Positions 1 through 64,000 of a stretch of 64,000 bases of DNA are shown in pieces. Where the stretch lies: contig JAEUSB010000046.1 in assembly GCA_016788865.1 (NCBI GenBank), positions 1 through 64,000 of the forward strand, given 5' to 3'. Position numbers and translations under genes: made by a program. This DNA is from Leptospirales bacterium. GTDB taxonomy: Bacteria; Spirochaetota; Leptospiria; Leptospirales; Leptonemataceae. Below the pieces are notes generated by a model. That model searched no databases. It was not told the DNA's origin and saw nothing but the letters and a program-made list of their open reading frames with translations. The first letter of the stretch is position 1. Each line of letters starts with the position of its first letter.

Positions 1-790
1 TTTTCCAGTATGCAACAGCCCTGTCGTAGTCTGCGCCCTTTGGTCCAAAGTCGCGATTTTTTAGGTATTCAAATGTAACTTCATCCGGGGCAATCAGACC
101 GGCCCGCGCGCCGGCTTCAATGCTCATGTTGCAAATGGTCATTCTGCCTTCCATTGAAAGACGTCGAATAGCCTCACCGGCGTACTCGATCACGGAACCC
201 TGACCACCTGTGGTACCAATCTTCCCAATGATATAGAGCACGATGTCTTTAGGAGTAATCCCTTTGCCCAATTCACCGTTTACCTGAATGAGCATGTTCT
301 TTGATTTTGGATGAACGAGAGTCTGCGTTGCGAGTACATGCTCGACTTCGCTCGTTCCGATCCCAAACGCCAGCGCGCCAAAAGCGCCGTGCGTGCTCGT
401 ATGCGAATCTCCGCAAACGATTGTGGTTCCTGGAAGTGTAATTCCCATTTCAGGACCAATGATATGGACAATTCCCTGATCTGGATTTCCTAAGTCGAAC
501 AGGCGGATTCCCCAATCTTTGCAATTCTTCGCCAGGGTTTCCATCTGGATACGTGATAACTCGCCTGCGGCACCGTAGTCACGAGAACGGGTGGAAACGT
601 TATGATCCATGGTTGCGAATGTGAGGTCCGGTCTGCGAACTTTGCGACCGGAATTGCGAATGCCCTCAAAGGCTTGAGGAGACGTGACTTCGTGGACCAG
701 ATGCCGGTCGATATAAATGAGCGCCGATTCTTCATCCTCATGGACGATATGCGATTGGCGGATCTTGTCGTATAGTGTGCGCGGGTTCAT
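1..790 (-). CDS. leuC: 3-isopropylmalate dehydratase large subunit (5' part, cut by window edge)
   Basis: The large subunit of isopropylmalate isomerase carries a 4Fe-4S aconitase-type domain and interconverts 2- and 3-isopropylmalate in leucine synthesis. The frame runs from the ATG at 790 to the window edge, giving about 263 N-terminal residues. The start [10 protein letters not shown] and the stretches [32 protein letters not shown] and [15 protein letters not shown] are hallmark LeuC sequence. The cysteine in VCGDSHT is the first cluster ligand; the other two lie beyond the window. The gene diverges from the FecR-domain lipoprotein gene with about 126 bases between starts. Identity is very secure; leuD is expected further left but is not visible. 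Confidence 0.96.
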
Positions 791-916
791 GCTTTTATCC
801 AGATTCTGTTGGAATCTCCATTCATAAAGGGAATTTCATGGGGAGATGCAAAGTTTTTTGCGACCTGCTCCTGGATTAAGGATGGACATAGACCTTCCCC
901 GAACCCGTTTAAGATT

Positions 917-1603
917 ATGCTGAAGGCCAAATTCCTCCTCATACTTACAATGGCGGCATTGCTCACATGCCAGAAATCCGAGTCGCGGCTTTCCAGGATC
1001 ACGTTCGCGCGCGGTGAGATTTTTCTAATCCGTGGGGGCAGCAGTCCGGTTCCCATCGAGGCAGGTGCCATCCTTCAGCATAAGGATACGCTCCGCACCG
1101 GAAAAGATTCCTACGCCGAAGTGATGGTCCAGAATGTGGGCCTGTTTCGACTCTCGGAAAACTCCGAGTTGAACATGGAAGAGCTACAGGCCAATGATAA
1201 GACAATCATCCGCCTCGATAAAGGTAAGGCTGGCTTCTTCCTGTTAAAACTAATTCCCAACCAGCAGGTTGGTATCAAGTTACCCACGGCTGTGGCAGGA
1301 GTCCGGGGAACCAGGTTCCTGGCTTCCGCCGATGGAGCGTCCAAGGTCGCCCTCTTCGGTGGCGCCGTTCAGGTTGAAAACGAGCAAAAGCAATCTGTTG
1401 TCCTGGACAAACCGGGTGAAGTGAAACTGAAGAAAGGCGACACACTCGACAGCAGTAGCCTCAAACCACTGAGTGCAGAATCAATTGCAGAGATGAAGAA
1501 ACTAGAGGAATTGTTGCCACTCGATCTTCAAAAGGTCCCAACTGACGCTGCAAGCACTCCTGAATTTCGGATGCCATCCGGTTCTGATTTGAAGAAACCC
1601 TGA
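917..1603 (+). CDS. FecR-domain lipoprotein
   Basis: A 228-residue protein if the ATG at 917 is used. This start places a signal peptide directly at the N-terminus with a spirochaete-like lipobox L-L-T-C at Cys18. A longer frame opens at 809, but its extra residues look non-coding. The middle (about 55-175) is a FecR-type beta domain, with the motif TAVAGVRGTRFLA followed by a GGAVQVENE segment. FecR domains act as envelope sensors or ligand-binding modules, and leptospires have many FecR lipoproteins. No strong Shine-Dalgarno site is visible. The stop codon overlaps the start of the hybrid kinase gene by one base, so the two are probably translated together and may form one sensory unit. Ligand unknown. 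Confidence 0.8.
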   Translation: MLKAKFLLILTMAALLTCQKSESRLSRITFARGEIFLIRGGSSPVPIEAGAILQHKDTLRTGKDSYAEVMVQNVGLFRLSENSELNMEELQANDKTIIRLDKGKAGFFLLKLIPNQQVGIKLPTAVAGVRGTRFLASADGASKVALFGGAVQVENEQKQSVVLDKPGEVKLKKGDTLDSSSLKPLSAESIAEMKKLEELLPLDLQKVPTDAASTPEFRMPSGSDLKKP

Positions 1604-3666
1604 TGGCCAAACGATCCGGAACACAGCTGCTGAAGAAGTACAATAACGCGCTCTATCCTTCCGGGATTTTGCTCGTCGTGTTCCTGGGTCTTTCCATTGC
1701 GTTCTTCTTGATTTCTTCTGAAAGTGTATCGCGTCAGGTGCGCGAAGCTTTCCATCTAACTGTGAGCTTTGAGGCTGATGCCATTAACAAAAGCGTTCGC
1801 GCGCACTCCGCGGCCCTGAAGCGCACAGGGCCGATTATCCACGCCTTTCTTGCCCGCGGCATGATTGGAGATATCAGTGAGGCTATGCAAACGGAATCTT
1901 TTTCGCGAGAGTTTCCGGGGTTTGTCGCTATCGACTACCTGGATGCGCAGGGAAAGTTGACGATTCGCGCGTACCCGGAGGCATCCAATCTCGACACGTT
2001 AGCGGCCCTTGAAGGAGCAGACCTTTCATGGCAAGACGTGCAGGATGCGATCCCGGCTGCTCGAGCCTCCAATGGTCCGGTTGCGGTGGGTAAAATTCGT
2101 GGCTCCGGGGATTTCTTTCTACTGTGCGCAATCAAATCCAAACGTCAAGTCGCCGGGTATACCCTTACACAGTTTAGTCTTGCAAGAATGATCCGTGAAC
2201 TATTCCAGGAACGTGCTGTCTACAGCCTCGATCCAATGACGAGCGGTTCCACAGGTTATTTCGAAGTAGTGACCATCGAAATCGCCGGCACAAAAAAGCA
2301 TCTCTACTTTCCAATGCCAGAGGATTTTGAGGGATCGGCGGCCAAGAGCATGCCGTATCTCATATTGCTCGGTGGTGGGATTATCTCCGTCCTGCTGTTT
2401 CTGGTATTTCGATCCCTGACAAGCGCACGAAACAGAGCACTTGAGCTTGCCGAGAAGATGACGGAAGACCTGCGCAAAGCGACAACAGCTGCTGTTGCGG
2501 CAAATCAGGCCAAGTCAGAGTTTCTGGCAAGCATGAGCCATGAAATTAGAAATCCTATTAACGTCATTATTGGGATGAGCGAGATACTTGCCGGAATGAG
2601 TCTGGCAGAACAACAAAAGAAATACCTGGATACGCTGCAAAATGCAGGCGAACATCTGCTCGGACTGATCAATGATATTCTGGATCTTTCACGAATAGAA
2701 TCCGGCCAGCTGGAGCTCGAAACAATTCCTTTTGACCTGGCCGGCGCTTTCGATCAGGCATTTGAATTGTATAAATTCCGGGCAATGGAAAAGAAGATTG
2801 GCTTTGTCCAGGAAATCGATCCGGCGCTTCCGAAGAACGTACTCGGTGATCCGGTTCGACTAAAACAGATCCTCGTAAATCTCCTGGGCAATGCGTTCAA
2901 GTTTACCCGTGAAGGGCAGATCACTATCTCTGCGAAACTCATTTCCTTAGACGATGGCCTTGCGACCATTGAAGCCAGCGTGCGCGATACCGGGATCGGC
3001 ATTCCCGCAAGCAAACAGGCAGCGATTTTCGACAAGTTTACGCAAGTGGACGCAAGTACCACGCGACGGTTTGGTGGCACCGGACTCGGCCTTGCAATCT
3101 GTAAGCGCCTGACGGAACTCATGGGGGGCCGAATTCATGTGGAAAGCGAGGAAGGTCAGGGCTCGCGCTTCATCTTTACAACGTCCTTTAAACTCGCCCC
3201 GGGCGAGCCAGGGCAAAGCCAGCCCCAGGGAACGAGGGCCGCCGTTTCCAACGAGGCGCCAGCAGACAAACTGCGAATCTTACTCGCTGAAGATTCTCCG
3301 GATAACAGGAGCGTTCTGTCTGTGTTTTTGCGCGACCTGCCGCATGAACTTGCCGTCGCGGAGAACGGTGCAGAAGCGCTGGATCAATTCAAGCAACAAC
3401 GATTCGATCTTGTGCTAATGGACAATCAAATGCCAGTAATGGACGGACTCACGGCCGTTCGAGAAATCAGGAGCTGGGAAAGAGCCAACGGAAGAAAGCC
3501 CACTACGATTCTGGCACTGACTGCTGACTCGATGAAAAGCGATATTGAAAACTCGCTCGCGGCGGGCTGTGACGGTCACCTGACCAAGCCGGTGCGGAAA
3601 GCTGTCCTACTTGAAGCGGTCAGAAAGCACACGAACGTTACTTCCCCTGGTACTGGCCATCCTTGA
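1603..3666 (+). CDS. Hybrid sensor histidine kinase with C-terminal receiver
   Basis: A 687-residue membrane kinase. TM1 lies at about 20-38, an extracytoplasmic sensor region of about 210 residues follows, and TM2 is at about 252-272. The HisKA domain has the phospho-accepting His313 in SMSHEIRNPIN. The HATPase has the N box near 425-435, DTGIGI near 462 and GGTGLGLAIC near 491. The C-terminal receiver (about 557-680) has phospho-accepting Asp607 in LVLMDNQMPVMDG and a conserved Lys near TKPV. The start ATG overlaps the TGA of the FecR lipoprotein gene, suggesting coupling and a shared signal. There is no separate response regulator or HPt gene nearby, so phosphate must leave through a distant partner. 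The 3' end overlaps the convergent MORN gene by 29 bases. Confidence 0.93.
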   Translation: MAKRSGTQLLKKYNNALYPSGILLVVFLGLSIAFFLISSESVSRQVREAFHLTVSFEADAINKSVRAHSAALKRTGPIIHAFLARGMIGDISEAMQTESFSREFPGFVAIDYLDAQGKLTIRAYPEASNLDTLAALEGADLSWQDVQDAIPAARASNGPVAVGKIRGSGDFFLLCAIKSKRQVAGYTLTQFSLARMIRELFQERAVYSLDPMTSGSTGYFEVVTIEIAGTKKHLYFPMPEDFEGSAAKSMPYLILLGGGIISVLLFLVFRSLTSARNRALELAEKMTEDLRKATTAAVAANQAKSEFLASMSHEIRNPINVIIGMSEILAGMSLAEQQKKYLDTLQNAGEHLLGLINDILDLSRIESGQLELETIPFDLAGAFDQAFELYKFRAMEKKIGFVQEIDPALPKNVLGDPVRLKQILVNLLGNAFKFTREGQITISAKLISLDDGLATIEASVRDTGIGIPASKQAAIFDKFTQVDASTTRRFGGTGLGLAICKRLTELMGGRIHVESEEGQGSRFIFTTSFKLAPGEPGQSQPQGTRAAVSNEAPADKLRILLAEDSPDNRSVLSVFLRDLPHELAVAENGAEALDQFKQQRFDLVLMDNQMPVMDGLTAVREIRSWERANGRKPTTILALTADSMKSDIENSLAAGCDGHLTKPVRKAVLLEAVRKHTNVTSPGTGHP

Positions 3667-4699
3667 ACATCCCCTCCTGAACCGTTCCATCCTTGAACCG
3701 GAGTACGCCCTTCCCGTTGAATTTCCCATCACGAAACTCGCCCTCATAGACAGTGCCTGAAGAAAATGTGTACTTTCCGTTTCCGTGTGGATTGCCATTC
3801 TTAAACTCACCAATGTATCGGGTCCCGGTTTTGGTGCTCAGGTCTCCCTTTCCCGCATAACGTCCCTTTTCCCAACCACCGGTGTAGGTAAGCGTCGAAT
3901 CTTCCAGCTTCCCCTCTCCCTGAAATAATCCTTCTTTGAAACCGCCCTTGTACTTTCTACCATCCGTTCCGTTGAATTCCCCATCGCCGTCAAATAGACC
4001 AGAAACGAATCCTCCGGAGTAGGTAGCGCCATCCTTCCATTTGAAATTCCCGGTCCCTGTCGGTTGACCCAGCGTACAGGAACCATCGTACGAGTTCCCA
4101 TTTGCAAAACGAATCTTGCATGCGCCCTCGGGCAGACCATTTTTCCAGGACCCTTCTACTTCCGTTCCGTCTGCAAAACGAGCGACGCCCGGGCCTGCTG
4201 CTCGACCCTGCGCGAATTCTCCCTTGAAGGAACTCGTAGCACCCTTGAACGTTCCAGGTCCATGCGCTTTTCCATCACGAAACGATCCTTCGAAAGTTCC
4301 ACGGCCAACCCAGATCGCTTTGCCGGGACCATTCAACCGGCCATTTATGAAATTACCGTCAAAAACATCACCGTTTGCAAAACGAAGAACACCCTTACCG
4401 GATATCCTGCCCTGCGCCCATTGACCTACGTAATTTGCGCGCCCTGGCCAAACGCGTTTGCCAAATCCGTGCTGCTTCCCGGAAACAAAGTTTCCTTCAA
4501 AGGTACCGCCGTCTGCGTACCGAATAGATCCCTGACCTTCTGGCATTCCCTTCTTAAAAGTGGCTATCAGCCGATTGCCGTCAGGAAACAATCGCGTCCC
4601 GGCACCGTTCACGCATTCGCCTTGAACGCATCCCGGCTCTTCGGCAAGAGCCGGCCCGGCCAGAAACAAACCAATGAAAACCAGGAGCAGAATCTGCAT
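3638..4699 (-). CDS. Secreted MORN-repeat protein
   Basis: A 353-residue protein with a clear signal peptide (MQILLLVFIGLFLAGPALA, cleavage after ALA) followed by about fourteen tandem MORN repeats of roughly 23 residues with the pattern Y/F-x-G-x-F-x-x-G-x-x-x-G-x-G. The repeats fill almost the entire mature protein. MORN repeats form extended beta-hairpin arrays that bind lipid or protein partners; no enzyme domain is visible. The periodic coding makes long antisense frames that should be ignored. The gene converges on the hybrid kinase and overlaps its end. CAGGAA lies upstream of the ATG as a modest ribosome binding site. The role is unknown; a surface or periplasmic scaffold is an inference. 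Confidence 0.85.
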   Translation of the reverse strand: MQILLLVFIGLFLAGPALAEEPGCVQGECVNGAGTRLFPDGNRLIATFKKGMPEGQGSIRYADGGTFEGNFVSGKQHGFGKRVWPGRANYVGQWAQGRISGKGVLRFANGDVFDGNFINGRLNGPGKAIWVGRGTFEGSFRDGKAHGPGTFKGATSSFKGEFAQGRAAGPGVARFADGTEVEGSWKNGLPEGACKIRFANGNSYDGSCTLGQPTGTGNFKWKDGATYSGGFVSGLFDGDGEFNGTDGRKYKGGFKEGLFQGEGKLEDSTLTYTGGWEKGRYAGKGDLSTKTGTRYIGEFKNGNPHGNGKYTFSSGTVYEGEFRDGKFNGKGVLRFKDGTVQEGMFKDGQYQGK

Positions 4700-4748
4700 T
4701 CCGTGCGAGGTTCCTGAGCCGGGTCAAAAAGTCAAGACTCCAAGATAT

Positions 4749-5066
4749 TCAGAGAGTCTTTCGCAAGGCCTCGCCAAAGTCCAGATAGAAAGTGGCCCCC
4801 TGCCCCGGCCCGGCCGATTCGCTCCAAATATGCCCGTTGTGAAGCTCCATGATACGCCGCGCGATCACCAATCCCATTCCGGCCCCCTCCGAGGAAGGAT
4901 CGAGCTTCTCGAACAGGCCGAATATCCGTTCTGAATAGCCCGGTTCAAATCCTGCCCCGTTGTCTCTAATGAAGATGAGACTACCTTGCGTCCCCAGTTC
5001 GATCAAAGGATGCGGGTGAACGGCAGAAAATTTTGCCGCATTCAATAAGACGATGCGAAAAGCCTC
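4749..5066 (-). pseudogene. Remnant of a histidine kinase ATPase domain
   Basis: This frame encodes only the last part of a GHKL ATPase domain. It has the tail of an N box (RIVLLNAAKFS), the G1 box DNGAGFEPG, an F box GLFEKL and the G2 box GAGMGLVIARRIMELHNG, with a usual kinase C-terminus. The resemblance is to phytochrome-like kinases. There is no HisKA, sensor or membrane part: upstream the frame hits a stop at 5067-5069, just after the chemoreceptor gene ends. A TTG at 5045 could start a 98-residue product, but it would miss the first ATP-binding helix. I read it as the 3' remnant of a deleted kinase gene. A live small GHKL protein is possible but unlikely. Confidence 0.72.
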
Positions 5067-5071
5067 TCACC

Positions 5072-6658
5072 TCAAGTTTTGAAACGGCTGAGCGAAGTTT
5101 CAAGGTGCCTGGCCATTCCGTTTAACGTCTCTGCAAGGTCTGCGATTCGCGTGGCTTCTGCCGCTCCTTCCATAATCGCCTGAGAAACGCCAGCAACGTT
5201 GCGTGCTACCTCAGTGGATACTGTTGCCGCTGAAGTTGCATTTCGCGATACGTCCGCGGCCGCAATGGATTGCTCCTCTACAAACGATGCTACCGCGCTG
5301 TTGACCTCGTTAACCTTGTGGATTACCTGCGTTATTGAATCAATGGCGCTTACCGTTTCCTGGGTTGACCGTTGAATGGTCTCAATCCTTGAACGAATTT
5401 CTTCTGACGAATCACCCGTCTGTCCTGCCAGCTCCTTCACCTGTGCTGCCACGACCGCAAATCGCATCCCGGCCTGACCGGCATCCGCCGCCTCAATTGC
5501 CGCATTGAGTGATAACAAGTTTGTCTGATCGGCAATATCAACAATAGAGTCGATCACCTTTCCAATCTGTTGGGCGTTTTGACCGAGTTCTTGAACAATC
5601 GAATTTGCCGCGCCGGTTCGAGAACTCGCTTCACTGGCAACAATCGCGGCATCACCCGAACGACGTGCCACTTCACGGACAGATATTGACATTTGTTCAA
5701 TGGAGCTTGAAACAACTTCAATGTTCTGGTTCAACTGCGTAGATGCAGCCGCAATCGACTGTGTTTGGACCGACATCTCCTCAGTCCCCGACGACAGCGT
5801 ATGGCTAGCCTCGGAAAGTTTTTCTGCGACGCCTCTGGTTGCTGTCACGCTACTGGCTACTTCGCGAACGATTTCAGCGGTGCTTTCGAGAAACTTATCG
5901 AGGGCTCTGGCAAGTCTACCGAGTTCATCTTTGCTGTTGAGGGCTACGCGACGCGTCAGGTCCCCGTTTCCCTCTGCAACATCCTCGACCCTGGAAATAA
6001 TGAGGTGAAGTGGACCAAGGATGCTACGGGCAATGAGTAAGGTCAATCCTACTCCCACCAACAAGGTCAGGAGGGAAATTGCAATTACGGACTTAACCAT
6101 GATATCCACCTGGTTATCATTGATCTTACTCTGCTCTGTTGCGATGTGATCGTACCCTTCCGCTTTCTTATCCATCTGATCGTATAGCACCTTCACTTTC
6201 TCGCGCGCAGCTTCAAAGGCGTCTCTGGCCTTTGCCTGATCAAAATCCCGATCGGCTTTGATCCGCGCGTAATTGCTTTCAATCGCATCTTTGTAGTCGA
6301 GCCCCGCGGTTTTAATGCGATCGAGCGCGATGCGGTCTTCGGGAGTAGTCAATGCAACCATATCAGCCAGCGTCGTTTCGAATTCCTTGTACTGCTTTGT
6401 CCAGGCATCGTATTGCTCGGCTAATTTCTCCGTGCCAACTGCGAGCCTGAGGTCCGTAGTTAGTTTCCGCATGTTACCGAGATTGCCTGCTGCATGTCCG
6501 CATTTATACGCAAGGTTTCTGTAAGTGCCCTGGACTTTTCCCGCTTCCACGATTGTCCGCACCTGGAATAACATAAATCCGATCATCGCGAGAAGCAGGA
6601 AGGCCACGATTGCGGGAATAGAATAGAGCCGGCCGCTGATTGAAAATCGACTTACCAT
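5072..6658 (-). CDS. Methyl-accepting chemotaxis protein
   Basis: A 528-residue chemoreceptor. TM1 is at about 13-32, a four-helix-bundle-like periplasmic sensor spans about 33-188, TM2 is at about 190-212, HAMP covers about 213-265, and a long coiled-coil signalling domain follows. The hairpin tip, which binds CheW and CheA, is at about 376-410 and reads DQTNLLSLNAAIEAADAG; the more usual sequence has AARAGE there, so the tip is slightly unusual. No CheR-docking pentapeptide is seen at the C-terminus (FKT end). The ATG has a strong GGAGGG site (6669-6674) and a matching promoter upstream, so it is probably a single-gene transcript. The ligand cannot be read from the sequence. Confidence 0.94.
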   Translation of the reverse strand: MVSRFSISGRLYSIPAIVAFLLLAMIGFMLFQVRTIVEAGKVQGTYRNLAYKCGHAAGNLGNMRKLTTDLRLAVGTEKLAEQYDAWTKQYKEFETTLADMVALTTPEDRIALDRIKTAGLDYKDAIESNYARIKADRDFDQAKARDAFEAAREKVKVLYDQMDKKAEGYDHIATEQSKINDNQVDIMVKSVIAISLLTLLVGVGLTLLIARSILGPLHLIISRVEDVAEGNGDLTRRVALNSKDELGRLARALDKFLESTAEIVREVASSVTATRGVAEKLSEASHTLSSGTEEMSVQTQSIAAASTQLNQNIEVVSSSIEQMSISVREVARRSGDAAIVASEASSRTGAANSIVQELGQNAQQIGKVIDSIVDIADQTNLLSLNAAIEAADAGQAGMRFAVVAAQVKELAGQTGDSSEEIRSRIETIQRSTQETVSAIDSITQVIHKVNEVNSAVASFVEEQSIAAADVSRNATSAATVSTEVARNVAGVSQAIMEGAAEATRIADLAETLNGMARHLETSLSRFKT

Positions 6659-6688
6659 ACAATGTTTCCCTCCGGAATTGGAGTCTGG

Positions 6689-6717
6689 TTTTACACAAGA
6701 AGGGAGTAAGGGTCAAA
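6689..6717 (-). promoter_or_regulatory. Sigma-70-type promoter of the chemoreceptor gene
   Basis: Read on the minus strand, TTGACC (6712-6717) and TAAAAC (6689-6694) are separated by exactly 17 bases. The predicted transcription start lies near 6682, leaving a leader of about 25 bases with GGAGGG before the ATG at 6658. Confidence 0.6.
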
Positions 6718-6747
6718 CCAAAAACTCGCGCGTCTTTTAGCCGATTG

Positions 6748-7419
6748 CTAGTGGATATTCTCTCGAACCAACGCGCTCCTTATCATTTGTGCATAGACTT
6801 CCTCAAAATCATGAACCATGCTATTCAAGCCCTCCTGGAGGAGTAGCTCTCGTTGCCTCGGATTGAGCCGCGTTAAGGGATAGAGCCCGGTAGCGACAAT
6901 AACGAGATAGTTGAGCAATTCCATCGCCTCCGCTTCACCGGGACTTGAGAAGAATCGCCTGATGAAGGGAATGAACGATTCAGTGCTGGCACGGACCATG
7001 GCAAACTTGCTTTCGAGCAGGATTGTATCGGAACAGTTTTTCTCAAGGATGGTTCCGGCAATTGATAGTAGCGTCAGCATGGCTTTCTGGTTCACAATGC
7101 CACTTGTCCATTGCTGAACAAATGCTTCAGTCGAGTCATCTTCAGGCCCCGGTGGCGGCATTCTCATCAGGCTCTCCCCGAAAGACCTGATTTCCTCCGC
7201 CAGCAACTTGAGAAATATCTCCTCCTTTGATTGGAAGTACTTGTATAGATTTGCCCTTCCAAAGCTTAACCGGGAGCTGATGTCCGAAAATGAAACCGCT
7301 TCAAAACCATTCTTCAGCAGCAGGGACCGGGCAGCCGCAAGGACCTCCCGAATGCGCGCCTCCTTCTGCTCCGCAGTCCGAGCCCGCTCCCATTCGTGTT
7401 CTGTCTTCGTGCCTTTCAT
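6748..7419 (-). CDS. TetR-family transcriptional regulator
   Basis: A 223-residue regulator. The N-terminal TetR helix-turn-helix lies at about 22-70, with SFSDISSRLSFGRANLYKYF as the recognition region followed by SKEEIFLKLL. The C-terminal ligand-binding part is helical and not assignable to a known effector class. The gene diverges from a short-chain dehydrogenase gene, and the 96-base gap holds a perfect inverted repeat and an extra half site. The simplest model is that it represses the dehydrogenase and itself and is released by a small lipophilic molecule. The repression is inferred from layout; the family assignment is secure. Confidence 0.9.
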   Translation of the reverse strand: MKGTKTEHEWERARTAEQKEARIREVLAAARSLLLKNGFEAVSFSDISSRLSFGRANLYKYFQSKEEIFLKLLAEEIRSFGESLMRMPPPGPEDDSTEAFVQQWTSGIVNQKAMLTLLSIAGTILEKNCSDTILLESKFAMVRASTESFIPFIRRFFSSPGEAEAMELLNYLVIVATGLYPLTRLNPRQRELLLQEGLNSMVHDFEEVYAQMIRSALVRENIH

Positions 7420-7444
7420 TCTACCTCAAACCATTTTTAAATAA

Positions 7445-7473
7445 TTGACGACTCGTCACTTACTTTTCATACT
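7445..7473 (+). promoter_or_regulatory. Likely promoter of the dehydrogenase gene
   Basis: TTGACG (7445-7450) and CATACT (7468-7473) are 17 bases apart. The first GTCACTTA half site (7455-7462) lies inside the spacer and the full palindrome starts 11 bases after the -10 element, where a bound repressor would block initiation. Confidence 0.5.
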
Positions 7474-7483
7474 GCCTACAGAC

Positions 7484-7504
7484 TAAGTGACACTACGTCA
7501 CTTA
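7484..7504. promoter_or_regulatory. Palindromic operator for the TetR regulator
   Basis: TAAGTGAC (7484-7491), a 5-base spacer, and GTCACTTA (7497-7504) form a perfect 8-base inverted repeat. A further GTCACTTA copy sits at 7455-7462, so there are three half sites within 50 bases. Position between a TetR gene and its divergent partner makes it the likely binding site. The palindrome ends just before the GGAGG site (7507-7511) of the dehydrogenase gene. Confidence 0.7.
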
Positions 7505-7515
7505 TCGGAGGAAAG

Positions 7516-8526
7516 ATGAGTTACCAGAAGAAAGAGGTCAAATCCAGGTATTTTCCTGATTTTGAGCAAGATTTACCATCCGTTAAAGGGCGCAATGTTG
7601 TGATTACGGGAACGACTTCAGGCACGGGGAACGTGGCAGCCCGCGTGGCGGCCAGGCTCGGAGCGAAAGTTCTCCTGCTGAACCGCAAATCAGAGCGCGC
7701 GACAAAGTCACTTGCGGAATTGAAGCAGAGCTACCCTCAAGCCGAAATCATCGCTATCGAGTGCGATCTGCAATCTTTTGGCGCGGTCCGCAAAGCGGCC
7801 GACGAAATAAGGCGTCTCTGTCCCGAGGGCGTCCACGTCCTTGCTAACAATGCCGGTGTGATGGCACTGAAAGATGAAGCAACTGCTGACGGTTTTGACG
7901 TTCAAATGCAAACCAATCATCTGTCTCACTTCTTACTCACAAAAGAGCTCATGCCTCTCCTCGAGAAAGCAGCGCAGACGTCAGGCGAAGCAAGAGTCGT
8001 AAACCATTCAAGCATTGCACGGATGAATCCAAAGAAGAATCTCCTCCCGGAATACCTTGAAAAGAAGGGAGGCAAACTCGGCGGTGATGGTGCGAATATC
8101 TTCTTTGGGGGAGCGAGATGGGTGCGCTACGGCCAGACCAAACTCGCCAACGCGGCGTTCACCGCTGCATTGCACCAGAAGTTGCAGGCCAAAGGATCAA
8201 AGGTAAAATCGCTCCTGGCGCATCCTGGGCTTTCGAACACCGGCCTGCAGGTGACTACAGTTCAAGATGGCGGTATGGGAAATTTCTTCACGAACATGTT
8301 CATGAACCTGGGTCAGAGTCAGGAAGACGGAGCCATGGGACTCATCAGTTGCATGTTCAAGCGTGAAGTTCAGTCTGGTGAGTTCTTTGGACCCGGTAGT
8401 GGACCCTATGCGCTCAAAGGAAAGGCTATCTCAATGAAGCTGGAGCCCTTCTATGATAACGAGCCCACGCGAAATCTCCTCTGGCAGAAGAGCTGCGAAG
8501 CAATCGGGGAAGATTTCAAGATCTGA
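7516..8526 (+). CDS. Short-chain dehydrogenase/reductase
   Basis: A 336-residue NAD(P)-dependent oxidoreductase of the SDR superfamily, nearest in look to the retinol dehydrogenase/protochlorophyllide reductase-like group. It shows the Rossmann motif TGTTSGTG (31-38), NNAG (111-114), a serine pair at about 165-166 and the catalytic Y205-x3-K209 in RYGQTKLANAAF. The start is fixed by CGGAGG five bases before the ATG. Control by the divergent TetR gene through the palindrome upstream is likely. The substrate is unknown; a lipophilic alcohol or ketone is a guess from the subgroup. The 3' end nearly meets convergent rpoD. Confidence 0.9.
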   Translation: MSYQKKEVKSRYFPDFEQDLPSVKGRNVVITGTTSGTGNVAARVAARLGAKVLLLNRKSERATKSLAELKQSYPQAEIIAIECDLQSFGAVRKAADEIRRLCPEGVHVLANNAGVMALKDEATADGFDVQMQTNHLSHFLLTKELMPLLEKAAQTSGEARVVNHSSIARMNPKKNLLPEYLEKKGGKLGGDGANIFFGGARWVRYGQTKLANAAFTAALHQKLQAKGSKVKSLLAHPGLSNTGLQVTTVQDGGMGNFFTNMFMNLGQSQEDGAMGLISCMFKREVQSGEFFGPGSGPYALKGKAISMKLEPFYDNEPTRNLLWQKSCEAIGEDFKI

Positions 8527-8568
8527 ATTCGCGGCGACATCAATTCGCCCGGACTACATGGCTTAACG

Positions 8569-10305
8569 TCAATCGATGTAGTCTTTCAGCTTCTTGCTCC
8601 GGGACGGATGACGCAGACGACGCAAAGCTTTTGCTTCAATCTGCCGAATCCGTTCCCGTGTTACCTGGAATACGTATCCTACTTCTTCCAGAGTATGCGA
8701 ATATCCATCATCGAGACCAAAACGCATACGGAGAACTTTCTGTTCACGCGCCGGCAATGTGTTCAAGACGCTCTTGATTTGCTCTGTAAGCAGTTTGTGC
8801 GCCGTGCTATTAATGGGCGATTCCACTTCCATATCCGGGATAAAATCCCCGAGCTCTGAGTCTTCTTCTGAGCCCACCGGAACTTCAAGGGAGATAGGCT
8901 CGCGCGCCACGTTCTTAACTGCTTTGACTTTCTGGACCGGCCAACCAAGACGTTCTGCAATTTCTTCGTTTGTAGGTTCGCGACCTGTTTCTTGCAAGAA
9001 CAGACGTGTTTCGCGCACAACCTTGTTGATCTGTTCGATCATATGGATTGGAATACGAATCGTGCGCGCCTGATCAGAAATAGCGCGAGTGATAGCCTGA
9101 CGAATCCACCACGTAGCGTACGTGGAGAATTTGTAGCCCTTCTTGTACTCGAACTTGTCGACAGCTTTAATCAGACCAATGTTTCCTTCCTGGATCAAAT
9201 CAAAGAAGTGCATACCGCGGTTTGCATAACGTTTGGCAATGGAAACAACCAGACGCAGGTTTGCTTTGATCAGTTCTTTTTTGGCCTGCGCGATTTCGCG
9301 TTCCCCGCGATTTAACGACTCACCCCAACGCAAAATGTCCGCAACGGATGAACCAGCTTCCTGTTCCATACGGCGCAGTTTACGTTCATTGTTACGAATA
9401 TCTTTTATGATTTCCCGAATTTCATCGATGGGAGTATTCATCTCCTTCTCGATCATATCCAGGCTTTCGTTCTTTTCTATGAAGCGGTTGTAGGCCTTGA
9501 TTTCCTTGATATCTTTGCCGTAGCGAGCACGTATGCCAAGGAAGTGGCGCTGGATCTCTTTGATCCGGAAAACCATGGACTTGATCTTCTGAGAAATTCT
9601 CTGAATTTCTTTTTGAGAGACTCCGACTTTGCGAACTGCATTGAGCAAGATTGCCTTGGATTCGTCGGCCTTGACGCGATACTCGCGCCATTTCTTTGAG
9701 CCCTCAACGTATTTCTTAAGTTTGTTCTGCGCTTCCTGCAGCTTCTTTTCCTCAGAAACAATTGTCTCCATCTCTGTGAAGAAGATCTTCTCCAGCTTCT
9801 CGAGTTCTGAGCTGGACATATAGTAGGCTTTGTTTGCTCGAACTACATCGGTGATTTTGATTTTGCGTGAACGAATCTTTGGCAGAAGCTTCATGAAGTT
9901 CGCGCGCAAGAGTGAGGATTCGAGAATCGTTTCTTCGATTATGTTCTCGCCGTTTTCAATGCGGCGAGCCAGGAATACTTCTTTGTCTCCGGAAATGAGC
10001 GATACGCGTCCGATCTCTTTCAGGTAGAGTCGAATTGGATCATCGCTTGAATTGGCTGGCTGATCCTTTTTCTTCCTGGCCTTTGCCGGGGGTTCTTTCT
10101 TTACAATCTCTTCTGAGGGACGACTTGAGTATTCCTCAACGACTTCAATACCCATTTGATTGAGGAGGGTAAATACGTCTTCGATCCGTTCCGAGTTTAC
10201 GATCTTCTCTGGCAGGTATTCATTGATCTCGTCATAAGTGATCTCCCCGTTGGCCTTGCCAATGGAGATGATTTTCTGTATTTCCGGTAAGTCTTCCATG
10301 GACAT
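8569..10305 (-). CDS. rpoD: Primary RNA polymerase sigma factor
   Basis: A 578-residue primary sigma-70. A region 1.1 lies at the N-terminus, followed by region 1.2 ([18 protein letters not shown]) and a charged non-conserved segment. Region 2 has the core-binding and -10 recognition helices ([20 protein letters not shown], then [20 protein letters not shown]), then regions 3 and 4. Region 4.2 has the -35 recognition helix in [20 protein letters not shown]. It is the last gene of the rpsU-yqeY-dnaG-rpoD unit and starts six bases after the dnaG stop. Presence of the housekeeping sigma factor supports reading TTGACA/TATAAT-like promoters in this genome. Identity is very secure. Confidence 0.98.
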
Positions 10306-10311
10306 GGCTGA

Positions 10312-12186
10312 TTAAACCTCTTCGCCCGATACGGGGGCAGTTTTCGGGGCGGCGTACCCCATTTTCTTTGCCTTTAAGGACTGTAATTCTAAGATAATCA
10401 CCATCTGATCATTTCGCAAGGCCTGCTGTAAGATAGGATCGGCGCCAGAAAGCCTTGAATCGAGGGCAGCGAGCTGCTTTTCGAGGACGAGTTCACGATG
10501 CCCGTCGAGCTCGGCCCGGATTGTGGCCTCAACTTGATCGGCTGCTATTTCCGGGGCGTTCATATGGAGTCCGTTAAATATAGAGATGACTTCATCCGGC
10601 AATTGTTCACCAAATACATTGGCCGGCGTCCAACGATTGCCAGAAAGTGCGCGTGCTTCCATATACCGGTACATGATTTCTGATGACTCATCCTGGAATT
10701 CAAACGATTGAAGCTCATCACGCATGTTGCTCAGCGCTTCCGAATGTGAAATGAACAGAGTAACAATCCGCCGCTCCCTGGCAGCAATCGGGTCGACTTT
10801 TGTCCGGGCAGCTGGCGCAGGGCGGACTACCTTCACACTGGAACGGTTTCCGGGCGCATCCGTCCTGAGTCCGATCAAAGACGCACCTTCTTGCGCCAGA
10901 ATCTGGTTCAGGGGTGCCGGCAGTTCCCGGGTCAGGTCTTCGAGCCGCTTAAGCCCGTCCCGTTTTAGATCCGCTTCCGCGTCCGTGCGCTTTCTTTCGT
11001 ATTCAGTCCGGACACCTTCTGCAAACTTAAGCAGACCTTCTGCGCCAGCTCCGGCTACGGGAATTGTTGCCTGACCAGGAAACATTGTTTCTACAATAAG
11101 ATAACGTTCTACAGAAATGGACATACCCAGCATGGCCAGGATTGTCGCCGGATCCGTTCGGTTGGATAGATCGAATGCGTCCATCCCCTCTGGAAGGAGC
11201 AGCACCCGTCCTCGCAATTTCCCTTTTTCAAGAAGCAATCGCGAAGCCTTGAGAGCTGCAGCCCGGCCGGCTTTATCCCCGTCCATCATACAGACGATTG
11301 TATCTGCATATTTCTCGATCAGTTTCAGTTGATTTTCAGTAAATGCTGTCCCAAGCGGAGCCACAGCCCGACCGAGCCCTGCCCGGGCCAATCCAAGTAC
11401 ATCGAGATAGCCTTCAACCAGAATGGCTTCCCGTGAACTTCTGATCTCACGCAGGGATTGAAATAGTCCATACAGAGTTTCATGCTTATGAAAAACTTTT
11501 GAATCCTGGGAGTTTACGTATTTTGCGCGATCGTCCTGTCCCGGCAATGCGCGTCCGCCAAATCCGCAGAGTCGCCCCGACGCGTCGCGAATAGGAAACA
11601 TCAATCGACCGCGAAAGAAATCGTATGGCCGGCCTTCTCTATCATCTTCTTTGACGCGAAGAATTCCCATTTCTTTAAGCAGATCCTCGCGGCCGCGAAT
11701 CCCATTCTGATCAAGACCAGGGACAACGAACTGCCAGGCTTCGGGTGATGAGCCCAGCTCAAATGCGTCGGCAATCTCCGGAGTAATGGAGCGACTGTTC
11801 ATGTATGCCAGCATGCGATCATCTGTCTTCAGATGCGATCTGTAGAGGCGTAAAACCTGCTCATTTAGATCGTAGTATTTCTTTAGTGGATCTTCGCGCG
11901 TGTGGGCTGCGCGTTCAATTCCCGCATAACGCGCAAGATCGTCCATCGCCTGGATGAATGTGAGGCCTTCGCGCTCCATTACAAACGTGAACAAATCCCC
12001 GTCCTTGCCGCAGCCAAAACAGTGATAACGTCCCGTATCCGGTCTTACGTTAAATGATGGAGACTTTTCGCCATGAAAAGGACAGAGACCAACGTAGCCC
12101 TTCCCGCTTTTCTTTAATTTAACAAACCGACCAATGTACGATTCTATAGGGATTGCGGCTAAAATACGTTCTTTCAGGTCGCTCAA
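10312..12186 (-). CDS. dnaG: DNA primase
   Basis: A 624-residue primase that makes RNA primers at the replication fork. The N-terminal CHC2 zinc finger has Cys35, His38, Cys56 and Cys59. The TOPRIM catalytic core includes EAILVEGYLDVLGLARAG and the metal-binding MMDGDKAGRAA. The C-terminal third is less conserved and should hold the helicase-interaction domain. Nine bases separate it from the upstream yqeY stop, and it runs directly into rpoD. Order and content match the macromolecular synthesis operon known from many bacteria, with yqeY inserted. Confidence 0.97.
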   Translation of the reverse strand: MSDLKERILAAIPIESYIGRFVKLKKSGKGYVGLCPFHGEKSPSFNVRPDTGRYHCFGCGKDGDLFTFVMEREGLTFIQAMDDLARYAGIERAAHTREDPLKKYYDLNEQVLRLYRSHLKTDDRMLAYMNSRSITPEIADAFELGSSPEAWQFVVPGLDQNGIRGREDLLKEMGILRVKEDDREGRPYDFFRGRLMFPIRDASGRLCGFGGRALPGQDDRAKYVNSQDSKVFHKHETLYGLFQSLREIRSSREAILVEGYLDVLGLARAGLGRAVAPLGTAFTENQLKLIEKYADTIVCMMDGDKAGRAAALKASRLLLEKGKLRGRVLLLPEGMDAFDLSNRTDPATILAMLGMSISVERYLIVETMFPGQATIPVAGAGAEGLLKFAEGVRTEYERKRTDAEADLKRDGLKRLEDLTRELPAPLNQILAQEGASLIGLRTDAPGNRSSVKVVRPAPAARTKVDPIAARERRIVTLFISHSEALSNMRDELQSFEFQDESSEIMYRYMEARALSGNRWTPANVFGEQLPDEVISIFNGLHMNAPEIAADQVEATIRAELDGHRELVLEKQLAALDSRLSGADPILQQALRNDQMVIILELQSLKAKKMGYAAPKTAPVSGEEV

Positions 12187-12195
12187 AAAACGACC

Positions 12196-12651
12196 TCAGC
12201 CACCAAGCAGGCTTTTTACTATTTTGTTTACCGTAGTTCCGTCTACGCTCTGGCCTTTGAACGCAGCCATGACCTTGCCCATTACTTTACCCAGATCCTG
12301 GGGACCCTGGGGCTTCACTTCTGCGATGATCTCCTGCGCTTTCTTGCGGATCACGTCTTCAGAAACGTTAGCCGGCAAATATGTCTCAAGGACGGCGATT
12401 TCCGCTGCCTCTTTAGCTGCAAGCTCCGGACGATCACCCTTTTCAAATTGTTCTTTTGCATCATTGCGCTTCTTGATTGCAGTGCGCATGATTTTCATGA
12501 CGATTTCATCTTCCAGGGCTTGCGCACCGGTTTTTGTCATCTCATACTGAAGATCACTCTTGAGCATTCGGAGGGTGCCCAGGCGGACCTCCTCCTTCTT
12601 TCTCATGGCGTCTTTGATATCTTCGCCAATTTTTTCTTGTAAAGACGGCAT
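12196..12651 (-). CDS. yqeY: GatB/YqeY-domain protein
   Basis: A 151-residue protein of the YqeY family, homologous to the C-terminal tRNA-binding tail domain of the GatB amidotransferase subunit. It has the typical opening (LQEKIGEDIKDAMRKKEEVRLGTLRMLKSD), a helical body and the family C-terminus with GKVMAAFKGQSVDGTTVNKIV. The length matches the family norm. The start ATG overlaps the rpsU stop (ATGA), so it is translationally coupled to ribosomal protein S21. The molecular role is not settled in the family; tRNA or aminoacyl-tRNA related function is inferred from homology. Confidence 0.93.
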   Translation of the reverse strand: MPSLQEKIGEDIKDAMRKKEEVRLGTLRMLKSDLQYEMTKTGAQALEDEIVMKIMRTAIKKRNDAKEQFEKGDRPELAAKEAAEIAVLETYLPANVSEDVIRKKAQEIIAEVKPQGPQDLGKVMGKVMAAFKGQSVDGTTVNKIVKSLLGG

Positions 12652-12860
12652 CAGGCCTTGTCTTTACGAAGCATCAAGATGCGTTTCTTTTCCCGTTTGC
12701 GAACGGCAGCATCATGCTTGCGCTTACGTCTTTCGGAAGGTTTTTCAAAGTACTCGCGGCGTTTGATTTCTGATTGAATTCCCGCGTTGACACATTCTCT
12801 TTTGAATCTTTTCAGGGCCGATTCGATTGATTCGCCCTCTTTTACAACAACACCGATCAT
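12651..12860 (-). CDS. rpsU: 30S ribosomal protein S21
   Basis: A 69-residue basic protein with the S21 signature [19 protein letters not shown], then [19 protein letters not shown]21 sits near the anti-Shine-Dalgarno region of the small subunit and helps mRNA engagement. It is the first gene of the rpsU-yqeY-dnaG-rpoD unit. No ribosome binding site stands directly before its ATG; the good AGGAG lies 28 bases upstream and serves an in-frame five-codon mini-ORF that ends six bases before the rpsU ATG. Reinitiation or leader control is therefore likely. Confidence 0.96.
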
Positions 12861-12863
12861 ATA

Positions 12864-12912
12864 CTAGAAACGAAGCTCCATTTTACTCTCCTGAAATTTG
12901 CTAAAAAAGCAA
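12864..12912 (-). promoter_or_regulatory. rpsU leader: mini-ORF and small hairpin
   Basis: On the minus strand, AGGAGAG (12886-12892) precedes an ATG at 12879-12881 with ideal spacing. That frame reads M-E-L-R-F and stops at TAG (12864-12866); rpsU begins three bases later, in the same frame. A small stem (TTGCT 12898-12902 with AGCAA 12908-12912) lies just upstream of the Shine-Dalgarno site. The arrangement looks like a minicistron that feeds ribosomes to rpsU by termination and reinitiation. Confidence 0.5.
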
Positions 12913-12999
12913 GATTTTTGGCTGCATTCGGCACGTCTATAAGGAATTGCAAACGGGCCCGGTCATCGACGCCTGTACTCGGTCTGGCTCAGAATATCA

Positions 13000-15324
13000 A
13001 TGACAAGCCACGGGCTCCATACAAGCCTGGAACAAGTGTTCTCCTGGATAACTCGTAGCCTGGACCCGGGTCGTCTGGCCCTCGCCTTATCCACAGTTTT
13101 ACTCACACTTCTACTCACACCTACGCTTGAAGCATCGCCTGTGCGCCTGGAGCCCGGCGTCCCATTGCCTGTGCCAGATCTGGAAGTCTTCCTGGATCAC
13201 ACGGGGGAATTGGCCTTTGATCAGGTTCAGACCGCCACCTTTACAAGGGTCTCAGGAAATAGCTACGTCGAGGGCTTCTCCGGAGGGACCCTCTGGGTTC
13301 GATTCGAGACCGAAAACACCGGGCATCCCGCGGACTGGCTCCTGGTTCAGGGCTATGCTGCCGTTCAAAACATGGAGCTGTTTGGTAAGGGCCAGACGGG
13401 ACTCCGCACAGGCATGGCCGTACCCGTATCCGAACGAGCGCTGAAAGAGCGACAGCTCATCCTCCCGCTCAAGTGTGAGGGGAAGCAAACATGGTATTTG
13501 CGGGTATGGGGTGAGACAGCACTTCGCGTGCGCCTGCATGTGATGGACCGAACGGCTTTCGAGCAGTTTGATCGAGCCGGAATCCTTACCCTGGCCATTT
13601 ACGCGGGAAGCTGTCTCGGGTTAACGGTCTTCGCCTGGGTAGCAGCCCTTCTCGATCGAAACGCTGGCTTCATGCTCTTTGGCCTCAGCCTGTTTTTTGG
13701 GATTGTTCTGGTCCTCTGCCAGTGGGGATTCGTGGGTTTCTACCTTGTTCCGCAAAACCCGCAGCTTGCAATTATACTCAATGCAGCCGGTCCCGGACTC
13801 TTTGCCCTGTTTACGATTGAGTTTACCCGCAAATTCCTTTCTGCAAGAACCGTTTCAAGAATCTACAACCGTGTGCTAATGGGCATCAGCGCCCTGGGCC
13901 TGTGCATGGCCCTCTATTCGATTTTCAAGCCTGGCTTGATCACCATGCTAAACAATTTCTTGATCGTACTCTTGCTTTTGAGCCTCACAATGTTGACCGT
14001 GCTGGCTATCCGCCATGGAGTAAAATCCGCTCGCTACTTTTTTGCAGGTAGTATGTTCTATATCACGAGCGCTATTCCCTATTTCCTTCGAGTCTTTGGG
14101 ATAGTCCAGGGTGGATTCTGGAGCGACTACGGAACGTTATTCGGTGGATTCGTATACGCATTGGTACTTGCCGGTGGTCTAATTGATAGACTCCGTTCGC
14201 TAGCCGGCGAACGCGCTTCACTTGAAACCGTGGCGCGTGAACGCGCGGAATTTTTTGCAATGATGAGTCATGAGATTCGCACACCCATGAACGGCGTAAT
14301 CTGGATGACAGATTTGCTAAATTCAGGATCACTCACACCGTCGCAGCAACCAATCGTCAATGCGCTCGCAGAGAGCGCGCGAAGCCTGCTCCGGATCATC
14401 AATGACTTTCTGGATTTTTCAAGACTGCAGTCCGTTGCCTTCAAGGTAGAGGCAACCTCGTTTGACATCCGGCAGTTGTTGAATGGCGTGAGAGATGCTC
14501 TGGCATCGCTGGCGGAAAATCGCGGCATAACAATCGAAACCGTGGTCGATCCTTCGTTGCCCGAGAGGCTTTCCGGAGATGAGCTTCGTCTCAGGCAGAT
14601 TCTGTTGAATCTTGGCAGCAATGGTTTGAAATTCACTGACAAAGGCAAGATTACAATTTCTCTGGATCTACTGGCGGCGGACGATGAAAGAATGCAGGTA
14701 GAGTTCAGTGTGCGCGACACCGGCCGCGGAATTCCACAAGACAGGATCGGGGATCTATTTAAACCATTTGTGCGATTGCACCCCGAATCAATGGCAGTGG
14801 GCACCGGCCTTGGCCTTGCTATTGCCAACAAGCTCGTGGAGCACATGGGGGGAAAGATCGAAGTTGAGAGCGAAGTGGATGTAGGTTCTGTATTTCGATT
14901 TGGTATCTGGCTGCACTGGTCCAATGAACTACCAGTCGAGAAAGTCACATCAACAGAAGTCTACGAATTTCGGGTTCTGGTGGCCGAAGACAATGAGATC
15001 AATCGCATGGTCGCACAAACGCTATTCCAGTCTCTTGGAATGTCGGTCGAGCTTGTGGAGAACGGACGCGAAGCCCTCGACAAACTGGAGAAAGAAACCT
15101 ACGACCTGGTCTTCCTCGATCTGCAGATGCCGGTTATGGACGGTGAAACGGCAGCAGCACACATTCGTAGGCTTTACAAAGGGCTATATATCGTGGCCCT
15201 GACCGCAAACGCAGAGACATCGATCGTCGCTGACGGTCTCGCAGATGAACTTCTATTGAAGCCACTCACTGTCGATGCTGCACGACAGGTGCTCGAGACC
15301 TTTCGCGAAACGCGAAAGAATTAA
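13000..15324 (+). CDS. 7TM-type hybrid sensor histidine kinase
   Basis: A 774-residue kinase. After an N-terminal hydrophobic segment (about 25-45) comes a beta-sandwich extracellular domain of the 7TMR-DISMED2 type (about 50-185, GGTLWVRFETENTG). Seven membrane helices follow (about 193-396), then HisKA with His424 in MMSHEIRTPMNG. The HATPase has GDELRLRQILLNLGSNGLKF, DTGRGI and GTGLGLAIANKL. The receiver has Asp707 in LVFLDLQMPVMDG. DISM sensors usually bind carbohydrates or other extracellular ligands. It is monocistronic, divergent from rpsU, and has no output gene beside it. It resembles the kinase at 1603-3666 in ending with a receiver but has an unrelated sensor. Confidence 0.93.
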   Translation: MTSHGLHTSLEQVFSWITRSLDPGRLALALSTVLLTLLLTPTLEASPVRLEPGVPLPVPDLEVFLDHTGELAFDQVQTATFTRVSGNSYVEGFSGGTLWVRFETENTGHPADWLLVQGYAAVQNMELFGKGQTGLRTGMAVPVSERALKERQLILPLKCEGKQTWYLRVWGETALRVRLHVMDRTAFEQFDRAGILTLAIYAGSCLGLTVFAWVAALLDRNAGFMLFGLSLFFGIVLVLCQWGFVGFYLVPQNPQLAIILNAAGPGLFALFTIEFTRKFLSARTVSRIYNRVLMGISALGLCMALYSIFKPGLITMLNNFLIVLLLLSLTMLTVLAIRHGVKSARYFFAGSMFYITSAIPYFLRVFGIVQGGFWSDYGTLFGGFVYALVLAGGLIDRLRSLAGERASLETVARERAEFFAMMSHEIRTPMNGVIWMTDLLNSGSLTPSQQPIVNALAESARSLLRIINDFLDFSRLQSVAFKVEATSFDIRQLLNGVRDALASLAENRGITIETVVDPSLPERLSGDELRLRQILLNLGSNGLKFTDKGKITISLDLLAADDERMQVEFSVRDTGRGIPQDRIGDLFKPFVRLHPESMAVGTGLGLAIANKLVEHMGGKIEVESEVDVGSVFRFGIWLHWSNELPVEKVTSTEVYEFRVLVAEDNEINRMVAQTLFQSLGMSVELVENGREALDKLEKETYDLVFLDLQMPVMDGETAAAHIRRLYKGLYIVALTANAETSIVADGLADELLLKPLTVDAARQVLETFRETRKN

Positions 15325-15438
15325 TTTTCTCAAGTAAACCCAATATCTGTACGAAAATCGCTTCAGGGAACGCAGGATTCTGCCGTACCACAATAAGACA
15401 TAATGCGGCGAATGTCGCATAACAAAACGGGGAGTTAC

Positions 15439-15654
15439 ATGAAACTACAGGACAACGAATTCAAAAAGCAGCTCGAACAGTACATCCAGTTCCGGGGAAT
15501 TGATATCATTCTTCATCTTAAAGACGGCACAGTCATCGAGCTCGACAAGAACCGCAAAATCGACGGCGACATAGTGATTCGCCATACCCGCGAAGGGAAA
15601 AAGGAAGGAATTCACCTGGAAGACATTGTTAAGGCCGACTTCTACGCAGCCTGA
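15439..15654 (+). CDS. Small conserved-looking protein of unknown function
   Basis: A 71-residue protein starting at ATG 15439, chosen because GGGGAG (15429-15434) sits at good spacing; a longer frame opens at 15403 but has no such site. The protein is soluble with alternating charge, and residues about 15-55 (DIILHLKDGTVIELDKNRKIDGD) look like a small beta-barrel or Sm/Hfq-like strand pattern, though no named family is recognised. CATAAT (15399-15404) could be its -10 element. It stands alone between a hybrid kinase and a convergent MerR/TPR gene. Coding potential is convincing; function is not known. Confidence 0.7.
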   Translation: MKLQDNEFKKQLEQYIQFRGIDIILHLKDGTVIELDKNRKIDGDIVIRHTREGKKEGIHLEDIVKADFYAA

Positions 15655-15714
15655 TCGTGTTACGGGCGCCTAACGCGCACCACGAAGGTTAGTAAAGTAA
15701 AATCCAGCAATGAA

Positions 15715-15737
15715 GGCGGGGCGAATCAAAGCCCGCC
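15715..15737. terminator. Possible bidirectional terminator hairpin
   Basis: GGCGGGGC (15715-15722) pairs with GCCCGCC (15731-15737) across an 8-base loop, with one bulged G. It lies between two convergent genes ending at 15654 and 15765. No good T-run follows on either strand, so the call is tentative. Confidence 0.4.
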
Positions 15738-15764
15738 CTTGCCCACTCATCATCGAAAACCAAA

Positions 15765-16619
15765 CTACGCGTCGATTAGCCCCAGGCTCATGTTCTTTTG
15801 TTGATCAATATCAGCAATGAACTGCCTGGCCTGCTCTGACCATTCCGATTCAGAATCCAGTTCAAGATATGCTTCAAAATATGCGCGCGCCGGATCTCCG
15901 TGGCCAAGCTTGAGGTACAGGATTGCAAGATTGAAATGCGATTCAGGAAAATCTGGATCAAGGCGAATCGATTCCTGGAAATAGCGAATGGCCGGAGCAT
16001 ACTTGCCCTGTTTGAAATATGCATTTGCAGTATTATAGACGGCTTCTACGCAATCGGGATTCTTCTTTGCAGCCTCTTCGTAAAACGCAAGGGCCCGATT
16101 CCAACGCCCCTCATCAAAAGCGAGGTTTCCGCGTTCAATTAGCGCGCCAGGATGCCCTGGTTGGATTTTCAGTATCTCGGCAAGAACGCGCAGCAAACGT
16201 TTCTTATCATCCGTGGCCAGGGCTTCTGCGTATGCCTCTTCTAAGACCTTGATGCGATCCTCGGGAGGGGTCTTCTTCTTGAGCTCAACGACCCGAGGCC
16301 CTTCTTCCCCCTGTGGCTTAGCGGGTATCAGTGCAAGCTGGCCGAGTTCCGGATCGGCGTACATGGCACCATCGACTCGAAAGCAAACACCAAAATCAGT
16401 GGAAGCAAGCGCCATGGTGGGCATGAGATCGGGATGCCGCACCATCCGCCTGATTCTGCTCAGCGGGATACGGCGATTTCTGCAGTCCCAGATGAATTGG
16501 ATGCGTCTGAGGTCGGAAAACGCCAGTTCTGCCTCCCCCGGTAAAAGACCGGTCCGGCGCCAATAGTCAATGTGGTAGCGGGGAATTGACAGTTTTACGG
16601 CTGCAACGGAAACGCGCAT
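15765..16619 (-). CDS. MerR-like DNA-binding domain fused to TPR repeats
   Basis: A 284-residue protein. The first 70 residues look like a MerR winged helix ([22 protein letters not shown], then [27 protein letters not shown]). A linker follows, and the C-terminal half (about 155-270) carries three to four TPR units such as [20 protein letters not shown] and [20 protein letters not shown]. There is no metal-binding cysteine set typical of MerR metal sensors. A DNA-binding head with a protein-binding tail suggests a regulator whose activity is set by a partner. It diverges from dnaE with 63 bases between starts. The fold assignments come from pattern reading; the target is unknown. Confidence 0.78.
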
Positions 16620-16682
16620 AATCCTCTTACAGCAATTCTCTTCATTGCTTGCCGGGTTTTCCAGTCTTTTTTCTTATGTCTC

Positions 16683-19600
16683 ATGGCTGAAAGCTCGGAA
16701 AGCGCACCCCCCTCCGAACAGGCTAAAGGCCTCGATTTTGCGCACCTGCATCTGCATACTACCTACAGCCTCCTCGACGGCGCCATAAGAATTCCCGATC
16801 TCATGAAACATTGCAAGGAGAACGGAATGTCCTCTGTTGCAATGACCGATCACGGCAACATGTTTGGGGCCATTGAGTTCTACAAAGAGGCAACCAAACA
16901 GGGAATCAAACCCATCATTGGAAACGAAGTCTACGTTGCGCCTGGAAGTCGAATGGAAAAGCGCCAGCTCGAAAAACTGGCGGATGGAAACAATTACCAC
17001 CTGATTCTCCTGGCCCAGAACGCTGTGGGCTATCAGAACCTGATTCGCCTCACAAGTCGTTCCTATACAGAAGGATTTTACAAAAAGCCGCGCATCGACT
17101 ATGACCTTCTTGAGCAACATTCCGATGGCTTGATCTGCCTTACAGCATGCCTGGGCGGAGAAGTTCAAAACAAGATACTTAACGGCAAAGAAGTAGAAGC
17201 CAGAAACCTGGCCGGGCGACTCAAAGAGATTTTTGGACCGGATCGCTTTTATCTGGAAATTCAGAATCACGGGATGCCGGAAGAGCGCACCGCAGCCCTT
17301 GGCAATATTGAAATTGCGCGCAAGAATGGTATCAAGATGGCGCTCACGAACGATAGCCATTTTCTAAAGCGCGACGATCACGCAGCGCAGGACATTCTAC
17401 TCAGGATCAACCAGAAAAAAACAATCGAAGATCCTACGTTCTTCTCTTTTACGCCTGACTTTCATGTTAAGACGCCACAGGAAATGTGGGGACTGTTCCC
17501 GGAAATTCCTGAGGCATTCCACAATACTCTGCGCATTGCAGAGATGGTGGATCTGAACTTCAAGTTTGGAAATCCACTCCTGCCCAGGTTCGATGTTCCG
17601 GGGGGATTCACTCTCGACAGCTTTCTGCATCATCTGGCCCTTGAAGGTCTAAAGAAGCGGTACGGGACCATTACGCCCCCGGTCCAGGAACGATTTGATT
17701 TTGAATTCAACGTAATTCAAAAGATGGACTTTGCCGGTTACTTCCTCATCGTTCAGGACTTCATCAACTATGCAAAGCGCAGCGACATTCCCGTAGGACC
17801 GGGTCGCGGTTCGGCCGCCGGAAGCATTATTTCGTACGCACTTGGAATTACTGACCTTGATCCAATTCGATTTGGACTCCTCTTTGAACGATTCCTGAAT
17901 CCTGATCGGAAGGAAATGCCGGATATCGACGTGGATTTCTGCGTTGAGCGTCGGGAAGAAGTCATCGCCTATGTACGCCAGAAATACGGACAGGATCGCG
18001 TGGGCCAGATCATCACGTATGGAACCATGTCTGCCCGGGCCTGCCTGAAAGACGTGGCCCGCGTTCTGAATATCCCTTTCGCTGAATCAAATGAAATGTC
18101 AAAGATGTTTCCGGAAGCCCTGGGAATCACGATCGAAGAAGCGCTCAAGCAATCCAAGGAACTCCGTGCCTACTCCGAGAAAGGAGAAATCCAGAAGCGT
18201 CTTTTTACAGCAGCCCTTCGCCTCGAAGACAACGTTCGTCACACGGGCGTTCATGCTGCAGGCGTTGTAATTGCACCAGCTCCGCTTGAGGAAATCGTTC
18301 CACTTGCAACCGTTGCATCCAAAGATGAAAACTCAGACGGCGGTCGCGTACTTGTAACCCAGTATGATATGTCAGCGCTCGCCGACGTTGGGCTTGTCAA
18401 AATGGACTTCCTCGGGCTTCGGAACCTGACTGTACTTCACCGCACCGTTCAAGAAGTAGAGCGCCGCACTGGCAAGAGAATCGATCTGCTCAATCTTCCC
18501 ATGGATGATGCGGCAACCTTCAAGCTTTTGCAAAAAGCAGATCTGAAGGGTGTATTCCAGCTCGAAACCTCACCTGGAATGCGCGATTTTTGTATTCGTA
18601 TCAAGCCCAATCGCTTTGAGGACTTGATCGACCTCATTGCTCTTTATCGACCCGGCCCACTTCAGTCCGGGATGGCAGAATCATACATCAAGCGTAGACG
18701 CGGACAGGAAAAGGTCACGTTCCCGCATGCGGATTTGCGAGAAGTTCTGGGTGATACGTTCGGGGTTATGATCTACCAGGAACAGGTCATGCTTATCTCG
18801 CGCAAGATTGGCGGGTTCACGCCGGGCGAGTCGGATGCGCTACGCAAAGCCATGGGCAAGAAGATCCACGAAAAGATGCAGGAGATGAAGGCCAAGTTTG
18901 TGCAGGGATCCGTGAAGGCCGGACACAAAGAGAAGTTTGCCGTGGATCTATTTGATCAGATGGCAGAGTTTGCATCCTACGGTTTTAACAAATCGCATTC
19001 TGCGGCGTACGCGCTCATCGTATATCAGACCGCGTACATGAAAGCGAACTATCCCACGGATACTATGCGCTCGCTTCTCGAGAGCAAGGTTGGAAAAACA
19101 GAAGAACTTGTTCCATATTTGAATTCATGCCATGAATCTGGAATTGTAATCCAGGGCCCGGATGTGAATGCGTCCGAACTTTCTTTCTCTTATGTGGAAG
19201 AAGGAAAGATTCGATTTGGCCTGGGGGCAATTAAGAACGTGGGTGAGCTGGCGGCAAAGTCCGTTATGGAAGAGCGCAAGTCCGGGCCCTACAAAGGACT
19301 CCTCGATTTTCTGGAGCGCGTGGACTTGAGGCTGTGCAATCGCAGGACTGTGGAAGCTCTGATTCTCTCCGGCGCCTTTGATTCATTTGGTCACAAACGC
19401 AAAGCACTGATGGGTTCACTTGATCTAGCTTACCAGCAGGCACAGAAATCCCAGGAAGACCGTTTCTCGGGTCAAGTCTCGCTGTTTGGTGAGTCCAGTT
19501 CTCAGGAAGACGTGATTCCAAAGGGAGATCATGTAACTGAATTCGATGAAATGACCCTGCTGCGCAATGAGCGCGAAATGCTTGGTTGTTACTTAACTTC

Positions 19601-20228
19601 GCATCCGCTGGCCAGGTTTGATCGAGTCCTTACAAAGATGGGCGTGCGCACAATCGAAATGCTGCAGCGAATGAATGCCAATGATCGCGTGGAATTGGCC
19701 GGCGTCGTTGGAGATATATCCAAGCGAATTACAAAGACAGGCAAGGAAATGTGGAATGTTCGAATCGAAGATCGCACCGGTTCCATTGACAGCGTGATCT
19801 TTTCCACGATCATTGATCAGTCGCGACACATCTTGCAAAAAGACACGCCTCTGCTCTTCAAGGGTCGCATCGAAAAGGACGATGAAAAGCCAATGCCCAG
19901 GCTCCGCATCGAAACCATTCGAGAAATCACTGCAGAATCAATCGAAGAGAAACTCGAGAAATCCCTTCACGTGAAGATGGATTCGCTTCCGCCTTCAGAA
20001 GCGGAACTTATGCTGCGTCAAATCCACACGATTCTAAAATGCAATCGGGGAAATCTGAGCGTTTACTTTCACATTGCTTCTTCCCAGAACCCAGAATCAA
20101 GAAAGGTTATCAAGGCGCACGATAGCTTCAGCGTTGAGATGAACAAGGGGATGCTTGAGCAGCTCAAAAAAATCAACTGTGTCGAGGCAGTCTTTCTTTC
20201 TGTTGGAAATCAGCTCCGCCCGGTATGA
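16683..20228 (+). CDS. dnaE: DNA polymerase III alpha subunit
   Basis: A 1181-residue replicative polymerase. The N-terminal PHP domain begins with [14 protein letters not shown] and [13 protein letters not shown]. The polymerase core shows [18 protein letters not shown] and the catalytic PDIDVDF, with Asp414 and Asp416 as likely metal ligands. The thumb/fingers region, a helix-hairpin-helix and an OB-fold ([20 protein letters not shown]) follow. The length is usual for DnaE1. The start has no evident Shine-Dalgarno site. Its last four bases overlap the ATG of a lipoprotein gene. Identity is very secure. Confidence 0.98.
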
Positions 20229-20977
20229 TATATCTATCCTCAGCTAACAATCCACGGCGCAGGGCCTTGGCTCCTGTTTCGGGTATCATTCTTCGCATTC
20301 TCGTCATTCTGACTCTGGCGTTCGTGTCCTCAAATTGCCTGACTATGATCCATACGAAGGCAATCAAAGATTATGCGAATGCGCGCCGGGAGTTCGACAC
20401 CGAAATTGTAAAGGGACATGTCGGTATGGCGAAGGGTGTCGTCCGACAAGACGGATCCACGGTCGTGGCTGTATTTCCGCAAACACTTCAAGGTCCCGGA
20501 AGACTCTTGCGCCTTGAGGGCAAGGATGGTGCACTGCGCTTAAGCGAGGTTAGTGCGTCGATTGAAGGGACTCCAGCATTGATTCTGCGCCAGAATGTTT
20601 GCTGTATGGAAGATGCAGCTTTGCGCGCGGTGATTTTCGCACAACCCGGAGATGTCAAGACAGCAGACGCTATTGTTCGAGAGGCGTTTCAGATCAAGGA
20701 TGCGCCCTCCGCAAACGCGCTCGGAGTGATTGATTTTACAAACGTCTATACTGTTTCCGCCTATTTGATCCTCTCTGAAAACGGGACAATCAAGTCAGTC
20801 AGCGCCCTACCGCCCGGGGACTATGACCCTGCTATGAGTGGGATTGATTGGAATGTGAGGAGTCGTCCGGGTTATGTTCTAATGCATTTGTGGTACGGGG
20901 TGACCGTTCCGCTCGATATTGTGACCTCTCCCTTCCAGCTAGTGGCCATCCTGCTCTTGCCACCGGGAGCTCGGTAA
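20225..20977 (+). CDS. Predicted lipoprotein of unknown function, coupled to dnaE
   Basis: A 250-residue protein whose ATG overlaps the dnaE stop by ATGA. The signal peptide is long, with a hydrophobic stretch at about 20-34 and a lipobox S-S-N-C at Cys38. The mature part is mostly beta-rich and ends with a hydrophobic stretch, [21 protein letters not shown], which recalls the C-terminal pattern of YceK/YidQ-type lipoproteins; this resemblance is weak. There is no reason in its sequence to link it to replication; the overlap probably just shares transcription. The 3' end converges on the sigma-partner gene. Confidence 0.7.
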
Positions 20978-21026
20978 ATTGGAGACCGGCACACCGCATT
21001 GAAACCGCTAGATCGACTAACGTCAG

Positions 21027-21656
21027 TCAGTGAGTGTCGGAGCCGTCGCCCGAAATCACAAAGGAGAAGCCGTCTGAGTGATCCCCTTCAAGGTTGAGCT
21101 CATAGTGGCCGCGGTTGAGATGTTCAAACGCGACGTTCCGCTCTTCTACTGGAAGGGTTCTTGAGGCAACGATCCTGCCCTCTTTGCGAAGACTTGCGCG
21201 GACGACACCTGAACACTTGATTCGAACAGCGATCATGACATCGTCATCAGACTCGCGAATAATCTGATACTCAAAATCCCCACGGCGCTGTTGAACGTGA
21301 ACCACGGGCCTTCTCTCAAGCGTGGCGGAGCGAAGGGGCTCTGCTGCTGCCTCTTCAACGAAGTAGGATGTGCTGTCCACGAGAGCGAGCAGCTTATCTG
21401 CAAGGCCAAGCTTAATAACGCAGGACGGTTGCTTCTCACCTTTGAGGACTTTCTCAGTAATATTCAACAGAACTTCTGGAACAGCCAGGAGCGGACCATC
21501 CATTAACTTCTCAGCCAACGACGTCTGCGGCTGCTCGGGACGCACAAGCGATTCCGCAACTAACAACTCCTCGATAAAGAAGAGGTCGGCATCCGGCCCG
21601 GTGATGCGATCATACAGGCCATCCGGGTCATTTAGAAAATCATGGATGGAGTTCAT
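21027..21656 (-). CDS. Unknown protein, partner of the ECF-like sigma factor
   Basis: A 209-residue soluble protein with no membrane segment, signal peptide or zinc-finger cysteines. The N-terminal half is helical and acidic (DFLNDPDGLYDRITGPDADLFFIEELL), and the C-terminal third (about 115-205) looks like a small beta-sandwich ending in a FSFVISGDGSDTH tail. Its start overlaps the sigma gene stop (ATGA), so the two are translationally coupled. Genes in this position are often anti-sigma or co-regulators, but this one lacks a membrane anchor and a known anti-sigma motif. I cannot place it in a family. Confidence 0.65.
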   Translation of the reverse strand: MNSIHDFLNDPDGLYDRITGPDADLFFIEELLVAESLVRPEQPQTSLAEKLMDGPLLAVPEVLLNITEKVLKGEKQPSCVIKLGLADKLLALVDSTSYFVEEAAAEPLRSATLERRPVVHVQQRRGDFEYQIIRESDDDVMIAVRIKCSGVVRASLRKEGRIVASRTLPVEERNVAFEHLNRGHYELNLEGDHSDGFSFVISGDGSDTH

Positions 21657-22615
21657 GTTTCATACTCTTTGACGGAGTTTATGTGCATTGCATTATAACC
21701 GGGCTCGATTTTTTTCAGTTCTTTGAGTTTTTCAAACGCGCGCATAACAGTGACGCTGACGCTGCCCTCGGGCATTGCCATCAAAGCCGCGATCTCCCTG
21801 TAGGGCATTCGGACTACAAAGTGCCCCTTCTCTTTGCGACCCAGCAGGCGCCCTCGCTGCGTTAACTTCTTCTCAATGGCCCGGTCAAGTTTTTCGACTT
21901 CAAAGGATCTATCCGGCCAGCCGCCGGCCCCCAGGATCCGCTCCCGCTTAGCCCGGAGGTCCAGGATGGCGACATACAGGGAGGTGATTTTGTCCTCGTT
22001 GGCCAGGTTGGCTAGCTCGCGCTCAGAGAGGGTGTCCTTCAATGCCGCCAGGCGACCGGTGACCTGCGCTTCAGTCAGGCCTGATCGAGAGACGATATGC
22101 AACAGTTCCTCGGGGCCCATTTCCAGATAGTACAGGAAGGTCAGCTTGACCAGGGTTCTCGATTCAACCGGGAGCATGCCGAGCCAGCTATGCACCAGGG
22201 GGTCACTTTCGCGCGGAGGCTGGGCCGCGATCTGATCTGGAAGCAGGGTTGAATCCTGCCTGCGAAAGCGAGTGAGGCGAAGCCAGTCGATAACGAGGTT
22301 GCGCAGGACGGAATAGAACCACGTCCGAAACGTGGATTTCCCTTGAAAAGATTTGAATCGATTCCCGCCCCTCAAATGCTCAAGGGCATAGAGGTAAAAG
22401 TCTGAAGCCGAGTCTTCATCCAGGTGAAATACACGAATGGGAAAGTTATAGATATCCGCCGAGTATGCCCGAAAGAACTCCGCGATCGCTTCCGGCTCCC
22501 CCTGGCCGCAGCGCTGCACCAGAGAAAGGATTGCCCTGGGATCGGGCGCTGGTCTGCTGGACTCGTCCTTCACAAATACAACGGTTTCACATTCATGACC
22601 TGGTTTCGACTCCAT
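21653..22615 (-). CDS. Long ECF-like RNA polymerase sigma factor
   Basis: A 320-residue sigma factor, well above the usual 170-200 residues of the ECF group. Residues about 37-116 form sigma region 2 (AIAEFFRAYSADIYNFPIRV to TFRTWFYSVLRNLVIDWLR). Residues about 144-196 look like a region-4-type helical unit (LPVESRTLVKLTFLYYLEM, then LTEAQVTGRL). A second helix-turn-helix at about 270-303 (PYREIAALMAMPEGSVSVTVMRAFEKL) is a better region 4.2. The start is supported by AAGGA just upstream. Its stop overlaps the unknown partner gene, and its first 21 bases overlap the 5' end of the divergent M23 gene. Confidence 0.82.
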   Translation of the reverse strand: MESKPGHECETVVFVKDESSRPAPDPRAILSLVQRCGQGEPEAIAEFFRAYSADIYNFPIRVFHLDEDSASDFYLYALEHLRGGNRFKSFQGKSTFRTWFYSVLRNLVIDWLRLTRFRRQDSTLLPDQIAAQPPRESDPLVHSWLGMLPVESRTLVKLTFLYYLEMGPEELLHIVSRSGLTEAQVTGRLAALKDTLSERELANLANEDKITSLYVAILDLRAKRERILGAGGWPDRSFEVEKLDRAIEKKLTQRGRLLGRKEKGHFVVRMPYREIAALMAMPEGSVSVTVMRAFEKLKELKKIEPGYNAMHINSVKEYET

Positions 22616-23515
22616 TTTTCCTTTTTTGTCACGCTTCTTGCGGTTTTATTCGCCCCCTTTGCCATGGGCCTTATCGCGGAAGAGCCCACGCAGTTCAACT
22701 GGCCAATCAATCGTGGCTTCCCGGAGCTTCGGGGACTAACGTCCACTTTCGGCGAATCCCGCGAAGATCACTTTCACAACGGGGTAGATATAGCCGGGTT
22801 AAACGACGAGATAAAGCCCATTGCGCCAGGCACATTCCTCTTTACGCGCAATGCGGAGGACGACCCTTTCGCACCCCTGATTGGACCCGGAAATTTTGTC
22901 ATAGTGGATCACGGCAAGGGCTGGTGGTCGGGCTACTACCATCTCGCAAAGTCAGGCAAGGCGCGCAGCGGCCCTGTGGACGCCAATACAGTAATCGGAT
23001 ACTCCGGAAATACGGGCCACAGCGTAGGGGCGCACCTGCACTTCTTCATCTCTAAGGACTACGGGAAAACCATGGTCAATCCATTGATCGTCTTGCCAGG
23101 CACAGTTGATCAGAACCCTCCTGAAATCGGGGCGCTTACAATTGTCACCCCAACAACAAAGACCAGTGTGCCACCGGGCAAGGTCAGCCGCGTTCGCCTC
23201 AGCCAGGCATTTCCGGTTTACATCACGGTCACAGACCCCGGGCTAGAACGCAATACCAACCGAGGAGTATACGAATTGCGCTGGAAATTGAATTCCGCAC
23301 CGGAAGAGGTGCGTACCTTCCAGAAGCTGGTTGTGCATGACGGCGAATGGAAGTTAGACGGCAAGGCATTTGATGATGTATTTGGATTGGGCCTGTATTC
23401 GCTGGGCAAATTAGGTTTTCAGAATGGCACAAATACTCTGCGCGTTGTAGCAGTTGATCAAGCAGGAAACAAATCAGAAACAGAGTTTCAGCTAGACGTT
23501 CAGAGGATGTACTGA
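22595..23515 (+). CDS. M23 family metallopeptidase
   Basis: A 306-residue secreted zinc peptidase of the lysostaphin/LytM type. The ATG at 22595 gives a signal peptide (about 1-27) directly at the N-terminus; a longer frame from 22424 runs antisense to the sigma gene and is rejected. Zinc ligands are His61 and Asp65 in HFHNGVD and His149 in GAHLHF, with His116 in the GYYHLA motif, so the site looks complete and active. A beta-rich C-terminal domain (about 190-300) follows, which may be Ig-like. Its likely job is cleavage of peptidoglycan cross-links or regulation of an amidase. Its 5' end overlaps the divergent sigma gene. Confidence 0.9.
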   Translation: MTWFRLHFSFFVTLLAVLFAPFAMGLIAEEPTQFNWPINRGFPELRGLTSTFGESREDHFHNGVDIAGLNDEIKPIAPGTFLFTRNAEDDPFAPLIGPGNFVIVDHGKGWWSGYYHLAKSGKARSGPVDANTVIGYSGNTGHSVGAHLHFFISKDYGKTMVNPLIVLPGTVDQNPPEIGALTIVTPTTKTSVPPGKVSRVRLSQAFPVYITVTDPGLERNTNRGVYELRWKLNSAPEEVRTFQKLVVHDGEWKLDGKAFDDVFGLGLYSLGKLGFQNGTNTLRVVAVDQAGNKSETEFQLDVQRMY

Positions 23516-23536
23516 GCCGGGCGAGCGATCCGGCCT

Positions 23537-25513
23537 CTACCGATTCGCGTTACTCGCCGGTGCCGCAACCTTCTGCACGCGATCTCCCGAAAAAATTGCC
23601 GATGGAGACAGCCCCCTTTCAGTAGCAGCTCGCGACACGTAAAACGACGTTTCTTCAACTCGAAGCTTTCCGACCACATGGCCGGCTCGTTCGACTTCGA
23701 GCCAGTCGCCTTTGTTCAATCCGTCACTCTTACCTGCATTCAGATAGATTGAAGTACCACTTACGCGCACCACCTGACCTGCAGCCGGTAGCAAATTTGC
23801 AATTCTCGAGGCGGCCCGTGCGCAGATACGATGCAAAGCATCCTCGCCATCCTCGGTAGTCTCAAATCGATCGAGGATTCTTCCACCTCGTCTATCGTAG
23901 ACTTCGAATTTTACGCGCGCACCTTTCTCTCTCAGACTGAAACTCCCCGCGACAATCGCAGAAACAGTCTCGTCTTTATCATTTAGAAACCGCATCGCTT
24001 CCGGGCTGTACGGGACCGGGCCCTGGATTCCCTCAACGCGACGAATCGTTTCAAATAATTTCTTCCGGAACGTCTCTGGAGCCGGGACAACTTTCACAGT
24101 CAGATGATCCCGCAATGCCATAGAGAGAACCTCTCCGGCATCTGGAATCCGTGGAAAGGGGTTTTCAGACTTAAAATCAAACACCAGTATGCGATGTGGC
24201 GTCCGGATCACGTTGGCCCGGGAACCGTTATTGGAAATTGTTAGGAGATTTTCCCGCATTGCGAGGTCGCGATTTTTCTGTCTGAGTGCCTCATCGATTC
24301 GAAATTGCACGGAGGGACTGTTGTCCATTTCGCGGAGGCGCAGCAAGCCAGCCAGATAGCCTTCGTAGTTCCCCTCGCGCGTGGCCTTTTCAATCTCAAT
24401 ATTCAAGGTCTCTTTGCCAGGCATAAAGACAAGCGCGCGCCTGGCGTGAAAATCCCTGAGGTCGGTTCGCCCGGCTCGGGTGGCAAACTGCATTAGGTTT
24501 AAATGAAACTTCCCAACTTTGCGACGCGCTTCCAGGCCACCCGTGCTCTCATTTGCGGCCAGGAACTGCTCATAACGGTATCTGATAAGCGAATCTTCTG
24601 GAGCCAGGCGCAGCGCTTGCTGAAAGCCGTATAGAGCTTCGGCAGGTTGCTTGCCGCCGCTCAAAACAGCACTCAGGTATTGCCATTGTGCATTTTGCGG
24701 TTCTTGCTCTATCAGTGAACGCACGCGCGAAAGTGTTTCGCCAGTGGTGCCCGAATACATCTCAAGAAGGATCAGGTTCTTTTGCGCTGGAACATTGTCT
24801 TCGGAAATGTCAAGCGCTGTGCGATAGGATCGTTTTCCGATCTCGACAAGCCGCTTGCGCTCAACAGGATCCTTTTCCGTAAGAAGTCGACGAAATGCAA
24901 TATCCCCTTCAGCAAGATGGACCTCTGGATTCTCCGGATCGATTCGGCGCGCCCTGGCAATGTAACCGGCCGCTTTCTGCGTTCTGCTGCGATCCGTTTC
25001 AAGCACTGCAAGCGAGAGCAAGCTCGGAAGATGCAGGGGATTTTTCTTCAAAGCCCGCTCAAAATACCCGGCTGCCAGGTCTTTGCGCCCCATGCGCCAG
25101 TGCAGGTCACCACGTGCATGAAGTGCATTTTCATTGGAGGGATCTCGCGCTTCCGCTTTCTTAAGCACTACGTCCGCAGCCGAAAGGTTGCCGCTGATGG
25201 TTAAGACTCTTGCGTTTCCAATCAATGCACGCGTGTTCTCTGCTTCCTGCGTAAGCACTCGCTCATAGCTCTGACGAGCTCGCGCAAGATCGCCTAATTG
25301 CAGGCTGAGATCCCCATCGGCCAATGCCGCCTCTCTATACGAAGGATTGATTTCAAGGGCCCGCCGGAAATAGAAACGCGCATTCTCCCGATCTCCGCGA
25401 GACAGTGCTGCGACACCGTCTTGATACAGCTTAGACGCGCTTTCGGATGGCAGCTCCGTTACCGAGACCAGCAATGCCAGGACTAAAAGTCTACTCAGCA
25501 CGCGGTGGTACAA
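23537..25513 (-). CDS. TPR protein with FlgT-like C-terminal domain
   Basis: A 658-residue exported protein. It starts with TTG at 25513, supported by GGGAGG five bases upstream, and has a signal peptide (about 1-26). Residues about 28-330 are a run of about nine TPR units (GDRENARFYFRRALEINPSY and similar). A middle domain (about 430-560, RILVFDFKSENPFPRI) resembles the TolB-N/CsgG type of periplasmic alpha-beta fold. The last 75 residues (GQVVRVSGTSIYLNAGKSDGLNKGD) match the FlgT C-terminal barrel. It overlaps the end of the upstream NHL/VWA gene and is last in a minus-strand set with an Lpt permease. An envelope assembly role is inferred. Confidence 0.8.
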   Translation of the reverse strand: MYHRVLSRLLVLALLVSVTELPSESASKLYQDGVAALSRGDRENARFYFRRALEINPSYREAALADGDLSLQLGDLARARQSYERVLTQEAENTRALIGNARVLTISGNLSAADVVLKKAEARDPSNENALHARGDLHWRMGRKDLAAGYFERALKKNPLHLPSLLSLAVLETDRSRTQKAAGYIARARRIDPENPEVHLAEGDIAFRRLLTEKDPVERKRLVEIGKRSYRTALDISEDNVPAQKNLILLEMYSGTTGETLSRVRSLIEQEPQNAQWQYLSAVLSGGKQPAEALYGFQQALRLAPEDSLIRYRYEQFLAANESTGGLEARRKVGKFHLNLMQFATRAGRTDLRDFHARRALVFMPGKETLNIEIEKATREGNYEGYLAGLLRLREMDNSPSVQFRIDEALRQKNRDLAMRENLLTISNNGSRANVIRTPHRILVFDFKSENPFPRIPDAGEVLSMALRDHLTVKVVPAPETFRKKLFETIRRVEGIQGPVPYSPEAMRFLNDKDETVSAIVAGSFSLREKGARVKFEVYDRRGGRILDRFETTEDGEDALHRICARAASRIANLLPAAGQVVRVSGTSIYLNAGKSDGLNKGDWLEVERAGHVVGKLRVEETSFYVSRAATERGLSPSAIFSGDRVQKVAAPASNANR

Positions 25514-27533
25514 AGTATCCTCCCTCGGCTGAGCCAGTCATCCCCTGATGCGCCACGTCGACGCGAAGCTCAATGTAGCGGTCCGCCAGATCTGGCGTAA
25601 GATTCGAATGATACGTAAGTATATAACGTTCGTCGCGCCTTGCACGAATCCGGGAATAAAGATCTCGAATGGCTGTATCATCGTAGGCCCGGATGTACTC
25701 TCCGCCGGTTGCTGCGGCCAGCGATTTGTACGTTTCCGTATTATCGTTGGACTGACCCATTTCAAATGAAATGATATGAATTGGAATTCCCTGAGCCCGG
25801 GCGAAAAACTCGATTCGCTCGGATGGATATTGAAGAAAAGGCTGCTTTTCAGCCCCTGAAACCAGCACAATTACAGCCCTCGGCCCCATTGCAGTCACCA
25901 GTCTCGATAGGCTTTCGACGATACCTTTGCCGACGTCCGGTCGCTCGACAACTTCCCCGTCCGTGATCGACTTAATGATTTCACGACGTTGGAGTCCTTC
26001 GTAAACGGAGCGTACTGTCTCACCGACTCGGATGACTGCAATTCGATCTGAAATTCGAATGGGAGCAAGAATCCGACCCAGAAGCGAACCCAGGATTTCC
26101 TTTTGTTCGGGCTCCGCAAGAGTTGCATCGTTCTCTTTGACAAACATCAAATTGACACGGCTTTGATAGTTGTCCATGCTGTTGGTGCTTGTACCCCGGA
26201 TGAACCTGTCGTTCTCATATATTTTTATTTCATTGCGGGTAAGGCCCGGCATTTGCGAACCAAGGCGATTTCGCATCTGAACAAAGATTGCTACATCCGG
26301 AAAGGAACTGGTATCGACGCGCTCCACGCGACAGTCAAGGTTACTGATACGGAGGGCCTCCGGCATAAAAACGTGAATGCGCCCGGAACCAAACTCCGCT
26401 ACATACAACACGCCATTGGCATCCGTGCGCGCGGAAAAAGGTCTCGTCCAGCTCAATGCCTGATCGTCTTTTGTCCGCACCTCAAGCTTGTTCCAGCTTT
26501 TCTCAACAAGGTCGTAGAATAAAACACCGGACTCTTCGTCTGCGACGATTAGCCGTTTCTCAGCAAATGAGACACCGCGGGGCTTTGACATCAAATTTGA
26601 TTCAATCTGGTCCTGATAATTCCCGTCTTCATCAAACACAAGGATTCGAGAAGAATTACGATCCGCAATGTACAGCAAGCCCTGGTCCAGGGCAATCCCT
26701 GCTGGAAAACTCAGCGCAGCTTCATCCGCTTGAAACGTTAAGAGGTATTTACCAGTCAGATCAAACTTCTGGACTCGCTTGTTGCCACTGTCGGTTACAA
26801 AAATCGCAGTTGAACTCACAACCACGCCTGCCGGTCCACGGAATTGTCCCGGGCCACTCCCCGTCCCGCCAAATGTAAACAGCTCGGATCCGGCAAGGTC
26901 CATGACGCGAATTCTGTCATCACTGTAGTCTGCGATGTAGATAGTTTCGCCGGCTAACGTCATACTTACAGGGCCTTTGAAACGATCGAACAATCGTCCC
27001 CGGATCTGGCGGAATGCTGTTGTGCCTGGATTGGCAACTATCAGGTTTGCACTGCCGGAAAAGAGGAAGTACAGATTGCTTGCGGAGTCAACGGCCGTGT
27101 CAACCGGACGCTCTGCACCCATCTCGGGGAAGTCCAACTTCCCAAACGAGCGATAGTGAATATAGGGACCTACATTCTTAAATCCATTCAACTTGAAACG
27201 CAGGAGGTCGCTTCGCATGCGAATGAGCGGATATGCTCCCTCAGAGACGCGATCGAGAAACTCCCATTGCTCAAGTGCACTATTCCATTCACCGGAGTAA
27301 TAGTTGGCGTCCCCCAGGTATCTGCGCGCCAGATGAAAGTATGAAACCTTGTTTAGCGATTTGTAAAAGAACTCCCGGGCCGCAGCATACTGGCCAGCGT
27401 TGTAGAATGTAATCCCCCGCCGGAACGAATCACGCGCCTCTTCTTCCTTGATCCGCAGAGACGGTAAATTCTGCGAAAAAGCCGGGGAAAACAGCAGAAA
27501 GGCAATAACCAGATACTGCACCTTAGGCGACAT
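25491..27533 (-). CDS. Secreted TPR/NHL-repeat/VWA-like protein
   Basis: A 680-residue exported protein when started at ATG 27533, which puts the signal peptide (MSPKVQYLVIAFLLFSPAFS) at the N-terminus; a TTG at 27572 would add 13 residues. A short TPR-like part follows (about 30-100). NHL beta-propeller repeats lie at about 130-400 (GPGQFRGPAGVVVSSTAIFVTDSGNKRVQKF and similar, here cut short as the pattern G-x-F-x-x-P-x-G-V). The C-terminal VWA-like domain (about 410-670) has AVIVLVSGAEKQPF and a late ATGGEYIRAYDDT, but a full DxSxS site is not obvious. It likely works outside the inner membrane as a protein-binding hub. It overlaps the TPR/FlgT gene after it. Confidence 0.8.
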   Translation of the reverse strand: MSPKVQYLVIAFLLFSPAFSQNLPSLRIKEEEARDSFRRGITFYNAGQYAAAREFFYKSLNKVSYFHLARRYLGDANYYSGEWNSALEQWEFLDRVSEGAYPLIRMRSDLLRFKLNGFKNVGPYIHYRSFGKLDFPEMGAERPVDTAVDSASNLYFLFSGSANLIVANPGTTAFRQIRGRLFDRFKGPVSMTLAGETIYIADYSDDRIRVMDLAGSELFTFGGTGSGPGQFRGPAGVVVSSTAIFVTDSGNKRVQKFDLTGKYLLTFQADEAALSFPAGIALDQGLLYIADRNSSRILVFDEDGNYQDQIESNLMSKPRGVSFAEKRLIVADEESGVLFYDLVEKSWNKLEVRTKDDQALSWTRPFSARTDANGVLYVAEFGSGRIHVFMPEALRISNLDCRVERVDTSSFPDVAIFVQMRNRLGSQMPGLTRNEIKIYENDRFIRGTSTNSMDNYQSRVNLMFVKENDATLAEPEQKEILGSLLGRILAPIRISDRIAVIRVGETVRSVYEGLQRREIIKSITDGEVVERPDVGKGIVESLSRLVTAMGPRAVIVLVSGAEKQPFLQYPSERIEFFARAQGIPIHIISFEMGQSNDNTETYKSLAAATGGEYIRAYDDTAIRDLYSRIRARRDERYILTYHSNLTPDLADRYIELRVDVAHQGMTGSAEGGYFVPPRAE

Positions 27534-27579
27534 AATACAGACCCAGCGTCCACGGTTGAACGCAGTCAGCAATACTTTT

Positions 27580-28434
27580 TTAGGGGGTTCCGAAGGCCTT
27601 GGGCGGCAGCCCGAGCTGCTCCCGAAGGCGTTGATTCTCGTTGAAGAGATCGATCAATTCTTTGTCCGTGTAGTTCCGAAGACGCTCCATGGCCAGTATC
27701 ACCTTCTCCCGCTCAATCCCCTCTTTGCGACTGAACTCAAGCGCCGTTTCTGTGGCCGAGACCTGCTCTTTCATCTGGTAAAGCTCCTGGTCCCGAAATT
27801 GGCTGAGCCGCTCGTAGGCTGCCAGGGTCGTCTTCAGTTCGAGCATCTCATTGTCTTTGAGATGCATGGTCTTCTCCATAGCCTCCATCACGCTGTGTTC
27901 AAACCGCTTCTGCGACCGCTCAAACTCGAGCAATGCCTCATAGGCTTTAGACGATTCCTGCGCTGTCTTGAGCTCCGTTCGAGTCAGATTGAGCATCTTG
28001 TCGAAGAGTCGCGATTGTTCACGAACGTCCTCTGAGAGTCTGAATACTACCTGGCGGTAGTATTCAATCCGAAGCACCAGCTCGAGAATGAGCTTGAGGT
28101 GACCGGGCCTCACCGAGTCATCGAGGACCAGGAGATTCATGCTGTGACGATCCGGCCGGTAATCCTGATAGTCTGTCTGCGAAAGGATGAGAATTCGTGG
28201 GAAATCACGCAGATGGGGCGTGGATTCGATAAGGTTGCGCATGGCAGCAAGGCCACCCCGCTCGCCCTGAATCAAGAAAACATGCAAGAACTCCGGCTCT
28301 GGCTGAACCGTTGAAAGGGCCGATGGGGCGATTTCTACCAGTTCGAAAGAGATCGAATCCTGTTTGCGGAAATCGAGCGGAAACCTGCGCCCTTCAGATA
28401 CGTGCCAGATTTTCTGCGATTTCATTCGGGTCAC
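27580..28434 (-). CDS. Degenerate receiver-like domain plus coiled coil
   Basis: A 284-residue cytoplasmic protein. The first 115 residues have an alternating strand/helix pattern like a response-regulator receiver, but the place of the phospho-accepting Asp reads FLHVFLIQGERGG with no acidic residue there. From about 125 to 275 it is almost unbroken coiled coil rich in Glu, Gln, Arg and Leu. It lies between an Lpt permease gene and the NHL/VWA gene, all on the minus strand with short gaps. A signalling or scaffolding role through the coiled coil is an inference; I do not recognise a named family. Confidence 0.65.
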   Translation of the reverse strand: MTRMKSQKIWHVSEGRRFPLDFRKQDSISFELVEIAPSALSTVQPEPEFLHVFLIQGERGGLAAMRNLIESTPHLRDFPRILILSQTDYQDYRPDRHSMNLLVLDDSVRPGHLKLILELVLRIEYYRQVVFRLSEDVREQSRLFDKMLNLTRTELKTAQESSKAYEALLEFERSQKRFEHSVMEAMEKTMHLKDNEMLELKTTLAAYERLSQFRDQELYQMKEQVSATETALEFSRKEGIEREKVILAMERLRNYTDKELIDLFNENQRLREQLGLPPKAFGTP

Positions 28435-28469
28435 TGTCTTTCATTTTTGAAACTTGAAAACAATTTATT

Positions 28470-30260
28470 TCAAATGGCTCCGGAATTCCCGGAGAAACGC
28501 GCCAGACGCTTCCGGATGGCCAGATTCACCGCCTGGATCAGCTTTTGCACAGGGCGGAATACAGGCGCCAATTTAGAGAATAGCCAGGCGATGCGATCGA
28601 GTTGCCGTTGCACGATGGGCGGCCTCAGCTTCCGGAGAGCCTTGCGAAAACGCTGTTTGAAGCCTTCCGTCCTTGAGGCCATTACATACATTCCCATCAA
28701 GGCCACCGCAATATTGGGAGCCCAGCCACCGGCCACGGCACTGACCTTTCCGGACTCCGCGAAGTTCGTCCCTACGGCCACCAGTCCAAAATAGCCCAGA
28801 CAAACCGAAAGCGCGAGTCCAAAGCTCATTCCGCGGCCCGAACGCTTGACCACGAGCCCCAGCGGGAAGGAAATGAAAAAGAAGATCATGCAGGCCACGG
28901 ATTTTGCGATCCGCGTCTGGATCTCCAGTCTGAACTTTCGCTCAGAGACCGCAGCATTCTCAATGAAGAATCGCAACTGAAACGTCAGGGTGATTGCATT
29001 CTGCCATTGTTCGGGAGTCGGCCCGCCAGGTTTTCCAACATTCCCACCGTTCATCATCATCCAGGTCATATTCTGGTTGAGCATTAGTTTCATCTGATCC
29101 ATGGCCGGAAGCTTGATGGTAAATCCCTGGCCCGCGGCCGCCGCTTTCGCAGCATCCCCTTGCTGCATTAGCGGCCCTACGATTTGCATGGGATCGATTT
29201 CTGTTCCGCCCTCTTCGAGCTTTCGCAGAAAATCAAATAGTTCGAAGAAGGTGTAGTTTTCAGGACGGACGTTCAATTGACCGAGCGATCGCGGCGGCGG
29301 CGGAATCACATAGTCCATGCTTCCGTTTGTAAAATCTGTTGTCTGAACCCGGGAGAGATCCTGGGAGATTTCGATAATGAAACCTTTGTTCAGGCGCAAG
29401 AGAGCCTCTTTTGAACTCTCCTCAACCGGTGCTTGCTGCGGTTTCATTGGCAATTGCGACGGGTCGATTCCAGGCGGCAGGTCCGTGACCTGCGGCTCTT
29501 CTTCTTTGGGCTCCGGGATCTTCTCGCGCTCAATAAGCTGCCCACTCTCTGCATGTACAATCTGCGTTATGAACCCGTCTCCAATTGGAATGAGCATATT
29601 GCGAACCTGGATTCGCTCGGACGATTGCTCATCGACGCTGTTTAACCATTCACGGATGTGAACTTCTTTGAGGATTTCATTTTCGCGCTGGCCGGCATAA
29701 ATGTCCTGCCCCTTTAGACTGACCCCGTCCATCTTTGCGTTTCCCAGAAAACGGCCCGTCTTTACGAGCGTCAGACTGTGGTAGGACTTCAGCCAGTTTT
29801 CAAAATCCTCTCTGGCCTTGGCGCTCACCGGCCCATAGTACAGATTCATGAAGGCGACGATGCACGTTGTCAGGAAACCGGCGAACAAGAAGACAGCGTA
29901 AATCCTGGGGAAACTGACCCCCGCAGAACGCATTGCTACAATTTCTGAATCACCTGACAGCCTTCCGGCTGCGAGAATTCCGCCAAACAAGCAGGCAATT
30001 GGAATAGCCTGCGTGATTTTCTCTGAGATTAGATTAAAGAGGTAATAGAGGACTTTGTAGATTGGGATTCCCTTACCCAGCAGCTCCACGACTATGTCTT
30101 TCAAAACGATCGACATAAAAAGCGTGGTTAGAATAAGCAAACATACCAGAAATGGTACGAGAATCTCGAGGAATATATAGCGATCGAGAATGCGCGGTTT
30201 TAATTTGCCGAGCTTTCGAATTGCGAAGCCGGGAAAGTTACGCAGACTGGTTGAATTCAT
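28470..30260 (-). CDS. LptF/LptG-type LPS export permease with a large insertion
   Basis: A 596-residue YjgP/YjgQ-family permease. Three N-terminal membrane helices (about 25-150) include ILDRYIFLEIL and the conserved SGDSEIVAMRSAGVSFPRIY; three C-terminal helices lie near 475-560. Between them is a periplasmic region of about 300 residues, larger than usual, that holds the expected jelly-roll plus a Pro/Gln/Met-rich stretch (about 250-420). LptF and LptG form the membrane part of the ABC exporter that pulls lipopolysaccharide from the inner membrane. The ATG at 30260 has no Shine-Dalgarno site; a TTG at 30272 with TGGAG upstream is an alternative. The ATPase LptB is not in the window. Confidence 0.88.
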   Translation of the reverse strand: MNSTSLRNFPGFAIRKLGKLKPRILDRYIFLEILVPFLVCLLILTTLFMSIVLKDIVVELLGKGIPIYKVLYYLFNLISEKITQAIPIACLFGGILAAGRLSGDSEIVAMRSAGVSFPRIYAVFLFAGFLTTCIVAFMNLYYGPVSAKAREDFENWLKSYHSLTLVKTGRFLGNAKMDGVSLKGQDIYAGQRENEILKEVHIREWLNSVDEQSSERIQVRNMLIPIGDGFITQIVHAESGQLIEREKIPEPKEEEPQVTDLPPGIDPSQLPMKPQQAPVEESSKEALLRLNKGFIIEISQDLSRVQTTDFTNGSMDYVIPPPPRSLGQLNVRPENYTFFELFDFLRKLEEGGTEIDPMQIVGPLMQQGDAAKAAAAGQGFTIKLPAMDQMKLMLNQNMTWMMMNGGNVGKPGGPTPEQWQNAITLTFQLRFFIENAAVSERKFRLEIQTRIAKSVACMIFFFISFPLGLVVKRSGRGMSFGLALSVCLGYFGLVAVGTNFAESGKVSAVAGGWAPNIAVALMGMYVMASRTEGFKQRFRKALRKLRPPIVQRQLDRIAWLFSKLAPVFRPVQKLIQAVNLAIRKRLARFSGNSGAI

Positions 30261-30281
30261 GAAACGCAACAAGAGACTCCA

Positions 30282-31325
30282 TTGAAAGCCGTTATCATCC
30301 AAACAGCGTTCCTGGGTGACGCTATACTGACTACACCGATGTTCGCCGCATTCAAGCGTTTTTTTAAAGACGCAGAACTCACAGCAGTCCTCCGCCCGGA
30401 TGGGGCGCAATTATTGGCAGGATTGCCGTCGCTCAACGAAATTATTCCCTACGATAAAAAGAAAAAGCACCGCGGGATCTCCGGCATTCGTCGCCTTGCC
30501 TCGGAACTCCGCGATCGTCAGTTTGATGTGCTTCTGTCACCGCATGGATCACATCGTACGAGTTTTGTTTCAATGTTTTCAAAGATTCCTGAACGATATG
30601 GATTCAAGGATGCAGGATTCGCGCGTCTGGCTTACAATCATCGATTGGAAAGACGCGGGGAGCTTCCAGAAATCAAGAGGCTATTGCACTTCCTGAGCGA
30701 TTCCGTCTGTCCTGGCGCATCCGACTTCTCAACGCAACTCTCGTTGATTGAGGATGCGGCTTCATTACAGGAAGCGGATGCCCTGCTCAGGAAGCACGAG
30801 GCTTTGCGGCCTATTCTACTTGCGCCATCGTCGATTTGGCCAACCAAACGCTGGACTCCATACGGTTTCGCGGAACTCGCAGCCAAACTGGTTCGGAAGT
30901 ACAAAACAAAGGTACTGCTTGTGGGTGCTCCCGGTGATCGTCCGGTTTGCGATTCTGTGCAATCGTTCTTAAAAGAGTTTCAGCCGCATTTCATTCAAGA
31001 GAAGGTTGTTACAATTGCTGGCGATACGAGCCTTCGCGGTTTCTACAGCCTCGTCAAGAAAGCACGGATTCTAATCTCAAATGATTCAGCACCGGTGCAT
31101 TACGCATGCGCAGCAGGAACTCCAGTAGTTGCCATTTTTGGTCCAACTGTGCCTGCATTGGGATACGCCCCAATAACAAAGAATTCACGCATTGCGGAAC
31201 TGGATCTTGCCTGCAGACCCTGCGGAACGCACGGTGGACTGGTTTGCCCACTGGGTCATTTCAGATGTATGAAAGAGCTCAGTGCTGATTCAATTATGGA
31301 GCAAGTTCAGGCGCTCTTGCCCTGA
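30282..31325 (+). CDS. Glycosyltransferase family 9 (heptosyltransferase-like)
   Basis: A 347-residue GT9 enzyme that adds heptose, or a related sugar, to the LPS core from an ADP-sugar donor at the inner face of the inner membrane. It has the N-terminal pattern KAVIIQTAFLGDAILTTPMF, the middle APSSIWPTKRW (donor-binding P-loop-like region) and the C-terminal SNDSAPVHYACAAGTPVVAIFGPT. It begins with TTG at 30282 with AAGAGA upstream. It diverges from the Lpt permease gene with almost no space between starts. Exact sugar position cannot be read; waaF-like is the closest general type. Confidence 0.9.
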   Translation: MKAVIIQTAFLGDAILTTPMFAAFKRFFKDAELTAVLRPDGAQLLAGLPSLNEIIPYDKKKKHRGISGIRRLASELRDRQFDVLLSPHGSHRTSFVSMFSKIPERYGFKDAGFARLAYNHRLERRGELPEIKRLLHFLSDSVCPGASDFSTQLSLIEDAASLQEADALLRKHEALRPILLAPSSIWPTKRWTPYGFAELAAKLVRKYKTKVLLVGAPGDRPVCDSVQSFLKEFQPHFIQEKVVTIAGDTSLRGFYSLVKKARILISNDSAPVHYACAAGTPVVAIFGPTVPALGYAPITKNSRIAELDLACRPCGTHGGLVCPLGHFRCMKELSADSIMEQVQALLP

Positions 31326-31420
31326 GTCGCAAGAGTCTTTCAAGCCAGGTATCGGTCCGGGGTCACAGGACGATTTGCAAGCCGGAACTTTCCTGATTCA
31401 GGCGATTTGAATCGCACTCC

Positions 31421-32242
31421 TCAAAAAACCAGAAAGTCGCCCGGATCAATCACCTTCCCTTTCATCCGGATCTCATAGTGCAGATGCGGACCGCTTGAAG
31501 CGCCCGTGCTGCCGGAGTATCCAAGCAATTGACCCGCCCGAATCTCCTCGCCATTCTTGACAGACACGGATCTCAAATGACCGTATAACGTCTCATAGCC
31601 CGACGAATGCAAAAGTATGACATGATTTCCGTATCCGTACGGTGATTGAACTGCGGATTTTACAACACCGTCCGCAGAGGCTATCACAGGTGTGCCTGAG
31701 TTTGCTCGTAGATCCACTCCTGGATGGAACTCCCGACTGCCAAACACTCCAAAGACGGACCCACGGGTACCGTAGCCTGAATTCAAGAAAAGGGTCTCGA
31801 GCTTTAGAGGCCAGGCATGCGGGATCTCACGGAAGAAGCCGGAGTATACGCCCGCGTAGTCAGAATTGGAACGAAGTGTACTCAATATGCGATGAACCGG
31901 CTTTTGCGGAACCGACGGTTCATCGCTATCATAGAATCGTCTAAACCCGGCCGGCTCATCCTGGAAGATTGTGTGCATCTCCCGCTGGCGCGATTCAAGT
32001 ATTGCAAGCAACCGTATGTTCTCTTTCACGTCCAGGAATAGAGCTCTGCGCTTTGGATCACTGATCGACTCGTCCCCGGAGGCTGCTTCGTTTTCAAACA
32101 GGCTGAACAGGACAAGTAGCGTCAGCGATATAACACCGAGACCCACGGCGTGGCCAATGTAACGAGAAAACTGAGGTAAGCGAATGCGAATAACGTGATC
32201 TGATCTAACGGTAGACGGTCGGGCTCGCTGTGAGGACACCAT
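31421..32242 (-). CDS. Membrane-anchored M23 metallopeptidase
   Basis: A 273-residue protein with a basic N-terminus, one membrane helix (about 29-48) and a C-terminal M23 domain. Zinc ligands are His173 and Asp177 in FHPGVD and His255 in GPHLHYE, with His222 in YGHL, so the site is complete. The ATG at 32242 is chosen because the longer frame only runs over the upstream gene; it still overlaps that gene by 38 bases. It is the last gene of the ParA envelope set. The likely role is local peptidoglycan cleavage in the periplasm. Compared with the M23 gene at 22595, it has an N-terminal anchor instead of a cleaved signal. Confidence 0.9.
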   Translation of the reverse strand: MVSSQRARPSTVRSDHVIRIRLPQFSRYIGHAVGLGVISLTLLVLFSLFENEAASGDESISDPKRRALFLDVKENIRLLAILESRQREMHTIFQDEPAGFRRFYDSDEPSVPQKPVHRILSTLRSNSDYAGVYSGFFREIPHAWPLKLETLFLNSGYGTRGSVFGVFGSREFHPGVDLRANSGTPVIASADGVVKSAVQSPYGYGNHVILLHSSGYETLYGHLRSVSVKNGEEIRAGQLLGYSGSTGASSGPHLHYEIRMKGKVIDPGDFLVF

Positions 32243-32909
32243 TTTTGTAATTGGATTCCACGTAGGGCCGCCCGTCCGGATAGAAGCTCCGGAGTTGCCC
32301 GTCGAGCGCCCCGCGAGCATAGTTCTCTTCTCTAAGTAAAGTGCCATCGGGGTAGTAATACAGCCATCGGCCAACGACAGTGTCTTTTTGATACTGTCCG
32401 CGCAAAAGCACACGGCCATTCGGGTGGTATCGTGTCACAGGCCCCTCATAATATCCAGCCTTAAATCCACCCTCTTCTTCCAGCCTTCCATCCGGATAGT
32501 AGCGCCGATAGACGCCATTTTCGTTTCCATAGTCGTGCGTGACCAGAAAGATGAAGTCCCGCTTGGGCTCCTGCGCGTAGGTCATGCTCAAATAGAGGCG
32601 CCCCTTATCGTCATAGAAGTTCCAGACACCGTCGCGCCAGTCCTTGATGAACTCGCCCTGCGACAGGGTCTTCCCGCGCGGCGAAAAGTACGCCCATCGT
32701 CCGGTGCGCTCGCCCAGCGAACCAATTGGCCCCCTGGAATACGGAGCGCCGTCCGCGTAGTAGGTAATTGCTTCGCCGGCCGTCTTAACCGACCAGAGGC
32801 CGGATCTTCTGTCCCGTTCAGCCTCGGGCGGAATGCCGGCAGGCCTGGGCGGTTCTTTGAGCCGCTGGCAGGAAAGGACTGCAAGCAAGCAAGCGGCAAG
32901 AATTCGCAT
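32205..32909 (-). CDS. MORN_2-repeat lipoprotein
   Basis: A 234-residue lipoprotein with a short signal peptide and lipobox A-V-L-S-C at Cys14. The mature part is made of about seven to eight MORN_2 (YwqK-like) repeats, with patterns such as YYPDGRLEEEGGFKAGYYEG and YYPDGTLLREENYARGALDG. These repeats form beta-hairpin stacks. They are a separate type from the MORN protein at 3638. Its start overlaps the stop of the membrane-protein gene before it (ATGA) and its end overlaps the M23 gene after it. The YwqK label antitoxin in some databases is not supported by any toxin here. Confidence 0.85.
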   Translation of the reverse strand: MRILAACLLAVLSCQRLKEPPRPAGIPPEAERDRRSGLWSVKTAGEAITYYADGAPYSRGPIGSLGERTGRWAYFSPRGKTLSQGEFIKDWRDGVWNFYDDKGRLYLSMTYAQEPKRDFIFLVTHDYGNENGVYRRYYPDGRLEEEGGFKAGYYEGPVTRYHPNGRVLLRGQYQKDTVVGRWLYYYPDGTLLREENYARGALDGQLRSFYPDGRPYVESNYKNGVLTASPTVYR

Positions 32910-33784
32910 CAGCGAACCCGGAACTCTTTATCCCTCAGCGTAGTGCCCGATTCATCGAGGACTTCAACGTGATACTGACCTGGATCCAGCGGACCCTTAA
33001 AATAGACATAATTTGCAGTGCGAGGTGGCTTCTGCCCGAGGACAGCCTGCTCTTCAGCCTGGCCTCCGTCCACACGATCGACCTTAACCTTTAGATACGT
33101 TGCTTTGAGTTTCTCTTCCGGCCATTGAAACCGAATGTGTACGTCATGCCCGGCGCTGAGAGAGGGTTCTTCCCCTGCCAGGTCTTCCACGTTCTCTGCC
33201 GTAATTTCCTGAGATGAGACCGCGAGCATATACTTGGGCCCAAACAGCCAGCCGCCCGCGTAATACACGCCGAACCCCAGGACAACGACAAGAAGCCCGC
33301 CCGCAATTAACCTGGCTTTACCACCGGCGCCACCACCAGAAGTTCCTCCGCCATCTGTGTAATCTTCCAGGCGAATATCACTGGAAATATTATAGATGGA
33401 ATCTCTTCGGGATTTCTTCAGCTCCATGCGAGAGTGCTCCTTGTGCCCAGATTCTGATGACTGGATGCCGGGGGAAACGCTTTTTATGTCCTCTCTTGCG
33501 GAGTCCCTCTGCGGTGGACCCGCATCGGGCCTGGATGAAGGTGTCATCTCTTCCGACCGATTCACCGTCCGCGTTGTTTCAGATTCCACCTTGCCCGGGT
33601 CCTGAACGTTTCCCTCACCACCGCCCGATCCCGGCCGATCGCCCGACACCGGATTACCTGCGAATTCGGCACCACGCATTTCCCGGACGAATTCCTGCAT
33701 GTTGGAGCGAGCGGGCGGTGATCCCATTGACTCATCGAGGCGCTTCCGCGCTGCCTCACCCAGCTTATCCTTTTTCGATGCCAC
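32909..33784 (-). CDS. Single-pass membrane protein of unknown function
   Basis: A 291-residue protein. The first 150 residues are disordered, rich in Ser, Gly, Pro, Glu and Arg. A Gly-rich run leads into one membrane helix (about 158-178, LIAGGLLVVVLGFGVYYAGG). The last 110 residues form a beta-rich domain that should lie in the periplasm (FQWPEEKLKATYLKVKVDRV and following), perhaps an Ig-like fold. The topology gives a cytoplasmic tail near ParA and a periplasmic domain near the lipoprotein and M23 enzyme. Its start overlaps the parA-like gene by 20 bases. A link between ParA and the envelope is an inference. No family recognised. Confidence 0.7.
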   Translation of the reverse strand: MASKKDKLGEAARKRLDESMGSPPARSNMQEFVREMRGAEFAGNPVSGDRPGSGGGEGNVQDPGKVESETTRTVNRSEEMTPSSRPDAGPPQRDSAREDIKSVSPGIQSSESGHKEHSRMELKKSRRDSIYNISSDIRLEDYTDGGGTSGGGAGGKARLIAGGLLVVVLGFGVYYAGGWLFGPKYMLAVSSQEITAENVEDLAGEEPSLSAGHDVHIRFQWPEEKLKATYLKVKVDRVDGGQAEEQAVLGQKPPRTANYVYFKGPLDPGQYHVEVLDESGTTLRDKEFRVR

Positions 33785-34526
33785 GCAGCACTTCCTCCGT
33801 TAGCGCCAGGTACTCCTGCGCTACTCGATTGCTCGGTTCGTATTCGAATACCGTCTGTTTCATCAGAAAGGCTTCTTCCACAGCCACGAGTCTTGATATC
33901 TTGGTCTCAAAGATAGAAATATATTCCTGAATGGGCTCCATCATAGCATGCGTAATTGCAGTGCGCGGATTGTACATTGTAAGTACTCCACCGAGCGTCT
34001 TGAGTTTGGTGTTATACCTGGTCTGCACTGCCTTCAAGGTCGAAGAGAGTGCTGCAAGACCATCTAGCGAAAACTTTGCCGTTTGCAACGGAACAATTAC
34101 ATGGGTCGATGCCACAAACGCATTTACGGTAATCATGCCCAGATTAGGCGGGCAGTCAATAATTACAAAGTCATGAGGCAATGGCTGCATTGTCATGGAT
34201 TCTGAAAGCCGGAAGAAACCATCAATGGCGCCGGAAATTAGACTATCGATTTCTGCCAGGTGAATTGTGGCCGGAACAATGTCGAGATTTGCGTTTCGTG
34301 TCCCATGCACGAGCTGGGCTAATGGACGTTTCTCTTTTAGTGCCGCGTAGACTGTCCTCTCAAGCGGTATTTCCGATTCCAGAAAGATGGAGCTGGCGTT
34401 AGCCTGCACGTCAATGTCGATGAGCAGGACCTTGCTTTTTCGCGAAAGAGCGTCAGCCAGATGCACGGCCGTAGTTGTCTTGCCTACACCACCTTTGGAA
34501 TTTGCGACTGCGATGGCTGCTTTCAT
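33765..34526 (-). CDS. ParA/MinD-type ATPase
   Basis: A 253-residue deviant-Walker ATPase. The P-loop KGGVGKTT is at 11-18, with both signature lysines, and the Walker B region reads VLLIDIDVQANAS; IDCPPNLG follows near 125-135. The family binds ATP as a dimer on DNA or membrane and positions cargo. There is no ParB gene or parS site beside it, so it is not the usual chromosome partition pair. It sits inside an operon of membrane and envelope genes, its start overlapping ubiD (ATGA). That context suggests positioning of an envelope complex, which is inference. The ATPase fold itself is certain. Confidence 0.9.
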   Translation of the reverse strand: MKAAIAVANSKGGVGKTTTAVHLADALSRKSKVLLIDIDVQANASSIFLESEIPLERTVYAALKEKRPLAQLVHGTRNANLDIVPATIHLAEIDSLISGAIDGFFRLSESMTMQPLPHDFVIIDCPPNLGMITVNAFVASTHVIVPLQTAKFSLDGLAALSSTLKAVQTRYNTKLKTLGGVLTMYNPRTAITHAMMEPIQEYISIFETKISRLVAVEEAFLMKQTVFEYEPSNRVAQEYLALTEEVLRGIEKG

Positions 34527-36445
34527 GGCCGTTCCACCGCCACAGGATCAACACCGAACATTGCCTTCCATTTTGAATCGACAAGCTTGATTGTCGCATT
34601 GTCCATCAAGTTCTCCTCAGGCCAGGCGCGATCGTATCCATCTGCTGAGTTCTTGGAAGTTGCGTCCAGAATTGCAACCGTCCCCGCAGTCTTGTTTGCA
34701 ACAAGTTTTAGATCGCGGAGCACGTCCGTGTTTCCAAACAATTTCCAGAGCACAAGGGATGCATTCGTGGGCGAATCCTTTGCGTCAATCAGAAGCAGGA
34801 TTGTACACGGGAGCTCTGCCTCCATGTCAAGGCGCAGAGTATCAGCAATGCGATCCGGCAGTTTGCCCGTGCTCCCTTTGTCAATGGAGAGAATCAAAAC
34901 CGGATTTCGCAGATCTCTCGCAAACAGGTGTGAGTTTACAACCTTGATCCCGGCAGATTCAAGTTTGGATTTCCATGAGGCTATTATCTCTTCCCGCCGG
35001 GAGGATGCCGCATAACGGATTGGTGTGGAAGGGCTCTTTTCTTCAGGCGTTTTTGTCGTAACATCGATTCCAAGCTTGCCGCCAAATAGCGGACGAATTC
35101 CACTGTGATCGAGTTGATCAAGGACACCTTCTGTGATCATTAAATCTGTTTCCAGATCAAGTCTGTCCAGAATGTAGCCAAGCAACGCCGACTGATTTGA
35201 ATGAAGATCCACATTTGCATCCACTACAATGAGCATCTTTGAGAAGCTCATCTGCGAGAATCCCCAGAGATGACTCATGAGTTTCCGTCCCTGAAAGGGA
35301 AAGGTCTTCTCCATTGCAAGGACAGCGCAATTATGAAAGCACCCATCCCAGGGAAGCATCTGGTCTTTCACTTCCGGTGCAATAAAAGATAACATAGGAA
35401 GAAACAGACGCTCTACAGCGCGCGCCAGATAGCAATCTTCTTGCGGACTTCTGCCTACAACGGTTGCAGGAAAGATGGCACCTTTGCGCATAGTGATCGC
35501 AGTAATATGAAAACGCGGAAACGGTTCTACGGGAGTGTAGTAACCCGTATGGTCTCCAAATGGGCCTTCCTGTGCAAAGTCATCGGGATCTACATACCCT
35601 TCGAGAATGATCTCTGCATCCGCTGGCACTTCAAGATCGTTGGTTTTGCATTTTACGACGGGCACCCCGCTTCCGCGCACAAACCCGGCCATGAGCAGCT
35701 CGTACAATCCCGGCGGCAGCGGCGCGATTGCTGAAAATGGAATCGAAGGATCTCCGCCAAATACAACGGCTACCGGCATCCTTTGTTTGGCCTTGCGATA
35801 CTGTCCAAAGAAATGTGATCCATCCTTGTGGATTTGCCAGTGCATGATGGCAGTCTTCTTATCCAGGATTTGAATTCTATACAGACCAAGATTCCTGGTG
35901 CCCCCATCGAGCGAACGCGTGAGCGTCATGCCGAACGTTATGAATCGTCCGCCATCGAGCGGCCAGGACTTGAGGATTGGGAGTGCGTCGAGATCTATCT
36001 GATCCCCCGTCCACACAATCTCCTGACAGACAGCCTTTCCAAAGCGCTTTCTCCTTGGAGGAAATTTAAGTATTCGGTTTGCCTGGCCGGCAAGGGCAGC
36101 TAACGCACCGAGGCTTGCAGGAGGCTTCAGTTGCAATAGTTTCATCAACTCTCGCAACTCCGATGCGATTTCTACCAGCATCCCCGAACTTGCTTTGGTT
36201 CGGTTGCGGTTAAGCGAAAGCTCAAGACGCCTATCAGATCCGTAGGCATTGATCAATACAGGGAGTTCGCTGCCTTCAACGTTTTCAAACAAAAGCGCCT
36301 TTCCTCCACCTGGAGAACGAATCTGGCGGAAGTAGATTTCTGAGATTTCCAGATCGCGCGAAACAGGAGTTTGAATTCGAACCAGTTCTCCTTCCGCCTC
36401 AAGTACCTTGATAAATTCCTGGAGATTACGGTAGTATTTGCTCAT
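34523..36445 (-). CDS. UbiD-family decarboxylase
   Basis: A 640-residue protein of the prenyl-FMN-dependent UbiD family, with an N-terminus YYRNLQEFIKVLEAEGELVRI and a catalytic core with GPFGDHTGYYTPVEPFPRFHITAI, then a C-terminal region of about 130 residues longer than the usual 490-residue length. In quinone makers it removes the carboxyl group from the aromatic ring; in other cases it acts on unrelated aromatic acids. UbiX, which makes the cofactor, is not in the window. It follows a 143-residue unknown gene by 12 bases and overlaps the parA-like gene. A role in menaquinone or ubiquinone synthesis is likely but not proven by sequence. Confidence 0.88.
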   Translation of the reverse strand: MSKYYRNLQEFIKVLEAEGELVRIQTPVSRDLEISEIYFRQIRSPGGGKALLFENVEGSELPVLINAYGSDRRLELSLNRNRTKASSGMLVEIASELRELMKLLQLKPPASLGALAALAGQANRILKFPPRRKRFGKAVCQEIVWTGDQIDLDALPILKSWPLDGGRFITFGMTLTRSLDGGTRNLGLYRIQILDKKTAIMHWQIHKDGSHFFGQYRKAKQRMPVAVVFGGDPSIPFSAIAPLPPGLYELLMAGFVRGSGVPVVKCKTNDLEVPADAEIILEGYVDPDDFAQEGPFGDHTGYYTPVEPFPRFHITAITMRKGAIFPATVVGRSPQEDCYLARAVERLFLPMLSFIAPEVKDQMLPWDGCFHNCAVLAMEKTFPFQGRKLMSHLWGFSQMSFSKMLIVVDANVDLHSNQSALLGYILDRLDLETDLMITEGVLDQLDHSGIRPLFGGKLGIDVTTKTPEEKSPSTPIRYAASSRREEIIASWKSKLESAGIKVVNSHLFARDLRNPVLILSIDKGSTGKLPDRIADTLRLDMEAELPCTILLLIDAKDSPTNASLVLWKLFGNTDVLRDLKLVANKTAGTVAILDATSKNSADGYDRAWPEENLMDNATIKLVDSKWKAMFGVDPVAVERP

Positions 36446-36457
36446 TTGCTTTTCTGA

Positions 36458-36889
36458 CTATTTGCGCGCCAGCACGCCGGAAAACTGCAACACGGCCCTT
36501 GCTTGCTTCTGGTCCTGTTCCTCAAGCGAGATATGACACCGTTGATCGTCCATTGCCTGGAGAACCATTTTGTGAGAGCCGGAGGCGATGGTCGCTAGAT
36601 CCGCTTCAAATCGTGCGGAATCAAGACCCAGGTTGAAGTCAGGAAAAGCGTCCGGCAAGCGCTTGAATGGCGCTCGGAGTTTTGAGATCAATTTCTGTTT
36701 CAATGATTGTCGTCTTGTCCGCAGCGCGCTGACTTCCAATCCCTTCCCTTTGCAATTGATCTGAAGCTTTATTTGGGCGTCCTCGGGCCAGTCCACGTAA
36801 CCATGCGTGCCGATTCCTTTCCAGCGCCCGCTGAAATAGTCAGTAAAACCGGATGCATCCTTAAAGTGACGAAATATAGTTTCACTCAT
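36458..36889 (-). CDS. Unknown 143-residue protein
   Basis: A 143-residue soluble protein with no signal peptide or membrane helix. It has an N-terminal aromatic patch (DASGFTDYFSGRWKGIGTHGYVDW), a beta-rich middle and a basic stretch (RRQSLKQKLISKLRAPFKRL) in the centre. It overlaps the stop of the Lpt permease gene (ATGA) and lies 12 bases before ubiD. The fully coupled position shows it is a real gene. I do not recognise the family. The beta-rich make-up with a positive segment might suit a lipid- or nucleic-acid-binding fold, but this is only a guess. Confidence 0.65.
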   Translation of the reverse strand: MSETIFRHFKDASGFTDYFSGRWKGIGTHGYVDWPEDAQIKLQINCKGKGLEVSALRTRRQSLKQKLISKLRAPFKRLPDAFPDFNLGLDSARFEADLATIASGSHKMVLQAMDDQRCHISLEEQDQKQARAVLQFSGVLARK

Positions 36890-37983
36890 TTACGATTCTT
36901 CCATACAAGATACGCTGCAGCTCCCAGAAAGCCCAGTGTGGGCGTCCAGGCAGCCACAGACGGCCAGATTACGCCGTTGTTACCCATGCTGGACATAAGT
37001 CCGGCACCCAGGTAGTAAATCAAGATTGTAATAACAGAAAGAAGAAGCGCCCGAACCAGAGGACCGGCGGATCTGTGACTTCCTCCGGCGCCCGCAACTG
37101 ATGCAATCACGGCCACAATAAAACAGAAGAATGGAAAAGCAATGAGTGAATGAAACTGAACTTCATATGTCGTCACGGTGAACCCGAGACTCGTCTTCTT
37201 TCTGATTTCACGAAAGAGCTCAAATACATTCAGCTCCGAAGGGTCGCGCAAAGGATTTTCAAAGAAGTCGTACTCATCCGGAAACTTTTCAGTCAATTCA
37301 TCGTACGATTGAATCGATTCAATACCGATGTCAGGTCTGAATTTAATCTCCCTTACTTTCTTAAACAACCAGGAATCAGTTTCAGGTGAGTACTGTCCGG
37401 AATTTGCCTGAATCATGCGAATCGGTTTGCCATTTGTAATCTGAATGTAGTTGAACCCGCCTTTGATCGCCTTCTCCTTTCGGTCCAGATAATAGATGAA
37501 ATAGTAACCCTCGCGCCCGCGAAGATTCCGCTGCCATACCAGATCTTTTACGGTTGCAGTATCTTTCTTAAAGATTGCCTGTTCTTCTGCAGCCAACCGG
37601 TTCGACGGTGTTACAACAAAATTCTGAAACAAGAATAGTGTGATGACAAGTCCGCCCGCAAAAATCCAGATGGGTGCAACGGCCCGATAGAACGACACGC
37701 CCGCAGAAAAGATCGCCACGAGTTCCCGAGAAACGGAGAACTGTGAAACCACAAAGCAAACCGAGAACATCACAGCCATTGGCAAAACAAACGCAACAAC
37801 GGAAGGGACAGAGTATAGAAGATACAAATAGATGTGATACCTGGGCGCACGCGTCACAACTTTCACTGTGTCCAGTGCCTGGAACGTCAGCCACATCATT
37901 GCAAGACCCGTCAGGGCAAACGCAAACGACTTCAGGAATTCGAAGAATAGATATCGGTCGAGAATCGAGAAACGGCTAAACAT
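36886..37983 (-). CDS. LptG/LptF-type LPS export permease
   Basis: A 365-residue YjgP/YjgQ-family permease of normal length, with three membrane helices at each end and a periplasmic jelly-roll (about 130-260). Conserved features include SILDRYLFFEFLKSF at the N-terminus and SRELVAIFSAGVSFYRAV. It should pair with the longer permease at 28470 as the LptFG dimer, though the two genes lie about 7 kb apart. It begins by overlapping the stop of the lipid-kinase-like gene (ATGA) and ends by overlapping the 143-residue gene. Which of the two is F and which is G cannot be told from the sequence alone. Confidence 0.9.
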   Translation of the reverse strand: MFSRFSILDRYLFFEFLKSFAFALTGLAMMWLTFQALDTVKVVTRAPRYHIYLYLLYSVPSVVAFVLPMAVMFSVCFVVSQFSVSRELVAIFSAGVSFYRAVAPIWIFAGGLVITLFLFQNFVVTPSNRLAAEEQAIFKKDTATVKDLVWQRNLRGREGYYFIYYLDRKEKAIKGGFNYIQITNGKPIRMIQANSGQYSPETDSWLFKKVREIKFRPDIGIESIQSYDELTEKFPDEYDFFENPLRDPSELNVFELFREIRKKTSLGFTVTTYEVQFHSLIAFPFFCFIVAVIASVAGAGGSHRSAGPLVRALLLSVITILIYYLGAGLMSSMGNNGVIWPSVAAWTPTLGFLGAAAYLVWKNRK

Positions 37984-38777
37984 CAGGTGCGAGCAAAGAG
38001 GTTCGTTGGATCAAAAAGAATGGCATCGAGTGGAAAGCCAAGCAGCCATGCTGTTGTTGCCATGGCAATTCCCGCGAGAATGGGAACTTCCAGGTTGTCA
38101 TCCAGAAAGCCATTCAAGCGGTTATTGGAAAAGAATTCTGTTACGGCGGCAAAGATTCCGCCCGCAATTAGAATGGTAACTAGCTTCCACCATGATTCAC
38201 CTACGAGCGAGTATGCGGCCAAACGGACTGCATTGGGAAAATGCATGCTGATCAGCCATGTATGCAGTGCGGAAAACGAAAACGCGGCAAGAAAACCAAC
38301 CAGGAAGAATCCGAGCATTCCTTCCAGGGACTTTGAATTCCAGAAACGAATCCTTCCAAAGCGGCCACCAATGTATGCGGCTGCTGGATCACCGAGCATC
38401 AAGAAAGTGCAGGCGCAACCCGCAATGATGTCCTGTGTAAAAGTAAAAAGCAGCAGTGTTGCCGTTAGATAGGGGACCGTGGCATTCATCCGACCCTTTT
38501 CTTGCTCCTTTAACAAAGGACCTGCAAAGTGGATGAACAATTCGTTGATCCCATCGTACCGAAAACGCAACAAATCTACGACGATAAGCCCCACGAGCAT
38601 GACAATATTCAGCGAAAGACCAACGATCCTGGTCGCGTGAATATAGCCGGTATCAAGCAAGAGGATTGGATCAAAATAGAAGAATGCCGGGACCAGGAGA
38701 CCAAGCATATGCCAGAGCTTTCTTTTGAAGTTAAACGAGAATTGGACCGCTCTCGGCTGCACGCTGATCCATTTCAT
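37983..38777 (-). CDS. CTP-dependent lipid kinase / dolichol kinase-like membrane protein
   Basis: A 264-residue integral membrane protein with about seven to eight helices. The stretch GDPAAAYIGGRFGRIRFWNSKSLEG, read as G-D-P-A-A followed by K-S-L-E-G, is the signature of the Sec59/dolichol kinase and CTP:diacylglycerol kinase group, and it is related to CDP-diglyceride synthases. The probable reaction is CTP-dependent phosphorylation of a lipid alcohol such as diacylglycerol or polyprenol. It is first in the eight-gene chain, with its stop overlapping the Lpt permease start. The substrate is uncertain. Confidence 0.82.
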   Translation of the reverse strand: MKWISVQPRAVQFSFNFKRKLWHMLGLLVPAFFYFDPILLLDTGYIHATRIVGLSLNIVMLVGLIVVDLLRFRYDGINELFIHFAGPLLKEQEKGRMNATVPYLTATLLLFTFTQDIIAGCACTFLMLGDPAAAYIGGRFGRIRFWNSKSLEGMLGFFLVGFLAAFSFSALHTWLISMHFPNAVRLAAYSLVGESWWKLVTILIAGGIFAAVTEFFSNNRLNGFLDDNLEVPILAGIAMATTAWLLGFPLDAILFDPTNLFART

Positions 38778-38825
38778 TCGCGCCAGTGTACCGTCACCCC
38801 TGCATTCTTCCAGAACAATTCAAGC

Positions 38826-38854
38826 TTGACAGAGTCTCTTCGCACATACAGTAT
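38826..38854 (+). promoter_or_regulatory. Possible promoter giving a nearly leaderless transcript
   Basis: TTGACA (38826-38831) is a perfect -35 hexamer; 17 bases on lies CAGTAT (38849-38854), a weak -10. Transcription would begin near 38861, two bases before the GTG start at 38863, so the mRNA would have almost no leader. Confidence 0.4.
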
Positions 38855-38862
38855 TTCTCATT

Positions 38863-39264
38863 GTGAAGCTGCGCGCCGTTCATCTGATTCGCCACGTCGA
38901 ACGCGTCGAGCGTGACCTGGAAGAATTACGTCGCCTGGAGCAGAGCCTCAAGGAGGATCGTGGGTATGCGGTACGCCTGCGGGACTCCCTGATCGACGAG
39001 ACTATGCGCCTTGAGCAAATCAAGAGTCGCATTATGTCCCAGGTTGTCAAGGCTCCAGTGGACCTGCCAGCTGAGGATCCGGTCGAACGGCAGCTCGCAG
39101 CCATCGAGGCCGGCACGCGCAAGGCTGAACTCGTCATCCCGGCCCAGGCCGGTCGTTCCGAGAAGCCAATCGAAGAGAAGCGGCCCGCCCGCGTTCGTGA
39201 AGAAAAGAAAGCGGCAGCAGAAAGCGGAAAGAAACGCTCCGCTTTCGATTTCAAGTACGACTGA
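38863..39264 (+). CDS. Small coiled-coil protein of unknown function
   Basis: A 133-residue cytoplasmic protein starting at GTG. The first 70 residues form a strongly charged coiled coil (LIRHVERVERDLEELRRLEQ and on), similar in style to FliJ-like or other assembly-helper proteins, though I do not claim that identity. The C-terminal half is disordered, rich in Glu, Lys, Ala and Pro, and ends in KKRSAFDFKYD. It diverges from the lipid-kinase-like gene. The codon usage and clean open frame support a real gene; the function is unknown. Confidence 0.65.
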   Translation: MKLRAVHLIRHVERVERDLEELRRLEQSLKEDRGYAVRLRDSLIDETMRLEQIKSRIMSQVVKAPVDLPAEDPVERQLAAIEAGTRKAELVIPAQAGRSEKPIEEKRPARVREEKKAAAESGKKRSAFDFKYD

Positions 39265-39379
39265 TACATCCAATTGCACCGGTGATCCCAAAGGGAGAGA
39301 GGGCACAGCTCTCGATGTTGCGATCTCAAACTGTTGAGGATTCTAGTTGCCGCCCAGGGTGCCAGGGCGAAAGCATGCA

Positions 39380-40789
39380 ATGCCTCAATTTTCGCGTTTA
39401 GCTTTTGTTCTCACATTGTTCCCACTGGCTCTTGCGTCGACTGCATGCAAGAATGACTGGCAAACCCTTTCTGAATTCGACGGGGGCAAAGTAACCCGCG
39501 GTGAACTTCGGAGTGCCTTCAAACTCATGGACGGTCAGCCCGCGCTCGAAATGCAAGACCGGGTTCTAACTGACCTGTCCCTTCTCAAGATTACAGCCCT
39601 CGAAGCCAGCAAGGAAGGGCTCGATAAGGGCGATGAGTTTCAAAAGCGCATGCAGGTATTTGAAAAGCTTGCCTATATGGGTGCGCTCGAACAGGAGCTG
39701 ATTGCCCAGAGCAAAAAGAAGAAATTCAAACTGATGGAACTGCAGTTTGCATATTTGCAGGAACCTACCAAACCTCAAAAGCGCAAAGAGGAAGCGGAAG
39801 ATCTGGCCAAGAAGTTGAATGCAGCTTCTGATTCAGACGTGCAGAAAATCATATTGCAAAAGACAGAAAACAAACGCTACGGCATCCTGGGTGGTTTTGT
39901 TGACCCACTCTGCGTTTCATGTACACCAAACCCATACTCCTTCATCACTGACGCAGCCGCCAAAGCCGATGGGAAGTTTGTAGTAGTAGATGATCCAAAC
40001 GGTTTCTGGATTGTTCGTCGCATCAATGAGAAAGAATATGCGGGAGACGATTTGCGTTCCGTCTTCGAAGCATACTGGAAGAAGACAATGCGAATCGCTC
40101 GCGCAACTCTCCCCACTATGCCAGACAATCAAGAGCGCAAAGAGTTCGAAAGCGCTCTCCTTGGCGAGGCGCAGATTGAACAGATGGCCAAACAACAATC
40201 CGAGCAGCTCGCAAAACGCGAATCACAGGGCCTTCTACAGAAGCGAATCGAAGAAAGAAAGACAAAACTTGGATACGAAGCCCTTCCCGGCATGCGTGCT
40301 TACTTCGAGTCCAAAGATCCAAAGGCAACCCCAGGGCCAGATGCAGGCTTCAAGCTCAATGGAAAAACGGTTCTACTCAGCGAGCTCATGGTTGGGCTGC
40401 CGGAAGATCTATCCCCGGACAAGCGCCCTATTATTCAGCAAGTGCTCCTTCCATATGAAGTGCTAAAGGACGACGAGCTGAAAAAGGATACTCTGGATTC
40501 CGACCAGTACACATTCTTGAAGGACTGGAATCGCAATAACCAGTTGGCCATCCTCTTCCTCGGGAAGCAGAAGATCCCGGAAGTTACCGAGCAGGAAATC
40601 ATGGATCGCTTCAAGCTACGCCAGTTTGACGAATTTAAGAATCAATCGCTGGGCCAGGTGCGCGATCGTTTGAAAGCCGAAATCGAATCCGGCAACCGTC
40701 AGGCGCTCTTGAAAAAGACTCAGGATGAACTCTCCAAGAAATACAATCTCAAGATGTTCAAAGACAAACTCAAAGGCGGCGAACTGTAA
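39380..40789 (+). CDS. SurA-like lipoprotein (periplasmic chaperone or PPIase relative)
   Basis: A 469-residue lipoprotein if started at ATG 39380, giving a signal peptide with lipobox A-S-T-A-C at Cys23; a TTG at 39347 would add 11 residues. The N-terminal domain (VTRGELRSAFKLMDG, then ITALEASKEGLDKGDEFQKRM) resembles SurA/PrsA N-domains. A parvulin-like middle is degenerate, with IKKT-type active residues not clear, and a second helical pair of similar style lies near the C-terminus. It most likely guides outer-membrane proteins. The GNAT gene starts three bases after it. The chaperone call is moderate; the lipoprotein call is strong. Confidence 0.72.
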   Translation: MPQFSRLAFVLTLFPLALASTACKNDWQTLSEFDGGKVTRGELRSAFKLMDGQPALEMQDRVLTDLSLLKITALEASKEGLDKGDEFQKRMQVFEKLAYMGALEQELIAQSKKKKFKLMELQFAYLQEPTKPQKRKEEAEDLAKKLNAASDSDVQKIILQKTENKRYGILGGFVDPLCVSCTPNPYSFITDAAAKADGKFVVVDDPNGFWIVRRINEKEYAGDDLRSVFEAYWKKTMRIARATLPTMPDNQERKEFESALLGEAQIEQMAKQQSEQLAKRESQGLLQKRIEERKTKLGYEALPGMRAYFESKDPKATPGPDAGFKLNGKTVLLSELMVGLPEDLSPDKRPIIQQVLLPYEVLKDDELKKDTLDSDQYTFLKDWNRNNQLAILFLGKQKIPEVTEQEIMDRFKLRQFDEFKNQSLGQVRDRLKAEIESGNRQALLKKTQDELSKKYNLKMFKDKLKGGEL

Positions 40790-40792
40790 TCG

Positions 40793-41245
40793 TTGCCCGT
40801 CCAGGAAACCCCACATGAAATCTATCCTCTGGATTTGCTGCTACTGGCAGATCCGGAGGAATCCGTGGTCCGCTCATACCTCTCTCGCAGTCTCTGTTTT
40901 ACGTTAAATATTGAGAACAAGATAGTTGGCGGGTATCTCCTTTTGCCCACTCGACCCGGAACTATGGAACTGGTCAATATTGCCGTGTATGAAGAATACC
41001 AGCGACGCGGCTACGCCAGGCAACTTGTCTCGCATTCTATTGCAGAGGCAAAGACAAGAGGGGCTAAGACAATTGAAGTGGGAACGGCGGATTCGAGTTT
41101 TGGACCACTGGCACTTTACCGTGGAGCCGGATTTCGCCTAACGGGTGTGGATCGCGATTTTTTTGTCCGTCATTATAGCGAACCTGTCCTGGACAATGGA
41201 ATTCAGTGCCGTGATATGTTGCGCCTGACGCTCGATCTAGACTAG
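40793..41245 (+). CDS. GNAT-family N-acetyltransferase
   Basis: A 150-residue acetyltransferase starting with TTG directly after the previous stop. The acetyl-CoA pyrophosphate loop is RRGYAR within EEYQRRGYARQLVSHSIAEA, preceded by the strand ELVNIAVYEEY. FGPLALYRGAGFRLTGVDRDFF gives the C-terminal substrate side. The length is normal for a single-domain GNAT. The acceptor cannot be read; a small molecule or protein N-terminus are both possible. It is probably cotranscribed with the SurA-like gene and meets the convergent dsbD-like gene one base after its stop. Confidence 0.85.
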   Translation: MPVQETPHEIYPLDLLLLADPEESVVRSYLSRSLCFTLNIENKIVGGYLLLPTRPGTMELVNIAVYEEYQRRGYARQLVSHSIAEAKTRGAKTIEVGTADSSFGPLALYRGAGFRLTGVDRDFFVRHYSEPVLDNGIQCRDMLRLTLDLD

Positions 41246-41246
41246 A

Positions 41247-42413
41247 CTAAAGATCCTTTAGTTCGTCGAGCACGATTGTTGGAGTGAGGATCTGTGGCAA
41301 TATCCTGGGTTCTTTGCCGGGGCCTGGATACAAGACATACAGCGGTACGCTGTTTCGACCAAACTCTGCAAGCGCATTCGTGATCTCTGGACTCTCAACC
41401 GTCCAATCTGCTCGAAAAAGCGCCACTCGTTTTGCTTTGAATGCATCCATTACTTCCGTTTTGTCAAGGGCAACACGCTCGTTAACCTTGCAAGACAGAC
41501 ACCAGTCCGCGGTGAAGTCTACAAAGACGGGGCCTTTGAGTCGTGCCGCTTCAAGCGTCTCAGTCTTATACGGCAACCACGCCCCGTACGAAATCTCAAT
41601 CTTTGATTGCGCAATGGAGTAGCGGCCTGCAACAAATCCTGACGCGATCAGGACCAGAAGGGCTAACAGACGCAAACGAATCCCACCGGCCAATCCATAC
41701 AAAAAAGCCGCCCCGCCAGCGAGCCAGAGCGCTACAAACAGCCAGGCAAGCGACGAGCGATCTGCGGCTCCCGCAAAGATCCACACAATCCAGAAGACAG
41801 CGGCCACCATGCATAGCCCCAGGAATTGTTTGAGTCGAATCATCCAGACACCTGGTCTCGGAAGAAATCGGACTGCTCCGGGAACCAGGCTTACGAGCAG
41901 GAAAGGGAAAGCAAGCCCCAGGCCAAGCGATGTGAAAACCAAAAGCCCACTAAGAGGCCCTTCTGCCAGAGCAAACGCTATGGCTGGCCCCATGAAAGGC
42001 GCGCTGCATGGTGAGGCCACGAACACGGCGAGGACTCCCGAGAAGAATGCCTGCCCTCCACCCGATGCGGTTGACTGCGATCCGGCAACGCGCTGAAGCC
42101 AGTAACCCCACTCAAAAACCCCGAAAAGATTCAAAGCAAGTATGAGAAATGCAATTGCAGTGAACGCGAGGAAGACAGGCGATTGAAGCTGAAAGCCCCA
42201 GCCCAGTGCATGACCCTGCGCCCGGAGAATTGCCAGCACAGAGAAGAGTAACCAGAACGAAACCAGTATCCCCAGAAGGTAGATTAACCCATGACTGCGC
42301 TTTTGTCCGCCTTCGAGAACGTGCAGTATCTTGATCGACAATACCGGAAGAACGCAGGGCATCAAGTTCAGCAGCAGACCGCCAGCGAATGCAAATAGGA
42401 GGTTTAGTGCCAC
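41247..42413 (-). CDS. DsbD-like thiol:disulfide interchange protein without N-terminal domain
   Basis: A 388-residue membrane protein with about eight helices of the CcdA/DsbD beta type (NLMPCVLPVLSIKIL, with the conserved Cys and Pro, and a second Cys near ASPCSAPFMGP). A C-terminal thioredoxin domain has the active pair in FTADWCLSCKVNERVAL. It moves electrons from cytoplasmic thioredoxin to periplasmic partners. The periplasmic N-terminal domain of classic DsbD is missing, so electrons must pass from the thioredoxin domain to a separate partner. The start is GTG at 42413, 13 bases after the secernin-like gene. Identity is secure; partner unknown. Confidence 0.9.
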   Translation of the reverse strand: MALNLLFAFAGGLLLNLMPCVLPVLSIKILHVLEGGQKRSHGLIYLLGILVSFWLLFSVLAILRAQGHALGWGFQLQSPVFLAFTAIAFLILALNLFGVFEWGYWLQRVAGSQSTASGGGQAFFSGVLAVFVASPCSAPFMGPAIAFALAEGPLSGLLVFTSLGLGLAFPFLLVSLVPGAVRFLPRPGVWMIRLKQFLGLCMVAAVFWIVWIFAGAADRSSLAWLFVALWLAGGAAFLYGLAGGIRLRLLALLVLIASGFVAGRYSIAQSKIEISYGAWLPYKTETLEAARLKGPVFVDFTADWCLSCKVNERVALDKTEVMDAFKAKRVALFRADWTVESPEITNALAEFGRNSVPLYVLYPGPGKEPRILPQILTPTIVLDELKDL

Positions 42414-42426
42414 GTAATGCTACCCA

Positions 42427-43740
42427 TTAGAGAGCAAGCCCGCATTTTCGATTCCAGGCGCTCCATTGAAAATTATAAATCCAGTCGAGTACAGATGGTT
42501 CTTTCGCATTCAGCTTCAACAATCGCCCAAGTGCCTGGTCTCCTTCATGAAACGCAGACTTTGTAAGATCGTCTCTATCTTTTGTTGCACTCCCCGCCGA
42601 ATCCTTACGCAGGAATTCTGCTTCCAGCCGATCATATTCTTCGCGGATCATTTTGTGAATCCGCGGATAGTCGCGCAGAGCTCGCCTGTGGAGCAATTCG
42701 TGTCTCCACCAGAGCGATCCATCGGGTGACGCTGCAGGATTTCCGGCCAATGAATCGAGATTTTCGCCGCCAAAATAGACTGGCTTAAAGAGGGACAGAC
42801 ACGGCGCTGCGCTGCCAGTCAGCCAGACCGTGTGCTTTCCATCCGACCTGAGTTCTGCAACCATGGAACCGGTTGTCTGACTGGGCGTCACGGGACCCTT
42901 TGCATGCAGACAGACCGAGCCCATGCTGGATTTGGTAGGAGAAAATTTGGGACCATCATGCGCGCCGTGACTTCGAAGAATTTGCATTGCTCCCTTTGCA
43001 CCCAGCTTCGAGCTTCGCTCCACACCGCCTTCGGTAACTTTCCGGCGCACCGTACACATGCCCATGTAAGTGAAAAAACGATCCGAAAATGCTTCGCGAA
43101 AACTCAACTCCCCGCCTCGCGTCAGGCGCCCTGCCTTCTCAGCAAACTCGCGCAGCCCTTTTGACGAATCGTCAAAATCAGTTTCGAGAGTAAGCCCGTT
43201 TGAAATAGAACGATAGTCGGTCACTCGTTTCAATGCCCAATGCCGCTCGACGGTTTCTAATACGATTGCTATCTTTGGATCCGCAATCAGAAATGTGTTG
43301 TGATAATAGAAGTTCTTATCGTAGTAACCGCTAAGCGCGTCCTGACCATACGCTTCGAGGTGATCCGTAATGCACTTTGCAGCGGCAGCCGCAGTGTCCG
43401 CCCTTTCAAGGGCTATGCGAAGTAGATCCATTCCCAGGAGGCCATTGTTCTTTTTTGCAAAAGGAACTCTGGTAAAGACTGCTTCATTTCCAATCGCAAC
43501 CCCTTTCTCATTCACTCCCATTTCTGCGCCCCACATCCAGAAAGGCTTTGAGAGAATGACTTCGAACGTACGTTTTGCCTGGGGGATTTCAATATACGTT
43601 GTCTTTAGAGTTTTTTCCGAATGTTCGCTGGCTTTAAACCGGACAATCGCCTGGGCTTCATTTGGTTCGCGATCCGAATTCTTGGCCAGAATGGTGTTTC
43701 CTGAGGTAACGGAAGGAAGGGCGACAAAAGTATCACACAT
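42427..43740 (-). CDS. Secernin-type (C69) N-terminal nucleophile peptidase
   Basis: A 437-residue protein starting at ATG 43740, so that the second residue is Cys, as in secernins (MCDTFVALPS). Loss of the initiator Met would expose Cys as the catalytic nucleophile of a C69 Ntn hydrolase. NTILAKNSDREPNEAQ and GMNEKGVAIGNEAVFT-type motifs (here GVNEKGVAIGNEAVFT) support the family. GGGA lies eight bases upstream of this start; an upstream extension to 43803 is out of keeping with it. No signal peptide is present. The natural substrate is unknown in most of the family; dipeptides or acylated amino acids are usual. Confidence 0.85.
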   Translation of the reverse strand: MCDTFVALPSVTSGNTILAKNSDREPNEAQAIVRFKASEHSEKTLKTTYIEIPQAKRTFEVILSKPFWMWGAEMGVNEKGVAIGNEAVFTRVPFAKKNNGLLGMDLLRIALERADTAAAAAKCITDHLEAYGQDALSGYYDKNFYYHNTFLIADPKIAIVLETVERHWALKRVTDYRSISNGLTLETDFDDSSKGLREFAEKAGRLTRGGELSFREAFSDRFFTYMGMCTVRRKVTEGGVERSSKLGAKGAMQILRSHGAHDGPKFSPTKSSMGSVCLHAKGPVTPSQTTGSMVAELRSDGKHTVWLTGSAAPCLSLFKPVYFGGENLDSLAGNPAASPDGSLWWRHELLHRRALRDYPRIHKMIREEYDRLEAEFLRKDSAGSATKDRDDLTKSAFHEGDQALGRLLKLNAKEPSVLDWIYNFQWSAWNRKCGLAL

Positions 43741-43821
43741 GGACATATCCCGCAGTATGGCTGGAAATTTACACGCAGGATTTTTGGTTTCCGTCTCCCC
43801 CACTCAGGGGTTTCTGACGGA

Positions 43822-44712
43822 ATGTCCCTGCGCATACTAAAATCTGCGGCTGATTACCTGCTCGTGTACAAGCCAGCCGGTTTGCCATTCCATGAGGACA
43901 GCGAACAACCGGGGGTCATGCAGTTGCTCCGGGCAATGGAAGAAGCCGGACAAATCCCTGAGGGTGAAAGGATCTTTCCGGTCCACAGGCTCGACACCAT
44001 GACTTCTGGAATCCTGGTATTTGCCAGGGGGCGTAAGGCTGCCAATCAGCTCGGAAACGAATTTCGATTCAGCCGGGTTGAAAAGATCTATGCCGCCATT
44101 TCCGACAGAGCTCCTACGCGGGTGATGGGAACAATTTCTGGCGATATGGAAAAATCGCGCGATGGATCCTGGAAGCTGCTGCGCACAACAACATCGCCGG
44201 CCATAACGCACTTTCTGAGCTATCCGTACAAGCATGGTCGCAACCTGCGGCTCTTTCTACTGCGACCAAGAACCGGAAAGACGCATCAAATTCGCGTGGC
44301 ACTCAAGTCAATCGGCTCACCAGTCCTGGGTGATGGACGATACGGTGGCTATGCAGCAGCACGCAGCGAGCAACGCGGCTATCTGCATGCGCTTGGCATT
44401 CGATTCACCATTGGAGAGAAAGTAGTTTCCTGGGTGGACGCACCCTCCGAAGGCGAAGAATTTCTGTCCTCTGAGTTTCGAATGGCTCTAGGTAGCGCCG
44501 GTAACATATTCGAAATCAAATGGCCTGGACTAAAACCCAAATGGAAAGAGTTTGAAGAGCGAGATGCAGCCCGCAAGGAGGCGGAGAAGCCGGGCAAACG
44601 CGGAAGCAAGCGACGCAGTCCACTTTCCAGCGACGCTCCGCCCAGGCGGAAGAAGAAGCGTCCGCCCAAACGCCGCGGAAACGAAGACACCCTCAAGCCT
44701 CGTGGCGCCTAA
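43822..44712 (+). CDS. RluA-family RNA pseudouridine synthase with basic tail
   Basis: A 296-residue enzyme that isomerises uridine to pseudouridine in RNA. The catalytic HRLDTMTSGILVFAR motif, with Asp58, and the later RPRTGKTHQIRVALKSIG and GDGRYGG are typical of the RluA family. No N-terminal S4 domain is present. The last 60 residues are a Lys/Arg/Pro-rich tail (KRGSKRRSPLSSDAPPRRKK and on), probably disordered and RNA-binding. Whether it acts on rRNA or tRNA cannot be told. It diverges from the secernin-like gene and is followed by flaA after 31 bases. Confidence 0.9.
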   Translation: MSLRILKSAADYLLVYKPAGLPFHEDSEQPGVMQLLRAMEEAGQIPEGERIFPVHRLDTMTSGILVFARGRKAANQLGNEFRFSRVEKIYAAISDRAPTRVMGTISGDMEKSRDGSWKLLRTTTSPAITHFLSYPYKHGRNLRLFLLRPRTGKTHQIRVALKSIGSPVLGDGRYGGYAAARSEQRGYLHALGIRFTIGEKVVSWVDAPSEGEEFLSSEFRMALGSAGNIFEIKWPGLKPKWKEFEERDAARKEAEKPGKRGSKRRSPLSSDAPPRRKKKRPPKRRGNEDTLKPRGA

Positions 44713-44743
44713 TGCTAACTTCGGAATCGACCGAAGTACTGGT

Positions 44744-45508
44744 ATGGGGCATAGCCAGAAACGTATCCGCCACGCCTGCCTCATTGCTGCCTGCTTGATT
44801 GGTGTATCCGCTGAGATCCCACGACCCTACGATCCGGACGGACAGGTGCGGCTCTTCCAGGGTATCCTCGACATAAAGCCCGAACGCTATCGAGCCCACC
44901 TCATTGAGCCCTTTGAGGGCGAGCGCATGTATGAACCGCGGGCTGCGACCAACCAGCTCTCTGACATTCGGTTTCTTGAAAAGACTCCGACGATTGACGC
45001 GTTCAACGCCGAGGTCGATTTGCTCAGAAGTCGTAACATTGACGCAAGCTCAAAGAAGTCGCTGTTCTTGAACTTTGGGTTTCAATTCCCCGGACGCGAT
45101 CATTTCTGGCTGCGACCGGCGGAACCGGTTGGTATTGTTGGCCAACCCTTTCGAATTAGTCTATGGGTATATAGTAAACGTTATTTGCATAACCTGACGC
45201 TGCTGTTCGAGAACTCAAACGGAAAAGAAGTCCGCCTGTCGGCCGGAAGACTTGATTGGGATGGCTGGCGGCGAATTGATCTTCAGGCCCCGGCAAATCT
45301 GAGCGATCGCGGCCGGAGACTGGAACGCCGGCACACAGCCAAATTCACTGGTTTCCTGATCGACTCCAGTCCGCTCGAGGAATCAGGGACAGTTTGCATC
45401 ATGATCGATAACCTTGTTGTGATCTCGGACATGACGGACTTGATGTTTCCCGGTTCTGAAATTCCTGACTCCTGGACCAATGATAGACGCAGGCAAATCC
45501 GCAAATAA
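44744..45508 (+). CDS. Flagellar filament outer-layer protein, FlaA family
   Basis: A 254-residue exported protein. The ATG at 44744 gives a signal peptide of about 24 residues ending VSA; a longer frame from 44552 only runs over the pseudouridine synthase tail. Similarity to spirochaete FlaA is seen in WVYSKRYLHNLTLLFENSNG, RLDWDGWRRIDLQAP and FTGFLIDSSPLEESG...IDNLVV, read as the usual order of strands. FlaA coats the periplasmic flagellar core. No other flagellar gene is beside it, which is common in spirochaetes with several FlaA genes. Family call is good; which FlaA paralogue cannot be told. Confidence 0.75.
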   Translation: MGHSQKRIRHACLIAACLIGVSAEIPRPYDPDGQVRLFQGILDIKPERYRAHLIEPFEGERMYEPRAATNQLSDIRFLEKTPTIDAFNAEVDLLRSRNIDASSKKSLFLNFGFQFPGRDHFWLRPAEPVGIVGQPFRISLWVYSKRYLHNLTLLFENSNGKEVRLSAGRLDWDGWRRIDLQAPANLSDRGRRLERRHTAKFTGFLIDSSPLEESGTVCIMIDNLVVISDMTDLMFPGSEIPDSWTNDRRRQIRK

Positions 45509-45545
45509 GGCTGGCTAGATTCGCCGGAAGGCGCCTGGATGGATC

Positions 45546-47054
45546 ATGCCATCGTCCTCCCCTGCCTTTCAATTTTCACACAGCACGCTCCCTGAGCTAC
45601 CTTGCGAAATTCTGATTCTGGGCATTCTCCAGGATCCTTTAAAGGAAGAATTACTGCACGATTCCCGGCTCGCAATGCTGGAGTCATTGAGTCCTGGGGC
45701 TACGGAAATTTTGACGCAGGAAAAGTTCGATGCCTCACGCGATAAAGTTATCCTGCTGAGAAACCCCTCCGGCACAAAAGCTCCGACACGAATTCTTGTC
45801 ACGGGCCTGGGTCGTTCAGCCAAGCTTCGCCCGACGGGTCTGACGGCAGCACTTAAGATCGCCTTTGATAAGGCATTTGGAATTGCAGCCGTGCGCTCAA
45901 TTGCGCTTTCCTTGCCGCCGCTCGAACTCACTACAGACTCCGCAATCCTTGCCGCAGTAGACGCCGCTCATGACGCAGGCTATGCTTCGCTTGAGGCTAA
46001 GAAACCCGGCCGGTCCGTCGAACAGATCCACCTGGTCGTTGGCGGTGTCCTGGATGAAAAACCTCAGGTTTTAAAGGAGTCCATTGCAATCGCTGTGGCT
46101 CGCGGCAAGGCCCGTGACCTCACAAATATGCCACCTAACGTCAAACGGACTATGACATTGAGCAATCGCGCGCAGGAGCTGGCCGGGCTACCGCACATTT
46201 CCGTTGACATTATTTCTGACACCGAATGGATCAAGAAGAACATGCCATGCTTCTATACTGTTGCAATGGGTTCTGTGGCCACGGATCCACCAAGGTTCAT
46301 CCGCGTTCACTACAGGCCGCCTGGAGCCAAACGTAAGATTATCCTGGTTGGGAAGAGTGTCATCTTTGATACTGGCGGATATCAGGTCAAAACTGACGAT
46401 TATATGAACACCATGAAGGCGGACATGACGGGCGGATCCACGGTTCTCGCTGCCATCGAAGCATTCGCGACTCTTGGCATTCAGGGAATTGAGCTGGCGG
46501 CATATCTGGCCGCCACACCCAATATGATCGATGCTTACGCCATGCTACCGGACTCTATCGTCGACACAACGTGCGGAAAGAAAGTAGAGATTCGCCATAC
46601 GGACGCGGAAGGTCGGCTAACGTTGATTGATGCTGTAGCAAAGGCGTGCGAGGAATCTCCGGATCTAATTGTAACAATTGCAACCCTGACAGGCTCCGCG
46701 GCCCGAGCCGTGGGCGAAGCAATTGCGCTAATGGGCAATAACGATCCACTCCGCGATCGTCTTCGCGATGCGGCAAGACTGGGCGGTGATCCGGTTCAAA
46801 CACTGGATATCTGGGATGAAGACTTTGAAGATATCAAAAGCAAACTGGACGGTGCGGACATTATTAACACAAGTCAGAACAAGAATCGTGGCGCGCAATC
46901 CGCGTGCGCTTTTGTAATGAGCGGTCTGACAAAGGACATTCCCTTGCTCCACCTGGACATTGCCGGTGCGGACATGACAAAAGACGAAAAGGCAACCGGC
47001 ATTGGTGTCAAAGCGATATTGAAATTCTTGATTTCGGAAAGCCAGTCTGCATGA
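45546..47054 (+). CDS. pepA: Leucyl aminopeptidase, M17 family
   Basis: A 502-residue cytosolic two-metal aminopeptidase. The catalytic C-terminal domain shows VGKSVIFDTGGYQVKTDDYM (metal-binding Lys and Asp and the second Lys), KADMTGG and HTDAEGRLTLIDA (Asp, Glu and the Arg of the bicarbonate site), so all active residues seem present. VGKSVIFDTGG differs from the commoner VGKGITFDSGG. It removes N-terminal residues from peptides. The last four bases overlap the ATG of the SpoIIE-type phosphatase (ATGA). Identity is secure; gene symbol by family. Confidence 0.93.
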   Translation: MPSSSPAFQFSHSTLPELPCEILILGILQDPLKEELLHDSRLAMLESLSPGATEILTQEKFDASRDKVILLRNPSGTKAPTRILVTGLGRSAKLRPTGLTAALKIAFDKAFGIAAVRSIALSLPPLELTTDSAILAAVDAAHDAGYASLEAKKPGRSVEQIHLVVGGVLDEKPQVLKESIAIAVARGKARDLTNMPPNVKRTMTLSNRAQELAGLPHISVDIISDTEWIKKNMPCFYTVAMGSVATDPPRFIRVHYRPPGAKRKIILVGKSVIFDTGGYQVKTDDYMNTMKADMTGGSTVLAAIEAFATLGIQGIELAAYLAATPNMIDAYAMLPDSIVDTTCGKKVEIRHTDAEGRLTLIDAVAKACEESPDLIVTIATLTGSAARAVGEAIALMGNNDPLRDRLRDAARLGGDPVQTLDIWDEDFEDIKSKLDGADIINTSQNKNRGAQSACAFVMSGLTKDIPLLHLDIAGADMTKDEKATGIGVKAILKFLISESQSA

Positions 47055-48406
47055 ACTGGTTCGATCTAGTATTTCCGGAACGGAAGGAGCTTCCGTACTC
47101 AGTCTATCTGGAAAAACTGGATGAACAGATTCGCTTTGCGCTTCCTTTTGCCGGATTCCTTGGTTTTTTCGCCTGGATTCCGTATCTTGTAATTGATCCT
47201 CTGCTCCATCCGGAAGTGGCCGGCAAACTAATTCCTCTCAGGATTGGCCTGACTGTGTGCGGGCTAATCGTCATCTGCGCGGCCCACGTGCGGATTCTCC
47301 GATCATTTGCGATGCCCTCTTACTACTTGATAGCAAACTACTTGCTTCAGGCAACGCCAGTCATTACCAATCTTTCCGGAAATGACCCCGAATACCTGAC
47401 TGGCTATCAGCTGGCCCTGCTCGTTGTTTGTGTATTCCCGCTGCGATTCTCGCACGGACTTCTTTGCATTGCTTCGTCCATGGTCACGTTTCATCTCCTC
47501 GCTGCACTTCTTGATCCGTCATTCTTTACCGGTAAGTACTACTCCTGGGGAAACCTCGCGATTTCTTTCTTTGTTTCCGCTCTTATAATGTATATTAACG
47601 AGAGAAACCGTCTTCAATCGGAAGTCCGCAAGCGCAAGCTTGAAGAAACACGCCTTACTCTGAAACGTCGCACAGAACAGATTGAGAACGACATGAGCAT
47701 TGCGCGACTCGTTCAAAGCAATCTGCTTCCCGCCACATTTCCGAATACACCGCACATCGAGATGGCAGGATTTTATCAGAGCATGGAGTTGATAGGTGGA
47801 GACTTCTATGACATCCACCAGCTCGACGAGCATCGTCACCTTCTCTTCATTGCCGATGCGTCCGGACACGGTGTTTCCGCAGCACTCGTGGCGGGAATGG
47901 CAAAACTTTCCTTCTATCACGCGATGGAGGCCGGCTGCCAGAGGCCAGATGAGCTTTTGAAATTCATGAACCGTGAAATTAAGAAGTTCCTGCGCACAGA
48001 GCATTTCCTTACCGGATACGCATTGCTTGTGGATACAAACGAGCGCGTCATCGAGTATTGCAATGCCGGCCATCGCCCGGCGCTGTGCATCGACTCCGAT
48101 GGCTACGTGCGCGAGCTGGACACTCCTGGAACGATTCTTGGCGTTGTGGACGAAGCGGGATACGAGCTGAGCGTGGGTCACATTGAGAATATAGAATTCT
48201 TCATGCTCTACACGGATGGAATTGTCGAAGCACGAAACCGAAAGGGAGAAGAGTTTGGTCCCGGGCGTCTGGTCCAGGCTTTACTCAATTATCGCAAGGA
48301 AGCAATCACGCGGATTCCAACACTCATCTTTTCAGATCTTCGCGCATTCTCGGACGGAATTGTCCCCGGGGACGATCTTACCCTCCTATTGGCCCGGCTC
48401 AGGTAA
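47051..48406 (+). CDS. Membrane SpoIIE/PP2C-type serine phosphatase
   Basis: A 451-residue protein. The ATG at 47051 overlaps the pepA stop; the N-terminal part (about 30-190) has five to six membrane helices, followed by a coiled-coil linker (about 190-225) with the usual SIARLVQSNLLP pattern. The PP2C-like SpoIIE domain (about 235-450) has GGDFYDIHQLDEHRHLLFIADASGHGVSAALVAGM, read as GGDFYD, then ADASGHG, and DGIVEARN and GDDLTLL with metal-binding Asp residues. Such enzymes usually dephosphorylate an anti-anti-sigma or STAS protein. No STAS or anti-sigma kinase gene is next to it. Confidence 0.9.
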   Translation: MNWFDLVFPERKELPYSVYLEKLDEQIRFALPFAGFLGFFAWIPYLVIDPLLHPEVAGKLIPLRIGLTVCGLIVICAAHVRILRSFAMPSYYLIANYLLQATPVITNLSGNDPEYLTGYQLALLVVCVFPLRFSHGLLCIASSMVTFHLLAALLDPSFFTGKYYSWGNLAISFFVSALIMYINERNRLQSEVRKRKLEETRLTLKRRTEQIENDMSIARLVQSNLLPATFPNTPHIEMAGFYQSMELIGGDFYDIHQLDEHRHLLFIADASGHGVSAALVAGMAKLSFYHAMEAGCQRPDELLKFMNREIKKFLRTEHFLTGYALLVDTNERVIEYCNAGHRPALCIDSDGYVRELDTPGTILGVVDEAGYELSVGHIENIEFFMLYTDGIVEARNRKGEEFGPGRLVQALLNYRKEAITRIPTLIFSDLRAFSDGIVPGDDLTLLLARLR

Positions 48407-48408
48407 TA

Positions 48409-49107
48409 TCACTCCCGCTCTTCACGCTCATCAAACCAGAAGCATTCGCCCTTAAAGTAGCCGTCTGGATATTTCTCAATGTATTTCCAGATGCCACCCT
48501 CGATTTGAAGCACATTGGTGTAGCCAAGAGATTTTAAATACGGTACGGCCTTCTCGCAGCGGATGCCACCGGTACAAAAGCTCACGATCGGCATGTCCTT
48601 TGCCAGTTCAAGCTTCTCCATTGCTTCAGGTAACTCCTTGAAGGCATGGAGCCCGGGATCAATAGCTCCAACAAAAGTACCGATTTCTATCTCGTACCTG
48701 TTGCGAACGTCAAGCATTGCCATTTTCTCGCCGGCTAATAGACGTGCATGCAGTTCCTCCGCGCTCATGTAGGTTTCATGGGATTTTGCCATGTCCACCG
48801 GAACTCCGAGCTTGATGATTTCAGGTTTGATTTTGCGCGCCAACTTTCTGAATGGTTGGGCGGACAACTCCATTCGCTTCATTTCTTGCGGCAATGGGCT
48901 GAAGGCAGGGACGTTTTTACTAAGTGCTTCAAGATACTTGTCGAGGGACTCAGAGTCGCCCCAGAGGTTAATATTCCATCCTTCCGAAGCGACCAGCACC
49001 GTACCAAGGAGACCCAGCTCATTGGCCGGTTGGTAGAATGCGTCTGCATAGATTGCCGGATCTTCTGTACGCTGAAACCGGTAGAAGCTAAGAATTTCTC
49101 GGGCCAT
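48409..49107 (-). CDS. trhO: tRNA U34 hydroxylase (rhodanese domain)
   Basis: A 232-residue protein of the TrhO/YceA group, which makes 5-hydroxyuridine at the tRNA wobble position. The N-terminal domain (REILSFYRFQRTEDPAIYAD and ASEGWNINLWG) and the rhodanese domain (MLDVRNRYEIEIGTFVGA) fit the family. The active Cys is in CTGGIRCEKAVPYLKSLG. The protein stops soon after the rhodanese domain, while E. coli TrhO is about 350 residues, so the C-terminal part is absent. Its start overlaps the lipoprotein gene stop (ATGA), so it is the last gene of the lipid transport cassette. Confidence 0.88.
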   Translation of the reverse strand: MAREILSFYRFQRTEDPAIYADAFYQPANELGLLGTVLVASEGWNINLWGDSESLDKYLEALSKNVPAFSPLPQEMKRMELSAQPFRKLARKIKPEIIKLGVPVDMAKSHETYMSAEELHARLLAGEKMAMLDVRNRYEIEIGTFVGAIDPGLHAFKELPEAMEKLELAKDMPIVSFCTGGIRCEKAVPYLKSLGYTNVLQIEGGIWKYIEKYPDGYFKGECFWFDEREERE

Positions 49108-49724
49108 CAGTTGGCGTCGGCGTCGATCTTTTCCAATTTTTCCGCATCCGTGAGATCCGGATTGGGTAACTTTTCAAATACGGCGGCAATCAGGCGATAA
49201 AAAGGCGCACTGTAGACCCTGGCAGACTCGCCAAATCGTTTAACGTCTCCAGCAATCAGAGTTCCAAAGTCGGAATCGTTCATTTCGTAGGAAACCTGCG
49301 ACCCGGCTTCCCAGAGACGATCTCCTGTTTTACAATCGTATAGCCCTGTTGTCATGGCGAAATTCAAATCTCCGCCATCCTGCTTCAGACTCGACAGTCG
49401 ATGCAGCAGCACCCCATTGAGCTTCTTCTCCGCCTTGCAAACATTCAGTATGTTTCCCGGCTTTGCCGAATAAACGATAAACTCTGAGTGATGAATCAGA
49501 TGTTCTCGCGTCCGGAAGATCAGCATTCGATCGCGGATTGCCTGATCGGCCGTGGGGACGGAATTCTGGTCCACCAGGACTGCCACGCGTTTGACGTATT
49601 TTAACTCGTTGGTCTCTAGACCGGGCTTCTTATAAACGCTCTTAACTGCGCTGGCACAATCGATCGTCAGCGCCAGCAGGCCAAACAAGATCAGTAAAAC
49701 TAAGCGACTCGAGAACTTTCTCAT
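49107..49724 (-). CDS. Lipoprotein linked to the RND exporter
   Basis: A 205-residue lipoprotein with ATG at 49724 (overlapping the exporter stop as ATGA, GGGA eight bases upstream). The signal peptide ends in a lipobox T-I-D-C at about residue 23. The mature domain has VKRVAVLVDQNSVPTADQ, a FIVYSAKP strand and a LWEAGSQVSYEMNDS segment. It appears to belong to the lipoprotein family named for Leptospira and Myxococcus members found next to RND transporters; I give this from memory and with caution. A periplasmic partner of the exporter is the likely role. Confidence 0.72.
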   Translation of the reverse strand: MRKFSSRLVLLILFGLLALTIDCASAVKSVYKKPGLETNELKYVKRVAVLVDQNSVPTADQAIRDRMLIFRTREHLIHHSEFIVYSAKPGNILNVCKAEKKLNGVLLHRLSSLKQDGGDLNFAMTTGLYDCKTGDRLWEAGSQVSYEMNDSDFGTLIAGDVKRFGESARVYSAPFYRLIAAVFEKLPNPDLTDAEKLEKIDADAN

Positions 49725-52522
49725 GTTGATTTCCCTAACCTGTACCAACCTTTTTCCACCAGAAATTCAATGAGTGCTGGAAGAAAGGTAAGCGATACTG
49801 CCAATGTTGCCGCAAGACCAATGCAAGCCACAAAACCCATCGAGCGAACACCGGGATGGACTGCAATCAAGAGCGCGCCCCACCCCGCAAACGTTGTCAG
49901 ATTCGATGCCATGATCGGAGGGCCAATACGACCAAGGGCCTGCACAGCGGATCCAAGCTCCAAAGAGCGAAAGAGCATGAAGATGCCACTGTTAATTCCG
50001 TATCCAATGATGATTGGAAAGACAATGATGTTGAAGTAATTTAGCTTTACGTTCCCTATTACCATGAGACCGCACATGGCGAGCATTCCAGTTATCAAAG
50101 GCACCAGGGCAATCAGGCACGACTTGATATTGCGGAAACTCACAAGCAGAAGAAACATCACCAGGACGGAAGTACCGATGACGATCCACCGCGATTCACG
50201 CTGAATAATGTAGGTAAACTCAGCCACAAGCATGGTTGAACCGGTTGCACGTGCAACCCTGGTTGTCTTCTGAACATCTTCCAGTGACTTAAAGGGCCGC
50301 GATTTCAAAATCTCCTGATTGACCATATCAAAGAATCCAAGACTCTTTAGACTCTTTTCGTCTATGCGATTCAGTATTTCGATGACTCCATTGATCTCGC
50401 GCTCGCTTAGATCCATGCCCTGAACGCGCTTCTTCACGTCACTTCCGGGAAATCGCTTCCTGAGTTTTCTTTCCCAGTTGGGAATCTCATAAGCAATGCG
50501 CTGGATTGTAAGCCGACCAATGACCGGATAGTGCATTTCACCGACAAGATTGTCGAGCCGCGCCAGATCCTGCGCAAAATACATCCGATCTACCTCCGGA
50601 TAGATGAAGGTCAACCAGCCCTTTATGGGGGACGATTCCACATTCTGAAACTGATCGCGCATCTTCGGGGGAAGGTCATACAACGTGAACGGTCTTTCGC
50701 GCGTTATTTGCAGGTACTGGCCGTAGTATTGCTTGAACTCAGGCGGTATCAATGCCGCGGGAACATTCGTCTGGGCCGCGAAATTCTGAATGAGGGTTGC
50801 ATTGCGCATCTGTTGCACGGCGGGTGGAACAAACGAAAACGGAGAAACAATCTGAGCAACGGTCCCCTGCAAGCGCTCATCGGGCGGATCAAGATATTCG
50901 TAAAGCGATGCAGCCTCGTCAATTGTATCGGTGGCGACCGCCAGCGGGTCCCCCGCAATATCATAGCGAAGGTCCATTTCCTCGCGCAAATACTCCGATG
51001 GGATATCCGACGACAACATGTTGCGCGAATCGTGGTCGAAGGCTATTCCGCGCGCGAGTATGCCGAATACCACGGTCAGGATCAGACTCCCAATCACTAC
51101 AAGCCTGGAAACCCGAGCCACGTTGAACTTCGGTGTGTACGCATCAGGCTCCGGTGAGCCCTTACCCAATGATTTCACGAAGCCCGGAAACCACTTCTCA
51201 AACATCACAATCTGAAGCGGCGTTAGAATAAACATCGAAAGCATTGTAACGACAATGCCGTAAGCCGAGATTGCACCGAATTCAGAGAAGCCTTTGAATT
51301 CCGACAGAATCAAAGCGACAAAAGCGGCGGCGACGGTAGCAGCAGAAAAGAGAGCTGCGGGTCCTGTGCGAAGCACAGTCGTCTTAATGGCCTCCATTGT
51401 ATCTTCCGATTGCCAGTACTCCTGCTTGAAGCGAAATACGAAATGAATTCCAAAGTCGATGCCAAATCCTGCGAGAATCCCGCCAAAGATGGCAGTGATG
51501 AGATTCAGTTTTCCGATTACAAAGTACGTAAGACCATACGTGAGTACAATCGCATATACAAGCGAAACCAGAAGCGCCAGAATTAACCGGAAGCGCCGGA
51601 TAAAGAATCCTAGAACGGCAGCAATTCCAGCCAGCGAAAGCAAGAGCGTCGGCCTCAGTGAATTATCAATAGAGTCGTATTGATCCACGTAAGTGGGATA
51701 GAGCCCCGTAAATCCCACCTCGATTCCGCGATCCCGAAACTTCATGGCTTCTATGTGCGCGGAAATCTCGGCCATCAATTGGCGGCTGCTGTCAATTTCA
51801 TTCATTGAGAATGCGGGCTTCACAAGCAACACCATCATCCGCCGATCAGGCGACACGTAGTAATCGTCGATAATCTCCTTCTTTCCAACTTTAGTGTACT
51901 TCGAAATAATATCCGACAGATCAAGCCTTACCTGACCCTGACCGAGGTCAATGAAGAAGGGATCAGCCCGCTTTTGAAGATCGTCACGCTTCAGAGAGAC
52001 ACGTCGAATAGCCTCGCTCAGATCGTCCGTCTTCCAGAAGAACAGAAACTTTCTTTTGATAAAATCCAGTGAATATTTGTACTGCACAAAGCGTACTTTT
52101 GGATCCTTTTTCAGTTCTGCGGCAATTTCGTCAGATGCCTTCTTGAGAACTTCTGCCCGGACAAGATCGTCTTTTCTAGTCTTCGCGTACTCAAGGTTCG
52201 CTTTTTTTACAAGTTCTTTGGCGCCAGCATCGTCACCAGATCGCTTCAACTGCCGTGCCTGTTCTACCAATTTGTCGCCTTCATTCCGATCAACGTTCTT
52301 GAGAGTAATGATGAGAAAGCCTGTGCCTCCCACCATGGTAGTAATCTTCTTTGCGTCCTGCACGTGCGGCAGGTTTTCCGGAAGAAGATCGAGCTGATTG
52401 GAGTTGATGCTCAGTTTTGATGCGCCAAAGGCACCCACCAGGAAAATTGCAAGCGCGACAAGAGCGCTTGCGGTTGTATGACTGAGGTAGAAATCGTAAA
52501 AGCGAACTACATATTTGGACAT
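49721..52522 (-). CDS. MMPL/RND-family exporter (hopanoid-transporter-like)
   Basis: A 933-residue integral membrane protein with twelve expected helices and two large periplasmic loops (about 45-270 and 500-760), typical of the MMPL/HpnN branch of the RND superfamily. The repeated Patched-like core has GFGIDFGIHFVFRFKQEY in the first half and IIGYGINSGIFMLFRSLELG in the second, with the acidic residues used for proton coupling clear in the first half. It lies directly after a MlaC-like gene, as hpnN does after hpnM in hopanoid makers. Substrate is probably a lipid. No hopanoid synthesis gene is in the window. Confidence 0.88.
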   Translation of the reverse strand: MSKYVVRFYDFYLSHTTASALVALAIFLVGAFGASKLSINSNQLDLLPENLPHVQDAKKITTMVGGTGFLIITLKNVDRNEGDKLVEQARQLKRSGDDAGAKELVKKANLEYAKTRKDDLVRAEVLKKASDEIAAELKKDPKVRFVQYKYSLDFIKRKFLFFWKTDDLSEAIRRVSLKRDDLQKRADPFFIDLGQGQVRLDLSDIISKYTKVGKKEIIDDYYVSPDRRMMVLLVKPAFSMNEIDSSRQLMAEISAHIEAMKFRDRGIEVGFTGLYPTYVDQYDSIDNSLRPTLLLSLAGIAAVLGFFIRRFRLILALLVSLVYAIVLTYGLTYFVIGKLNLITAIFGGILAGFGIDFGIHFVFRFKQEYWQSEDTMEAIKTTVLRTGPAALFSAATVAAAFVALILSEFKGFSEFGAISAYGIVVTMLSMFILTPLQIVMFEKWFPGFVKSLGKGSPEPDAYTPKFNVARVSRLVVIGSLILTVVFGILARGIAFDHDSRNMLSSDIPSEYLREEMDLRYDIAGDPLAVATDTIDEAASLYEYLDPPDERLQGTVAQIVSPFSFVPPAVQQMRNATLIQNFAAQTNVPAALIPPEFKQYYGQYLQITRERPFTLYDLPPKMRDQFQNVESSPIKGWLTFIYPEVDRMYFAQDLARLDNLVGEMHYPVIGRLTIQRIAYEIPNWERKLRKRFPGSDVKKRVQGMDLSEREINGVIEILNRIDEKSLKSLGFFDMVNQEILKSRPFKSLEDVQKTTRVARATGSTMLVAEFTYIIQRESRWIVIGTSVLVMFLLLVSFRNIKSCLIALVPLITGMLAMCGLMVIGNVKLNYFNIIVFPIIIGYGINSGIFMLFRSLELGSAVQALGRIGPPIMASNLTTFAGWGALLIAVHPGVRSMGFVACIGLAATLAVSLTFLPALIEFLVEKGWYRLGKST

Positions 52523-52528
52523 GGTCGG

Positions 52529-53131
52529 CTATCTTCCAGCCGCTTTCTTCACTTGAGCAACAGCATTGTCCATCACAGACAACAGGCCGGGTACCCCCTT
52601 CTCTTTTAGAGTCGGTTGGACTTGTCCCACTTTGTTTGACTGCATGCTCGATGTGTTCTTGTCATTCAGGAAGTCAGTAATCACATAATTTTCGCCAACT
52701 TTGGTCAAGATCCAGGAAAACGTTAATCTTTCCGAGCCAGAATAGACCACGGAGGATTGGACGCGCGCTTGATCACCGTTGATTACTGGCGGCTCATATG
52801 TAAGATCAATGTCCTTGAAGTATTTGTGAATGAGTGGAAATGCTTTGTAACGCGTATACTCGCGAATCTGTTTTGCGAACTTCTCTTTCTGGGCGGGTGT
52901 GGCAGTCTTTGCATAGTCACCCATCAGAAACTCCGCCATCTGCGTGGAACCGATGCTTTCAAGGGCACGGTCCTCAAGTGCAATTCGGTCGGCGAGGGTC
53001 TTTGCTTTGTCGCTGTACCTGACGTTTCCAATCAGACGCTTGATGGGGGCAAGGACCTTTTGTTCCGCCTCCTCCTGCGCATGGACGGAAATGGCAAATA
53101 GGCAAATTGTTATCGCAAGGAACTTCTTCAT
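52529..53131 (-). CDS. MlaC/Ttg2D-family periplasmic lipid-binding protein
   Basis: A 200-residue exported protein with signal peptide MKKFLAITICLFAISVHA and a MlaC-type fold: an N-terminal helical part (MAEFLMGDYAKTATPAQKEKFAKQI), then a beta sheet (LTYEPPVINGDQARVQSSVVYSG, read as a strand pair), and FSWILTKVGENYVITDFLND. MlaC/HpnM proteins carry phospholipid or hopanoid between membranes. GAGGGAG sits before the ATG. It is the first gene of the MlaC-RND-lipoprotein-trhO set and lies 110 bases downstream of the cmoB-like gene. Family call is strong; the lipid is unknown. Confidence 0.88.
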   Translation of the reverse strand: MKKFLAITICLFAISVHAQEEAEQKVLAPIKRLIGNVRYSDKAKTLADRIALEDRALESIGSTQMAEFLMGDYAKTATPAQKEKFAKQIREYTRYKAFPLIHKYFKDIDLTYEPPVINGDQARVQSSVVYSGSERLTFSWILTKVGENYVITDFLNDKNTSSMQSNKVGQVQPTLKEKGVPGLLSVMDNAVAQVKKAAGR

Positions 53132-53241
53132 GTTTCTCCCTCTGGCTGTACCTGTTTTGATTGGACGATTCAGCAGAGAATCTAGCTCTTATTTTTGCAG
53201 CGGAAAGGCTGTGGCAATCAAATTACGTGAAAGGGACAATT

Positions 53242-54069
53242 CTATCTTTTCGCAACGAATAAATATCTTAGCGGAACTTCGTATCCCTCCACGGTCCTGC
53301 TCCCGCTCTCATGATAAAACTCACGCATGGGCGGCAGGTCGGCGAAAGCCGTGCGTTGCTGCTCATCTCGAGCGTCCCATTCGTCTACCGTCCGGTTCAT
53401 TCCAAAACCAGAGCGTTTGAGCATGTTCAGGACAGCCGTGGGTCCTGGCACCATCCAGATGCCACCCTGGCCCGCATACTTTCCGGCAGGAACAATCACT
53501 CGATCATCCAGATTTGCTCCGAGAGTTTCCAGAACCACAATTCCACCCGGAGCGAGCGAATCGCGCAAGGCATCAAGCAGCTCATAGGGATTGCGTTGGT
53601 GATAGATCACGCCCATGCAAAATATTACGTCAAACGCTTCCTTGTGCTCCAACAGCGACTGATAGCCAACTTTGCGGAACTGAATTCGCGCCTCGTCCAG
53701 ATCTCGTGTAATGAAACGAAATTGCTGTTCGAATGCGGCGGCCGGATCCAGGCCGAGAGCGAAACTTGCCCCCGCCTCGAGGGCGCGAAACAGATAGTAA
53801 CCGTTGTTGCACCCTACGTCGCAAACCCGCTTCCCCTGAATCCCTCCGAATAGATCCGCCGCAGCCAGGGCTCGTTTCCATTTCAGGCTGCTGTCCCACT
53901 GGCCGTCGATTCGAACCCCGTGGATTTCAAATGGCCCTTTTCGCCACGGACCAAGCGCCATGGCTTCTTCTTTGATCCGGGAAACTTGCTGGGCGTCCGA
54001 AATCGGTTCCCCGATCCGAACGCAATCGCCATAGCTGTTACTCTTGTTTGCTCTTGAGTCCAAGACCAC
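53242..54069 (-). CDS. cmoB: CmoB-like tRNA U34 carboxymethyltransferase
   Basis: A 275-residue SAM-fold enzyme. GPWRKGPFEIHGVRIDGQWDSSLKWKR is the signature of CmoB, read as G-P-W-R-K-G-P-F then I-D-x-x-W and K-W, followed by CDVGCNNGYYLFRAL and FCMGVIYHQRNPYELLDALR. CmoB uses carboxy-SAM to convert 5-hydroxyuridine at tRNA position 34 into 5-oxyacetyluridine. The protein lacks about 50 N-terminal residues of E. coli CmoB. It starts with GTG at 54069, inside the end of the SPFH gene, though a TTG at 54063 is also possible. CmoA, which makes the cofactor, is not in the window. Confidence 0.85.
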   Translation of the reverse strand: MVLDSRANKSNSYGDCVRIGEPISDAQQVSRIKEEAMALGPWRKGPFEIHGVRIDGQWDSSLKWKRALAAADLFGGIQGKRVCDVGCNNGYYLFRALEAGASFALGLDPAAAFEQQFRFITRDLDEARIQFRKVGYQSLLEHKEAFDVIFCMGVIYHQRNPYELLDALRDSLAPGGIVVLETLGANLDDRVIVPAGKYAGQGGIWMVPGPTAVLNMLKRSGFGMNRTVDEWDARDEQQRTAFADLPPMREFYHESGSRTVEGYEVPLRYLFVAKR

Positions 54070-54955
54070 CGAGCGTCTCTTTCAAGTCTGCCATGTTCAA
54101 TGGCAATACCACGCGGGTACTCGATTTCGCAAGACCCTCCATCTGACGCAGATACTCCTGGATCAAACTCAGGCGCATGGCTTCGGCTCCACCGGGCTGG
54201 CCGACAGCCTCTGCAATCTTCTTAAGGCCGGTGGCAGTTGCAATGGCCAGTGCCTTGATCTCTGATGCTTCACCTTCAGCCTGGTTCACGGTCTTCTGCT
54301 TTTCACCCTCAGACTTATTGATGAGCTCCTGCTTCATGCCTTCCGACTTGTTGATACGTGAAGTCTTTTCGCCCTCTGAGCGGGCAATGGTCGCACGCTT
54401 GTCACGCTCGGCAGTCATTTGCTTTTCCATACTTTGTAAGATGGATTTGGGCGGCGTAATGTTCTGAATCTCGTAACGAAGAATGTTGATACCCCATGGT
54501 TCAGCAGCATCATCTACGATCTTAACAATCTTGGCGTTCAGGGTTTCGCGCTCTTCAAATGTCTTATCGAGCTCAAGATGTCCGAGTGCTGCCCGCATTG
54601 CAGTCTGTGCGAGCTGAATGAGCGCATAACGGTAATTGGAAACATTGTAGGCAGCGCGGTACGGATCTTCTACCTTCATATAGATGACACCGTCAACCTG
54701 TATCTGCACGTTATCTCCGGTAATACAGACCTGAACAGGAACGTCGATGGCCTCTTCCTTTAGCGTAAGCTTATACGTGATCCGATCGAGAAATGGAATC
54801 AGCGAATGAAAGCCAGAGCCCAGCGCCTTGTGAAACTTCCCAAGTCTCTCTACCAGGTACACTTCCTGAGCCGGCACAATGCGAATGGAAAGTGCAAACT
54901 TAATGAATACATAGATTCCAAAGATGATGAATATGATCATTCCTACCGTTTCCAT
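54038..54955 (-). CDS. SPFH (stomatin/prohibitin-like) membrane scaffold protein
   Basis: A 305-residue protein with one N-terminal membrane helix (about 2-24) and a Band-7/SPFH domain (about 28-200: PAQEVYLVERLGKFHKALGSG and VDGVIYMKVEDPYRAAYNV). A helical tail with KSEGEKQKTVNQAEGEASEIKALA follows. SPFH proteins form ring-shaped cages in the membrane that contain proteases or lipids. It is a tandem duplicate of the gene just before it, which ends one base before this start. It overlaps the cmoB-like start by 32 bases. The paralogue pair probably builds a hetero-oligomer, which is inference. Confidence 0.92.
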   Translation of the reverse strand: METVGMIIFIIFGIYVFIKFALSIRIVPAQEVYLVERLGKFHKALGSGFHSLIPFLDRITYKLTLKEEAIDVPVQVCITGDNVQIQVDGVIYMKVEDPYRAAYNVSNYRYALIQLAQTAMRAALGHLELDKTFEERETLNAKIVKIVDDAAEPWGINILRYEIQNITPPKSILQSMEKQMTAERDKRATIARSEGEKTSRINKSEGMKQELINKSEGEKQKTVNQAEGEASEIKALAIATATGLKKIAEAVGQPGGAEAMRLSLIQEYLRQMEGLAKSSTRVVLPLNMADLKETLGGLGLKSKQE

Positions 54956-54956
54956 C

Positions 54957-55901
54957 TCAACCTCCCTGTCCTTGATTGCCGGACGTTGAGCCCGGAGCGG
55001 CTTTGGTCATTAGTTCCGAGAACCCGGCCATGAATCCCTGGATATTTGCAAGTCCAACGGGAACCACAGAGGTTTGCGCCTCTGCTATAACCTGACCAAA
55101 CTGTTTGATGTACTCTTCCACAATGCGCATCTGCACGGCCCGCGCACCGGATGGATGCTGCATTGCAGAAGCCACCTCGCGGAGCGCTGTTGCGGTAGCT
55201 TCCGCCACGAGTTCAATGCGTTTTGCATTCCCTTCCGCTTCGTTGATTTGCCGCTGTTTTTGTCCCTCGGAGATGTTGATTGCTTCCGCCTTTTCTCCTT
55301 CCGAAAGATTGATGAGAGCGGCGCGTTCCCCTTCTGAATGTGCAATGTCCGCACGCTTGTCCCGCTCTGCCGTCATCTGCTTTTCCATTGTCTGGAGAAT
55401 GGTTTTTGGAGGGATGATGTTCTTGATTTCATAACGGGTGATCTTGACACCCCAGGGGGCACTGGCATGATCAATAGCCCGCACAATTGCATCGTTGATA
55501 CGAACGCGTTCTACGAAAGTGCGATCGAGCTCAAGCTTGCCGATCTCTGAACGCATGCTCGTTTGGGCGAGCTGGATAGAGGCAAATTTGTAATCCTGAA
55601 TTCCGTAACTGGCGAGCTTGGGATCAAGAACGCGCATGTAGAGAATTCCATCCACCTCAACCTGAACATTATCTTTGGTGATACAAATCTGGGGTGCGAC
55701 GTCGATGACTTCTTCCATAATAACGTGCTTGTACGCCACCCGCTCGATGATCGGAACTAGAATATGCCATCCTGGAGATAGTACGCCGGCAAAATTACCA
55801 AGCCTTTCTTTAATATATGCATGTTGCTGCGGCACAATAATGAGGGTGAGCCGCATAAAGAACAAAAAGATTATCAGGCCAACTGCCAATGAAAAGATCA
55901 T
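54957..55901 (-). CDS. SPFH (stomatin/prohibitin-like) membrane scaffold protein, first copy
   Basis: A 314-residue protein, closely related to the next gene: one N-terminal helix, SPFH domain (PQQHAYIKERLGNFAGVLSPG and VDGILYMRVLDPKLASYG) and a helical tail with NLSEGEKAEAINISEGQKQRQ. GGAGG stands five bases before the ATG at 55901. An inverted repeat and a perfect -35 element lie immediately upstream, so it may have its own regulated promoter in addition to reading from nfeD. It belongs with nfeD, as in the usual NfeD-stomatin gene pair. Confidence 0.93.
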   Translation of the reverse strand: MIFSLAVGLIIFLFFMRLTLIIVPQQHAYIKERLGNFAGVLSPGWHILVPIIERVAYKHVIMEEVIDVAPQICITKDNVQVEVDGILYMRVLDPKLASYGIQDYKFASIQLAQTSMRSEIGKLELDRTFVERVRINDAIVRAIDHASAPWGVKITRYEIKNIIPPKTILQTMEKQMTAERDKRADIAHSEGERAALINLSEGEKAEAINISEGQKQRQINEAEGNAKRIELVAEATATALREVASAMQHPSGARAVQMRIVEEYIKQFGQVIAEAQTSVVPVGLANIQGFMAGFSELMTKAAPGSTSGNQGQGG

Positions 55902-55918
55902 AGGTCCTCCGGGGAATC

Positions 55919-55950
55919 TCGTCAGTAAGCTGCTGACGATTCATTGTCAA
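55919..55950 (-). promoter_or_regulatory. Possible promoter and operator-like palindrome for the SPFH pair
   Basis: On the minus strand, TTGACA (55945-55950) is a perfect -35 hexamer; 17 bases on lies TACTGA (55922-55927), a weak -10. A perfect 7-base inverted repeat (TCGTCAG 55919-55925, CTGACGA 55933-55939, 7-base loop) covers the spacer and -10, as an operator would. Confidence 0.45.
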
Positions 55951-55986
55951 TGACTTTTGGCCTGCTTTTCAGATGGAAAAAAAGAC

Positions 55987-56424
55987 CTAGGAATCTACCC
56001 GCTCTACAGTGAGCGTCATCTGATCCCGCTTCACAATGCGAACGCGTTTGCCTACTTCAATGCTTTGACCGGCAACTGCTTTCCAGGAACTCTGATGCAC
56101 GTGAACTCGGCCCGGGTTTTCAGGTTCAATTGCTTCAACGACTTCTACAACCTTGCCGACCATCACATCGTCTTCGCTTAGCGCTTCTTTCTTCTCAAGA
56201 GCTGGAAAGTATTTGTAAACCTGCCCACGGAAAAGGAGGAACAAACCAAGTGAAATCAAGATCCAGGCAAAGATTTGAGTTACGATATCCTGCAGCCAAC
56301 CGCAGGCAATGAGAATGCCTGTGACCACAGCGCCCAACCCCAGGAACAGGGAGACGAGGCCGGGAACCAGTATTTCTAACAAGGCGAGCGCAACGCCGCC
56401 GACAACCCAAATGATCCAGTGCAT
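55987..56424 (-). CDS. NfeD-family membrane protein
   Basis: A 145-residue protein of the short NfeD type: two to three membrane helices in the first 70 residues (IWVVGGVALALLEILVPG and following) and a C-terminal OB-fold (VGKVVEVVEAIEPENPGRVHVHQ, then ESIEVGKRVRIVKRDQMTLTVERV-like end). NfeD proteins partner SPFH proteins and anchor in their cages. Its ATG overlaps the ftsZ TAA by one base (TAATG), which links it to the division cluster. An 85-base gap separates it from the first SPFH gene. Family call is strong. Confidence 0.9.
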   Translation of the reverse strand: MHWIIWVVGGVALALLEILVPGLVSLFLGLGAVVTGILIACGWLQDIVTQIFAWILISLGLFLLFRGQVYKYFPALEKKEALSEDDVMVGKVVEVVEAIEPENPGRVHVHQSSWKAVAGQSIEVGKRVRIVKRDQMTLTVERVDS

Positions 56425-57620
56425 TATCGCTTACGCAAGTAAGCAGGTATCTCTAGATTATTCAAATCTATTTTTCCCGGATTTCCGTACTGGCGAACCA
56501 CCTCTTCGGTCTCGTCCGGCTCTGCCTGGGTTTGAGGTAGATAGTCGTCAGCCGGGCTTTGCCTTCTGGCAGGTTGGGCGGAGGGAAAATAAGGCTTCCG
56601 TCCCTGTTCCGGTTTTGCCACCTCGGGGCTTCCAGGGAAAAGAGGCTTCTTGCCTGGAGCTGCGGCGCGCCGAAATCCCGTTGCAATTACTGTAACTCGG
56701 ATCTTTTCGCGGAGAGCAGGATCGATTGTCATTCCTATGATGATGTTCGCGGCTGGATCCACCTTCTGGGTGATGAGCTCACTTACGTCTTTCCATTCTT
56801 TCATGGCCATGTCTTCGCCACCGCAGACATTGATCAGCACACCTGTCGCCCCTTCCACGCTTTGCTCCTCGAGTAGCGCATTGTTAATGGCCTGGTGAAC
56901 CGCATCGGACACTCGATTGTCACCCATTCCTTCCCCGGCTCCCATAATGGCATCGCCGGTTTCCTTCATCACAGCCTGGACGTCGGCAAAATCCACGTTG
57001 ATTAGCCCGGCTTCGTTCACAAGGTCAGAAATTCCGCGCACAGCTCCAAGCAGAACATCATCCACAATACGAAACGCAACGTCGACCGGGGTATTCTGTT
57101 CGATCACTTTGAAGATCGAATCATTCTTTATTGTAATGAGCGTATCCACTTTATCGCGCAGACTCGAAAGCCCTTTCATTGCAAATTCCCGCCGGCGCTT
57201 CCCTTCCACTTCAAACGGCACAGTAACAACAGCGACTGTGAGAGCCTTCAGTTCACGCGCCACCTCAGCAATCACCGGGGCCGCACCCGTCCCTGTGCCA
57301 CCTCCCATGCCAGCCGTTATGAAAACCATATCGGCACCTTTCAATGCCTGTAAAATGCGATCTCTATCTTCCTGCGCTGCTCGCGTGCCAATTTCCGGAT
57401 CGCCACCGGCTCCCATGCCGCGCGTAGTTTTTTGTCCAATCGCGATTCGGATCTCCGCCCGCGACTTCTTGAGGACCTGTTCATCTGTGTTGATGACAAT
57501 GAAGTCCACGCCGCGAAGATTTGCGTCAATCATGCGATTCACGGCATTCATTCCGCCGCCGCCAACGCCCACTACTTTGATCAGTGCCGGTGATGTTTTT
57601 TCTTCTACTAACTGCATCAT
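56424..57620 (-). CDS. ftsZ: Cell division GTPase FtsZ
   Basis: A 398-residue tubulin-like GTPase. The start ATG at 57620 is chosen because GAGGG sits eight bases upstream; a TTG six bases earlier is too close to it. [15 protein letters not shown] opens the GTPase domain and the tubulin signature is [19 protein letters not shown] variable linker (about 320-380) leads to the conserved C-terminal peptide [12 protein letters not shown], which binds FtsA and other partners. It is last of the division genes proper and overlaps nfeD by one base. Identity is very secure. Confidence 0.98.
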
Positions 57621-57648
57621 GTTCAAACCCTCGAATAGTTAAAAAATA

Positions 57649-58872
57649 TTACAAATTCTCAGAAACCCAATTCTTGAATTTCTGCACCCATCCAGAACCC
57701 GTGCCCGAAGAGGACGAACGCCCGGGCTCGCGCTTTTCCGTGGCCGCAGCGGAAAGCAGGAGGCCAACGGCAGTTGCAAATTCAGGCCCCTCAACGCGCT
57801 CTGAAAAACCACCTGGCGTCTGGGGCAGACCCTTGCGAGCAGCAAGGGCAAATACTTCTTCGGCCAGACCAACCGCACCTTCTACGCGACTACCGCCACC
57901 GGTGAGCACAATCCCACCCGCCAGCGATGACTTCTTACCGGAGCGCTTCAATTCCTGATCGACAAGCTCAAAGATCTCTCGCATCCGCGGTTCAATAATC
58001 GCTGCAATCTCCTGCCGCAATACCCAGCGCGGTGGTCTGCCAGCCAGCGCCGGCAGCTCAATCTTCTCGATTGGATCAACCGATGCTACTTGCGCGGAGC
58101 CGGAATTCTTCTTGATGCTCTCCGCCGTTTCCATTGGAATCTTTAGCCCTATGGAGAGGTCCTGAGTGACATGCGTGCCCCCCAACGGGACCACACTGGA
58201 AAACTGAACGCCGCCTTCCACAAACATGATAATATCGGTGCTTCCGCTACCTATGTCCAGAACAGCTACACCGAGGTCCTTCTCCCCGGACGTGAGCACA
58301 GCCTCAGCCGAGGCAAGCGACGACATAACCAGATTCAAAATGCGAATTCCGGCACCGTTCACTGCTTTCTTTAAGTTGGTCACGGCCGTCCTTCCTGCTG
58401 TGACGATGTGAACCTCAGCCTCCAGACGAACACCCGTCATTCCGATGGGATCGCGAATTCCGCTCTGGTCATCGACAATGAATTCTCGAGAAAGTACGTG
58501 TAATATGTCCTGATCTGCAGGTATGCGAATGTTTTGTGCGCCTTCAATCACGCGAAGCACGTCACTTTCCATTACGACTCTGTCACGATTTGTAACGGCT
58601 ACCACGCCGCGCGAATTCTCCCCGCGCAAATGCTTCCCGGTAACATTGACGACTGCGTCCTCGACAACCAGACCGCTCATCAGCTCGGCTTCCCTGGCAG
58701 CTTCCTGGATCGACTGCACGGTTCCTTCAATGTTCACAATAGCCCCGTTTCTAACACCACGCGACGGAGCAACGCCAACGCCGTTCACCTGAACCTCGTT
58801 TTCATCGCCGCGGCGCCCCATCAGCACGCGAACGTAGCTGGATCCAATGTCAATTGCTGAGAATTCTCTCAT
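57649..58872 (-). CDS. ftsA: Cell division protein FtsA
   Basis: A 407-residue actin-like protein that anchors FtsZ filaments to the membrane. FSAIDIGSSYVRVLMG gives the first phosphate loop, LGVAVLDIGSGSTDIIMF the second, and GIVLTGGGSRVEGAVGLAEEVF the adenosine region. The C-terminus ends in WVQKFKNWVSENL, an amphipathic membrane-binding helix, as expected. Its start overlaps the ftsQ stop (ATGA), and 28 bases separate it from ftsZ. Identity is very secure. Confidence 0.97.
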   Translation of the reverse strand: MREFSAIDIGSSYVRVLMGRRGDENEVQVNGVGVAPSRGVRNGAIVNIEGTVQSIQEAAREAELMSGLVVEDAVVNVTGKHLRGENSRGVVAVTNRDRVVMESDVLRVIEGAQNIRIPADQDILHVLSREFIVDDQSGIRDPIGMTGVRLEAEVHIVTAGRTAVTNLKKAVNGAGIRILNLVMSSLASAEAVLTSGEKDLGVAVLDIGSGSTDIIMFVEGGVQFSSVVPLGGTHVTQDLSIGLKIPMETAESIKKNSGSAQVASVDPIEKIELPALAGRPPRWVLRQEIAAIIEPRMREIFELVDQELKRSGKKSSLAGGIVLTGGGSRVEGAVGLAEEVFALAARKGLPQTPGGFSERVEGPEFATAVGLLLSAAATEKREPGRSSSSGTGSGWVQKFKNWVSENL

Positions 58873-59591
58873 GATTGCGGCTGGTAGAGCGCGTTCTTGC
58901 CGCGAAGATCTATCCGGCCTTTCTGGCGCCCCTCCTTTTCAAAATATGCAAGCGATGCCGTTATTCGCTCAACAGTGCCAATGGTCAGATCTGGCACATC
59001 CATTTGTATGGGTGGTCTGATCATAAACAACGTGTAATAGCCCTTTCGCACCAGGATTTCTGAGATTCGCTTCTCAAGATCCGGAGTTTGTTCGCGAATG
59101 CTTCTGAGTGAAAGCAAGGTTTCGCTCAGACCCTCACCCGATGCATTGTTACCCTGAATCCGAAAAGCCCCCGAGATAATCGGCGAAGCGGTGCAACGTC
59201 CATCGTAATGCAGAATTCTTCCGGACTCATCTACATCGATCATGCTTCCGTCAAGACGAAGCACTGCGGAACACAGTCGTTCGTGAACACGAATAATAAT
59301 CTCACCGTTTTCGTCCTGCATCACCACCGACTGAATCGCAGGGATAGAGAGCAATTTGTTCCGTGCAGTAAAGAGATCGCCGCGTGTCATCGGCGCCTCT
59401 GGCTTTAGCCCCGACGCTTCGAGAACTTCAGCGGAGGTCAGGTAGGAATTCCCCGTTACTCGAATTTGCTTGACATTTGTGTAGCTCTTTCCGTAGTAGA
59501 TGGCAATGCCTGCACCGGCCACAACGAGCAGCACGGAAGAAAGAATTAGAAAGACAAAGAGGTTACGTCGCTCTGACGCAGGCTCCACCAT
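58869..59591 (-). CDS. ftsQ: Cell division protein FtsQ/DivIB
   Basis: A 240-residue bitopic protein with one membrane helix (about 10-33), a POTRA domain (VKQIRVTGNSYLTSAEVLEASGL, read as V-T-G-N-S) and a beta domain with IIRVHERLCSAVLRLDGSMIDVDESG. It links cytoplasmic and periplasmic division parts by binding FtsB/FtsL. Sequence conservation in this family is low and position between murC and ftsA helps the call. It overlaps ftsA and lies 51 bases after murC. Confidence 0.9.
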   Translation of the reverse strand: MVEPASERRNLFVFLILSSVLLVVAGAGIAIYYGKSYTNVKQIRVTGNSYLTSAEVLEASGLKPEAPMTRGDLFTARNKLLSIPAIQSVVMQDENGEIIIRVHERLCSAVLRLDGSMIDVDESGRILHYDGRCTASPIISGAFRIQGNNASGEGLSETLLSLRSIREQTPDLEKRISEILVRKGYYTLFMIRPPIQMDVPDLTIGTVERITASLAYFEKEGRQKGRIDLRGKNALYQPQS

Positions 59592-59642
59592 GAGCGATGG
59601 AATATATTATGTCTCATTGCCGTGCAACTAAAAATTGAAATC

Positions 59643-60965
59643 TCAAGCCTGTCCCAGAGCTTTCAGCGCATTTCTACCCAAATAAGAGACATCGCCTGCA
59701 CCCTGAAAGAGTACAATGTCGTTTGGACCCGCGCTTTTGAGCAACAACGGTAACTCCGGATCTGAGGTCATTCGAGCTCTACCGCCCATCAAGCTCACAA
59801 GCCACTCGGAATCGACGCCAGGAATCGGCACCTCCCCGGCGGAATAGAGCGGCAGGAGCCAACATTCGTCTGCAATCGAAAGCACCCGGGCAAAGCCCGG
59901 GCCGTGCTCCTGAGTCCGAGTGAAGCGATGTGGCTGAAACACGATCCTAATCCGCTTGCCCGGATTTCGGATCTGCAAGGCACGGAGAACTGCTGCAATT
60001 TCAGAAGGATGATGACCATAATCATCGTAAATGAGGGCACCATTCGTCGTTCCGATTAGCTCCATCCGGCGTTCGACGCCAGGAAAGGTGGACACCGCCT
60101 CGAGCGCGATCTGCGGATCAAAAACCAGAGAACCGCGGCGGCGCAGGGTATCAAAGAGTGCAAACAACCCCAGAGCGTTTGACGCAAAGTGCCGCCCGGG
60201 CAATGCCACGGAAAGCTCACCGAGTTGCTCTCCGTGATAGCTAACCTTGAGTCGATCGGTTTCGCCGATAAAGGTGCCCATGTAGTCTGCAATCGCCGCG
60301 CTTGTTGAATATGTGGTGCCGGGCAAATGTCGAAGAACTTCATCTTCTGCATTTACGACCGCTATTTCACCTTCTGTAGCAAAGCGCCGAAACGCATCGT
60401 GCAACGTTTGCTCATCGCCGTAATGATCCAGGTGATCTCGATCGACGTTAAGCGCCAATCGCACGTTTGCTCCACTGCGCAGAAACGATCCATCCGACTC
60501 ATCGGTCTCAAACACGGCAACGTCCTTGCCCCGCCGCATACCCTGGGCCAGGTATTTTGGTCGGCCTCCGGCAAAAATGGTTGGATCCATTCCAATCTGA
60601 AGAAGCACCCAACCGGCAATGGAGGTTGTAGATGTTTTGCCATGTGTTCCAGCAATTCCGATTCGAACCGGGTGATCGGACAGTATCTCTCGCAAGAAAT
60701 CCATGCGATGATATATCTTTAGCGACCCGGACTCACTTCGCATCCGCGCGGCCATGAGCTCCGGATGATCAGCGGGAATTGCTGAGCTGAAAACGACGGC
60801 ATCCACGCTGGCTATTCGACGCGGATCAATGTCCGTAAACACTGTCAGGCCCGGTTGATTTTGCCCCCGGGGGTCGCAGCCCTGAACTTCGTGACCGGAT
60901 GCAGAAGCCAGGTGCGCGAGCGGAAGCATTCCTGATCCGCCGATTCCAATGAAGTAAACTTTCAT
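59643..60965 (-). CDS. murC: UDP-N-acetylmuramate--L-alanine ligase
   Basis: A 440-residue Mur ligase that adds L-Ala to UDP-MurNAc. GIGGSGMLPLAHLASASGHEV is the MurC N-terminal dinucleotide-like fold, GIAGTHGKTSTTSIAGWVL the ATP P-loop, and RDHLDHYGDEQ and IYDDYGHHPSEIAAVLRAL the catalytic and C-terminal motifs. Its start overlaps murG (ATGA). Identity is very secure. Confidence 0.97.
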   Translation of the reverse strand: MKVYFIGIGGSGMLPLAHLASASGHEVQGCDPRGQNQPGLTVFTDIDPRRIASVDAVVFSSAIPADHPELMAARMRSESGSLKIYHRMDFLREILSDHPVRIGIAGTHGKTSTTSIAGWVLLQIGMDPTIFAGGRPKYLAQGMRRGKDVAVFETDESDGSFLRSGANVRLALNVDRDHLDHYGDEQTLHDAFRRFATEGEIAVVNAEDEVLRHLPGTTYSTSAAIADYMGTFIGETDRLKVSYHGEQLGELSVALPGRHFASNALGLFALFDTLRRRGSLVFDPQIALEAVSTFPGVERRMELIGTTNGALIYDDYGHHPSEIAAVLRALQIRNPGKRIRIVFQPHRFTRTQEHGPGFARVLSIADECWLLPLYSAGEVPIPGVDSEWLVSLMGGRARMTSDPELPLLLKSAGPNDIVLFQGAGDVSYLGRNALKALGQA

Positions 60966-61999
60966 GTGGCTTCTATAGCTTCCGCAATCCGCGCCGCTGC
61001 GTTGTCGTGGAAGAGCTTTCTGGAGGCTTCTGCCATTTTGCCAGCGGCCGTTTTGTCACCGAGCAATTCTTGCAAAATCGCCGCCAGGCGGTCCGGACTG
61101 CTATCACGCTGATCGATTACTTGCGCGGCGCCAGCGTGTTCGCAGATTCGAGCATTCGCCAGTTGGTGTCCGTCCTTTGAACTTGCAAGGGGGACGAGCA
61201 CCATGGGCAAACCAAAAAGCATGGCTTCGGTTAGAATGCCAGCACCTGAACGGGAAACGAGTACGTGTGCCTGCCGGTACAGTTCCTGGATGTTCGCGTG
61301 AAAGCCAAACAGCGTTACGTTTGACCGTTCGCCAATCTTTGCCCGAACACTTTCGAGATTATTCTCACCACACTGCAAGAACCAGGTGTATTTTTCAGTC
61401 CAGGCATGGTCCAGAAACAGCCCCACCATCATTTCATTCAGTTGTCTGGCACCCTGACTGCCACCAAGAATGAGGATAGATTTTGACTTGTCGGCCCATG
61501 AATGGCCGGCCGCCGCGGAACGTAGCTTAGCCCTGACAGGATTTCCGACGACGGAGACCCTGGGCAGGTTCACAACCGGAAAGGTTGCAAATATCTGCGC
61601 GGCAAATCGAGCGAAGAACCGTGTCACCTGTCCTGGGATTGCGTTCTGTTCGCAGAGGAATATCTTTTTGCGAAGTACAAGTGCGGCCAGCAACGCGGGA
61701 ATGGTTGGATAGCCTCCGAGTCCCAGCACAGCATCTGCGTCTCGCACGGGACCAATCGCATCGAGGAAAGCCCTCATCAACCGAAATGGATACGGAATGA
61801 GCGTTGAAAGTCCGGATGGAAACGGAGGTGCTCCGTATGAATACACCTTGAACGTGGCCGATTTCAAATCGGGATAGCTTTCATTCTTGATCAGAGTGAG
61901 AAACTCTACCTCATGCTTTCGCCGGCGTAGCTCCTCGGCCATAGCACAACCAGGCGAAATATGACCACCCGTACCCCCTGCAACGACGAGAACTTTCAT
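60962..61999 (-). CDS. murG: UDP-GlcNAc:lipid I N-acetylglucosaminyltransferase
   Basis: A 345-residue GT28 enzyme that converts lipid I to lipid II on the inner face of the membrane. GGTGGHISPGCAMAEEL is at residues 8-24; ILGGSQGARQLNEM and SRSGAGILTEAMLFGLPMVLVPL are the donor-binding motifs. It overlaps ftsW before it and murC after it by ATGA junctions. Identity is very secure. Confidence 0.98.
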   Translation of the reverse strand: MKVLVVAGGTGGHISPGCAMAEELRRRKHEVEFLTLIKNESYPDLKSATFKVYSYGAPPFPSGLSTLIPYPFRLMRAFLDAIGPVRDADAVLGLGGYPTIPALLAALVLRKKIFLCEQNAIPGQVTRFFARFAAQIFATFPVVNLPRVSVVGNPVRAKLRSAAAGHSWADKSKSILILGGSQGARQLNEMMVGLFLDHAWTEKYTWFLQCGENNLESVRAKIGERSNVTLFGFHANIQELYRQAHVLVSRSGAGILTEAMLFGLPMVLVPLASSKDGHQLANARICEHAGAAQVIDQRDSSPDRLAAILQELLGDKTAAGKMAEASRKLFHDNAAARIAEAIEAT

Positions 62000-63135
62000 T
62001 CAGCCTCACTCTGGCCGCATGCATTGAGTAACAGCCCGGCCATACAAAAACTTGCAACAAGCGAGGAACCTCCATAGCTAAAGAATGGAAGACTCACCCC
62101 GGTTGTAGGAACAAGACCGGTAACCACAGCCACATTCAGAAGACTCTGGACGATTAGCATCACAAGACAGCCCGCCCCCAGCATGAAATAGAAGGGCTGA
62201 TTGACGCGAACAAGCAATCGAACGCTGCGCCAGATAAATAGCACGTACAAGAGAAAAAGGAGGGCCACTCCAATCACACCGAAATCCTCTGCAAACAGCG
62301 CGAGAATAAAGTCAGTGTGCCCGAATGTCAAATAACGGTGCGCGAAACCCGTTCCGATGTCCGTACCCGAGATATTCCCTTCGTGAAAAGCCCTGAATGC
62401 GGTAACCAACTGGTAGCCACCTTCATGCCTGTGCGAGTACGGATCGAGCCAGACCCAGAATCGTTCCATTCTATAGTTCACAAGAAAGATGCCCAGGAGC
62501 AGCAAGGGAATCGACGATACTCCCACAAGCACAAGTCGAAGCATTGGGAAGCCAGACAGATAGATCATAATCGCAAGTACCGTCAGTGTGCAAATCGTCG
62601 TTCCATATTGAGGGCCAATGAGAATCAATAGGAGCACGCCGCCCATTAAGCTGAAGGGAAGAATCAGACGCCGGAAGTCCACTTCCCCTGAGTTGAGGTT
62701 TACTTTTCCAAGGATATGAGCGGCATAGATCAGAAGTGAAATCTTCGCAAATTCTGACGGCTGAAAGCGCACAGGACCAATGGCAAGCCATCTGTGAAAG
62801 CTCTCCGTCCTGGAAGAAACCTTCTGACCCAGACCCGGGACAAAGACCAGAAGGAGGCTCAAGGTGGTGAGCGCCAAAAACAATAGCGCATAACGTCTGA
62901 GAAAATCAAGCCGAATATAGGCACATACAAATAGCCCCAGTATACCCGGGACGGACCACAGCAGCTGTTTCGTAAAATAGTAATCCGGATCACCCTGGTC
63001 AATTCGCGCCTGGAGAGAGGACGCCGGATTGAGCGCAAAGAGCCCCATGCCTGCAATACAGAGAATAACACCAAACAAGAACAGATCCCGGCGACGCTCA
63101 AGAATCTCCAGAATAAAACTATAGTCATTTTTCAT
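61996..63135 (-). CDS. ftsW: Peptidoglycan glycosyltransferase FtsW
   Basis: A 379-residue SEDS-family polymerase with about ten membrane helices. The ATG at 63135 is chosen because it overlaps the murD stop by ATGA; a longer frame adds seven residues. GPVRFQPSEFAKISLLIYAAH and TGVSLPFFSYGGSSLVASF are family motifs, with the catalytic Asp region near DIGTGFAHRYLTFGHTDFI. It polymerises septal glycan with its partner PBP (FtsI), which is not in the window. The SEDS call is secure; FtsW rather than RodA is set by context. Confidence 0.95.
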   Translation of the reverse strand: MKNDYSFILEILERRRDLFLFGVILCIAGMGLFALNPASSLQARIDQGDPDYYFTKQLLWSVPGILGLFVCAYIRLDFLRRYALLFLALTTLSLLLVFVPGLGQKVSSRTESFHRWLAIGPVRFQPSEFAKISLLIYAAHILGKVNLNSGEVDFRRLILPFSLMGGVLLLILIGPQYGTTICTLTVLAIMIYLSGFPMLRLVLVGVSSIPLLLLGIFLVNYRMERFWVWLDPYSHRHEGGYQLVTAFRAFHEGNISGTDIGTGFAHRYLTFGHTDFILALFAEDFGVIGVALLFLLYVLFIWRSVRLLVRVNQPFYFMLGAGCLVMLIVQSLLNVAVVTGLVPTTGVSLPFFSYGGSSLVASFCMAGLLLNACGQSEAE

Positions 63136-64000
63136 TGTGAGAACATCTGCGTACAAAGCTTGCGAAAGTGATCACCCCTCTCCTCGTATGAATTGTACTG
63201 ATCATACGACGCGCAAGCAGGACCAAGGTACACGACCCCGCCCTCCCTACAATACTCGACCGCTGCATTGAATGCGGCTGACAAATTTTCGTAAATTCGG
63301 CCTGTTCCTGTATCCCTGGCAATCTTTTGGGCCGCAGCGCCAAACGCCAGAATCTCCGCGCCAAAGGCGGATAAGGGGGCATAACTCAGCCCCTTATCGT
63401 ATCCGCCAGCAAGCAATGCCACTCGCTTCCCCTGGAAAGCGGTCAGGCCGGAACAAACGGCTTGCACAGTGGTGGCTTTCGAATCGTTGATGAATTGAAT
63501 TCCCCTGAAATCACCAACGATTTCCATTCTATGTGGCAGTCCTCTAAACGCACCAATCAATTCCAGGAGACGAGTCGAATCGACAGGTTTCTCTGCCCGG
63601 GTTGCAAGATCATCAATAGCAGCCAATGCACATTCCAGATTTGCTATGTTGTGTGATCCAGGCAAACGAAACACTGCGCGATCGCCCAGCAATTGCCCGC
63701 GAAAGTAGATCTTGTCGCCCTGGACGGCGCGCAACGACTCAAGAGCTATGCGACGCGCGCTTGTTTTTGATGCCTCAAGGATTGGACCCGGTGCAATGAA
63801 TAAATCCTCTGATGTCTGCCTGTTCGTGATCTTTAACTTTGCTTCCAGGTATTCCTTCAGCGATGCATACCTGTCGAGATGATCCTGATTCACGTTTAAG
63901 ATAAACGCAACGTGAGCGCGAAGAAACTGCGCGGGCTCAAGCTGAAAGGAAGAACACTCCACCACAAGAAGCGATGTCTGCTCTGACTCTGGCAAGAGCA
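63132..64000 (-). CDS. murD: UDP-MurNAc-L-Ala--D-Glu ligase (3' part, cut by window edge)
   Basis: The C-terminal 289 residues or so of MurD; the N-terminal part lies beyond the window. VVECSSFQLEPAQFLRAHVAFILNVNQDHLDRY contains the MurD SSFQLE and NxxxDHLDRY motifs. PHRMEIVGDFRGIQFINDSKATTVQA and LLAGGYDKG are the C-terminal signature. The enzyme adds D-Glu to UDP-MurNAc-L-Ala. Its TGA overlaps the ftsW start. mraY and earlier mur genes probably lie upstream off the right edge. Confidence 0.96.
   Translation of the reverse strand, partial: LLPESEQTSLLVVECSSFQLEPAQFLRAHVAFILNVNQDHLDRYASLKEYLEAKLKITNRQTSEDLFIAPGPILEASKTSARRIALESLRAVQGDKIYFRGQLLGDRAVFRLPGSHNIANLECALAAIDDLATRAEKPVDSTRLLELIGAFRGLPHRMEIVGDFRGIQFINDSKATTVQAVCSGLTAFQGKRVALLAGGYDKGLSYAPLSAFGAEILAFGAAAQKIARDTGTGRIYENLSAAFNAAVEYCREGGVVYLGPACASYDQYNSYEERGDHFRKLCTQMFSQ

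Follow-up and report, generated by a model that had tools for sequence, protein, structure and literature searches.

The known partners of ParA/MinD ATPases share a plan in which a basic N-terminal helix contacts the ATPase and the remainder of the protein serves the cargo (PMC12204374, PMC10241942, PMC12462528). In carboxysome positioning by McdAB, the partner of the ParA/MinD ATPase, McdB, is cytosolic and sits on a cytosolic organelle. The ParA/MinD positioners from the literature that we compare here act on cytosolic or membrane-surface cargo. We analyzed a 64,000-nucleotide stretch of DNA from a Leptospirales bacterium (the window) that contains a parA gene followed by a gene for a 291-aa single-pass membrane protein, here called the adaptor. 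These two genes are a conserved core that is real and class-wide. We think that ParA and this bitopic protein probably make up a positioning pair of the ParA/MinD type with an adaptor that crosses the inner membrane and bears periplasmic cargo. If this is true, the pair shows how the nucleoid can be a ruler for the envelope, and the adaptor is a likely partner for a ParA that is otherwise filed as an orphan. In the literature that we searched, no such ParA has been described from these organisms.

The two genes belong to a row of eight ORFs on the minus strand of the window (Table 1). The preliminary description had reported eight genes on one strand, with overlaps at six of the seven junctions and 12 bases at the other, and the ORF list and the letters themselves bear this out, with every gene at the coordinates given there. 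The overlaps are the one basis for reading the eight genes as a putative single transcript. A terminator-like stem with T6 (31444-31429) lies where the M23 gene ends, but the region has only as many stems of this kind as chance would give. Pfam and NCBIfam matches over cut-off confirmed the identities proposed for the Lpt permease, UbiD, ParA, MORN_2 and M23 proteins. UbiD scored 548 bits against a cut-off of 495.9 bits for NCBIfam mena_SCO4490, and the permease scored 168.9 bits, below the LptG equivalog cut-off of 240 bits. The first gene had been called lipid-kinase-like, a name for which Pfam and NCBIfam gave no match over cut-off, and these databases likewise gave no family over cut-off for the 143-aa and 291-aa proteins.

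Table 1. Features of the eight-gene row, listed along the minus strand (window coordinates; junctions are given with the following gene, in bases).
Feature	Position	Strand	Evidence and occurrence	Junction
264-aa membrane protein (lipid-kinase-like in the preliminary description; name unverified)	37983..38777	-	no family over cut-off; homologues in 43/48 class genomes	37983/37983, overlap 1
LptF/LptG-type permease, LptG-like	36886..37983	-	Pfam LptF_LptG match; paired with upstream gene in most of class	36886/36889, overlap 4
143-aa protein, no family over cut-off	36458..36889	-	beside parA only in genus g1; orthologues there only in L068, L069	36458/36445, gap 12
UbiD family, menaquinone decarboxylase type; genus-specific neighbour	34523..36445	-	TIGR03701, 548 bits	34523/34526, overlap 4
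ParA ATPase, 253 aa, adaptor-specific clade	33765..34526	-	AAA_31, 4e-46; 36-sequence clade	33765/33784, overlap 20
parA/adaptor 20-base overlap; adaptor GTG start, SD GGAGG inside parA	33765..33784	-	sequence; -19 junction also in many other genomes of the family	
Single-pass membrane adaptor, 291 aa	32909..33784	-	class-wide alignment, AlphaFold2 model, Foldseek	32909/32909, overlap 1
Internal ATG (adaptor Met120), AAGGAG 9 nt upstream; candidate start of short product	33425..33427	-	sequence, Met counts, SD control	
MORN_2 lipoprotein, 234 aa, lipobox LAVLSC	32205..32909	-	MORN_2, 6e-21; position conserved in family	overlap 38 with M23 ATG 32242; 215 with first ATG 32419
M23 endopeptidase, 273 aa from ATG 32242, membrane-anchored	31421..32242	-	M23, 4e-33; HxGVD and HLH intact	

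We found that the first four genes of the row are not part of a conserved unit with parA. Gene orders were drawn from the surroundings of the best ParA match in each relative, 20 kb at most. Only in genus g1, with three genomes of which one is truncated by a contig end, do the 264-aa, LptG-like, 143-aa and UbiD genes come before parA. Most other genera of the family have a divergent gatB next to parA, and in families f3 to f6 parA is preceded by a fructose-6-phosphate aldolase/transaldolase-like gene (both genes named by reading the sequence). Because the first four genes sit elsewhere in relatives, the eight-gene arrangement is a lineage-specific assembly of independent blocks, and the eight-gene operon of the preliminary description does not hold up as a functional unit. 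That the eight genes are a single pathway linking LPS export, quinone synthesis and ParA strikes us as extremely improbable. The overlaps in the source genome are tight and the same order is found in G001 and in the part of the locus that the G002 contig covers, but the order is confined to this one genus, and the 264-aa and LptG-like genes pair separately elsewhere: they adjoin each other in most genomes of the class, generally far from parA.

parA and the adaptor gene, that is, the conserved core, were followed through the class with an alignment of 32 adaptors and then a profile search of 48 class genomes. Most genomes in the class are from uncultured organisms; homologous ParA-adaptor loci are also present in near-complete genomes. 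The adaptor was detected in 35 of the 48. Both genes are present, adjacent and usually overlapping, in 34 genomes spanning all six class families searched, and neither is present in 12, which include seven of the eight f2 genomes; there is one exception in each direction (Fisher p 2e-9, ignoring phylogeny). The adaptor start is usually 19 or 3 bases back inside the end of parA, which suggests translational coupling. Both exceptions are explicable. The ParA of G010 adjoins the end of a contig. In G011 we detected an adaptor but no match to ParA, and this adaptor is shortened, beginning MPSSRESIYN, such that the proposed ParA-contacting N-terminal tail is exactly what is gone. The G011 genome is small and incomplete, with short contigs, but it resembles a natural experiment in which ParA and the putative ParA-contacting tail are both missing. 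Adaptor-like proteins from outside the class (G098, G050) match over the transmembrane and periplasmic parts only, with no ParA in the 14 kb covered.

The ParAs that are linked to an adaptor are related to one another. All 36 form one clade (support 0.94, and 0.85 with more sequences added), and the ParB-linked ParAs in the same tree, 21 plasmid-type and 19 chromosomal, fall outside it. The deviant Walker A motif (KGGxxKT), Walker B and the switch aspartates show little or no variation among the 36. The window ParA is Soj-type by sequence, and its best PDB matches are 8ray, 1wcv and Soj. We located the positions of R189 and R218 on the alignment using what we take to be the sequence of B. subtilis Soj. 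An arginine equivalent to R189 is present in 36 of 36 clade members. The R218 equivalent is replaced in most, leaving a position that is not basic, so nucleoid binding may be weak; a neighbouring arginine is found in 30 of 36. By eye, the window ParA has no MinD-like C-terminal amphipathic membrane-targeting tail and ends EEVLRGIEKG after the conserved terminal helix.

At every locus of the clade with a visible next gene, that gene is the adaptor in place of a ParB. The other ParAs of the class with a visible downstream gene all adjoin a ParB (one copy, in G009, stops at a contig edge). In the window we found no parS-like site with fewer than three mismatches. The source genome has four near-perfect parS matches (two palindromes, both strands), at C16:5700 and 6093, and these are beside a different parAB. 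Thus the statement that the locus has no parB or parS was correct for an adjacent ParB gene and for sites at this threshold, and the results support the conclusion that the window ParA is outside any ParB/parS system and has a stable link to the membrane protein. An alternative is that this ParA partitions DNA with a ParB from another locus, the membrane protein serving only as its anchor. The catalytic motifs and the R189-equivalent arginine of Soj-type ParAs are intact, but nearly all other ParAs of the class have their own adjacent ParB, parS is beside the chromosomal parAB, and ParA and the adaptor are lost together. We regard this alternative as very unlikely. DNA partition, whether with an adjacent or a distant ParB, is disfavored by the ParB adjacency elsewhere and by the location of parS.

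The adaptor of the window has a basic N-terminal helix (residues 4-19), a second helix (29-38), a disordered linker, a transmembrane helix (154-180) and an Ig-like domain (186-290). Class-wide, the N-terminal K-K-D helix and a short FVxxI-like second helix are conserved, the linker is hypervariable, and there are one transmembrane helix and a predicted periplasmic Ig-like domain. The KKD motif is near-invariant, and nothing else in the cytoplasmic region of this otherwise divergent protein is as well conserved; the net charge of the first 20 residues averages +3.4, with a minimum of +1. An AlphaFold2 model of the window adaptor has pLDDT >90 for the transmembrane helix and the Ig-like domain, and a second model, of an adaptor from family f3, has the same layout. 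For both models the top Foldseek match in the PDB was 6oe6, an uncharacterised structure from Leptospira interrogans. When the PDB was searched with profiles of the adaptor or of its periplasmic domain, all matches were at chance level and the sequence of 6oe6 was not reached. The Ig-like domain is placed in the periplasm because the cytoplasmic tail is basic, an orientation that is itself predicted.

We also considered DUF2914 (PF11141) as a family for the adaptor and rejected it, with the window protein at 13.8 bits against a cut-off of 23.6. The match was weak in 13 of 32 adaptors (best 1.2e-4), none was over cut-off in nine genomes, and a literature search found no paper on the function of DUF2914.

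Judged by its predicted features and by analogy, the 291-aa protein bears hallmarks of a ParA/MinD partner. It is mainly because the basic N-terminal helix matches that of published ParA/MinD partners that we assign the adaptor a putative function in positioning.

What follows the adaptor gene varies. A MORN_2 lipoprotein gene comes next in all readable loci of the same family, and in G022 of a sister family. The window MORN_2 protein has three matched stretches (E 6e-21), and nearly all of its relatives with a full N-terminus have a cysteine in a lipobox-like context. M23 follows in six of the eight testable genera, and the zinc motifs of the window protein, FHPGVD and HLHYE, are the same in the same-genus orthologue L068. 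The block noted in the preliminary description, parA-TM-MORN_2-M23, recurs in 11 genomes from six genera of the family; it is parA and the adaptor alone that recur class-wide. M23 is absent from the locus in the near-complete genome G007, all of genus g3, G022 and the other families; the contigs of G021, G014 and G010 end too early to be scored. Outside the family, G032 included, neither MORN_2 nor M23 follows, with the exception of MORN_2 in G022. The next gene in f3 (genera g21 and g28) encodes a lipoprotein-like protein of ~2500 aa with PD40 and TPR repeats, that in f5 a SurA_N lipoprotein-like protein, that in f4 a YegS-like kinase and that in f6 exonuclease III (the f4 and f6 names come from inspection of the sequence). 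From these gene orders, the periplasmic partner seems to change with lineage.

These results bear on the earlier proposal that the locus positions local cell-wall cleavage. That is, ParA, the adaptor, MORN_2 and M23 would be one machine that places peptidoglycan hydrolysis. The four genes overlap in the window, their block is spread over the family as described above, and in G011, where we found no ParA ortholog, a bactofilin and LysM-M23 pair lies divergently next to the adaptor gene. The proposal fits most genera of the family, where MORN_2 is kept and M23 is usual, but the module occurs without M23 at many loci, with varied next genes instead. Because M23 and MORN_2 generally do not follow elsewhere, placement of wall cleavage would be at most one lineage's use of a general ParA-adaptor module. 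As an account of the locus we hold it to be possible but unlikely; it is a special case of the positioning pair, and our confidence in the one overlaps with that in the other.

We picture the positioning pair as follows. ParA-ATP dimers would bind the nucleoid. The basic N-terminal helix of the adaptor would bind the ParA dimer interface and cause ATP hydrolysis and release. Many repeated contacts of this kind would spread adaptor complexes through the inner membrane, or centre them there, with the nucleoid as reference. On the other side, the periplasmic Ig-like domain would bind envelope cargo, presumably the MORN_2 lipoprotein in this family with M23 added in most genera, and in the family this cargo could do placed or paced peptidoglycan work.

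It is also conceivable that the pair is a transmembrane switch, in which the ATPase cycle of ParA, through the adaptor, toggles periplasmic partners, as in FtsEX or in split BY-kinase/adaptor pairs. One ATPase and one single-pass adaptor are encoded together, the adaptor is bitopic with a periplasmic domain, and M23 adjoins in most genera of the family. We find this doubtful. The ATPase is a Soj-type ParA that lacks the C-terminal tyrosine cluster of BY-kinases, with one tyrosine in the last 20 residues of the window protein; many carriers have no M23 at the locus; and a long, hypervariable, disordered linker is a poor relay for conformational change.

The positioning pair may have an additional component. 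Methionine is just 0.6% of adaptor linker residues. A methionine is located 26-39 residues before the transmembrane helix in 32 of 34 adaptors (9% expected per gene), and a Shine-Dalgarno sequence of six or more bases is present at 5 of 32 internal methionines, in two genera only, compared to 1% of control codons; both counts are inflated by relatedness among genomes. The signal is strong only in genus g1, where a perfect AAGGAG is 9 bases upstream, partial in g3 and at background elsewhere. This suggests, as a lead, that the internal methionine yields a second, shorter adaptor without the ParA-contacting tail, and the lead is strengthened because the entire G011 protein begins in the internal-methionine zone. 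We propose only tentatively, and think it rather unlikely, that the pair positions periplasmic cargo by way of an adaptor crossing the inner membrane, and that the short adaptor tunes it as a ParA-blind competitor or diluter.

The pair has likenesses to several known systems. With bactofilin and M23 modules (PMC10945521) it would share an M23 hydrolase under spatial control from the cytoplasmic side. However, there is no bactofilin at the window locus and there are six in the genome, and a bactofilin-M23 pair is beside the adaptor only in G011, which lacks the ParA. Like PpfA/TlpT and ParC/ParP, which place chemotaxis clusters (PMC9178275), the pair would be an orphan ParA that positions protein cargo, but no chemotaxis genes are beside it and the architecture of the partner is different. 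It shares with MinD/MinE the deviant Walker A ATPase family and an envelope-related output. In contrast to MinD, no C-terminal membrane-targeting extension is seen in the window ParA, and the anchor is in the partner. With chromosomal ParABS it shares a Soj-type ATPase and would share activation by the partner's N-terminal peptide (PMC12462528). In contrast to ParB, the window partner is a membrane protein with no ParB fold; there is no parS, and a separate ParAB with parS is in the genome. The pair is therefore a member neither of ParABS, having no ParB and no parS, nor of the MinD group, having no membrane tail. By analogy, it would work like McdAB or ParAB in outline, but its partner, unlike McdB, crosses the inner membrane, with a predicted periplasmic side.

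The adaptor is the 291-aa single-pass membrane protein beside ParA. Outside the class Leptospiria, the adaptor-like proteins of two fetched loci (L168 and L169) lacked the KKD tail, the adaptor's basic N-terminal helix, and no ParA was found near their genes within the 14 kb fetched. A search of the small genome G011 found no ParA match; there, a bactofilin and LysM-M23 gene pair diverges from the short adaptor gene. The window genome has six bactofilin genes; across ten relatives the number ranges from three to seven.

In family f3 of the class, the adaptor is followed immediately by a very large protein with PD40 and TPR, possibly its periplasmic partner. One relative, G020, had two near-identical ParA-adaptor-MORN_2 loci, one per contig; this is likely an assembly duplicate or a mixture of strains.

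Coordinates of the adaptor-related and flanking features
Feature	Location	Source
Adaptor-like TM + periplasmic-domain proteins	L168:6904-7389 and L169:6595-7311	outside class
Short adaptor gene, divergent from bactofilin + LysM-M23 pair	L105:1485-3723	small genome G011
PD40 + TPR protein, 2511 aa	L100:11104-18639	family f3
ParA-adaptor-MORN_2 locus, two copies	G020:C1:730393-731151 and G020:C16:10854-11612	
GT9 heptosyltransferase-like gene + second LptF/LptG permease	28470-31325	window
264-aa membrane protein + LptG-like permease genes	36886-38777	window

Past the MORN_2/M23 end are the GT9 heptosyltransferase-like gene and the second LptF/LptG permease, in an order kept across much of the window's family. 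Across most of the class's genomes, the gene for the 264-aa membrane protein adjoins that for the LptG-like permease, at a distance from parA, so that the two form a separate conserved pair. Perhaps this pair represents a lipid-modifying enzyme tied to LPS export.
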